Source: Candidatus Iainarchaeum sp. (GTDB taxonomy: Archaea > Iainarchaeota > Iainarchaeia > Iainarchaeales > JAFCCW01). From it: a DNA stretch of 36,262 bases. Position numbers and translations under genes: made by a program. The stretch is taken from NCBI GenBank assembly GCA_017609985.1, contig JAFCCW010000017.1, positions 1-36,262 on the forward strand. Reading direction: 5' to 3'. Under the pieces are notes generated by a model. The model saw nothing but the letters and a program-made list of their open reading frames with translations, made no database searches and was not told where the DNA came from. This document shows positions 1 through 36,262 of the stretch, piece by piece (positions within the stretch are counted from its first letter, which is position 1; each line of letters starts with the position of its first letter).

Positions 1-159
1 CTTCAAAGCCTTTGCAACGTCGTGAGCCAGCTTGAGAGAGGGATTGTACTTTCCCTGCTCGAGAAAGACAATTGTTTCCCTTCTCACTCCAACCTCTTTT
101 GCCAGCTGTTCCTGCGTCATGCTATACTTTGCCCTGAACTCTTTAATCCTTGTATTCAT
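1..159 (-). CDS. XRE-family HTH regulator, 3' end outside window
   Basis: The 53 visible codons begin [20 protein letters not shown] and continue through a complete helix-turn-helix (recognition helix near [14 protein letters not shown]) to residues like [14 protein letters not shown]. This is the compact YgzD/YozG type of XRE regulator, normally about 65-75 residues, so only a short C-terminus is missing. The ATG overlaps the TGA of the upstream membrane-protein gene as ATGA, which fixes the start and implies translational coupling. Small XRE proteins of this kind are often encoded beside DUF2178-like membrane proteins, as here. The target operator is unknown; autoregulation of this small operon is inference. 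Confidence 0.85.
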
Positions 160-539
160 TCTGCATCTCCTTTTTTCATGAAATGCCATCTGAAACCAAT
201 TAATGTTGCAGACATCAGAAACAAAAGAATTCCAAGAACAAGGCTTGCGCTCAGCTCAGCAGCTCCAAGATAGTCAATCCAGTAAAGCCCAGCAACTGCC
301 ATGAATGTTATCTGCCAAGACCAAGCTGCTGCGTATCCTGAAAGCTTTTTTGTTCTCTCGTCTTGATTGTGTTGTTCTCTATTCCTGTGTCTGAAGATAG
401 TCAGTACAACAACAACTGCAATAATACTTGTTGCAACAGAGATTGTTTGCCCATTAAATCCCAGCATATAAAACAGGGCAGCAAGCATGACTGCAACTAC
501 TGCAATTCTGTATAAAAGGGTATTTTTCCATGAAACCAT
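156..539 (-). CDS. DUF2178-like four-helix membrane protein
   Basis: A 127-residue protein with four hydrophobic segments (about residues 10-27, 33-48, 72-90 and 97-115). A polar stretch with the motif [16 protein letters not shown] lies between the second and third helices. The DER motif followed by an aromatic helix, together with the size and a neighbouring small XRE regulator, fits the archaeal DUF2178 membrane family, whose function is unknown. It lies in a minus-strand operon between a frameshifted paralogue and the XRE gene, overlapping the latter by 4 nt. The family assignment rests on motif and layout only. Confidence 0.7.
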
Positions 540-590
540 TCGAATTCCTCCTATTTTTGATTTATCTTTATCAAGTTATTTTATGTTCGC

Positions 591-1008
591 TTATTCGCTT
601 ATTTTTCTTCTCAGATAGAGTGCAAGCACAAGGAATATGGCTCCTGGCACAAGCACTATTGCTGCCACAAACTGACCAATGGAAAGCTCCTGCATTCCAA
701 GCAGTTCCTGCATGAAGATGTTTGCCCCAGAGCAATCCCACAGTAAGCCAGATTGTAGACAGGTAAGCATAGTAGCCTGCCTTGTGAGCAGCTTTTTTTG
801 ACAGCTCATCTTCTGCTACAAAGCCTTTCTTGATATCGCTTGACCTTTTCCAAATCATAAATGTTGCAATCCCAGCGATTACAAGAATTGTTCCTATTAT
901 CGCATAGTCTGCTACTTCAAGTGCGCTGCCAGCCATCCAGAAATAAACTGTCACAAGCACTGCAGCAACAAGCCCCAACTTTGTAATCAGGGTTATTTTT
1001 TCATTCAT
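591..1008 (-). pseudogene. DUF2178-like membrane protein, frameshifted
   Basis: The frame from the ATG at 1008 encodes three hydrophobic helices with the AEDELSKKAAHKAGYYAYL motif, the counterpart of the DER motif in the next gene. After the residues GLLW at about 725-728 it becomes polar and cysteine-rich, which is unlike a membrane protein. The next frame carries on naturally from there as ANIFMQELLGMQELSIGQ and a last hydrophobic helix, ending in LYLRRKISE at 591. One extra G in the GGGG run (CCCC on the plus strand, 725-728) explains the shift. The merged product would be about 138 residues. It is either a decayed paralogue or a sequencing error. Confidence 0.65.
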
Positions 1009-1056
1009 TTTAAGACCACCTAATGTTATGTTATTCTAACACTATGTTATATTTAT

Positions 1057-1500
1057 CTAACAGCCAGCTTTTGCTTTTTTCTTTGAATCTATCTCTGGAA
1101 TATAAGGCTTTATGTCCAGAACTTTTGTTCCCTCTACTGCATCAATTCCGTTGATTTCAATTCTTTTTCCATTGATTGAATTAACTTTTACTGCTGAATA
1201 GCCAAGCGGGGTTGGTCTGTTTGGTGTGCGAGTGGAGAACAGCCCTTTTGGTTCTGCAGTCCAACCGGTTTGAACTGAAAGCGAGTAACTATCTGATTTG
1301 TCAAGAAGATAAAAAACATGAATGTGTGAAAAACTTTCAAGGTCCTTCAAACCGGCTTCAAATTCCGGAAAAAGCTCTATTTCTGCTTTTTTGTCTGAAA
1401 AAGCAGACTGCCTTGGACAATCCTGCCTTGACTTAAAAACAGAGTGAATTACTCCAATTGGGTTTAGAAAATTTTTCATACTGAATAAGTGGTTCAACAT
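1057..1500 (-). CDS. trmO: TrmO/TsaA-like (UPF0066) tRNA methyltransferase
   Basis: A 147-residue protein with the family hallmarks in order: PIGVIHSVF near the N-terminus, SHIHVFYLLDKSD mid-protein, FSTRTPNRPTPLGYSAVKV (the SAM-binding RxPxRPxPxG region) and VLDIKPYIPEID near the C-terminus. TrmO enzymes N6-methylate t6A37 in certain tRNAs using SAM. The archaeal version is usually this short because it lacks the C-terminal extension of the E. coli protein. The methionine at residue 8 (first base 1479) is a plausible alternative start because it places PIGVIHS at the normal distance. Its exact substrate in this organism is inferred. The gene lies downstream of alaS on the same strand. Confidence 0.8.
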   Translation of the reverse strand: MLNHLFSMKNFLNPIGVIHSVFKSRQDCPRQSAFSDKKAEIELFPEFEAGLKDLESFSHIHVFYLLDKSDSYSLSVQTGWTAEPKGLFSTRTPNRPTPLGYSAVKVNSINGKRIEINGIDAVEGTKVLDIKPYIPEIDSKKKAKAGC

Positions 1501-1514
1501 ATTAAAAAAAGCAT

Positions 1515-1805
1515 TTATTTATTTTTGATTTTCCATTTATCCTTGTTTTTGAGACCAATAGCAAGGTAAATCAGCCCAAGAGCGCTGATTCCAAAAAAGC
1601 CAGGATTCTTTGTCGCAATTCCGATTGCTCCCATTGGCAAAAAACAGATTCCCATTATGAACAGAGCATGATAGTCCGGCTCCAAATTTTCACCAGGCCC
1701 CAGCTTTCTTTTTCTGACAATAAGCACAACAAAACCCAGCAAGAGGAGAAATACAAAAACCCCAATCAAAAGAAATAAGTAAATTCCCTCCACGCAAATC
1801 ACCAA
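1515..1805 (-). CDS. small three-helix membrane protein
   Basis: A 96-residue protein with hydrophobic segments at about residues 7-30, 47-63 and 67-84, and a basic tail (KNKDKWKIKNK). The second half (NPGFFGISALGLIYLAIGLK) looks like a conserved hairpin of two helices. I do not recognise a named family. It sits between alaS and the TrmO gene on the same strand with short gaps, so it could be co-transcribed with them. No catalytic motif is visible. Confidence 0.6.
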   Translation of the reverse strand: MVICVEGIYLFLLIGVFVFLLLLGFVVLIVRKRKLGPGENLEPDYHALFIMGICFLPMGAIGIATKNPGFFGISALGLIYLAIGLKNKDKWKIKNK

Positions 1806-1825
1806 CCTATTGCATTAACCAATAT

Positions 1826-4228
1826 TTAATTTTTGCATTTCTTGACATTCCTGAATCCCTTAAGCTCTTCCATAAATCTCTTAGCAGTTCTTGCAACATG
1901 CTCGGGCTGAGTGCTGAAAGCACGTGCTGTCTCTTCAAGCAGTCTTTCATCAGACAACTCTTCTTTTTGCACTTTTTTTGCGGGTTCCAGTTCAGTTCCT
2001 TCAATGCTCTTGCCCTTCTTCACTGCCTTTCTTGCCTTCTTCCACTTGCTAAAAAGCTCTCTTGCTCTTGCAGGAACCTGCTGTTTTGAAACACCCATTG
2101 CAAAGGCAGTTTCCTCCAAAAAGCTTGATTTTTCTCCAGTTGCCTTCTCCGCTGCCTTGCCTGAAACATAATTTATTCTCACAATACCATCCTGCACTCT
2201 GCCTGCTTTCTCTCTTGGCAGAATTTCAGACCCAATTGCAATATTTTTCTTGACTAATTCATTAACGCGCACCTCAATTTTTTCAAGCTGTTCATTGGAC
2301 AGGTTTTCAAAGTGGCTGATGTCCAGCCTTCCCTTTTCAACTGTTTTTGCTGCGCCAGCCTGCCAGACATGCCTTCCCAATAGTTCGCGCGCAACAGCAT
2401 TTACTAAGTGGGCAGTGGTGTGATGCTGGGTCAACTGTTCCCGCCTTTCAAAGTCAATAATTCCTCTAATCTTATCGCCTTCCTTGAATAAAGGCTTTTC
2501 AGACAGGCTGTGAATAATGTGACCGTTCTGAGTGAACACTGCCTCAATCTTCTGCCCCCCCAGCTCGCCAGTGTCATGTTCCTGCCCCCCAGAAGTTGGA
2601 TAAAAACCAGTCCTGTCAAGAACAACAAGAGAGCCAATAATCTTCAAGACAACTGCGTCAAACTCTGTTTTTTTCCAATTGCTCCAGTAAAGCTTTTCTG
2701 TTTCAGGCAATTTATCCAAATCAATTTTTTTCTCCTTTTCAGTTCTAAGCTTTGATTCCTTCTGCTCATGTCTTTCAGAAACCATGGCATAGAAGTCATC
2801 AGGAATCTTCACTGAAATTCCCTTTTCTCCAGCTTCTTTTTCAACATCCTCTGGGGACACGCCGTGTGAGTCATAAAGCTCTATCAACTCTGCTTTGGAA
2901 ATCTTTTTGTCCTTCAAAACAGATTCAATTATCTGACCAGAGCGCTTAACATTCTCAACATGCTTTCGCTTTTCAGACTCAAGAATTTCATTAACATTTT
3001 TAAGATTCTTTGAAAGCTCAGGATACATTGGTTTCAGAAAACGGGCATGCAATTCAATAAGTTTTTGAGAATCAACACTCCACTCGTTCTTGTCCGCAAA
3101 CCCAAAAGCCCGCCTCAAAATTGTTCTAAGATTATAGCCCCCGCCCACATTAGATGGCAAAGCACCATCATTCAGAGCAAAAAGTGCAGCTCTTGAATGC
3201 TCCCCAATGGAGTAAATCGCAACAAGCGGCAGGATTTTTTCCTTCATTTTCTTAACATCATAACCTGTTTGCTTAGAAATATGCTTCCAAACCTTGTTCA
3301 CATCTTCAACCTCATCAAGGTTAAGCAGTGCAGAGAAAGGAAGAAATTTCTGCATTAATTCTTCATCCGGCTTGAAGCCAGTCAGCTTGTACAAATACTT
3401 TGCCACAGTTGGAAAAGTTGTCTCATAACTATTGCTCTTGCCGGTAGAAAACCAAGGCACGCGTTCATGCCCCTGCCCCATATCCAAGACCTTTATATCT
3501 AATTCACAAGCTCCGCCTTCCTCTACCTGATACTGCATGTAAACCTGGTTTCCAATTTCCATCCCCTTGCTGAAAAATTCCATGCTTGGCCCGAAAGTTC
3601 CGCCGCCAGCCCAGGCATCCTCATGCACAACAATCTCGTCTTCTGGAACAGTCATGCCCTTGGAAATCCATTCAAAATACTCTTTCCAATAAGTTTCCAT
3701 ATCATAGTCTTTTGCCTGCTCAAAATGAAGCTGTCCAAGCATGTCAAAGCACACATAATGCGAGCCAGTAACACCAACATTGTCAATGTCATTAAATCGA
3801 AGGCTTGGCTGAGGAATAATAACTGCATTGCTCTTTGGCTTTATTTCTCCCGAAACCACATACGGCTGAAATGGATAGACAGAGGCTCCAACCCAGTAAA
3901 CATCATCCCGCCATCTAGCAACAACAGGATAGCGCTTATACTCAAAATAGCCTTTTTTCCTGAAAAACTTCTTGAACGCGTCCCATGTTTCAATGTAATC
4001 AAACTTCTTCTTGGTGTTCGGCGAGCCAATAAATTGATAGCCTCCAAGGCACTGTGCGTCTCCACAGACACTCCTGTTCTCGTCAGTTGACCAGAAAAAG
4101 TTTCCGCATTTTTCACACTTGTTTCTGTGAAAACCAAGTTCTTTAAGAGCACTAACAGGATAATGTTTTTCAGGTTGCTTCTGAGCCTTTGCTCTAAACT
4201 CTTTCTTAACCTGCTTGTCTGTTTTCAT
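1826..4228 (-). CDS. alaS: alanyl-tRNA synthetase, shortened editing domain and no C-Ala domain
   Basis: This 800-residue archaeal AlaRS charges tRNA-Ala with alanine. An N-terminal zinc knuckle (C38, C41, C55, C60) precedes the class II catalytic core, where motif 3 reads DMGQGHERVPW (249-259). The core is followed by the tRNA-recognition region and an AlaX-like domain carrying HTTAH (603-607). The second half of the editing zinc site, normally CxxxH in a CGGTH context, is absent: the chain passes from LPREKAG (670-676) straight to RVQDGIVRINYVSG. The C-terminal C-Ala/DHHA1 domain is also missing. The tail instead holds two related segments, 703-738 and 763-797, each starting with LEETA and ending in KK. 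Archaeal AlaRS is usually near 900 residues. Aminoacylation should be intact; editing of misacylated tRNA is doubtful. Confidence 0.95.
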   Translation of the reverse strand: MKTDKQVKKEFRAKAQKQPEKHYPVSALKELGFHRNKCEKCGNFFWSTDENRSVCGDAQCLGGYQFIGSPNTKKKFDYIETWDAFKKFFRKKGYFEYKRYPVVARWRDDVYWVGASVYPFQPYVVSGEIKPKSNAVIIPQPSLRFNDIDNVGVTGSHYVCFDMLGQLHFEQAKDYDMETYWKEYFEWISKGMTVPEDEIVVHEDAWAGGGTFGPSMEFFSKGMEIGNQVYMQYQVEEGGACELDIKVLDMGQGHERVPWFSTGKSNSYETTFPTVAKYLYKLTGFKPDEELMQKFLPFSALLNLDEVEDVNKVWKHISKQTGYDVKKMKEKILPLVAIYSIGEHSRAALFALNDGALPSNVGGGYNLRTILRRAFGFADKNEWSVDSQKLIELHARFLKPMYPELSKNLKNVNEILESEKRKHVENVKRSGQIIESVLKDKKISKAELIELYDSHGVSPEDVEKEAGEKGISVKIPDDFYAMVSERHEQKESKLRTEKEKKIDLDKLPETEKLYWSNWKKTEFDAVVLKIIGSLVVLDRTGFYPTSGGQEHDTGELGGQKIEAVFTQNGHIIHSLSEKPLFKEGDKIRGIIDFERREQLTQHHTTAHLVNAVARELLGRHVWQAGAAKTVEKGRLDISHFENLSNEQLEKIEVRVNELVKKNIAIGSEILPREKAGRVQDGIVRINYVSGKAAEKATGEKSSFLEETAFAMGVSKQQVPARARELFSKWKKARKAVKKGKSIEGTELEPAKKVQKEELSDERLLEETARAFSTQPEHVARTAKRFMEELKGFRNVKKCKN

Positions 4229-4279
4229 GCAATAAAATAGTATAAAAAGGTTTTTTAAGATAGGGAGCAGTCTTAATTC

Positions 4280-4936
4280 TCATCTTCGCCTTCGCGACTT
4301 TGGAAGAACATCCTGCTGCCTTCTTCTCAACGCCGTGTGTCTCTCGCCTCTCGCCCTGTTTCTCTCCTGCTTTCGTCTTTCTCCCGCTCTAAGAGTTCCA
4401 AGAAGAGAAGCGAAACCAAAGAGCACCGGGATAGTGGAGCCAGCAGCAACTCCAGCAGTGCTTGCTTTTTTGTAGTTTGCTCTTTGTTTCTTTAAAAATT
4501 CTTCAGCTTTTTTTTCCACTCCCGCAGTATGCTGGGATTCAGACAAGTGCCTTAGCACAGCAGTAATATTTTCCTGGTTGTTTGCTCTTGGAACAACATA
4601 GTAAACCTTGTCCCCAACAATCTTGAAAGCATTCCTATTTTTTTCCCTTGCATTTCTTGCTTCTGTTGAACCAATTTCTGCAGTCCCAACAATACTCAGG
4701 TCCCGAGCAAAATCATCCAAAAAACATTCTGAAGTAAACCTGTGCCTTGCAAGCTCTCTTGGTTCAAGAGTAAGTTCTCGTCCAACTGCTCCGGCAAGAC
4801 CAGCTCCAATTGCAAGTCCGAGAACAGAATTTCTAGCAGTTCTGCCCATGAACTTTAAGATTCGCCAATAAGAAGTATAGACATCACCGTTTCTTGAAAC
4901 TTCAAAGTCAGGCTCTTGTTCTCTTTCCTTTACCAT
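4280..4936 (-). CDS. hypothetical membrane protein with basic C-terminus
   Basis: A 218-residue protein not recognised as any family. Two hydrophobic segments are visible, at about 36-52 (glycine/alanine-rich) and 158-181. Between them is a polar domain with a short beta-like stretch (KIVGDKVYYVVPRANNQ), followed by lysine/arginine-rich helices. The last 35 residues are mostly Arg, Lys and Gln. The layout suggests a two-pass protein with a soluble loop and a cytoplasmic basic tail that could touch nucleic acid or lipid head groups; that role is speculation. It is a single gene upstream of alaS, separated by about 50 nt. Confidence 0.55.
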   Translation of the reverse strand: MVKEREQEPDFEVSRNGDVYTSYWRILKFMGRTARNSVLGLAIGAGLAGAVGRELTLEPRELARHRFTSECFLDDFARDLSIVGTAEIGSTEARNAREKNRNAFKIVGDKVYYVVPRANNQENITAVLRHLSESQHTAGVEKKAEEFLKKQRANYKKASTAGVAAGSTIPVLFGFASLLGTLRAGERRKQERNRARGERHTALRRRQQDVLPKSRRRR

Positions 4937-5028
4937 AACAATTGTAATAAGTTAATAGTTAATAAATCTTTCAGCTGACTTTGTTTTATACAAAACTATT
5001 TTATAGACAAAATGCAATTAATTCAGTT

Positions 5029-5190
5029 ATGAGACTAAAACCGAGAAAGCGAGATCCTCCAAAAGTTGTTCTGCTTGGAAATGTTGGATTAAGACATCAA
5101 GGAGAACAAATATTATCCAGAACATCCAAGCTAGCAAATCGTTTCTCTGGATTTAAATTTTTTGGAATAGACAAAACTGGAATTGTGTAG
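5029..5190 (+). pseudogene. N-terminal remnant of a methyltransferase-like gene
   Basis: Reading from ATG 5029, 53 codons start MRLKPRKRDPPKVVLLGNVG and end FKFFGIDKTGIV before TAG. A beta strand VVLLGNVG, a helix with QGEQILSRTSKLA, and a second strand ending FFGID match the start of a Rossmann-type SAM-methyltransferase fold (strand 1, helix A, strand 2 with terminal Asp). A 53-residue protein cannot complete that fold. The fragment at 8852-9217 supplies what looks like the remainder (DNSIAYISSHMAVGHY and later strands). I infer one ancestral gene interrupted by about 3.6 kb of inserted DNA. A TTG start at 4981 is possible but lies in promoter-like AT-rich sequence. Confidence 0.6.
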
Positions 5191-5262
5191 GTAAATTAAA
5201 AGATACGTTGTGCCTTTATATTATTAATAAATGTTTTGTACAGTATTTATTTAGGTTTATAT

Positions 5263-6348
5263 ATGTCAACTATGTCAGAATATGTTGGATTTGATTCAAA
5301 GAGGTTTGTGCGAGGGCGATTTGAAGCGCTTATTGGTGTGGGTATTACAATCCAAAAAAGCAAGTTTGAAGAGTTTAAAGAAGTTTATAACAATTTTATG
5401 AAGGAACTTTTTAATAATAATAATATCCCTTATAGAAGGCCAATATATAAGTCTTATGATTTAAAACGATTGTTTTTTTCCCAGGGAATTCACCCTATCG
5501 AAGATTTTGTTAAGGAAACAAAAGGATTAATAGATTTTGTCGATTTTTATTATTCTTATTTTAAAAATAAGACTATGGATCAGAAAGACGATGAAACCAA
5601 AGATAAGATAACAGATTTTATTGATGTTTATTACAACGCCCCTAAAGGAAAGCAAACAGTTAGTGCTATTAAGTTTATGAATATTATTGAACCAACATAC
5701 CCTGCGATTTGTGTGTGGTCTTTTATTAACTCAAATCCTCTAAAATGTGATGCTGATTTCTATATTGATAATTTTAAGGCACTTCCTTCAAAAATGTGGA
5801 ATGAGTTAAGCAATATCAAAACAATGAATGTAGTATACAGTGGTGGAAAATGCAATTATTTGGTATCTGCTGCAGATTTATATTTATGTTGTATAGAGGA
5901 TAGAATTAGAGAAGGAGATGTTCCTCTTAATCGTTCAGTACATAAAATATTGCATCCTGACTTTACTGGTAAATTTGATACAAATTTTGTAGGAACCCAT
6001 TATTTGTATCCTTTAGCACCAGCAAGTAAATCAGAGATTAGTATTAATTCAAAAATATTACACCCAATATACTATATCTTCACAGAAGGAAGTGAAATAT
6101 TTTCAAAGACGTTTGGCAGGAAGGGTGGTGAACAAACATTTTTAGAACAATCGCCATTTCTTGATAAAGTCTTATCTATTGCTGCGAAAGAAAATGGGAG
6201 CGTAAAATTCTATGACCCAACACAAGATAACAGTTTTATTCTCCCTTCTGACAAGTTCTATTATTATGGGGAGAAAGGTAAAGAGAAAATTGAAACATTA
6301 AAACGACTTGGGTTTACAAATGAAATATCTACAGCAGAAAACATATAA
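5263..6348 (+). CDS. uncharacterised protein, possibly DUF3800-like RNase H fold
   Basis: A 361-residue protein in AT-rich DNA unlike the neighbouring housekeeping genes. ATG 5263 is preferred over TTG 5236 because it is the first ATG after a TATA-like TTTATATTA near 5215. The N-terminus EYVGFDSKRF (Asp11) resembles strand 1 of an RNase H-like fold. CDADFYIDNF (about 162-171) and YLVSAADLYLCCIEDRI (Asp205) resemble the later acidic positions and the LADxxA helix of DUF3800 proteins. These resemblances are by eye and weak. DUF3800-type proteins occur in mobile and defence contexts, and this gene lies inside the interrupted methyltransferase locus next to a winged-helix gene and a transposase. 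Function is not established. Confidence 0.5.
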   Translation: MSTMSEYVGFDSKRFVRGRFEALIGVGITIQKSKFEEFKEVYNNFMKELFNNNNIPYRRPIYKSYDLKRLFFSQGIHPIEDFVKETKGLIDFVDFYYSYFKNKTMDQKDDETKDKITDFIDVYYNAPKGKQTVSAIKFMNIIEPTYPAICVWSFINSNPLKCDADFYIDNFKALPSKMWNELSNIKTMNVVYSGGKCNYLVSAADLYLCCIEDRIREGDVPLNRSVHKILHPDFTGKFDTNFVGTHYLYPLAPASKSEISINSKILHPIYYIFTEGSEIFSKTFGRKGGEQTFLEQSPFLDKVLSIAAKENGSVKFYDPTQDNSFILPSDKFYYYGEKGKEKIETLKRLGFTNEISTAENI

Positions 6349-6360
6349 ATTAAATTATGA

Positions 6361-6377
6361 GATAATGGCCCATTATC
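6361..6377. terminator. palindrome between convergent genes
   Basis: GATAATGG and CCATTATC form an 8-bp perfect inverted repeat around a single C, in the 91-nt gap between the convergent genes 5263-6348 and 6440-7153. A loop of one base is too tight for a normal RNA hairpin, so it may equally be a protein-binding palindrome. T-rich sequence follows at 6395-6420. Confidence 0.3.
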
Positions 6378-6439
6378 CTGGTCTGGAAAACACGCCTAAA
6401 TTATTAATCGTCCTTTAAGTATATAAAGGTTATGTTAAC

Positions 6440-7153
6440 TCAATTCTCTGCAGTTTTTTTTGATTCCTCTTCTTCCATTTCCTCTTCCAAACATTTTATT
6501 AGAAATTTGAGTTTAGCTATTTTAGCTTTGTTTTTAGGGACTGTTAAACTAATACCATCACTAAGTAGATTTGCCCTGTAAACTTCATTCTCGTTAAAGT
6601 TAGTGACCTCCTCTCCTTGCTCAAATTGGCTAACTTCACTCAAATTATCACCTTTGGATTCGAAATCGTCGTTTTCCTTAATATTTTTATTAGTTTTAAT
6701 AATAGTTATATATGGCGTAAGAGTTTTATATATATTCTTAATTTTTCGTTCTTTCTTTAATGCTTCTACTTGTGAAAATCCCGCATTAATTAGTTGAGCT
6801 TCGAAATTGATGCCTTCAATATCATTACCAATATTCTCAGATAATGTGCGAAAGAGAGATACATTTGTTATGGCTTCAAGAATATATTCCTCTCTCCTCT
6901 CGGCTTTTGCATAAACAATCTTTCTCCCCAACTCAGTGATCCTAATATCTCCTCGTTTATCTAATAGCCCATATTTCCTTAAGTCAGATACTGTATTTAT
7001 AAACGCCCCATTATTTGAGGAGCTATACCCCAAGAGTTTAGCAAAGGCATCCCTATTTGCCGAGTATCCTTTCAATTCTTTTTCAAACTTTTCAATAAGC
7101 TCAATCGCCTTATTGATTCTCAAGGTAGGATATTCTATTCTTTTTGCAACCAT
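6440..7153 (-). CDS. winged-helix-like protein in the insertion island
   Basis: A 237-residue protein. The N-terminal 100 residues look like a winged helix: YPTLRINKAIELIEKFEKEL, a helix-turn-helix around AFAKLLGYSSSNNGAFINTV, then a wing LRKYGLLDKRGDIRITELGR. Mobile or defence-associated archaeal regulators often have this pattern. A long helical middle and an acidic, low-complexity linker follow (about 165-195), then a coiled-coil-prone tail with EEEMEEEESKK. It converges on the gene at 5263-6348. High AT content and Asn/Ile/Lys-rich composition match that gene and not the chromosome around it, consistent with shared import. No specific family is assigned. Confidence 0.55.
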   Translation of the reverse strand: MVAKRIEYPTLRINKAIELIEKFEKELKGYSANRDAFAKLLGYSSSNNGAFINTVSDLRKYGLLDKRGDIRITELGRKIVYAKAERREEYILEAITNVSLFRTLSENIGNDIEGINFEAQLINAGFSQVEALKKERKIKNIYKTLTPYITIIKTNKNIKENDDFESKGDNLSEVSQFEQGEEVTNFNENEVYRANLLSDGISLTVPKNKAKIAKLKFLIKCLEEEMEEEESKKTAEN

Positions 7154-7468
7154 GTAAAATCACTTACTATTTCTTGATACAATGAGTTAATAAACATAAC
7201 GTTTTTAGCTAATATTTGTAACTCATTACATAACGTGTTTTTCACATAAGCAGTAATGGAAATAACGCAAGTTATTTAAACATTTGCGGTCTAATATTGG
7301 CGACTCAATGATGTTTCTTTAAGGGATTCTTGGGAGAAACAGAGGGTTGGTAGGTTTTGCAGGGATCATCTCTCCTGCAGACCTATCTTGTACGATGTAG
7401 GGCAAAACCTTCTTAGGCACTCCAGTTGCCCTACATTCTTTTATATGTTGGTGATGCAAAGATATTAA
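7154..7468. other. gene-free stretch with two hairpins
   Basis: This 315-nt stretch upstream of the winged-helix gene and downstream of the small ribbon-helix-helix gene holds no convincing ORF. Its left part (7154-7300) is AT-rich and would contain the promoter of the minus-strand winged-helix gene. Its right part is GC-richer and contains the two inverted repeats listed separately at 7351-7436, which probably belong to the insertion sequence. Confidence 0.6.
7351..7436. repeat. pair of inverted repeats near the left end of the IS
   Basis: Hairpin 1 pairs TAGGT (7351-7355) with ACCTA (7381-7385) and TGCAGG (7358-7363) with CCTGCA (7374-7379). Hairpin 2 pairs ATGTAGGGCAA (7395-7405) perfectly with TTGCCCTACAT (7426-7436), an 11-bp stem with a 20-nt loop. 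They follow the stop of the small minus-strand gene at 7469. They could be a terminator, subterminal transposase sites, or a structured RNA. No copy of the arms is seen near the right end of the transposase gene. Confidence 0.6.
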
Positions 7469-7597
7469 CTACCTTTTGCCTTGTTTGAATCCTTTTTGCT
7501 CTAGGGCCCACTTAAACAGTTTTGTGGGGCTGATTAGCTTATCTTTAAGGAATTCTTTTTCTTCTTTTGTCAGCGAAATTGAGACCCATTCAGGCAT
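7469..7597 (-). CDS. 42-residue ribbon-helix-helix-like protein, divergent from transposase
   Basis: A short gene reading MPEWVSISLTKEEKEFLKDK followed by LISPTKLFKWALEQKGFK and a basic end, closed by TAG. One beta strand (WVSISLT), a helix, a turn with SPTKL and a second helix match the archaeal ribbon-helix-helix pattern in which VSISL-type strands pair in a dimer. It is divergently transcribed from the transposase across 82 nt that contain five copies of an octamer, the expected arrangement for a repressor binding its own divergent promoter. It may repress transposase expression. Coding quality is good, with no internal stop and typical codon use, but the gene is short, so the call depends on pattern and context. 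Confidence 0.65.
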   Translation of the reverse strand: MPEWVSISLTKEEKEFLKDKLISPTKLFKWALEQKGFKQGKR

Positions 7598-7607
7598 ATT
7601 ATCTAAT

Positions 7608-7671
7608 TTATACAAATTATACAATATGTTTAAATACTTAACTGCTTATACAATTTATACAAGTTGTATAA
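7608..7671. promoter_or_regulatory. TTATACAA octamer array, putative divergent operator
   Basis: TTATACAA occurs at 7608-7615, 7617-7624, 7646-7653 and 7655-7662, and inverted as TTGTATAA at 7664-7671. Copies are grouped in pairs with 9-nt spacing. The last two form the palindrome TTATACAA-G-TTGTATAA. Between the pairs is a TATA-like TTTAAATA (7629-7636), well placed for a transcript starting near 7660 and the transposase ATG at 7680. Iterated, phased sites around a promoter are typical of operators for small dimeric regulators. Confidence 0.7.
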
Positions 7672-7679
7672 GTGGTTTG

Positions 7680-8843
7680 ATGTTGGACGAAGGAAAAGAA
7701 AACGCTTGCCCGCATTGCGAGTCTGGAAGCTTTGTGAAAAAAGGCAAGAAATACTCCTGCATTAAAGGCGTTTGGGTCCAGCGCTACAAATGCAATGAAT
7801 GTGGTCGCAAGTTTTCCAGGCGCTTAAAAAGGATTGAAAAGCCAGAGCCTTTTGTTTACCAGAGCAAGCCTGTGCCTTCGCAAGACTGGCCTGCTTATAC
7901 GGAAGCCCAAAAAAGCGAAAAACTGCTTTTAATGTCAACGCTCCGTGAAATGCTAGACTATTTGGAAATAAAAGAGCATGCAAGAGTTGGCAGACCATCT
8001 GTTGACTTCAAGGACATGGCATTTTCAATCATACTCAAAACATATACTGGCTTGTCTAGCAGGCGACTTGCTTCCGACCTTGAGATTGCAAAGCAACAAG
8101 GATTCATCAACAAAGTTTACGATTTCACAGTCTTAATGGATTACATGCGTGATTCAAGAATGCAACGCATTTTTGAAGAGCTTTACAAACTTGCAGCACT
8201 GAGTGTCAAGCCTATTGAGTCAGATTTTGCAGTTGATTCCTCGGGATTTTCCACAAGCCAGTTTGGTAGGTGGTTTGACCATAAGTGGGGCAAGGAAGTT
8301 GAGAGAAGGGAATGGGTTAAGGCACATATAATGGTTGGCACAATAACAAATGCTATTACCTCAATCGAAATCACAGAAGGGACAGCGGCAGATTCGCCTC
8401 GCTACGAAAAGCTTGTGAAAGACACAGCAAAAGGCTTCAATGTGAAAGAAGTCAGCGCAGACAAGGCATATCTTTCAAGAAAAAACCTTGAAGTCACAGT
8501 CAACCTCAACGCTGTTCCACTTATTCCTTTCAAGGAAAACTCAGTAGGCAGGGCTCGAGGCAGCGCTGTCTGGAAAAAGATGTACAACTATTTCCAAAAC
8601 CACAAGCAGGAGTTCATGGAACGCTACCACAAGCGCTCCAATGTTGAAAGCACGTTCAACATGATGAAACAGAAGTTTGGTTCCACTCTCAAAACCAAAA
8701 CATTTCAGGGGCAAAAGAACGAGCTGCTGGCAATGGCTGTCTGCCACAACATCTGTGTAATAATCCAAGAATACCACGAAAACAACATAGAAAGGGGTTT
8801 ACCTACAGAAGCCCTAGAAAATGGCAGAAGAATGATTTTTTAG
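7680..8843 (+). CDS. IS4-family DDE transposase with N-terminal zinc ribbon
   Basis: A 387-residue transposase starting at ATG 7680 (MLDEGKENACPHCESGS). The longer upstream reading would run through the promoter and octamer array and is rejected. An N-terminal zinc ribbon has C10, C13, C38 and C41. The RNase H-like catalytic core has D186 (FAVDSSGF), D261 (SADKAYLS) and E323 in YHKRSNVESTFNMMKQKFG, an exact Y-(2)-R-(3)-E-(6)-K signature of the IS4 group. It cuts and joins transposon ends through two-metal-ion catalysis. The frame is intact, so the element may still be active. The transposase stop TAG lies where the downstream methyltransferase-like frame resumes. Confidence 0.93.
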   Translation: MLDEGKENACPHCESGSFVKKGKKYSCIKGVWVQRYKCNECGRKFSRRLKRIEKPEPFVYQSKPVPSQDWPAYTEAQKSEKLLLMSTLREMLDYLEIKEHARVGRPSVDFKDMAFSIILKTYTGLSSRRLASDLEIAKQQGFINKVYDFTVLMDYMRDSRMQRIFEELYKLAALSVKPIESDFAVDSSGFSTSQFGRWFDHKWGKEVERREWVKAHIMVGTITNAITSIEITEGTAADSPRYEKLVKDTAKGFNVKEVSADKAYLSRKNLEVTVNLNAVPLIPFKENSVGRARGSAVWKKMYNYFQNHKQEFMERYHKRSNVESTFNMMKQKFGSTLKTKTFQGQKNELLAMAVCHNICVIIQEYHENNIERGLPTEALENGRRMIF

Positions 8844-8851
8844 GTGGTTTA

Positions 8852-9217
8852 ATGGGTTTTGAAGACAATTCCATTGCATATATTTCTTCCCATATGGCGG
8901 TTGGGCATTATTCTGGACTTGGCAGTTTAAGTTATGATCAGATTTACACTGACAAGATTCTTCAAACTGCTTTTCAAAAAATGAAATCCGACGGAAGAAT
9001 CAGGATAACTGTTGGTGGAAGCAAGACCGCAGGGTTAATTCTGGGCGCAATGAGAAAAGCAGGCTTTGAAGAAAGAAAAACAGATATTCTTCAAAGACCT
9101 GAAGAGAAAAAAACCTATTGGGCCAGGCGCTATGCCCAAGATCATACTAAAAGTGGTCGAGAAGAAGAGATAATTGCAATAACCGCGAAGAAAAAATCTC
9201 CAATCATTACTGCTTAG
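8852..9217 (+). pseudogene. C-terminal remnant of a methyltransferase-like gene
   Basis: 121 codons from ATG 8852. The frame is open further upstream and reads NDFLGGLMGFEDNSIAYISS across 8831-8890, a common methyltransferase pattern (acidic strand, then F-x-DNS-x-x-x-ISS). It continues with HMAVGHYSGLGS, a helix YTDKILQTAFQKMKSDGRI, strand RITVGG, and a C-terminal part with TYWARRYAQDH. These look like strands 4-7 of a class I SAM-methyltransferase. No SAM-binding strand 1 is present; the matching first 53 residues are at 5029-5190 on the same strand. I infer a single gene broken by the insertion. A functional stand-alone protein is unlikely but not excluded. Confidence 0.6.
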
Positions 9218-9253
9218 CAAAGATAATTGTTTTTTCTTAAAATAAAAAAAATG

Positions 9254-9672
9254 AGCAGTGGAGAGTAAGCCGCCTTCTGTTCGCCTGCTGTATCAGGCGG
9301 CACTATGTGCCATTTCCGCTAACGCTTCAATGGCACTGGCTCGCCCTTGCGGGTTCGCCTTCTGCCGTCTTTCACACCAAGTTGCTGGCATTCGACTGAG
9401 CGTCTCAAAGACTTGCACCCTGCGAGCACGATGCCTTACAGCATGCGCCCTAACCCCGGCCGTTTCATTCCCCTGCCGGACTGATCCGGCAGTGATCATT
9501 CCCCGTAAACGGAGAAGTGGATATCGTTTCTGCTCCAGGGGGACCCCCTCTCGAGGGCTAGCTTTTTAGGCACTTTTTTGAATGGGAGGGCGGACTTTCC
9601 TCACTGAAATTTTTCATTGCGAAAAACATGGCGCTTGAAGCCATTGTTCAGCGTGAGCCAGCCTTCCACTAC
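9254..9672 (-). ncRNA. rnpB: RNase P RNA
   Basis: The catalytic RNA of RNase P, which removes 5' leaders from tRNA precursors. On the minus strand the conserved CR-I element GAGGAAAGTCCG lies at 9602-9591, and the conserved CR-V element AACAGAAGGCGGCTTA lies near the 3' end at about 9284-9269. The ends close as helix P1: AGTGGA near 9670-9665 pairs with TCCACT at 9262-9257. The region is far richer in GC than its surroundings, as expected for a structured RNA. ORFs called through it on either strand are incidental. Ends are estimated to within a few bases. Confidence 0.93.
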
Positions 9673-9697
9673 CCAATAATATTATGTATAACTTGTG

Positions 9698-9705
9698 TTT
9701 TTAAG
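9698..9705 (-). promoter_or_regulatory. TATA-like box for RNase P RNA
   Basis: CTTAAAAA on the minus strand lies 26-33 nt upstream of the estimated 5' end of RNase P RNA, the normal archaeal TATA distance. Confidence 0.4.
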
Positions 9706-9790
9706 GCTTTTCCTTAAACTTTTTTCCAATTTTCTTGCTATTTTCTCAGTACCCTGAATCACACCAGCAATATTTAAATCACTCATAATA

Positions 9791-9798
9791 TTTAAATA
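9791..9798 (+). promoter_or_regulatory. TATA box for membrane protein gene
   Basis: TTTAAATA lies 22-29 nt upstream of ATG 9820, so transcription would start at or next to the start codon. A leaderless transcript is likely. Confidence 0.5.
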
Positions 9799-9819
9799 AT
9801 CCAAAGCTATTCTATTAAC

Positions 9820-10200
9820 ATGGCTTCAAAGACTAACTGGATTATTGCCATATTCACAATTGTCCTACTCATGGCATTCTTTGTTTATTATGGAGCATAC
9901 GAGAACATCTTTCCAATAATGCTTTTGGGAATCTGTCTGGTTGGAATTGTTTCCAAAAAAAACTGGGGCTTGTTCTTTGGACTAGCAGTTCTCATATTCC
10001 TAATGATTGGCACAGGAGTAGAACTTTCTCTAATATTTAATCCAGAGGGAATAGAAAATGTTTACAGCCCAGTGGAACATGGACTAATCTCCCTGGCAGT
10101 CGACCCATCCTTTGAAAACATTGGATTGCTTTCAGCATTCGCAGCAGTTGCAGGGCTTGGCTCAATCGCTCTGATTAGAAGCAGGAAAGTGTTTCCGTAA
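9820..10200 (+). CDS. four-helix hypothetical membrane protein
   Basis: 126 residues with hydrophobic helices at about 8-24, 29-45, 49-73 and 98-119, and a short soluble loop (FNPEGIENVYSPVEHGLISL) between helices 3 and 4. No family is recognised. It stands alone between RNase P RNA and the 3' end of the rRNA operon, with a good TATA box at leaderless distance. The basic end RSRKVFP suggests a cytoplasmic C-terminus. Confidence 0.65.
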   Translation: MASKTNWIIAIFTIVLLMAFFVYYGAYENIFPIMLLGICLVGIVSKKNWGLFFGLAVLIFLMIGTGVELSLIFNPEGIENVYSPVEHGLISLAVDPSFENIGLLSAFAAVAGLGSIALIRSRKVFP

Positions 10201-10228
10201 ATTGCAGACAGAAGTCTAATTTTTAAAA

Positions 10229-10250
10229 AAATTTCAAAAAAAAGAAATTT
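10229..10250 (+). terminator. AT-rich hairpin after membrane protein gene
   Basis: AAATTTC (10229-10235) pairs with GAAATTT (10244-10250) around an A-rich loop, about 30 nt after the stop. It is a weak stem but lies between two convergent transcription units. Confidence 0.3.
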
Positions 10251-10293
10251 CAGCACAGTAACTTTTAATACAAATATCAAAGGCACTATGCCT

Positions 10294-10322
10294 CTGGCAT
10301 AGGTAATGGAACCCAATTATGG
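10294..10322 (-). other. 3' strand of the pre-23S processing stem
   Basis: CCAATTATGG (10313-10322) pairs with CCATAATTGG (13408-13417), TGGAAC (10307-10312) pairs with GTTCCA (13421-13426), and CTGGCATAGG (10294-10303) pairs with CCTATGCCAG (13427-13436). The two 3-nt bulges, TAA (10304-10306) and TTG (13418-13420), lie on opposite strands. This is a BHB-like site for the tRNA splicing endonuclease that excises pre-23S. The central helix is 6 bp instead of the usual 4. Confidence 0.75.
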
Positions 10323-10359
10323 CAAATTCTATTGAAGAGATTCACAAGTATTGTGAAAG

Positions 10360-13345
10360 AGTTACCCTCGAGCTCTTAGTACTGGTGAGCTGAATGTCTC
10401 GCCGAAGCTCGACACTTACACTTCCAGCCTATCAACCCGGTCTTTTACCGGAGCTCTTGTCCCTAGCCCCTTCACCCGTAGGCTCAGGAGATTCAGGAAT
10501 GGTTGTCTCTGTTCAGGGGCTGCTTCGAGCTTAGATGCTTTCAGCTCTTATCAGTTACAGCGTAGCTACCCAGCGATGCCTTGCAAGACAACTGGTAAAC
10601 CAGAGGCTGCGAAATACCGTTCCTCTCGTACTCAGTATTGCTTCCCTTTAGACAACCAACACTTCTAACAGATAGTATCCAAACTGGCTCGCACCGTTCT
10701 CAACCCAACTAACGTACGGCTTTAATGAGTTAACACCTCCACCCTTGGCCGCTTATGCACGGCCAGGATGCCATGAGACGACGGCGATGTCGCAAACCGC
10801 GGGGTCGATGTGGACTCTCACCCGCGACCACTCAATTACCCCCAGGGTAAGTTCACTGTAAGACCAGGGTTCCATTAAAGAACACACTGACGTTCGCTAG
10901 ACCGAACTTTCGTTCCCGCGTTTCTTGCTATGCGAAACCCGGTTAAGCCTGCTTTTGCTCTTGCACTCTACGGAGAATTTCTGACTCTCCTGAGCAGACC
11001 TTTGGGCGCCCCTGATATTTTTTCAGGGGCGTACCACCCCAGTCCAACCACCCGTCAAACGTTGTCCCTTTGCAGGTTAGAAGTATAGTTTTTAAAGGAT
11101 GGTGTCCCATTGACGGCTCAACGTTCCCTAGCGAAAACGCTTCGAAGCCTACCATCTACGCTTCACTCCAAAAACCATACCACAGCGTCAGATTGTGGTA
11201 AACCTCCGTGGGGTCTTCTCTTCCCGTTAGAAGTCCGCGGCATTTTCACCGCGCAGTGAGTTCATCAGGCCTTAGTTAGGGACAGCAGGAATCTCGTTGC
11301 TTCATTGGTGCAAGCCGGCATTAAACCGGCAAGGTATTACGCTACCGTGAGAGCCTCAGAGTTAGGCCCGCTCTTCACCAGCGCTTAGGTCCCTTGAACA
11401 GGACGTTCACGTACTGGCAGTGAGCAGAAGTCAGCGGCTATACACACCATTACTGGCTAGCAGCCACCTGTGTTTTTAATAAACAGTCGGACTCCTTTTG
11501 TCAATGTCACCTGCGCATCTGTTGAAACGCAGGCACCCCTTATACCGAAGGTACGGGGCTAATTTGCCGAATTCCCTTAACCAAGTTATCCTGATACGCC
11601 TTGGCCTTTTCAGCCAGGGGCACCTTTCTCGGTTCTCGGTACGGTCATGCACAATTCTTTCTGCGTCCTGTTTCAGGGGCACCAGGCCTCAGCCAAAATT
11701 ACTATTCCAAGGTTTGCCCTCCTTCTCGCTATTACAGCTCTCCAGAGGCCTATCCTTGTTAAGCACCCGGTTAGAGTGCGTGGCCTAGCCCGATGCGTTA
11801 GAACGCAGACTATCGTTGCCGAAAACGTATGTGCAAGGTACAGGAATATGAACCTGTTTCCCTTTCCCACTTATCCAGTTAGGACAGTGGTTAGGACCGA
11901 CTAACCCTTAGCTTATAATAAGCGCTAAGGAACCCTAGCCCTTTCGGCGGAAGAGATTCTCACTCTTCTATCGTTATTACTAGCGCGAGGATCCATTTTT
12001 CTGGAAGATCCATCCCTGCTTTCGCAGGGACTTCTACTCCACCAGAATACCTCCCTATCGGTCTCCCTCTACTGAAGGAGCCCCTGGGTATCGGCAGCCG
12101 GTTTAGCCCAGATTATTTTCAAGGCCCTTGACCTTGGCGGGTGAGCTATTACGCACTCTTTAAGGGATGGCTGCTTCTAAGCCAACCTTCCCGCTGTCTT
12201 AGGACAAGGACACTTTTCGGTTTAACACTTAACCGGCATTTATGGGCCTTAACCCAGGTCTGGGTTGTTCCCCTCTCGGACGACAGGCTTACCCCGCCGC
12301 CCCTACTCTGGATTTCAACGAAAGCTACAGATTCGGAGTTTGACAAGAAAGCTCAAGCTCTCGCCCAAGTACTTCCTAATCAGTATCTCTACACCGTAGC
12401 TATTCTCCATCCAGGCTAGCCTTAGGGCTAACTCGGGAGGAGCCCGCTATCACCTGGTGCGAGTCGCATATCACGCCTAGACCCAAGTCACCCGAGCAGA
12501 TAGACTAACAACGGTTGCGGACCTCCATCCCCCGGAAGGGGGACTTCATCCTGCTCAGGCCTAGATCACCAGGTTTCGGGTTTGGTAGCGGTGACTTAAG
12601 CTTTGGTAACTTACACCCTGACCCTTGCGGACTGCGGTGTCTTGGCTTCCCTACGGCTTCTCCCTTAAAAGGATTAACCTTGCCACGGCTACAAACTCCC
12701 TCGCTCGTGTTTCGAGACGAATGACACAACGCTGATCCATTCCCTTCACGCACTCCGTTGCCGAAGCTTGTTTAGGGGAATATCAACTCTTTCACGCCAT
12801 ATCTCCCCGTAACCGCCTAGTTTCAAGCGCTTTTCATCTCCCGTTAGGGATGCTTTTCAACTTTCCTTCACAGTACTAGTACTCTATCGGTCTCAAGTAG
12901 TATTTAGGGTTGGAAGTTAATGCCTCCCATGTTCACGCGCAATATCCAATGCACGCTACTCTTGAACTCGGAAATCATCCATCCATGTTCCTCTTACACG
13001 GCTATCACGCTCTATGGCGTTCCTTTCCAGAAAACTTCAGATTGCACTTTTGGATGTTAACCGGCCACACCACATCTCCCGCTCCTTGCGGACGGGATTC
13101 AGTTTGCCCTGTTCTGCTTTCGGTCGCCCCTAATAACAGAATCTCATAGATTTCTTTTCCTGCGGTTACTAAGATGCTTCAATTCACCGCGTTGCCCTTC
13201 CTTACGGAATAATTCAGGAATCTCTGGTTCAAAGGCTGCATGCGCCTCGCCAGAGCTTATCGCAGCTTGCCGCGCCCTTCATCAGCTCTTGAGCCTAGTT
13301 ATCCACTAGACGGCGTAACGATATCTCTTTCACGAGTGACAGTCA
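10360..13345 (-). rRNA. rrl: 23S ribosomal RNA
   Basis: Large-subunit rRNA on the minus strand. The 5' region reads as the expected start of domain I, with CGTTACGCCGTCTAGTGGAT near 13325, and conserved late-domain segments (sarcin-ricin loop area, peptidyl-transferase region) lie toward 10400-10700. Length is about 2.98 kb, so there is no large intron. Just outside the mature ends, GTGAAAGAG (10353-10361) pairs with CTCTTTCAC (13325-13333) and GAAGAGATT (10334-10342) with AATCTCTTC (13391-13399), extending the processing stem. End positions are approximate to about 15 nt. All ORFs within are incidental. Confidence 0.95.
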
Positions 13346-13795
13346 AAACAATAATTGAAATGACTGCAGTCACAAATATGTGACATATAGAATCTCTTCA
13401 GAACTCACCATAATTGGTTGGTTCCACCTATGCCAGCGCGATTCCGTACGGGCGCTTCAGTTCCCCCTGCGAGGGGGATTTGCTCGCTAGCGCTCGCATT
13501 TCCTCGTGCCGCTTCATAAACCTGCAAACACAGACTCAAATGCCTGAAAGGATTTGATTCTGATAAGCCTATGTTCCAATTGGAACTTCAGCCTTGCAGA
13601 CCTCTGCAAAACCATTCCAAAACAACTTGGAATGGCGTCTTATCTTAACAAACTGATAAGCGTAATTTTCTGAATTTTTTTCAATCCAATCCCATCGCAG
13701 ATGGAGTGTTTTTTACTATCTCACCTATTGCGAGGCAACAGCCGAGCCAGTCCCATTGTAAATGGGATGTTTCGCTGCCCTTTATCAAAGGGCAA
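13346..13795 (-). other. tRNA-Ala to 23S internal spacer
   Basis: About 450 nt without a gene. It holds the 5' strand of the pre-23S stem (13391-13436) and several simple hairpins. The clearest is TGCCCTTT (13776-13783) with AAAGGGCA (13787-13794), directly beyond the 3' end of tRNA-Ala. Another is TCCCATT (13751-13757) with AATGGGA (13761-13767). They probably help release tRNA-Ala and pre-23S. No 5S rRNA is seen here. Confidence 0.7.
13408..13437 (-). other. 5' strand of the pre-23S processing stem
   Basis: Partner of 10294-10322. It contains the bulge TTG at 13418-13420 between the two helices. See that entry for pairing. Confidence 0.75.
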
Positions 13796-13869
13796 TGGAC
13801 TCGGAGGGATTCGAACCCTCGGCCTCTCCCGTGCAAGGGGAGCGCTCTACCAAGCTGAGCTACAAGCCC
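13796..13869 (-). tRNA. tRNA-Ala (anticodon UGC)
   Basis: A 74-nt tRNA in the 16S-23S spacer. The acceptor stem GGGCTTG pairs with CGAGTCC and includes the G3-U70 wobble pair, the identity element for AlaRS. The anticodon loop is CTTGCAC between CTCCC and GGGAG. The T-loop GGTTCGAATCC is canonical and the discriminator is A. CCA is not encoded. No intron. Confidence 0.97.
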
Positions 13870-13947
13870 ACAAGTGGGCATCACCAGCCTGGGCTTGCAC
13901 CACCTTGCTAAAGCCAAATTTTCAGCTTTTTTTTAAATATAAAACCA

Positions 13948-13977
13948 TGAATTAATTGAGGTCCGGAAGCAAGAAAC
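13948..13977 (-). other. 3' strand of the pre-16S BHB processing stem
   Basis: TCCGGAAGCAAGAAAC (13962-13977) pairs with 15633-15648, GAGG (13958-13961) pairs with CCTC (15652-15655), and TGAATTA (13948-13954) pairs with TAATTCA (15656-15662). The unpaired ATT at 13955-13957 and ATT at 15649-15651 give two 3-nt bulges on opposite strands flanking a 4-bp helix. This is the canonical substrate of the archaeal splicing endonuclease. Confidence 0.85.
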
Positions 13978-14040
13978 AGCCCCCTCCGTTGGAGAGGGCC
14001 AGCTAAAATCCATCCCATCAGGGACTTGTTTAGCTTTGAA

Positions 14041-15527
14041 AGGAGGTGATCCGTCCGCAGGTTCCCCTACGGACACCTTGTTACAACTTAGCCCGCCTCG
14101 CAAAACCCAGAATTGACCCCCTCTAAGAGAGGGGCTCATCCAGACTCTACTCAGCTGGCTTGATGGGCGGTGTGTGCAAGGCGCAGGGACTTATTCACCG
14201 CGCAATAATGATACGCGATTACTGGGGATTCCAGGCATTCACGAGGGTGAGTTGCAACCCTCGATCCGAACCAAGATTGAGTTTAGGGGATTACCTATCC
14301 CTTTCGGGGTCGGAGCCCATTGTCTCAACCATTGTAGGCCGCGTGTTGCCCAGGAAATTCGGGCCATACAGATCTACCGTCGACCGCTCCTTCCTCAATC
14401 TTACGATTGCAGTCTCTTTAGAGTGCTCCATCCAAAAAGATGAATAGCAACTAAAGACGCGGGTCTCGCCCGTTGCCTGAGTTAACAGGACGCTTCATAG
14501 TACGAGCTGACGATGACCATACAACACCTCTCAGCGCGTCAGGAAAGCCCTTCAGACTGTCCATCATCCTGCTGTCGTCCCTGGTAAGCTGTCTGGGGTT
14601 GTATCCAATTGAACCGCAGCCTCCACCCCTTGTAGTGCGCCCCCGCCAATTCCATTAAGTTTCAGCCTTGCGACCATACTTCCCAGGCAGTGGACTTAAC
14701 GCCTTCGCTACGGCACCCCATGCCCCCTTAGGGCACAGGACACCTAGTCCACAGCGTTTACGGCTGGGACTAACCGGGTATCTAATCCGGGTCGCTCCCC
14801 CAGCTTTCGTCTCTCACCGTCAGGCCCGTTCTGGTAAGGCGCCTTCGCTACTGGTGGTCTTTCAAGGATTATAGCATTTCACCGCTACCCCTGAAATTCC
14901 CCTTACCTCTCCCGGCCTCGAGCCCTGCAGTTTCTTTGGCAATTCAGTCAGTTAAGCTGGCTGATTTCACCAAAGACTTACAAAACCGGCTACAGACGTT
15001 TTAGGCCCAATATAAATGGGCACCACTTACGGGTTACGTGTTACCGCGGCGGCTGGCACGTATATTGCCCCCCATTTATTCGCCAAACTTTTTAGAGTTG
15101 GCAAAAGCCATCAGTGATGGCACTTGAAATCCCCTTATCACGCTTGCGCGCATTGTAAAGGTTTCGCGACTGCTGCACCCCTTAGGGCTAGGGACATTGT
15201 CTCAGTTCCCTTCTCCGGGCTACCCCTTCCAGGGCCCGTACGGATCTTCGGCTTGGTGGGCAGTTACCCCGCCAACAACCTAATCCGCCGCAGAGCCATC
15301 TTCTGGTGGACTTCAAGTATGAATGAAGTCCTTTTGGAAATAACACCTTCCAGTAGAAATTTCCTATGGAGCATTATGCCCAGTTTCCCGGGTTTAACTC
15401 CTCCAAAAGGCAGGTTCTCCACGTGTTACTGAGCCGTTCGCCAAAAGCACTCATAACTGTGCCTTTAAGACTTGCATGTCTAAATCGGATTTCAATAGCA
15501 GTACCCGCCAGCAGGATCAGCTGGAAT
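14041..15527 (-). rRNA. rrs: 16S ribosomal RNA
   Basis: Small-subunit rRNA, about 1,487 nt, minus strand. The 5' end reads ATTCCAGCTGATCCTGCTGG, a variant of the archaeal ATTCCGGTTGATCCTGC start. The 3' end is GGATCACCTCCT with its anti-Shine-Dalgarno sequence. Genes in this window with upstream GGTGA (for example the FEN-1 and eL41-like genes) match this anti-SD. The 5'-end G-to-A change is within the universal primer region and may reduce PCR recovery. No intron is apparent from the length. Confidence 0.97.
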
Positions 15528-15632
15528 TAGCTAATTTTTCTTAACAAGCGAGATGAATCGCTGTTAAGCTGCTAGCTTACAAGACTATTTATTGTGGAAT
15601 TGATTTATTCAAGACAATTGCCTTGAATTCAG

Positions 15633-15662
15633 GTTTCTTGCTTCCGGAATTCCTCTAATTCA
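15633..15662 (-). other. 5' strand of the pre-16S BHB processing stem
   Basis: Partner of 13948-13977, with bulge ATT at 15649-15651 and the 4-bp central helix CCTC at 15652-15655. Confidence 0.85.
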
Positions 15663-15890
15663 CGGTTTCCTAAATCATACCCAAAAAAACTTGGGTACTC
15701 ATCTCTAAGCACAAAACAATTGCGCAGAACCCACTCTCTCATCAAAGACAGAATGACTCCCCGACCTAAACAGTCTACCAGAAAAAGCGGACCGCGACAG
15801 CGAAAACCGGCACGACCATCAATAACAAAATGTCGAATATTCATCTCTGGTTAGATGAACCTATTTGTATTACATATAGGCGCGCCCAGT

Positions 15891-15906
15891 CTTTAAAAAG
15901 CTTTCG
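15891..15906 (-). promoter_or_regulatory. putative rRNA operon promoter (BRE and TATA)
   Basis: On the minus strand, CGAAAG (15906-15901) followed by CTTTTTAAAG (15900-15891) resembles a BRE plus TATA box. Initiation would fall near 15868, about 340 nt upstream of mature 16S, leaving room for the leader and processing stem. CCTATATGTAA just downstream is an alternative TATA. Confidence 0.5.
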
Positions 15907-16063
15907 TTGATCTTGAATATTGGCTTAGGGATTCTGCATTTAAAGGAGAATTACCTAAGGAGAGAATTGCCAGAAACACTGGGCAAAAAATAATAAAAGA
16001 GTCTTGACAAAGATATGTGGAAGAACAACAATAAAATAACTCTAGAAAAAGATTTGATTAATT

Positions 16064-16924
16064 ATGTTAATTGAACTAATCAAACTCGCGCGCCCTGTTG
16101 AATGGAGCAAGTCTTTGTTCAATATGCTGATTGCTGCAGCAATTGCTTATTATTATCTTGGCGCTTTAATTGACTTGCCTGTTTTTGTTCTTGGATTTTT
16201 TTCTGTTTCTCTTCTCTGGGGCGGACTCTATGCTCTCAATGACTACACTGACAGAGAAGCAGATGCAAAGCACGCAGTCAAAAGTAAAAGACCGATTCCC
16301 TCAGGAAAAGTTCCCGCAAGACTTGCTCTTGTTTTCTCGCTGTTGTTAATGGTTTGTTCTTTTGCTATTGCTTTACAGCTTTCTTTCCTGCTTGTTGTCT
16401 GCCTTACAGCAATGCTTGCCAACCAGTTCTTGTACACACTCAAACCTTTCCAGTTCAAGAAAAAACCTGTTCTTGACCTTGTGTCGGGAAGCATGATTAA
16501 TCCAGTTTTCCGTTTTTACTCTGGTTGGGTTTTGTTTATTCCAGCTTTCAATGCACCCGTGATTGCTCTCTTGTTTGTTGTCGGCCTTCAGCTTGGCGGC
16601 TATGGACTCTACAGACTTGCTTCAAAGAGCCACGATGAAGAAATGGACTACAGTAGCAGTGTAACAGTTTTTGGAGAGCGAAATATGCGAATTGCTTTTT
16701 ATGCAGCGATTGCAATCGGAGCACTTTCTTTTCTTGCGCTTTTGCTCACAAGAATTATTCCACTCCGTTTTCTTGCGCTCGCAATTCTTTCAATTCCATT
16801 CATTCCCGGTTACTGGAATTCCATGAAAGAGCCTGAAGCAATGGACATGAAAAAAGTTTATAAAAAAATTTATCTACACACAATTCTTTTCATTGCAGGA
16901 TTTATTGTGCTAACACTTATCTGA
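16064..16924 (+). CDS. UbiA-family prenyltransferase
   Basis: A 286-residue integral membrane enzyme with about eight or nine helices. The first Asp-rich motif is NDYTDREAD (59-67), followed by KSKRPIPSGK (73-82). The second is DEEMD (191-195), preceded by the usual polar loop SKSH. Both bind Mg-diphosphate of a polyprenyl donor in this family. The N-terminus LARPVEWSKSLFN is the usual start of the fold. The acceptor cannot be read from sequence: candidates are an isoprenoid lipid, a quinone precursor or a sugar-phosphate. It converges with a GT4 glycosyltransferase, but the two are not co-transcribed. Confidence 0.85.
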   Translation: MLIELIKLARPVEWSKSLFNMLIAAAIAYYYLGALIDLPVFVLGFFSVSLLWGGLYALNDYTDREADAKHAVKSKRPIPSGKVPARLALVFSLLLMVCSFAIALQLSFLLVVCLTAMLANQFLYTLKPFQFKKKPVLDLVSGSMINPVFRFYSGWVLFIPAFNAPVIALLFVVGLQLGGYGLYRLASKSHDEEMDYSSSVTVFGERNMRIAFYAAIAIGALSFLALLLTRIIPLRFLALAILSIPFIPGYWNSMKEPEAMDMKKVYKKIYLHTILFIAGFIVLTLI

Positions 16925-16935
16925 TTCATCTGATT

Positions 16936-17940
16936 CTACTCTTGCTTTTCTTTATTTTCCTTTATTGCTTCGTCATATACTTTGATTAATTTTTTCACAT
17001 GGTTTTCTGCAGAAAATTTTTGTGATTTTTCAAAGGATAGATTTCCAAGTTTTTTTCTTTCCTTCTCGTTTTTCAGAATGCTCGAAATTTTTTCTGCAAG
17101 ATCCTTGTTGTCATTGAAGTAAACTGCAAAGTCTTTGAAGTTGTCAAGCACTTCAAGGTTGCGGACAATAACAGGAAGCTTGCAAAAAGCTGCTTCAACA
17201 ATTGTTAACCCAAATGTTTCAGAATAGCTTGGAGAAACAAACAAGTCTGCTGCATTGTATGCTGAAGCAAGTTCTTCATAAGAACAGTAACCTGGAAACA
17301 AAACATTCTTTTGTTCCTTCATTATTTTTTTGATTCTTCTTCTTCCACTCATTGTCTTGAAGGGGGGAACGGCACCAACCCATACAAAGTTGTATTCAGG
17401 AAGCTGTTTTGCAACCTCTACAAAATCAAAAACACCTTTTCTTTTCTGTACCGAGGCAATTGATAAAACAATCTTTTTTCTGAGACCATGCTTTTTTTTG
17501 AATTCTTCTCCTAGTTTTTTGTTTTGATGAAACATTTTTTCATCAACAGGCAGAGCAAGAGGCACAATCTTGTCTTCAAATCCTTTTTCTTTAAGTTCAT
17601 TAATAAGCTGTGAACCAGTGCAAAGAATTTTGTCACAACGCGAGTAATAAAACTCAAGATATTTGGGAGACAGTTTTACAAGAGGTTTTGGCAATAAGCC
17701 ATCAAGCTCTCGCGAAGTCATGTTTGTAGTGCAAACAAAGGGAAGCTTTCTGAAAGCAATGTTGGAGAAAAAAAAAGTTGTTGGAAGAGGATTGTGAAAA
17801 TGCACTAAGTCAAAACCTGTTCCATCAAAATTGTCAGTCTCCACATTGATTCCTTTTTCTTCAAGTTTTGATGCCAGGGTTTTTGCAGAAGTAGTGATTC
17901 CAGAATCAGCACCTGCAGAAACAACAAACAGAACTTTCAT
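16936..17940 (-). CDS. GT4-type glycosyltransferase
   Basis: A 334-residue retaining GT-B glycosyltransferase. The N-terminal Rossmann domain starts MKVLFVVSAGADSGI and carries FDLVHFHNP at about 43-51. The C-terminal nucleotide-sugar domain has SIASVQKRKGV (160-170), the donor-binding stretch FPGYCSYEELASAYNAADLF, and the catalytic EX7E motif E241-E249 in SETFGLTIVEA. Such enzymes transfer a sugar from a nucleotide-sugar to lipids or glycans at the cytoplasmic membrane face. The acceptor is unknown. It is a single minus-strand gene with no obvious partner. Confidence 0.9.
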   Translation of the reverse strand: MKVLFVVSAGADSGITTSAKTLASKLEEKGINVETDNFDGTGFDLVHFHNPLPTTFFFSNIAFRKLPFVCTTNMTSRELDGLLPKPLVKLSPKYLEFYYSRCDKILCTGSQLINELKEKGFEDKIVPLALPVDEKMFHQNKKLGEEFKKKHGLRKKIVLSIASVQKRKGVFDFVEVAKQLPEYNFVWVGAVPPFKTMSGRRRIKKIMKEQKNVLFPGYCSYEELASAYNAADLFVSPSYSETFGLTIVEAAFCKLPVIVRNLEVLDNFKDFAVYFNDNKDLAEKISSILKNEKERKKLGNLSFEKSQKFSAENHVKKLIKVYDEAIKENKEKQE

Positions 17941-17987
17941 TTAAATCAAAAGAAAAAGGTGTTAAATATATTAAAATCTATACTGTT

Positions 17988-18410
17988 CTAAGAGAACCAG
18001 GAAAAAACTATTCTCGGCACAAAATAGGCTGGGCTGGACAATTGATTAACATATCCTGAAGAAGAATATCTTGGATCCTCATGACATGGCTGAACATAAT
18101 TCTGTCCAGAATAGTATGTTGAATAAGAATAGTATCCTGAAGAGCCGGAGGGATAATAGCTCAAAGGATAATATCCTGTGGAATAGGAGTAGTAGCCAGA
18201 AGAATATTCATAATGATAACCTGAGTAATAAGACGGATATTGAAAGCCTGAACCAGAATAATAGCCAGCATAATAGTCTGGATAAGTATAATATGCATTC
18301 TCTGGCACGTAATTATAGCTGTTATAATACGCAAGCCCAGTGTTTGCAAGCAACAGCACTGCAAATGCCAGAACAACAAATTTCAAATCCACGAAAACAC
18401 CACTACTCAA
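17988..18410 (-). CDS. secreted tyrosine-rich low-complexity protein
   Basis: 140 residues with an N-terminal signal-like helix (VVLAFAVLLLANTGLA, about 12-27). Almost the whole remainder is built of Tyr, Ser and Gly in irregular units such as YYSG, SGYYSYSTGYY and PSYYSGYHYEY. I count 33 tyrosines, about 24 percent of the protein. Only one cysteine is seen (VQPCHEDP). No globular domain is recognisable. By composition it resembles structural or adhesive surface proteins, where tyrosine stacking drives assembly; that is inference. The reading frame is clean, and the opposite-strand ORF over it is a codon-bias artefact. Confidence 0.75.
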   Translation of the reverse strand: MSSGVFVDLKFVVLAFAVLLLANTGLAYYNSYNYVPENAYYTYPDYYAGYYSGSGFQYPSYYSGYHYEYSSGYYSYSTGYYPLSYYPSGSSGYYSYSTYYSGQNYVQPCHEDPRYSSSGYVNQLSSPAYFVPRIVFSWFS

Positions 18411-18508
18411 GACATCTATTAACTATACTCAGTTACTAATATGTGTGGTTTCCCCTATTTAAGGATATGTTACTCAAAAAAAAACGAAAAAAGTAGAAAT
18501 TGCGTGAG

Positions 18509-18640
18509 CTAGGATCTTGCTTTTTCTCTAAGCCTTCTTTTCTTGCGCTGCTGTCTTCTGGTCTTCTTTTTTTTCCATTTCCAGCGCTGTCTCGCTTTAG
18601 TCTTCTTGAACCGAGACGAATCCTTGCTTCTTGTACCCAT
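18509..18640 (-). CDS. probable ribosomal protein eL41 (extended form)
   Basis: 43 residues starting MGTRSKDSSRFKKTKARQRW and ending KKTRRQQRKKRRLREKARS. The C-terminal 25 residues match the composition and spacing of eL41, an extremely basic single helix at the ribosomal subunit interface that typically contains a KWRKKRMRRLKRKRRK-like stretch. An 18-residue N-terminal extension is present. A longer frame exists, but ATG 18640 follows GGTGAG at correct Shine-Dalgarno distance and skips a hydrophobic leader that makes no sense for a ribosomal protein. Other small basic RNA-binding proteins are possible. Confidence 0.6.
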   Translation of the reverse strand: MGTRSKDSSRFKKTKARQRWKWKKKKTRRQQRKKRRLREKARS

Positions 18641-18780
18641 TAACTCACCAAATAATCTGCTAAAAACAGCGATATTAATTAGAATAGGAAGCATTTAAAA
18701 AGCTTGCTTGAATCTCTATTTTGAATTACTTTTCTAGCATACAATTAATAATAAAATAAACCTATTCTTTTTCGGATAAC

Positions 18781-19836
18781 ATGGTTGCAATTGAATTGAT
18801 TTCTGCAGTATTCGGTCTCATAATTCTCTTAAAGGGAAGCGACTGGTTTGTTGATAGCGCAGCAAGCATCGCAAAACAATATGGAATAAGTGAACTAGTA
18901 ATTGGGTTAACAATTGTCGCAATCGGGACCTCTCTTCCTGAACTTGCAACAGGAATTGCTGCTTCTTTCACAGGCAACAGCGGATTAGTAATGGGTAATG
19001 TGCTTGGAAGCAATATTGCAAACATTGGACTAGTACTTGGTATTGGCGCACTACTTGGAACATTCACGGTTGACAGAATCGTGTTTAAAAGAGACGCACG
19101 CTTCCTTCTTTTCACTGGGTTGCTTTTTGCATTTGTTTCAATCGATGGAGTAATCTCTACAATAGAGGGAGTTGCCTTGTTTTTCCTCTTCATTCTTTAC
19201 CTTGCTTATTTTATTCTTTCAAAAAAGAAGCTCTACTTTATTTTTTATTTGGGAAAATACTTCAAACATGAGCTGTTCAGAGCAAGAGTTGAAGAAATAA
19301 AACCAGGAGTTGACTACAATGACTTCAAAAGTATTTCTCTGCGAATCTTTCACGAAATGAAAAAATTTCATCTCAGTTTCTTCATTGCAAAAAGTTTTCT
19401 TATAATAGCAGTTTCGCTTCTGATGATTGTTCTTGGAGCAGACATTCTAGTTGAGAGTGCTTCGTCTCTTGCACATAACATAGGAGTTTCAAATGAACTG
19501 CTTGGATTTACCCTAATTGCACTCGGAACATCTTTGCCAGAAGTAGCGGTTTCTCTTACTGCAGTAAGAAAGGGATTGCACAGTATAATGATTGGAAACA
19601 TTCTCGGAAGCAATATCTCCAATATTCTCTTAGTCATTGGATTCTCTGCACTAATTCGCCCAATCACTGTTCTGCCAACAGAAATTGTTTTCGGAATACC
19701 CTTTATGCTTTTACTTTCAGTGCTTTTGATTTTTCTAACAGAACAAGACTGGAAGCTTTCAAAAAAAGAGGGACTTATTTTAGTCTCAAGCTATCTGCTA
19801 TTTTTAATAGTCTATGCGCCAATGCTTGTAGCCTAA
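18781..19836 (+). CDS. calcium/cation antiporter (CaCA family)
   Basis: A 351-residue exchanger with about ten helices and the two inverted alpha repeats. Alpha-1 has IVAIGTSLPELATGI and VMGNVLGSNIANIGLVLG (about 43-85). Alpha-2 has LIALGTSLPEVAVSL and MIGNILGSNISNILLVIG (about 245-285). The Glu residues in each GTSLPE and the Asn in GSN line the ion site. It should exchange Ca2+ for Na+ or H+ across the membrane, as in YrbG-like proteins. The loop between the halves (around 130-190) is short and basic, without a regulatory Ca-binding domain. Single gene. Confidence 0.93.
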   Translation: MVAIELISAVFGLIILLKGSDWFVDSAASIAKQYGISELVIGLTIVAIGTSLPELATGIAASFTGNSGLVMGNVLGSNIANIGLVLGIGALLGTFTVDRIVFKRDARFLLFTGLLFAFVSIDGVISTIEGVALFFLFILYLAYFILSKKKLYFIFYLGKYFKHELFRARVEEIKPGVDYNDFKSISLRIFHEMKKFHLSFFIAKSFLIIAVSLLMIVLGADILVESASSLAHNIGVSNELLGFTLIALGTSLPEVAVSLTAVRKGLHSIMIGNILGSNISNILLVIGFSALIRPITVLPTEIVFGIPFMLLLSVLLIFLTEQDWKLSKKEGLILVSSYLLFLIVYAPMLVA

Positions 19837-19853
19837 AATAAAAAAAAATAGAA

Positions 19854-19867
19854 GCTGAATGTTCAGC
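19854..19867. terminator. hairpin between convergent genes
   Basis: GCTGAA and TTCAGC form a 6-bp inverted repeat with a 2-nt loop in the 44-nt gap between the antiporter and the FKBP gene. A run of A lies on its left, which reads as a T run on the FKBP strand. Confidence 0.4.
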
Positions 19868-19880
19868 AACTAATCTATTA

Positions 19881-20450
19881 TTACTCTTTAATTATTTCAA
19901 CAATCTTTATCCAGAATTCCAAAGTCTTCCCAGCCATTGGGTGACCAAATTCAACTGTTGCAATTTCTCCCTCTATTGCAATTACTTTTCCTTGCTGTCC
20001 AGCGGAAGTATAAACTGCTGTTCCAACTTTTACTTCATTCACATCTCCAATCTGTTCAACTGGAATCTCTATCTTTTGACCGTCTCCCTCTTTTCCATAA
20101 GCGTCTTCAGGAGGAATTATAACAGTTTTTTCTTCGTTAAGTTTCATTCCCATAACTGCATCATCAAAACCTTTTATCATTTGCCCAGCACCCGCAACAA
20201 ATTCCAAAGGGCCTCTTCCCTCACTCTTGTCAAAAACTTCTCCTTCTGGAAATTTTCCAACATACTCTACTTTCACTGAATCTCCTTTTTCAACTATATC
20301 CACACTATTCCCTCCAGAGTAAGAACTTTGTTTAGAAACATTGTTGTCTAAGCCCTGATTTTTTCCAGTGCCTTCTCCCAGAACACAGCCTGCTAAAACA
20401 AGCAACAATGCCAGTCCAAAAACCAATTCCTTTTTCTTTACTAAATTCAT
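19881..20450 (-). CDS. lipoprotein FKBP-type peptidyl-prolyl isomerase
   Basis: 189 residues. A signal peptide ends in the lipobox LLVLAGC (Cys22), so the mature protein is probably lipid-anchored outside the cell. A Ser/Asn/Gly linker leads to an FKBP domain: GDSVKVEYVGKFPEGEVFDK, GAGQMIKGFDDAVMGMKLNEE, IPPEDAYGK, then an inserted SlyD/IF-type flap (EIPVEQIG to VEFGHPMAGK) and a closing strand. This matches archaeal FKBP/SlyD-like folding helpers, assisting proline isomerisation of exported proteins. It starts 4 nt from the tRNA-Glu 3' end, so the two may share a transcript. Confidence 0.9.
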   Translation of the reverse strand: MNLVKKKELVFGLALLLVLAGCVLGEGTGKNQGLDNNVSKQSSYSGGNSVDIVEKGDSVKVEYVGKFPEGEVFDKSEGRGPLEFVAGAGQMIKGFDDAVMGMKLNEEKTVIIPPEDAYGKEGDGQKIEIPVEQIGDVNEVKVGTAVYTSAGQQGKVIAIEGEIATVEFGHPMAGKTLEFWIKIVEIIKE

Positions 20451-20453
20451 AAA

Positions 20454-20579
20454 TGCCCCGAGCGGGATTCGAACCCACGTTATCGGCTTTCTTCAAAAAC
20501 TTTTTCTTCCATCTTATTCAAAAAGACAATAGAACTTATTGAAAGGCCGAGGTGCTTGACCGGGCTACACTATCGGGGC
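20454..20579 (-). tRNA. tRNA-Glu (anticodon UUC) with 51-nt intron
   Basis: The acceptor stem GCCCCGA pairs with TCGGGGC and the discriminator is A. The D-arm GTGT/GCAC is followed by the anticodon stem TCGGC/GCCGA. The loop reads C-T-TTC-A, then is interrupted after A37. The intron spans 20489-20539 on the minus strand and the 3' exon resumes with A38. The T-arm is GTGGG-TTCGAAT-CCCGC. An intron at 37/38 is the standard archaeal position and would be removed by splicing endonuclease. The loop and intron ends can form a BHB-like helix (TCAA with TTGA). CCA is not encoded. Confidence 0.92.
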
Positions 20580-20610
20580 ATCACACCATAATTAAACTTT
20601 CAATACAATC

Positions 20611-20620
20611 CTTTAAATAC
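20611..20620. promoter_or_regulatory. TATA box, possibly shared by eL40 and tRNA-Glu
   Basis: CTTTAAATAC lies about 42-51 nt upstream of eL40 ATG and 32-41 nt upstream of the tRNA-Glu 5' end on the other strand. Its TTTAAA core is palindromic, so it could serve either direction. Confidence 0.4.
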
Positions 20621-20661
20621 TTTCGCTTGCTAAATTAGTAAATACTACTTAATGTGATAAC

Positions 20662-20820
20662 ATGGCAAAGTTTGAAGAAGCAGAAGCAAGACTGTTCAAA
20701 AATGTTTGGATTTGTCAGAAATGCAATGCACGCAATCGTGGCAGCGAGGGAAAAAAACCCCCTAAATGCAGAAAATGCAGTGCAAAGAAGCTTAGAAGAA
20801 AAAGAAAAGACAAGAAATAG
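20662..20820 (+). CDS. ribosomal protein eL40
   Basis: 52 residues: MAKFEEAEARLFKNVWICQK followed by CNARNRGSEGKKPPKC, RKCSAKKLRRKRKDKK. The start MAKFxEAEARLFKNVWIC and two CxxC pairs forming a zinc ribbon are diagnostic of archaeal eL40, a large-subunit protein that in eukaryotes is fused to ubiquitin. It is too short for many automatic gene calls. GTGATAAC just upstream of the ATG is a Shine-Dalgarno match to the 16S tail. Confidence 0.95.
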   Translation: MAKFEEAEARLFKNVWICQKCNARNRGSEGKKPPKCRKCSAKKLRRKRKDKK

Positions 20821-20908
20821 TGCTTAATTTCTGCTTGTTTTTTCAACAAAATATTTCTCTGAGTCCAGATTACATTCTAATTACATTCTATTCAGATACA
20901 AATATGCC

Positions 20909-21205
20909 CTATGGAGTGTAAGCAACTTCTCCACTAAAGCCATGCGTCCAAGCATCAGCTATATCCGGCAAAACTTTCAAGAATTCCACAATAAGTGGCC
21001 AGATAAGAATAAGCATTCCAATCAGCGCAAGAATAAAAAAAACAAGAATAACACTGGACATAAAAGTATCTTCCCTCTTGTTAGCAACAACTCCCACTCT
21101 CATTCTCCCGCGCTGAAGTCGCTCTTCTTCAAGCTCGTCACGATACCTGCCCCTAACATATTCAGAATAAACCTTTGCCCCATAATCGCGATCGTCCAAT
21201 GGCAT
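20909..21205 (-). CDS. hypothetical single-pass membrane protein
   Basis: 98 residues. A charged N-terminal half (DDRDYGAKVYSEYVRGRYRD, then a basic and acidic helix) precedes one strong hydrophobic segment at about 49-71 (SSVILVFFILALIGMLILIW) and an amphipathic tail. No family is recognised. It lies downstream of thiL on the same strand with an 80-nt gap, so it may be a distal member of the thiamine transcript, though nothing in its sequence indicates a thiamine role. Confidence 0.55.
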   Translation of the reverse strand: MPLDDRDYGAKVYSEYVRGRYRDELEEERLQRGRMRVGVVANKREDTFMSSVILVFFILALIGMLILIWPLIVEFLKVLPDIADAWTHGFSGEVAYTP

Positions 21206-21285
21206 TCAAACCAAAACAAATAGGCAAAACCTGTATTTATTTCTTTTGGAAATAGCCAGATTAAATTATTTTTAATCAATTCAAA

Positions 21286-22251
21286 TTATTCTTTCCGAAA
21301 GTGATCCCATCCAAATCTTTCAAGCTTTTCTTTAACAGAATTTTTTTCAAGAACAACATCACTGCCTTCAACAATTTTTCCAACAACGGTTCCATTAACC
21401 TTGTCAAGATTTTCTTCAGGCACAGTCGCAACAAGAGCATAGTCTTCCCCGCCAAACAAGGCAAAATCTCTTGCATCAAAATTCATTGCCTTGCAGGCTT
21501 CTTCAGCTTCTTTGTGCACTGGAATTTTTTCATGAAAAATTTCCGCACCACACCTGCTTGCATTGCAAATATTTCTTACTTCTGAAGCAACCCCGTCACT
21601 CACATCCTCCATTGCATGCACTAACCCAGCATTCTTCAAACCCCATTCAACATCTGCCTTTGGTTCAAGATACATCTTCTTAACAGAATTAAATCCCTCC
21701 ACTCCCTTCTTGAACAAGTTCCAACCAGAGTGAGCCCCGCCAACAGGTTTGCTTACAACAATGCAATCGCCTGGCTTTGCATTGGAACGCAATGGCAAAT
21801 TATCCAGGCAAGTTTCTCCAACAACAAAAATATCAACCACTATTTGTTCTCCATTTGACATGTTGCCGCCAATTAAATCAACCCCATAATTCTTTCTAGC
21901 CTCGTGAATTCCCGCATACAATTCTTCAAGAAACTCAACCTCTGTTTCCTTTGGAAGAACCAGTGACACAAGAATATATTTTGGAGACGCGCCCATTGAC
22001 CCAATGTCTGAAACATTTGCCTCAACACACTTCATTCCAATTTGCTTTGGAGAAAACCACTTTCTAGAAAAATGATTCTCTTCAACTAAAACATCAGCAG
22101 TAAAAACCATTTTTTTTCCAGAAGTACTTACAACTGCAGCATCATCTCCAATTCCAACAAGAACATTGCTATTGTTGCATTCTTCAGAAATCTTTTCAAT
22201 TAATTCACTTTCCTTAAAATCGCTAAGTTTTTTCTTCACAAAAACCACCAT
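21286..22251 (-). CDS. thiL: thiamine-monophosphate kinase
   Basis: ThiL phosphorylates thiamine monophosphate to thiamine pyrophosphate with ATP, the last step of the pathway. 321 residues, typical length. GIGDDAAVV (33-41) is the N-terminal Mg-ATP motif. FTADVLVEENHF and ANVSDIGSMGASPKYILVSL follow, then DLIGGNMS and DVSDGVASEVRNIC, with ALFGGEDYALVATVP near the end. All belong to the AIR synthase-like fold. Its ATG overlaps the TAA of thiC by one base (TAATG), so translation is coupled. Confidence 0.96.
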   Translation of the reverse strand: MVVFVKKKLSDFKESELIEKISEECNNSNVLVGIGDDAAVVSTSGKKMVFTADVLVEENHFSRKWFSPKQIGMKCVEANVSDIGSMGASPKYILVSLVLPKETEVEFLEELYAGIHEARKNYGVDLIGGNMSNGEQIVVDIFVVGETCLDNLPLRSNAKPGDCIVVSKPVGGAHSGWNLFKKGVEGFNSVKKMYLEPKADVEWGLKNAGLVHAMEDVSDGVASEVRNICNASRCGAEIFHEKIPVHKEAEEACKAMNFDARDFALFGGEDYALVATVPEENLDKVNGTVVGKIVEGSDVVLEKNSVKEKLERFGWDHFRKE

Positions 22252-23522
22252 TATTCATCAGCAGCCTTTTCAGCACCAGTATCCCTCAGCGGGCAGAATT
22301 CCCCGCACATAGTGCACTCTTTTTCTTCCCCAACCTCTGACTCTTTTCTGTATTTTTTTGCTTTCTCTGGGTCAATTGCCAGCTTGAACATTTTGTCCCA
22401 GTCAAGATTCTTTCTAGCATCGCTCATTTCATTGTCCCAATCGCTGGCTCCCTTAAGCCCCTTTGCAACATCAGCAGCATGTCCCGCGATTCTTGCGGCA
22501 ATAATTCCTTCCTTAACATCTTCCTTAGATGGAAGGCGCAGGTGCTCTGCAGGAGTAACATAGCATAAAAAAGCAGCACCGTTTGAAGCAGCTACCGCCC
22601 CTCCAATCGCAGCAGTTATGTGATCGTATCCTGGAGCAATGTCTGTTACCACTGGCCCAAGAACATAGAAAGGATACGGACCGCAATATTTTTTCTTCAA
22701 ATCCATGCTTTCCTTAACCATGTTCAAAGGAATATGTCCTGGCCCCTCAATCATTACCTGAACTCCTTTCTCAAAAGCTCGGTCTGCAAGCTCTCCTAAT
22801 AATTTCATTTCAGAAATCATTGCCTCGTCATTTGCATCAAAAATACTGCCTGGTCTCAAGCCATCTCCAAGACTAAAACTTACATCATATTCTAAAGCAA
22901 TTTCTATTAACTCATCAAAACGCTCAAGCAATGGATTCTCTTCACCAGTCATCTTCATCCAGTTAAGAGTAATTGCACCGCCCCTACTCACAATTCCAGT
23001 CTTTCTTTTTTCAACCAATGGAATTGCATTTCTTGAAACACCTGAATGAATTGTAACAAAATCAACTCCCTGAACAGCATGCTTTCTGACAGCTTCAACA
23101 AAGTCATCTGAAACCATGTTCTTGATTCCCTTTTTCGCAATCGCCTGATAAACTGGAACTGTTCCAAGGGGAACAGGGCATTTTTCCAAAATAGCTTTTC
23201 TAATTCCATCAATGTCTCCGCCAATGCTCAAGTCCATTACTGCATCAGCTTTTGCATCCAATGCAACAAATAATTTTTCAAGCTCTTCTCCCTTCTCAGA
23301 GCTGAGCGGAGAAGCACCAATATTTGCATTAACCTTTGTTGAAAGCTTTTCACTCACAGCAATTGCGCTAAGGCTTGAGTGATTTTTGTTTGCTGGAACA
23401 ACAGCCAAGCCCTGTTTCAATAATTCAATTATTTCCTCCGGCTTGACCTTGTCTCTTTTTGCAGCTTCCTTAATCTGCTTTGTTACAATTCCCTGTCTAG
23501 CACTTTCAAGCTGTGTTGTCAT
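22251..23522 (-). CDS. thiC: HMP-P synthase (phosphomethylpyrimidine synthase)
   Basis: ThiC is a radical-SAM-type enzyme that rearranges 5-aminoimidazole ribotide into hydroxymethylpyrimidine phosphate. 423 residues, the compact form without the bacterial/plant N-terminal domain. FSLGDGLRPGSIFDANDEA, the zinc-binding region around MIEGPGHIPLN, and DIAPGYDHITAAIGGA are present. The C-terminal cluster motif CTMCGEFCPLRD has CxxCxxxxC spacing for the 4Fe-4S cluster. The start overlaps the end of thiE by 17 nt. Requirement for iron-sulfur assembly and SAM follows from family knowledge. Confidence 0.97.
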   Translation of the reverse strand: MTTQLESARQGIVTKQIKEAAKRDKVKPEEIIELLKQGLAVVPANKNHSSLSAIAVSEKLSTKVNANIGASPLSSEKGEELEKLFVALDAKADAVMDLSIGGDIDGIRKAILEKCPVPLGTVPVYQAIAKKGIKNMVSDDFVEAVRKHAVQGVDFVTIHSGVSRNAIPLVEKRKTGIVSRGGAITLNWMKMTGEENPLLERFDELIEIALEYDVSFSLGDGLRPGSIFDANDEAMISEMKLLGELADRAFEKGVQVMIEGPGHIPLNMVKESMDLKKKYCGPYPFYVLGPVVTDIAPGYDHITAAIGGAVAASNGAAFLCYVTPAEHLRLPSKEDVKEGIIAARIAGHAADVAKGLKGASDWDNEMSDARKNLDWDKMFKLAIDPEKAKKYRKESEVGEEKECTMCGEFCPLRDTGAEKAADE

Positions 23523-24126
23523 AAAAAATCCCCCTTAACTCAGCAACCTTTCCAGCAATATCATCTGATTCAAGAATTTCAGAAACAATTGCTACTGCAT
23601 CAGCTCCTGCATTCGCAACCTCAGAAATATTCTCAGAATTTATTCCGCCAATTGCAACAACCGGTAAAGAAACAGCGTCTTTTACTTCGCTGATTAATTC
23701 AACACCTGATGCATTTCCAGCATCCTGTTTTGTCGCAGTCTGAAAAATTGGAGAAACACTCACATGATGCACTCCACATTTTTCTGCAACAACAGCTTCT
23801 TCAACAGTGTGAACAGTAACACCAACTTCTCCTGAAAAAATCTGTCTAACAGTCTCAACAGGCAAGTCATCCTGTCCAACATGAACACCCAGTGCATTAA
23901 CTGCCAGAGCCCAGTCGATTCTGTTGTTAACCAAAAGTGGAACAGAAGATTGAGCGCAAACTTCAGAGATTTCTTCCAACTCATGAAATGCTTCTGCATC
24001 ACAAAGCTCTTTTTCGCGATACTGAACGAGCTCGGCACCACCCTCTATTGCAGACAGCACAGTCTCTGGAACAGGGACTCTTGAAAGAGACCTGTCAGTA
24101 ACAAAATAGATTCCGGAAATTTTCAT
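23506..24126 (-). CDS. thiE: thiamine-phosphate synthase
   Basis: ThiE joins HMP pyrophosphate and thiazole phosphate into thiamine monophosphate. A 206-residue TIM barrel: YFVTDRSL at the start, GAELVQYREKE (diphosphate-binding Arg/Lys), VNNRIDWALAVNALGVHVGQ with the DD following, HHVSVSPIFQTATKQDA, and PVVAIGGINSENISEVANAG with its glycine-rich phosphate loop. It lies 26 nt after thiM and overlaps thiC. HMP-PP normally comes from ThiD, which is not in this window. Confidence 0.96.
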   Translation of the reverse strand: MKISGIYFVTDRSLSRVPVPETVLSAIEGGAELVQYREKELCDAEAFHELEEISEVCAQSSVPLLVNNRIDWALAVNALGVHVGQDDLPVETVRQIFSGEVGVTVHTVEEAVVAEKCGVHHVSVSPIFQTATKQDAGNASGVELISEVKDAVSLPVVAIGGINSENISEVANAGADAVAIVSEILESDDIAGKVAELRGIFYDNTA

Positions 24127-24152
24127 TCAAACCACTCTCCCCAGCCAAGCAT

Positions 24153-24971
24153 TCATTTAACAACCTCTGCCTTGCTCATTGAATCTGCCTGCTCCGCTGT
24201 CAGACTATAAACCCTGTCAAAGAAACTAACTTTGAATGAAGCAGGTGCTTTTGACTCCTGTGCTGCCAGCTCTCCGGCAACACCATAACAGGCTAGAGCA
24301 GACGCAGATGCAACAGCATAGTCTTTTTCAACTGCAGCAAAACATCCAATTACTGAAGCAGACATACAACCAGTTCCAACAAACTCCCCCATCAAAGCAT
24401 GGCCATTTTTTACAACAAAGGTTTTTTTGTTTCCTGAGACAGTGTCCTCTGCACCAGTGACAACTGCAGTGCAGTCTCTTGACGAAGAAAGTTTTTTTGA
24501 AATTTCAACAGCACTTTCTTCAGCACCCATTGACTCAACACCTTTTGTCTCTGCATTAAAGCCAGCAAGTTTTGCAACTTCTGAAATGTTTCCCTTAACT
24601 ATGTCAATTTTTAGCTTGTCCAAAAGCTCTGCTGCTTTTTCATTTCGCATAGAGGTTGCGCCAACTCCAACTGCATCAAGCACTATTGGAATTTTCTTAC
24701 TGTTTGCAACTTTTCCAGCTAACAGCATTGAATCAATTAACTCACTTGTGAGAGTACCAATATTTAGAACAAGGGAAGAAGCAATTCCAGTCATTTCCCC
24801 AACCTCTTCAGAAGCATGAGCCATAACCGGCAAGGCACCAAATGCACGCGTTATGTTAGCGCAATCATAAATAGTTACCCAGTTAGTGATGTGGTGAACA
24901 AGAGGCTTTTCAGAACGCACTCGCTCAAGAAGTTCTCCGCAACCAGACAAATCAGTTTTTTCAGAATCCAT
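24153..24971 (-). CDS. thiM: hydroxyethylthiazole kinase
   Basis: ThiM phosphorylates salvaged hydroxyethylthiazole, the first gene of this operon. 272 residues of ribokinase-like fold: [20 protein letters not shown] at the substrate site, [43 protein letters not shown] and the catalytic/anion-hole [14 protein letters not shown]. As thiM is a salvage gene and no thi4 or thiG is nearby, the operon suggests de novo pyrimidine synthesis with salvaged thiazole, unless a thiazole synthase is encoded elsewhere. Confidence 0.96.
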
Positions 24972-25032
24972 TAAACCAGCTTCAAAGAAATTTGCATTGA
25001 AAAAATTCTTCCAGCAACATCCTTTAAAAAAA

Positions 25033-25042
25033 ATATATAAAC
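25033..25042 (-). promoter_or_regulatory. TATA box for the thi operon
   Basis: TTATATATTT on the minus strand lies about 62-71 nt upstream of thiM ATG, giving a leader of roughly 35-45 nt. That is too short for a TPP riboswitch, and no conserved CTGAGA or ACCTGA elements were seen between 24972 and 25110. Confidence 0.55.
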
Positions 25043-25112
25043 CCGCAACTTACACAAAGCGGTTTAACACAAGGAGTGGGAAAAAAAGAGCGAACCATTA
25101 TTGAAGGATGTC

Positions 25113-25259
25113 TTAAATCCAGTCATCGCCTAAAGAAAAAGTACCATAAACTGGTCTTTTCGGTTTTCTTTTTTTAGATTTTTTCTTAGCTGGCTTTTTT
25201 TAACCACTTTTTTCTTTCTTACTGTTTTTTTTAAAACTTCATAATTGGTGAATCCGAAA
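25113..25259 (-). pseudogene. out-of-frame basic tail of the HNH gene
   Basis: Directly after the HNH stop, a second minus frame reads TDNFGFTNYEVLKKTVRKKK and stays open to the A7 run at about 25196-25202. A third frame then gives KPAKKKSKKRKPKRPVYGTF and SLGDDWI, ending at TAA 25113. Both switches fall in poly-A runs (A9 at 25267-25275, then A7). Correcting one base in each would fuse this lysine-rich tail to the HNH domain as one protein of about 135 residues. Lys-rich low-complexity sequence can look coding by chance, but the ending PVYGTFSLGDDWI does not look random. Confidence 0.45.
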
Positions 25260-25526
25260 TTATCTGTTTTTTTTTACTCTGACTTTTCTTTTTGTTTGAT
25301 GAATTTTATCATGACAGTTTGGGCAAACAATGATTATGTTGCTTGGTTTGTTGTCGTTAGGGTTAAGGTTTTTGTGATGCGAATGACCTCTAACACCCAG
25401 TTGTTTAAAAGAACGCTTGCATTTTGCACATTTGCCTTGTTGTGCTTTTAGAATAAGTTGTCTTGGTCCTTTGCTAACAGATTTCCTTTTTTTATTCTCT
25501 TTTCGTTTCAAACTAAGTTTTATCAT
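25260..25526 (-). CDS. HNH endonuclease-like protein
   Basis: 88 residues with a compact HNH fold. CAKCKR (first zinc pair) is followed by GVRGHSHHKNLNPNDNKPSN with the catalytic His in the beta-beta-alpha motif, then VCPNCHDKIHQ with the second CxxC and final His. Flanks are rich in Lys and Arg for DNA contact. The family includes intron-homing, restriction and repair nucleases that nick or cut DNA using one metal ion. It overlaps the upstream zincin gene by 14 nt, so both are probably made together. A longer original protein is likely; see the tail entry. Confidence 0.8.
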   Translation of the reverse strand: MIKLSLKRKENKKRKSVSKGPRQLILKAQQGKCAKCKRSFKQLGVRGHSHHKNLNPNDNKPSNIIIVCPNCHDKIHQTKRKVRVKKNR

Positions 25527-27228
25527 TCATAAGAACGAATTGAAATTTTTCAATTTCAAAAAATTTACAGTTTGGAATTCCAATTTTTGTTTCGTGACAT
25601 ATTCCTAACCTGAATTTGTTTGAATTGTATTTTGATTCTGTTTCATTGCTTTCAAGCAAGGTTGTGTTTTGTAGAGTTATGACTTTTGTTGATTCACACA
25701 ACCCCACACTACCACAGGTTAAGTTAGCTATCTTTTTTCCGTTAGTAGTTCCAAGGTAAATTGGTGTATTTTCTAAAAGATCAAATTTTAGTTTGATTAT
25801 TGCTCTTGCGGGTTGTTCTGGAAAAATATCTATAACTTTTGCGTCAATATCTGCAACTACAGGTTGAAATAAAAATGCAATCACGATTGCACTCAAGATA
25901 ACAATTATTGTGATTAGTTTAAGAGCTGAAACTGACCTATGAATGATTTTAGGCGGTTCTGGTGCGGTTCCATCACTTATTAGAATAGGCGTTGTGGTTT
26001 TTGGAGGTGTAACAATTTTTTCATAGTTTATTTTTTTTCTGCCTTTAAGAGCATCAAGAATCTCAAGAAATTTATCATCTTCATCTACTTTATTTGCCCA
26101 ATAGATTGACGCATAGGGGATGCACGGGTGTCCTGATGTTCTCCATAATTCCATAGCTTCTTGCTGTTCTATTCCTGAACCCCTATATGGAGGCATTGAA
26201 GGTGGTTTTGGAAACACGTGTATGTTGCAAAATTTTTCTTTACAATAAGGACATTTTTCAAGTCCTTTTGCTTCAGCACACAAATGATAAGAACAAGAGT
26301 TTTGCGAAATTTTTTTATTTTTTAAAGTATCGTATTCTTTCTTTTTTATGAGTTCATTATACTCTTTTTCAGATTTTTCTCTTTCTTTGTTAAATGACTT
26401 TTTGCCATAATTTTCTTGGTTTACTTCTGATTTAAATTCTTCAACTTTTGATTCAATTTTTTCAATTTTTCTTTTCAAATAATCTTTTCTATGCGCCTGT
26501 TTCACTTCTAAGATTTTTTGTTTAAGCGGAATTATCAACTCTTTTTCTAATTCTTCCTTATACTCCCAGTTTTTAAGTTCATTAAATTCTTTTAATGAAA
26601 ATTCATAAAGTTCAAAAATTTTTTTGATTGCTTTACGCATCGCTTCTTTATTGTCTAATTCACTTTTAACATTAGGAAATGCCCAGATAGAATCCCATAT
26701 CGGTGTTTCAAATGTGTTAATGAAATAATTATTCCCTCCAAACAAGGTTCTGTACTTATCCAAGAAAGGATGAAACACTTTTCTGAACTCAAGTTCAGTA
26801 TTGGTTGTTGGAACTTCAGGATTTGGCTCATTTAAAACTTCTGTTGGTATCTCCCAAGTAAATGGGTGTTTTTTCTTATAGTGCCAGACAGTTTCTTTAA
26901 TTTTGGATAAAGTATTTTCAAACTTGGCTCCGTGATTTTTAACAAATAAATGAGTTAGTTCATGTAGTGCAGTATCTTCAAGTTCATCAAGATTAAGTCC
27001 TTTAAGGATTTGGCGAGAAAAGCATATTTGCCCATATTTTACATTCAAATGGATATGAGCAAGATCTTCATTGGAACTGCCTGGACAAAACCCATCCCAA
27101 AATATTAGCTTGGGTTTATTGACTTTGGTCACTTTTGCTCCTATTTCAATCAATTTCTTAACCCAGTGTTCTTTACACAAAAGAAGGTAATCTTGAAATT
27201 CATCGGAATTCATACCAACTTTATTCAT
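25513..27228 (-). CDS. SprT-like zincin, coiled coil, AN1-like zinc finger, membrane anchor
   Basis: 571 residues with an unusual domain order. An N-terminal SprT/WLM-like metalloprotease domain (about 10-130) has HELTH (89-93) and a third His at 99 within NHGAKFE. A long charged, coiled-coil region follows (about 195-305). Next is an AN1-like zinc finger with C312, C317, C326, C329, C334, H337 and a distant HPC (367-369), so about 29 residues replace the usual 5 in the last spacing. One transmembrane helix (about 436-458) leads to an extracytoplasmic C-terminal domain of about 110 residues with four cysteines (505, 511, 544, 554). Topology places protease and zinc finger in the cytoplasm. 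GAGTGAT upstream is a good ribosome-binding site. Function is unknown. Confidence 0.7.
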   Translation of the reverse strand: MNKVGMNSDEFQDYLLLCKEHWVKKLIEIGAKVTKVNKPKLIFWDGFCPGSSNEDLAHIHLNVKYGQICFSRQILKGLNLDELEDTALHELTHLFVKNHGAKFENTLSKIKETVWHYKKKHPFTWEIPTEVLNEPNPEVPTTNTELEFRKVFHPFLDKYRTLFGGNNYFINTFETPIWDSIWAFPNVKSELDNKEAMRKAIKKIFELYEFSLKEFNELKNWEYKEELEKELIIPLKQKILEVKQAHRKDYLKRKIEKIESKVEEFKSEVNQENYGKKSFNKEREKSEKEYNELIKKKEYDTLKNKKISQNSCSYHLCAEAKGLEKCPYCKEKFCNIHVFPKPPSMPPYRGSGIEQQEAMELWRTSGHPCIPYASIYWANKVDEDDKFLEILDALKGRKKINYEKIVTPPKTTTPILISDGTAPEPPKIIHRSVSALKLITIIVILSAIVIAFLFQPVVADIDAKVIDIFPEQPARAIIKLKFDLLENTPIYLGTTNGKKIANLTCGSVGLCESTKVITLQNTTLLESNETESKYNSNKFRLGICHETKIGIPNCKFFEIEKFQFVLMNDKT

Positions 27229-27263
27229 TGTTTATCACTCAATTATTTTTGAAATAATTCAAA

Positions 27264-27440
27264 TCAATCTTTCTCCACAACTAACTTTCCTTTGTCCAAT
27301 CGCCAGCGTAGTGACTGACCTTCAATATCGTTTCTGAGCCCGATTACATTCTCTGCAATTTCTTTCGGAATCTGAACACGATAGTAAAGTTTGCCCTGCG
27401 TTCTTCTGAGTTCAACCTTCGAATATTTTTCCAAAGCCAT
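27264..27440 (-). CDS. AbrB-like small DNA-binding protein
   Basis: 58 residues: MALEKYSKVELRRTQGKLYY, then RVQIPKEIAENVIGL, and an end LRWRLDKGKLVVEKD. The pattern of basic strand, R-x-x-IPKEIA, short helix and two strands ending in KGKLVV matches the swapped-hairpin AbrB/SpoVT fold found in antitoxins and archaeal regulators. It lies 35 nt upstream of the zincin gene on the same strand and is probably first in a three-gene unit (AbrB-like, zincin, HNH), where it could regulate the unit or act as antitoxin. That role is inference. It is too short for a length-limited gene call, but the frame is clean. Confidence 0.7.
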   Translation of the reverse strand: MALEKYSKVELRRTQGKLYYRVQIPKEIAENVIGLRNDIEGQSLRWRLDKGKLVVEKD

Positions 27441-27570
27441 AATTTACACAATTAGATAGGACTACAAAGGTTTAAATAGAGCATTAAACAATATATCAAA
27501 TACCAAATAAGAAATTGTTTGGCAACCTACTAAATACCCTTTAAATACCTTTTAGGCGATAGTTAATCCA

Positions 27571-28355
27571 ATGCATCTGTTGAGTTACTGGAAAATTATA
27601 AGGCCAAGTAATGGGGCAATGGCAGCCTTAGCTGTAGCAATCGGATTCTTTTTTTAATATCTGGAGCAGGAATTGTTCTGAATGACTTTTTTGATGTGGA
27701 AATGGACAAGTTAAACGAGCCAGAAAGACCTATTCCATCAGGCAAAATTTCCCCAAACCAAGCTCTTGTGTTTTCCTCACTTCTCTTTATTGCAGGGCTT
27801 GCTCTCTCTTACTATGTAAATATTTACTGTTTTGCTCTTGCACTCATTAACACATTTCTTGAAATAGGCTATGCTGCAAGACTGAAGCAGATTGCTTTGG
27901 TTGGAAATCTCACAGACAGCTGGTTTGTAGCAAGCTCTTTTTTGTACGGTGCACTGATAACAGCGAGCAGTGCCCATTTAATGGTTAAAACCTCGCCAGC
28001 TCTTCTTGTTCCACTGATTGCAATAACTGCTTTCACAGCAAATGCTTCAAGGGAAATTTTTGGAGACATTCAAGACCTTGAAGGTGACAAAAAAGCTGGA
28101 GCAAAAACTCTGCCAGTAATTGCCGGAGTACAAGTTTCAAAAAAAGCAGCAGTCTTTCTTCTGACAATAGCAATCCTTCTGGGATTTGTTCCGTTCCAGC
28201 TCGGCTTTTTTGGAATTGAATATCTTGCAGTAGTCATAATAGCAGACCTGTTGTTTGCTTACTCTATTAATCTTGAACTGGAAAAAAACCAGAAGATGAT
28301 GCGAACAGCAATGGCTGTCGCAATCCTTGCATTTGCAGTGGGCGTGATTTTTTGA
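27571..28355 (+). pseudogene. UbiA prenyltransferase, DGGGP synthase-like, broken N-terminus
   Basis: ATG 27571 opens a frame MHLLSYWKIIRPSNGAMAAL, AVAIGFFF, then TAA at 27655. The next frame continues the same protein as LISGAGIVLNDFFDVEMDKL, NEPERPIPSGK. The first Asp motif (NDFFDVEMD) and second (DIQDLEGDKKAG) are intact, followed by the rest of the helices to 28355. One T missing from the T7 run at 27649-27655 accounts for the frame change. Even when repaired, helix 1 to helix 2 lacks about 20 residues compared with the archaeal family that adds the second geranylgeranyl chain to glycerol phosphate. If translated from GTG 27696, the product would lack the first Asp motif. Confidence 0.7.
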
Positions 28356-29263
28356 GAGAAGAAATTATTTCAAAAACAATTGCACTTCTTAGGAAAAAAA
28401 AGTTCACTGTTTCAACATTCCTGAACACAAACACCTGCTTTGACATTGTTGCAAGGCGCGAGGACTTAACACTGCTCTTTAAGATATTTGACAATGTTGA
28501 CGGAGTGCGGCAGGAACAGGCAATGGAACTAAAAAAGCTTGCTTCACTTTTTGGAGCAACAACAATAATTCTTGGAAGCAAAACAAAGGCTTTTGTGCTC
28601 AAAGAAAACATTATATATTCAAGATATGGAATTTCCACACTTTCTCTGGTTACTCTTTCAAATTTTTTGTATGGCGATGTTCCATCAATCTCTTTCTTCA
28701 AAGGAAAAGAAATTGTTGAAATTGACCCAAACAGAATGAAAGAGCTCAGGTCAGAAAAAGGAATTTCCATGAAACAGCTTGCTGAAAAAATTGACTCAAC
28801 AGTAGAATCAGTTTATCGCTACGAACACGGAGCAAAAGCTTCTCTCTTGACAGCTGAGAAAATTGAAAAAATACTGGAAGGAGACCTTGTAAAAGAAATA
28901 GACTTGTTTGAATCCGAGCCGGAAGAGTTTGGAGAAGAAGAACCAGAAGACGAGACACTGCTCAAACTAAAGTCTCTTGGCTCAAAGATATCTGTTTTCT
29001 CAAGAGCGCCGTTCAGAGCAATCTCATCCAGGAAAGAAAGCATTCTCGTGGAAAAAGCAGGTTCTAAAACAGAGATTAAAAAGAAATCAATCGAACTCGA
29101 CAAAGCAAGAAAACCATTTAACTCTTATTCCATACTAATTTCAAAAAAAATTCCAGCAAGACAAATTGGTCAGACACCAGTAATTGAAGAAGAAGAACTT
29201 TCCTCGCTCTCAAGGTTCAGGGAACTAATTGAACTTATAAGGGAAAGAGAACAACTGAAATAA
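28352..29263 (+). CDS. COG1395-type archaeal transcriptional regulator
   Basis: 303 residues. The N-terminal 110 residues have an alpha/beta pattern (FDIVARREDLTLLFKIFDNV and FGATTIILGSKTKAFVLK) like an inactive restriction-endonuclease or resolvase fold. A Cro/C1-type HTH follows at about 128-178 (MKELRSEKGISMKQLAEKID, then ESVYRYEHGAKASL). The C-terminal part has an acidic linker (EPEEFGEEEPEDE) and a second alpha/beta domain. This is the layout of the conserved archaeal XRE-type regulator family COG1395. The start is TTG at 28352, overlapping the UbiA stop; the pair is often adjacent in transcription but this pairing is not proof of a shared role. Confidence 0.75.
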   Translation: MREEIISKTIALLRKKKFTVSTFLNTNTCFDIVARREDLTLLFKIFDNVDGVRQEQAMELKKLASLFGATTIILGSKTKAFVLKENIIYSRYGISTLSLVTLSNFLYGDVPSISFFKGKEIVEIDPNRMKELRSEKGISMKQLAEKIDSTVESVYRYEHGAKASLLTAEKIEKILEGDLVKEIDLFESEPEEFGEEEPEDETLLKLKSLGSKISVFSRAPFRAISSRKESILVEKAGSKTEIKKKSIELDKARKPFNSYSILISKKIPARQIGQTPVIEEEELSSLSRFRELIELIREREQLK

Positions 29264-29278
29264 ACCTTAACCAAAAAA

Positions 29279-29683
29279 CTATTTTTTTGTGTTTTCACCA
29301 ATTGCACGATAATAATATCTTGTTGCGGAGATAACTCCCATCGCCACAGAACTCCTGCTCAATTCCAATTCTTTTAATTCTCTTTCCAGTCTCTGATGCT
29401 TTTCTTCAATTCGTCTAAAAAAAGGTCTTTGCATTTGTTCCGTGGTTAAACTGCTCAACTCATTTTCTGCGTCAGCTAGCTCTTTTGAAACCCGATCTAA
29501 ACGTGATTTAACTTCTAATAATTTTCTTTTTCTTCTCTTCAAGCGTTCAAGAGCTTTTTCAACAACAGGATGAATATCTTCATTCAAATGTGCTTCCTCG
29601 CTTTTTGCTTTTTTACCTTTTCTCTCTCTTCCAATGCCTCTTAAAACCAAGCCAACTATTCGCCTCAGGGGCATTAACTCCAC
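29279..29683 (-). CDS. coiled-coil protein translationally coupled to FEN-1
   Basis: 134 residues. A basic N-terminus (LRRIVGLVLRGIGRERKGKK) precedes a long heptad-patterned helix at about 40-115 (ALERLKRRKRKLLEVKSRLD, RVSKELADAENELSSL, later RRIEEKHQRLERELKELELS). A short hydrophobic and aromatic end (VISATRYYYRAIGEN) follows. No family is recognised. The gene begins within the last 10 nt of the FEN-1 gene, so translation is coupled, and a role with FEN-1 or in DNA replication is a reasonable guess without direct evidence. Confidence 0.55.
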   Translation of the reverse strand: MELMPLRRIVGLVLRGIGRERKGKKAKSEEAHLNEDIHPVVEKALERLKRRKRKLLEVKSRLDRVSKELADAENELSSLTTEQMQRPFFRRIEEKHQRLERELKELELSRSSVAMGVISATRYYYRAIGENTKK

Positions 29684-30699
29684 GCTCCAAGCCTGCTTTG
29701 TGCTCCCTTGTCTTTGAATTTTTCAACAATCTTGTCAACTATTGAGCTGACTCTATCCAGAGAAAAGTCATGGTCTTCGCAGAGAAAGTTTACAATTCCC
29801 TCTTTGTCTGGTTCACTAAATTCAAGAGAATAATCTTTTTTGAATTCAGGTTTCATAAAAAGGTTTTCAAGGTCTTCAATTGCAATCTCAAGCTCGTGCC
29901 CTGTTTCTTTCTCAATTTCTTCAAATGAATCAAATTTTTGAACAAGCTTGATAGCAGTTTTGGGACCAACTTTTGGAAATTTTTCATTAAAGTCTGTGCC
30001 AACAAGCACACCCAACCAGATAAGTTTCTGTCTTGAAATGCCAAGCTTCTCCAAAGAGGCATTGAGAGAAATTTCCTCTGGCTTGACATCATAGTAATAG
30101 TCTTTTCCCGGAGCCTTTCTCTTCCCGCTTACAGTGATGTTTCTAAGCAGTCTTGTTGTTCCAAACAATAAAGCATCATAGTCCTGTGAAACACAACCAT
30201 ACAAGTCTCCTGTTTCAACCATCTGAGCAACCTGAGCTTCTCCCTCGCTTGGAGCCTGCACAACAGGCAAGCCCATTAGCTGAACAAGCTTTTTTGCCCC
30301 ATCAATCATTTCCCCTGTAAGAGACACAGATTGCTGAGCATACTTTCTTGCCTCTTTGTCGTCTCCCCTCTTCTTTGCTTCTTCAAACTTGCCTCTAGCA
30401 GTCAATCTTGCATCACGTCTCTCATGCCGTGTCTTCTCCTTCAATTTGTGTGCTTCCCCATCAAAAACAAAAACAGGTTTTATCCCAGCATCAAGCAGAC
30501 TGCTTGTCCTATAAAGCAAGCCAGTGAGATGCGAGGTTATTCTTCCACGCGAATCCATCAAAGGAGTGCCGTCCTGCCCCCTGATACTGGACAAGAACTG
30601 GTAGAGAACATTGAAAGAATCCACTCCCAGTTTTCTGTCCACAAGCTGGTTTAACTCAATTTCCTTTTTTTCCAACAAGTCCCCTATTGCTGTTCCCAT
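29674..30699 (-). CDS. fen: flap endonuclease 1
   Basis: FEN-1 removes 5' flaps in Okazaki-fragment maturation and repair. 341 residues, from ATG 30699 (MGTAIGDLLEKK, the usual second position) with GGTGA upstream; TTG 30702 is rejected. The N domain has VDSFNVLYQFLSSIRGQDG and the acidic VFVFDGEAHKLK. The I domain has APSEGEAQVAQM and VSQDYDALLFG, the latter with two metal-binding Asp. GTDFNEKFPKVGPKTAIKLV is the helix-hairpin-helix. The C-terminus reads QSRLGAWS, which keeps Q, L and W of the PCNA-binding QxxLxxWF motif but ends in Ser. PCNA binding is therefore probably weakened. Confidence 0.97.
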   Translation of the reverse strand: MGTAIGDLLEKKEIELNQLVDRKLGVDSFNVLYQFLSSIRGQDGTPLMDSRGRITSHLTGLLYRTSSLLDAGIKPVFVFDGEAHKLKEKTRHERRDARLTARGKFEEAKKRGDDKEARKYAQQSVSLTGEMIDGAKKLVQLMGLPVVQAPSEGEAQVAQMVETGDLYGCVSQDYDALLFGTTRLLRNITVSGKRKAPGKDYYYDVKPEEISLNASLEKLGISRQKLIWLGVLVGTDFNEKFPKVGPKTAIKLVQKFDSFEEIEKETGHELEIAIEDLENLFMKPEFKKDYSLEFSEPDKEGIVNFLCEDHDFSLDRVSSIVDKIVEKFKDKGAQSRLGAWS

Positions 30700-30703
30700 C
30701 AAT

Positions 30704-30835
30704 TCACCCTAAGCGTTTAGAATAATGCCAAATAATTTTATTTCCCTTTCTTTCCTGCTTAATCTTGACCCAACCTGCTTGCTCACAGATGTGTCTTGCA
30801 ATTTTATTATCTGTTTGAGCATAAACATATTCCAC
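30704..30835 (-). CDS. possible small gene or gene remnant upstream of FEN-1
   Basis: A 43-codon frame from GTG 30835 reads VEYVYAQTDNKIARHICEQA, then GWVKIKQERKGNKIIWHYSK and RLG, ending at TGA 3 nt before the FEN-1 ATG. The composition is protein-like (mixed helix and strand, conserved-looking Trp and Tyr) and resembles the end of a larger domain. A TGA at the codon two before the GTG closes the frame. It could be a remnant or a very short protein. No Shine-Dalgarno site is evident. Confidence 0.35.
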   Translation of the reverse strand: MEYVYAQTDNKIARHICEQAGWVKIKQERKGNKIIWHYSKRLG

Positions 30836-30941
30836 CCTTCAACTGTGTAAAGGCATAATATGTATTCGTTTTCTAAGCTTAATAAAATTTGCTTTCAATA
30901 TCTCAAAAAAGTATTACGAAACTCGCAAAAAATCAGAAAGC

Positions 30942-30950
30942 TTTAAATAT
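30942..30950 (+). promoter_or_regulatory. TATA box for candidate small RNA
   Basis: TTTAAATAT preceded by purine-rich CAGAAAG (BRE-like). The initiation point about 25 nt downstream falls at the GGGG at 30971. Confidence 0.45.
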
Positions 30951-30970
30951 GAAAAAAGCAGCAATATATA

Positions 30971-31092
30971 GGGGAGCTAACAACTTGATTGTTGATGTTC
31001 CTTCAGAACTTGGTCTGGTGAGCCTAATCCGATTTTTGGCTGAGTTCAACCAATTTTTAGCTTGTCCCTGTTCGCAGGGACCTGATTTTTTC
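30971..31092 (+). ncRNA. candidate structured small RNA, unknown class
   Basis: Proposed transcript from GGGG at 30971 to the T run at about 31086-31091. Pairings visible by eye are: GAGCTAA (30974-30980) with TTAGCTT (31057-31063) closing the molecule; TTGGT (31010-31014) with ACCAA (31049-31053); AGCC (31021-31024) with GGCT (31038-31041); GTTC (30997-31000) with GAAC (31006-31009); and the 3' hairpin GTCCCTG-TTCG-CAGGGAC (31064-31081). It does not match tRNA, 5S, SRP or RNase P features that I know. Evidence is promoter, branching fold and terminator only. Confidence 0.45.
31064..31091 (+). terminator. UUCG hairpin with T run
   Basis: A 7-bp stem GTCCCTG/CAGGGAC with a TTCG tetraloop, followed by CTGATTTTTT. 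It is the strongest hairpin in this intergenic region. Poly-T ends are typical of archaeal termination. Confidence 0.55.
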
Positions 31093-31190
31093 CTGTCCAA
31101 CTTTCAGATAAGTTTCTTTCTCATCGAAACCAAATAAGCCATGGTTTTTGGCTTGATTGTTTTCAATAATTTAAATCTTTTCTTTTTTTC

Positions 31191-31245
31191 GGGTTCGTTG
31201 GAACCAGAGAATTCCTTCCCTCAAATTCGGTTCCTGATTTTTCCA
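31191..31245 (+). ncRNA. possible second small RNA or terminator element
   Basis: GGTTC (31192-31196) can pair with GAACC (31201-31205), and alternatively GGAACC (31200-31205) with GGTTCC (31229-31234), followed by TGATTTTTCC. The ending CCTGATTTTTCC resembles the ending CCTGATTTTTTCC of the element at 31081-31093. A TATA-like AATTTAAAT lies near 31168-31176. Weak evidence; could be only a terminator. Confidence 0.25.
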
Positions 31246-31406
31246 ACATACAAAATATCTTTTTTCATTAAACAGATTAACTCTGCATAACCATCAGGAC
31301 TTGAAATTCTTATAACTCAGCGTCTTCAAATAAAAACAATTGTTTTTTTAGCAAAAAAACTCTTGTTTCAGAAACCATTAATAAGTGTTTGCGCTCTTTT
31401 TCTCTC

Positions 31407-31880
31407 ATGGTTGGATGTGAAATTTGCGGAAAAGAAGCAGGGCAGGGGAAAAAAATCAGAACAGACGGCTGTGAAATGATTGTCTGCGAAGACTGTGCTT
31501 CTTTCGGAATTCAGGTAAAGGAAAAAAGAAATCAAGACTCCAGTTCAAAAAGTTTTTCAGGAAAAGGAATGTCTGCTTTTTCACAGAGCCATCTTGTCGA
31601 CGACTATGGCAAGAGAATAAGACAGGCAAGAGAGAAGCAGGGCTGGACACTTGAAGACCTAGGAAAAAAGGTTTTTGAAAAATCATCCTATGTTCATAGA
31701 GTGGAAGCACAGCAGATAAAGCCAAGTGACAAGCTTGCTAAAAAGCTTGAAGACTGCCTTGGAATATCTCTTGGAAAAACAGGAAGCAGGGAAGAAAACG
31801 ATTTCGAAGCAGTCAGGGGAGAAGAGAAAGGAATAACTCTCTGGGATATTGCAAAGAAAAAGAAAGGTGAAGAAGAATGA
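31407..31880 (+). CDS. aMBF1, archaeal multiprotein-bridging factor 1
   Basis: 157 residues from ATG 31407; a longer TTG reading adds six unsupported residues. The N-terminal zinc ribbon is CEICGKEAG with CEDCASFG. A basic Ser-rich linker precedes the Cro/C1-type HTH, which begins YGKRIRQAREKQGWTLEDLG and continues with KSSYVHRVEAQQIKPSDKLA. The end is acidic and basic. aMBF1 associates with the translation machinery in archaea, and the eukaryotic homologue bridges TBP and activators. It overlaps the site-2 protease gene by 4 nt (ATGA), which couples them. Confidence 0.92.
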   Translation: MVGCEICGKEAGQGKKIRTDGCEMIVCEDCASFGIQVKEKRNQDSSSKSFSGKGMSAFSQSHLVDDYGKRIRQAREKQGWTLEDLGKKVFEKSSYVHRVEAQQIKPSDKLAKKLEDCLGISLGKTGSREENDFEAVRGEEKGITLWDIAKKKKGEEE

Positions 31881-33268
31881 GCCTCTTTCTTTGGATTGCT
31901 GGATTTATCCTGTTTGCTTTTGCAACAACTTTTTTGCTCAAAAAGTTTACTTCAGCAGAAACACACTATGTTGTGTCCATAATAAAATCCACGAGATTTC
32001 TGCCACTTCTTGAAAAGCCGCTTTTTCTCGGAAAATGGATTGAAAGACTTGCAAAGCTTGGTTTGATTCTTGGATTCGGAGCAATAGCAGTAGACTGCCT
32101 GTTTATGCAAAAGAAAGGAAAACCACTGAGAATAGCTGCATTCATTGCTTCAACTATACTGCTGACTATTTTCTTCAACATATTTCTGGCTTTCTTTTTT
32201 CAAAACCCGTTTGTGGAAGAATATTTTTGGATGATTGGTCTAGCGTTTGGAGTAATGGGTTTTGCTGGTTCAGTGCTTGTCTCGCTCGCAACATATGCCT
32301 TGTTTGTAATCAAAGCCTTGCTGTCAGGAGAACAAGCCTGTCCAGGAGTAGCTCCCCTGATTCCCGGAGTAGAGATTCCAAATGTTCCGCTTGTTGTTCC
32401 GCTTCACGGCTGGATTTCCCTGCTTTTAATTTTAGTAATTCATGAAGCCTCTCACGGCACAGTAGCCCGCTTGTTCAAAGTAAAAATTAAGAGTGCTGGT
32501 CTACTCCTTTTGTCAATTCTGCCAATAGGAGCATTTGTAGAGCCAGATGAAAAACAGCTGAACTCTATTCCTGAAGAAAAACAGGCAATGGTTTATGCTG
32601 CTGGGCCCACAGCAAATCTTTTAACAATGCTTGCAAGCCTTGCGCTGGTAGTCCTGTTTATTTTCACAATTTATATTCCATTCATACAACCCTGGGAACA
32701 GACAGAACACGAAAGAGTACTTGACAGCATTATAGTTAGCGAGGTTCAGGAGACAGTGAAGCTGTGCGAAAGAGAATACGAAAGCCCTGCTTTTGGAAAA
32801 ATTGAAGTTGGATGGAAACTGGAGAAAGCAAATGATTTGAATGTGCTTGCTTCAGAGCGCGTTATCTTGAAGGCAGAAGAAGAAAACCTGCTAATTTTTT
32901 CAGACAGCGAAGGCAATGAAAAACAGGTTTCTCTCACCCCCAATGAACTTGGAGCACTTGGCTTTGGAGTGGAAAGAACAAAGAAGGCAGGAGTAGACTA
33001 TTCAGAGGAATTCAAGACCTATTCTTCAATTGCAGGATTTATTGCTTCATTCCTGAACTGGTTTATTATCCTCAATCTACTGCTTGCTTTAGTGAATTTC
33101 CTGCCAACAGAACCATTTGACGGAGGAAAGATTGCAAAGATTGTTCTGCTTCCATACTTTGGCTGGCTGAATATATCGAGAGAAGATACAAAAAAGCTAA
33201 TCGGAAGACTGTTTTCCTGGATTATTCTCCTGCTTTTGATTCTCAATGCACTGCCATTGTTTTTTTGA
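31877..33268 (+). CDS. site-2 protease-like (M50) intramembrane metalloprotease
   Basis: 463 residues with about eight hydrophobic helices. The zinc site is HEASH (189-193) inside a helix (ILVIHEASHG), and the third ligand is Asp415 in NFLPTEPFDGGKI. An extramembrane domain at about 275-385 sits between, where related proteases have PDZ domains; here the PDZ fold is not obvious. S2P enzymes cut transmembrane segments of regulators or leftover signal peptides. It lies directly after aMBF1 with overlapping codons, possibly a conserved pair. The substrate is unknown. Confidence 0.9.
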   Translation: MSLFLWIAGFILFAFATTFLLKKFTSAETHYVVSIIKSTRFLPLLEKPLFLGKWIERLAKLGLILGFGAIAVDCLFMQKKGKPLRIAAFIASTILLTIFFNIFLAFFFQNPFVEEYFWMIGLAFGVMGFAGSVLVSLATYALFVIKALLSGEQACPGVAPLIPGVEIPNVPLVVPLHGWISLLLILVIHEASHGTVARLFKVKIKSAGLLLLSILPIGAFVEPDEKQLNSIPEEKQAMVYAAGPTANLLTMLASLALVVLFIFTIYIPFIQPWEQTEHERVLDSIIVSEVQETVKLCEREYESPAFGKIEVGWKLEKANDLNVLASERVILKAEEENLLIFSDSEGNEKQVSLTPNELGALGFGVERTKKAGVDYSEEFKTYSSIAGFIASFLNWFIILNLLLALVNFLPTEPFDGGKIAKIVLLPYFGWLNISREDTKKLIGRLFSWIILLLLILNALPLFF

Positions 33269-33366
33269 ACAAGACAACTGCTATTTAGACGAGATAATAA
33301 CTTGCCAGAAAAAATCTAGAAAAAGAAATGAAAACTCTTGAACAAGATTAAAAAAATAAAAAAAGA

Positions 33367-33386
33367 AAAAGGGAAAAAACCCTTTT
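33367..33386 (-). terminator. ftsZ terminator
   Basis: AAAAGGG (33367-33373) pairs with CCCTTTT (33380-33386). On the minus strand this lies 4 nt after the ftsZ stop and is followed by TTTTCTTTTTTTATTTTTTT-like sequence (33365 down to about 33345). It may serve both convergent genes. Confidence 0.65.
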
Positions 33387-33390
33387 CGAA

Positions 33391-34473
33391 CTATCTTACA
33401 AAATCCAAATCCAGGTCTTTTGAATTGCCTGAAGAAGATCTGCTTGAAGAGTCACTATTTCCAACTGGCCCCTTAATGTAGGGTGAGTGAACTCCGGTGA
33501 AGATTGTGATAACCTCCATCTTGTTCTCAAATGTTGGATCAACTCTTGAACCCCATATAACAGATGCTTTTGGGTCAATTTTGTCAGTTAACATTTCTCC
33601 GACAGCATTTGCTTCACCTAGTGTGAGCTCTGGTCCACCAGTTATATGGATTAATGCGCCTGTTGCTCCCCCGATATCAACATCAAGCAAAGCATTCTTC
33701 AGAGTATCTTCCACAACTTCATTAACCTTGTCAACAGACTTGCTTTCTCCAACAGCAATAACTGAGAGACCTTTGTTGCTCATAACAGACCTAACATCTG
33801 CATAGTCAAGGTTAATCAAAGAAGGCTGTGTAATTGTTTCAGTAATTCCTCTCACAGTTCTGGCAATAACCTCGTCTGCAACCTTGAAAGCATCCTGAAT
33901 TGGCAGGTTTGGCACTAACTCAACAAGCCTGTTGTTGTCAATTACAACAACCGTGTCAGTGACTTTCTTTAGTTCTTCAATTCCTTCCTCTGCCTTGATT
34001 AATCTTGCTTTTTCAAGAGCAAAAGGATAAGTAACAATTGCAATAACAATCGCGCCCTGTTCCTTGGCTATTTCTGCAACAATTGGTGCTGCACCAGTTC
34101 CTGTTCCTCCACCCATTCCAGCGGAAATAAACAGCATGTCAACGTCTCCAAGAACCTCTTCAAGAGCAGACCTGCTAACTTCAGCAGCTTTTGCTCCGAT
34201 TTCAGGATATCCACCTGCTCCAAGACCTCTTGTGACAGACTTTCCAATAAGGATTTTTGTTAGCTCATCGTTAATCAATGCAAGATGCTGCTTATCAGTG
34301 TTAACTCCAACAAGCTGTGCTCCGGAAATTCCCATGTTAGCAAGCCTGTTAACAGCATTGCATCCAGCACCACCAGCACCAATAACCATTATCTTTGGTG
34401 TGCCGAATTCCTCTAATTTGTCTTCTTCCATCTTTGTTTCTTTAACTACTGCATTTTCAACAATGGATTTCAA
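33391..34473 (-). CDS. ftsZ: cell division protein FtsZ
   Basis: The tubulin-like GTPase that forms the division ring. 360 residues. The core has IMVIGAGGAGCNAVNRL (28-44), GVNTDKQHL, the signature GGGTGTGAAP (121-130), VVIDNNRL, and the catalytic T7 loop NLDYADVRSVM. The C-terminal domain has IHITGGPELTLGEANAV and ASVIWGSRVDP. The tail is a Ser-rich linker ending KDLDLDFVR, a short conserved-looking end peptide. The usual length and motif set agree with archaeal FtsZ1/FtsZ2; which paralogue is not decided from sequence alone. Confidence 0.97.
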   Translation of the reverse strand: MKSIVENAVVKETKMEEDKLEEFGTPKIMVIGAGGAGCNAVNRLANMGISGAQLVGVNTDKQHLALINDELTKILIGKSVTRGLGAGGYPEIGAKAAEVSRSALEEVLGDVDMLFISAGMGGGTGTGAAPIVAEIAKEQGAIVIAIVTYPFALEKARLIKAEEGIEELKKVTDTVVVIDNNRLVELVPNLPIQDAFKVADEVIARTVRGITETITQPSLINLDYADVRSVMSNKGLSVIAVGESKSVDKVNEVVEDTLKNALLDVDIGGATGALIHITGGPELTLGEANAVGEMLTDKIDPKASVIWGSRVDPTFENKMEVITIFTGVHSPYIKGPVGNSDSSSRSSSGNSKDLDLDFVR

Positions 34474-34563
34474 TCTGTATCACCCCTTCCCACTGGAAAA
34501 ATTCAATTGTCGAAGGCTAAAAAAGCCAAAAATCTATTTCCACTAATATACTTGCTGAACTCC

Positions 34564-34572
34564 TATATATAG
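34564..34572 (-). promoter_or_regulatory. TATA box for ftsZ
   Basis: CTATATATA on the minus strand lies about 91-99 nt before the ftsZ ATG, giving a leader near 65 nt. TATATT near 34546-34551 is a closer alternative. Confidence 0.4.
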
Positions 34573-34734
34573 TTTTGTTCTTATGTATAAAGCCAGAATA
34601 ACACTTTGATTGGAAAATGAGTATTGTTAAGCAGACAAACTGTTATGTATAATAGTGTTTTTGTTGTATTTCCTTGTTTCAGAGAATAAACCAATTAACA
34701 ATTTCTTAAAAACAGTAAAAAGTGTTATCTGGGC

Positions 34735-34770
34735 TTTGATGCTAGATTAAGGCATCAAAACAAGTTTTTT
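34735..34770 (+). terminator. hairpin with T run in ftsZ/tRNA-Asn spacer
   Basis: An 8-bp perfect stem TTTGATGC/GCATCAAA with a 9-nt loop is followed by ACAAGTTTTTT. It looks like a terminator, yet no annotated plus-strand gene ends before it. Confidence 0.4.
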
Positions 34771-34952
34771 AAAGTTATAAAAGCAGATTAGATACCCCCT
34801 ATTACAAGCAACTTAGCCTGTTTTCTGGCTTTTGCTCCAGATAATACAACAAATATTGATTACAAAGCAGTTAACCAACCACACTTTCGCCCCCATTCAA
34901 ACAATTTTTTTTCCCTAAAATTTTATTTTTTCAAAAAACTTTTTTGCAAAGC

Positions 34953-34960
34953 TTTAAATA
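34953..34960 (+). promoter_or_regulatory. TATA box for tRNA-Asn
   Basis: TTTAAATA preceded by purine-rich GCAAAGC (BRE-like). It is 61-68 nt upstream of the mature tRNA, giving a 5' leader of about 35 nt. Confidence 0.5.
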
Positions 34961-35020
34961 AACTACTTGCTTAAATTCATTTAAACAGCCGGGCAACTAA
35001 TTGTAATAACACATCTCGAA

Positions 35021-35093
35021 GCCCCTGTAGCTCAGCAGGTAGAGCGCTCGGCTGTTAACCGAAAGGTCGTAGGTTCAAATCCTACCGGGGGCG
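35021..35093 (+). tRNA. tRNA-Asn (anticodon GUU)
   Basis: 73 nt. The acceptor GCCCCTG pairs with CGGGGGC (one G-U pair). The anticodon loop is CTGTTAA within CTCGG/CCGAA, allowing one mismatch. The T-arm GTAGG-TTCAAAT-CCTAC is perfect and the discriminator is G, as usual for Asn. No intron, and CCA is not encoded. It sits 68 nt upstream of an integrase gene, suggesting that this tRNA is the attachment site. Confidence 0.96.
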
Positions 35094-35161
35094 CATTCTT
35101 CTTTTTCAATCGCCTACTCACGCAGTTATAAATGCTTTTCGGTTGAGGAAGGTGTAGCTAA

Positions 35162-36262
35162 ATGAAAGAATACATTCACCCCTACGGGCGGTACCTAGAA
35201 AGGCAACTCGAGCTCCTGAAAGAAGACAAAATAAGCGAAAAGAACAGGGAACTAATCCAAGGATTCTACCAGCACAACCGGGCAATGGGAACAAGCCTGC
35301 CAAGACTCGTCAGGCAAATAAACACGCTGAGAATCACAGCAAAACAAGTCGGAAAAAACTTTGAAGACATAACCAAGCAAGACTACGAGGAATTTATTGT
35401 CTGGATGAAAGAACAAGGCAAAAAAGAATGGACAATCTGGACATACAAAAACATCCTCAAAGTATTCCACAAATGGGCAAACAACGGTGGAGTCCCCGAC
35501 TGCGTTGAATGGTTCAGGTCAACAGCCCTCAAAAACAGCATCCTCCCAGAAGACCTGTTGACACAGGAAGATGTAAAAAAACTGATAAAGGGCGCGTTGT
35601 ACCAGCGCGACAAAGCATTTGTCGCAGGCATCTGGGAAACAGGCGCAAGGATCGGAGAAATAGGCAGCCTGCGCATAAAAGACATCTCATTCGACGAATT
35701 CGGCGGAAAAATACTGCTAAACGGAAAAACAGGAATGCGCCAAGTCAGAATAGTTCACAGCGCACAATACATAATAGACTGGATAAACCAACACCCCTAC
35801 AGCAAACAACAAGACGCACCACTCTGGATTTCACTAAAAACAAGGCAATGCGAACGCCTCTGCTACGCATCACTCGCCAAAATACTGAGAACAACAGCAA
35901 AAAGAACAAACATAACAAAACCAGTAAACCCCCACCACTTCAGGCACTCACGCGCAACATACATGGCAAACCATCTAACAGAAGCACAAATGAAAGAATA
36001 CTTCGGCTGGGGTCAAGACTCAAGCATGGTAGCCAGATACGTTCACCTATCAGGCAAACACGTTGACGACGCAGTCCTCAAAATGTGCGGGCTAAAAAAA
36101 AGAGAACCGGAAAAAGACATCCTTCAAAGAGAACAATGTCCAAGATGCAGAACCGAAAACGAAGTAAACAAAGACTACTGCGAAAAATGCTGGCTCCCCC
36201 TCACCCCAAACGCAGTAAACGAAGTAGAAGAAACACAAGGAAAAGACCAAGACGCAATCATA
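35162..36262 (+). CDS. tyrosine recombinase/integrase with zinc ribbon, 3' end outside window
   Basis: 367 codons are visible and the frame is still open at the window end. The start MKEYIHPYGRYLERQLELLK follows shortly after tRNA-Asn. The N-terminal SAM-like core-binding domain (about 10-120) has NTLRITAKQVGKNFEDITKQ and KEWTIWTYKNILKVFHKWAN. The catalytic domain has R163 (ETGARIGEI), K189 (LNGKTG), H258-x-x-R261 (HHFRHSRAT), W283 (FGWGQ) and nucleophile Y293 (ARYVHLS). A CxxC-CxxC zinc ribbon (C326, C329, C340, C343) follows. Codon use favours C-ending codons (AAC, TAC, CTC) more than the neighbouring genes, a sign of foreign origin. Shadow ORFs in other frames hide it in length-based calls. 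Confidence 0.93.
   Translation, partial: MKEYIHPYGRYLERQLELLKEDKISEKNRELIQGFYQHNRAMGTSLPRLVRQINTLRITAKQVGKNFEDITKQDYEEFIVWMKEQGKKEWTIWTYKNILKVFHKWANNGGVPDCVEWFRSTALKNSILPEDLLTQEDVKKLIKGALYQRDKAFVAGIWETGARIGEIGSLRIKDISFDEFGGKILLNGKTGMRQVRIVHSAQYIIDWINQHPYSKQQDAPLWISLKTRQCERLCYASLAKILRTTAKRTNITKPVNPHHFRHSRATYMANHLTEAQMKEYFGWGQDSSMVARYVHLSGKHVDDAVLKMCGLKKREPEKDILQREQCPRCRTENEVNKDYCEKCWLPLTPNAVNEVEETQGKDQDAII

Follow-up and report, generated by a model that had tools for sequence, protein, structure and literature searches.

An unnamed archaeal zincin-AN1 protease family with predicted membrane-anchored members

The window, i.e. the whole stretch of 36,262 nucleotides that we analysed, belongs to an archaeal genome of the Diapherotrites (Iainarchaeota) comprising 1.16 Mb in 37 contigs. 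The ORF listing shows three ORFs in tandem, all on the minus strand, that code for an AbrB-like protein of 58 amino acids (27264-27440), which is the first of the run, a protein of 571 amino acids with a zincin domain (25513-27228) and an HNH nuclease of 88 amino acids (25260-25526). The gap between the first two genes is 35 nt, and the zincin gene overlaps the HNH ORF by 14 nt. As a TATA-like element, TATTTAAA, is located upstream of the AbrB-like gene and an SD-like GAGTGAT precedes the ATG of the 571-residue protein, the run may be a single transcript; a sigma-70 promoter and terminator scan, whose model is not meaningful for archaea, stayed at chance level. The trio is flanked by thiM on one side and ubiA on the other, and the surrounding genes include thi genes (thiamine synthesis), a helix-turn-helix regulator and a FEN1-like gene, with thi and FEN1 being named from the sequence by eye and ubiA by Pfam. 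The original prediction described three AT-rich genes in a row on one strand, which agrees with the tandem order and with the GC content of the zincin (31.8%) and HNH (32.6%) genes, but not with the 41% GC of the AbrB-like gene, a value resembling that of the surrounding genes. The intergenic stretch that separates the AbrB-like and zincin genes contains, shortly before the zincin start, an inverted repeat, AATTATTTTTGAAATAATT (27241-27259), which is a possible operator or a chance occurrence in AT-rich DNA.

The HNH ORF contains the motif CxxC...HH...N...CxxCH, and its product matches HNH families in PHROGs (1.2e-8) and the YajD type (9.9e-7), while PF01844 reaches 19.0 bits against a cut-off of 21.4. 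The reading frame closes at 25260, resumes via another frame and then returns to the first one, ending at a stop at 25113, the position at which the predicted cassette had been taken to begin. Both frame changes are located in poly-A runs, so that the HNH product is interrupted as sequenced. The overlap and the HNH assignment of the nuclease gene hold. The ubiA prenyltransferase gene (27571-28355) likewise changes frame near 27650, within a T run, and sequencing errors at homopolymers in this single assembly are the simplest and probable cause of both breaks.

The structural model assigns the N-terminus of the 571-residue protein (residues 1-130; 26839-27228, minus strand) to the SprT/WLM/minigluzincin type of metallopeptidases, with the putative metal site H89-E90-x-x-H93...H99, in which HELTH corresponds to residues 89-93. 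SprT-like and WLM Pfam models score 19.8-23.0 bits, below both curated cut-offs (25.6/26), placing the domain outside those curated families. We modelled residues 1-300 with AlphaFold, including two Diapherotrites relatives in the alignment, and obtained a zincin-type fold with fair to good confidence over residues 11-120, where the pLDDT per block of 10 residues is 73-90. The 12 best PDB matches of this model in Foldseek were all HExxH metallopeptidases (selecase/jannalysin, Wss1, HtpX, SPRTN), with a Foldseek probability of 1.00 for 4jix, 5xbv and 5xbn and a TMt of 0.63 at best, the E-values being weak (0.0096 at best). Searching the PDB with a profile of six relatives gave a match to Wss1 at an E-value of 2.2e-5. 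Together with the presence of this region in 17 relatives (see below), these matches bear out the predicted SprT-type zincin around HELTH.

Alignment of all 18 proteins revealed twelve invariant positions, K19, P39, F43, H58, H60, I68, C69, T86, H89, E90, H99 and F103. H93 is conserved in 17 of them, and the third His ligand, H99, is part of an H-x-x-F motif. An AHxH...IC signature stands before HExxH, is likewise invariant, and appears to be specific to the family. One relative (G431) has HEVTR in place of HExxH; this protein is truncated, ending near a contig edge. The conserved ligands suggest proteolytic activity.

The zincin domain is followed by a helical region (residues 143-300; 26329-26802, minus strand), identified by alignment and predicted secondary structure, for which similarity was recognised solely with one Diapherotrites relative (L002). 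Residues 143-299 were modelled as a set of helices, and the coiled coil that had been proposed for the middle of the protein is not clearly present as a single element. Residues 312-369 (26122-26295, minus strand) contain the ligands of a C6H2 finger of the AN1 type (C312, C317, C326, C329, C334, H337, H367 and C369), and F333 precedes the fifth Cys, C334, a Phe in this position being an AN1 hallmark (PMC5035049). The zf-AN1 Pfam match is weak (E-value 0.1 for the protein and 0.0047 in the genome scan; 13.1 bits against a cut-off of 27.9), and the loop before the final HxC comprises 29 residues as compared to about 5 in usual AN1 fingers. Residues 436-454 (25867-25923, minus strand) form a single membrane helix according to hydropathy and flank charges, corresponding to helix 134-152 in a second model. 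Basic residues precede this helix and acidic residues follow it, suggesting a topology with the N-terminus in the cytoplasm and the C-terminus outside. The predicted outer domain (residues 460-571; 25516-25851, minus strand) carries four cysteines (505/511/544/554) and three N-glycosylation sequons. Finger, anchor and Cys-containing outer domain thus correspond to what had been expected, and the domain anatomy of the protein is well supported, with its function being inferred; the model of the AN1/helix/outer-domain part has a pLDDT of 40 and no confident fold.

Profiles were needed to find relatives because a single-sequence search with the whole protein gave no match in GTDB contigs or viral contigs. 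The profile search identified 17 relatives: Diapherotrites contribute two, the phylum of genome G213 (245 genomes searched) contributes 14, and the remaining one comes from a third, small phylum. BLAST clustering places all 18 proteins together in a single cluster, and in the members scanned all Pfam matches of the zincin stay under the curated cut-offs. The three sequences from Diapherotrites group together with good support (97/91), making old inheritance with many losses likelier than recent spread. Weak matches of about 290-310 residues in the profile scans (E-values 1e-2 to 1e-6) were excluded as probable HtpX-type M48 peptidases on the basis of their length and of HtpX being among the fold matches. 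The only viral candidate, encoded on one GC-rich viral contig, has HExxH in a generic setting but not the AHxH signature, so that the profile scans provide no viral link for the family.

The order zincin then long-loop AN1 was found in nine of the 18 proteins (window, G413, G513, G549, G427, G462, G097, G213, G282), all nine having a loop of 19-38 residues, and membrane helices are predicted for six of these nine (window, G413, G513, G549, G097, G282). One protein, G026, has the reversed order with AN1 ahead of the zincin, two (G533, G405) end in another zinc-ribbon-like segment, and in five (G571, G419, G439, G531, G016) no finger was recognised. The parts behind the core vary from the four-Cys domain of the window protein to an NTF2-like domain with a weak DUF4878 match (G097) and to little or nothing (G282), indicating that zincin-AN1 is the recurrent core. 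Thus, the zincin-AN1-helix order, for which a search had been suggested, recurs in other archaeal phyla. We conclude that the 571-residue protein belongs to a genuine, unnamed archaeal zincin-AN1 protease family, in which known kinds of domain, a SprT/WLM-like zincin and AN1, are combined, and that this family is not a new system.

In a scan of 193 archaeal genomes AN1 fingers were also present at the head of rhomboid and M50 proteases, two of each class being checked with Pfam. Two adjacent AN1-membrane genes in another genome (G178, L057:669-2800) code for AN1 joined to M50 and for AN1 joined to five hydrophobic helices, which look rhomboid-like by eye. AN1 occurs as well on proteins without a protease, namely on proteins with one membrane helix and on CAP and transglutaminase surface proteins, showing that the finger need not mean proteolysis. 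Diapherotrites have such AN1-membrane helix-outer domain proteins lacking a zincin. It therefore looks as if AN1 is a module shared among membrane proteins of archaea, of which several are proteases, and the independent fusions to rhomboid and M50 proteases point to a module of archaeal membrane proteolysis.

Like Wss1 (WLM) and SPRTN (SprT), the family combines a small gluzincin-type HExxH...H-x-x-F domain with a reader segment, which is a zinc finger or SIM; in those two enzymes the zincin is accompanied by a ubiquitin- or SUMO-reading segment (PMC7782752; PMC4559962). It differs from them in having AN1 instead of UBZ/SIM, in being often membrane-bound and in carrying the AHxH...ICxS signature, and a DNA-binding domain was not recognised. 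The minigluzincins of Methanocaldococcus (selecase/jannalysin MJ1213), the top Foldseek match, are archaeal zincins of about 110 residues too, but selecase consists of a single domain with 110 residues, whereas in the 571-residue protein the zincin is fused to AN1, a helix and an outer domain. The archaeal AN1-rhomboid and AN1-M50 proteases found in this analysis share the fusion of AN1 with a membrane protease; in those the intramembrane protease follows AN1, in contrast to the soluble-type zincin that precedes a finger with a 19-38 residue loop in the family described here.

Whether the 571-residue member of this undescribed family acts as a cytoplasmic metalloprotease tethered to the membrane, with AN1 recruiting substrates or a partner and the outer domain anchoring or sensing, is in our view evenly balanced. 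The recurrence of the zincin-AN1 order in nine members from three phyla, six of them with membrane helices, supports this reading, and the five members without a recognised finger and the 12 of 18 without a predicted membrane helix count against it. Partners of eukaryotic AN1 proteins include the proteasome or a Cdc48-like ATPase. By analogy, the finger would act as a recruiter that binds substrates or such a degradation partner, and recruited proteins would be brought to the zincin on the inner membrane face, where it would clear damaged proteins or carry out regulated cleavage. Recruitment is suggested by the repeated AN1-protease fusions and by Cuz1, a yeast AN1 protein that binds the proteasome in a zinc-dependent manner (PMC5035049). 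A further relative also speaks for recruitment by AN1, as its zincin (G439) lacks the finger but lies beside a divergently oriented gene for a double-AN1 protein (L152:1498-2034, the two genes together spanning L152:1498-3230), as if the finger acts in trans. The invariant C69, possibly with H58 and H60, may hold the enzyme latent, a role proposed from its conservation and by analogy with Wss1, whose latency is conferred by a cysteine switch (PMC4559962).

More tentatively, AN1 could commonly serve membrane-linked proteolysis in archaea as a recruiting module that was joined independently to rhomboids, to site-2 (M50) proteases and, in its long-loop form, to a new zincin family, the zincin-AN1 proteins being membrane-bound archaeal analogues of SPRTN/Wss1 that follow the same plan of gluzincin and reader, with an invariant AHxH-Cys latch. 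We consider this broad proposal possible rather than probable. How substrates are recruited to membrane proteases in archaea, above all in DPANN, is poorly known, and the repeated fusion of AN1, which is related to eukaryotic proteasome/Cdc48 adaptors, to unrelated protease types offers a direct handle on this process. Moreover, a family of 18 members, none of which falls into a curated zincin family where scanned, widens the range of SPRTN/Wss1-like enzymes.

Alternatively, the AN1-membrane-outer part might be the functional core of a surface-architecture protein, with the zincin trimming a partner or the protein itself. Three Diapherotrites surface proteins (L004, L005, L006) have AN1 and a membrane helix in common with the window protein, and L004 and L006 also share the four-Cys outer domain, behind which they bear CAP or transglutaminase domains. 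In these proteins, however, an external CAP or transglutaminase enzyme is present and the zincin is missing, whereas the window protein shows the reverse, and the zincin-AN1 order is kept with wholly different outer parts or none, so this explanation is unlikely.

It is quite doubtful, too, that the protein is a DNA-protein crosslink protease, i.e. an archaeal counterpart of SPRTN/Wss1 located at the membrane. The best matches by structure and profile include Wss1 and SPRTN, whose ubiquitin or SUMO readers are comparable to the AN1 finger (PMC7782752). Yet the fold is matched equally by selecase and HtpX, neither of which is a crosslink protease, no DNA-binding domain was recognised in the 571-residue protein, six of the 18 members have a membrane anchor, and the family is distributed sporadically although genome-repair genes are usually kept.

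The evidence on the two neighbouring genes argues against a conserved association with the protease. HNH or AbrB-like relatives were found near none of the 17 other zincins when all frames were scanned up to 5 kb on each side; several flanks end at contig edges, so that a few may have been missed, but for seven relatives the sequence extends about 4.5 kb or more to either side. The trio is thus a local arrangement and no conserved cassette, contrary to what had been proposed, and homologues without these two neighbours are the outcome that had been named in advance as refuting it. In 80 genomes of the phylum, only two relatives of the HNH protein were found, both weak. Relatives of the AbrB-like protein, with 40-51% identity, occur in three genomes, which confirms a conserved small protein as predicted, but its assignment as a MazE/AbrB-type regulator is weak (PF04014, SpoVT-AbrB, E-value 0.039, below the cut-off).

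Very little probability attaches to a regulatory pair in which the AbrB-like protein represses the protease operon. The inverted repeat between the two genes would fit this, as would the AbrB-like gene of G026 (L079:377-583), which overlaps the start of a gene for a trypsin-like peptidase (L079:580-1359). The repeat may be fortuitous in AT-rich DNA, however, the other two AbrB-like relatives adjoin a methyltransferase gene and a gene of no assigned function, and no AbrB-like gene was found within 5 kb of any other zincin, the one in G026 being located on the same contig at a distance of 12 kb from the zincin.

That the three genes form a dedicated defence or element-control unit, as originally suggested, with the membrane protease as a sensor of invasion that would release or activate the HNH nuclease and AbrB as the regulator, is hardly credible, since the common strand, the close spacing, the low GC content shared by zincin and HNH and the occurrence of HNH domains in several defence effectors are opposed by the lack of conserved partners, the interrupted HNH ORF, the absence of matches in PADLOC (three zincin proteins tested) and PHROGs for the zincin, PADLOC matches of the HNH protein that cover nothing but the generic HNH domain in effectors such as ZorE, and flanking repeats that are AT-rich chance matches only rather than marks of a mobile element. 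The defence reading has support from nothing beyond adjacency, and a toxin-antitoxin unit was rejected as partner conservation is absent. The HNH and AbrB-like genes are unrelated neighbours, possibly on the zincin transcript, and with both being there by chance the 571-residue protein probably serves as a protease in housekeeping or regulation and not in defence.

Other neighbourhoods of family members showed further features. The contig around the AN1-zincin gene of G026 (L079:580-17455) is rich in genes for proteases and surface enzymes and codes for trypsin-like and rhomboid proteases, two transglutaminases and a CAP protein, as well as for Fic and a tyrosine recombinase. Two genomes of the G213 phylum have, adjacent to the zincin, a gene for a conserved protein of 126-129 residues without a Pfam match (L150:6528-6908, L153:1240-1629). 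Finally, in the small archaeal genome G531 a Cas9d gene (NCBIfam E-value 2e-147) and an 18-repeat CRISPR array lie just downstream of the zincin relative (L155:6381-10729), a setting that we take to be reminiscent of ARMAN/Micrarchaeota.
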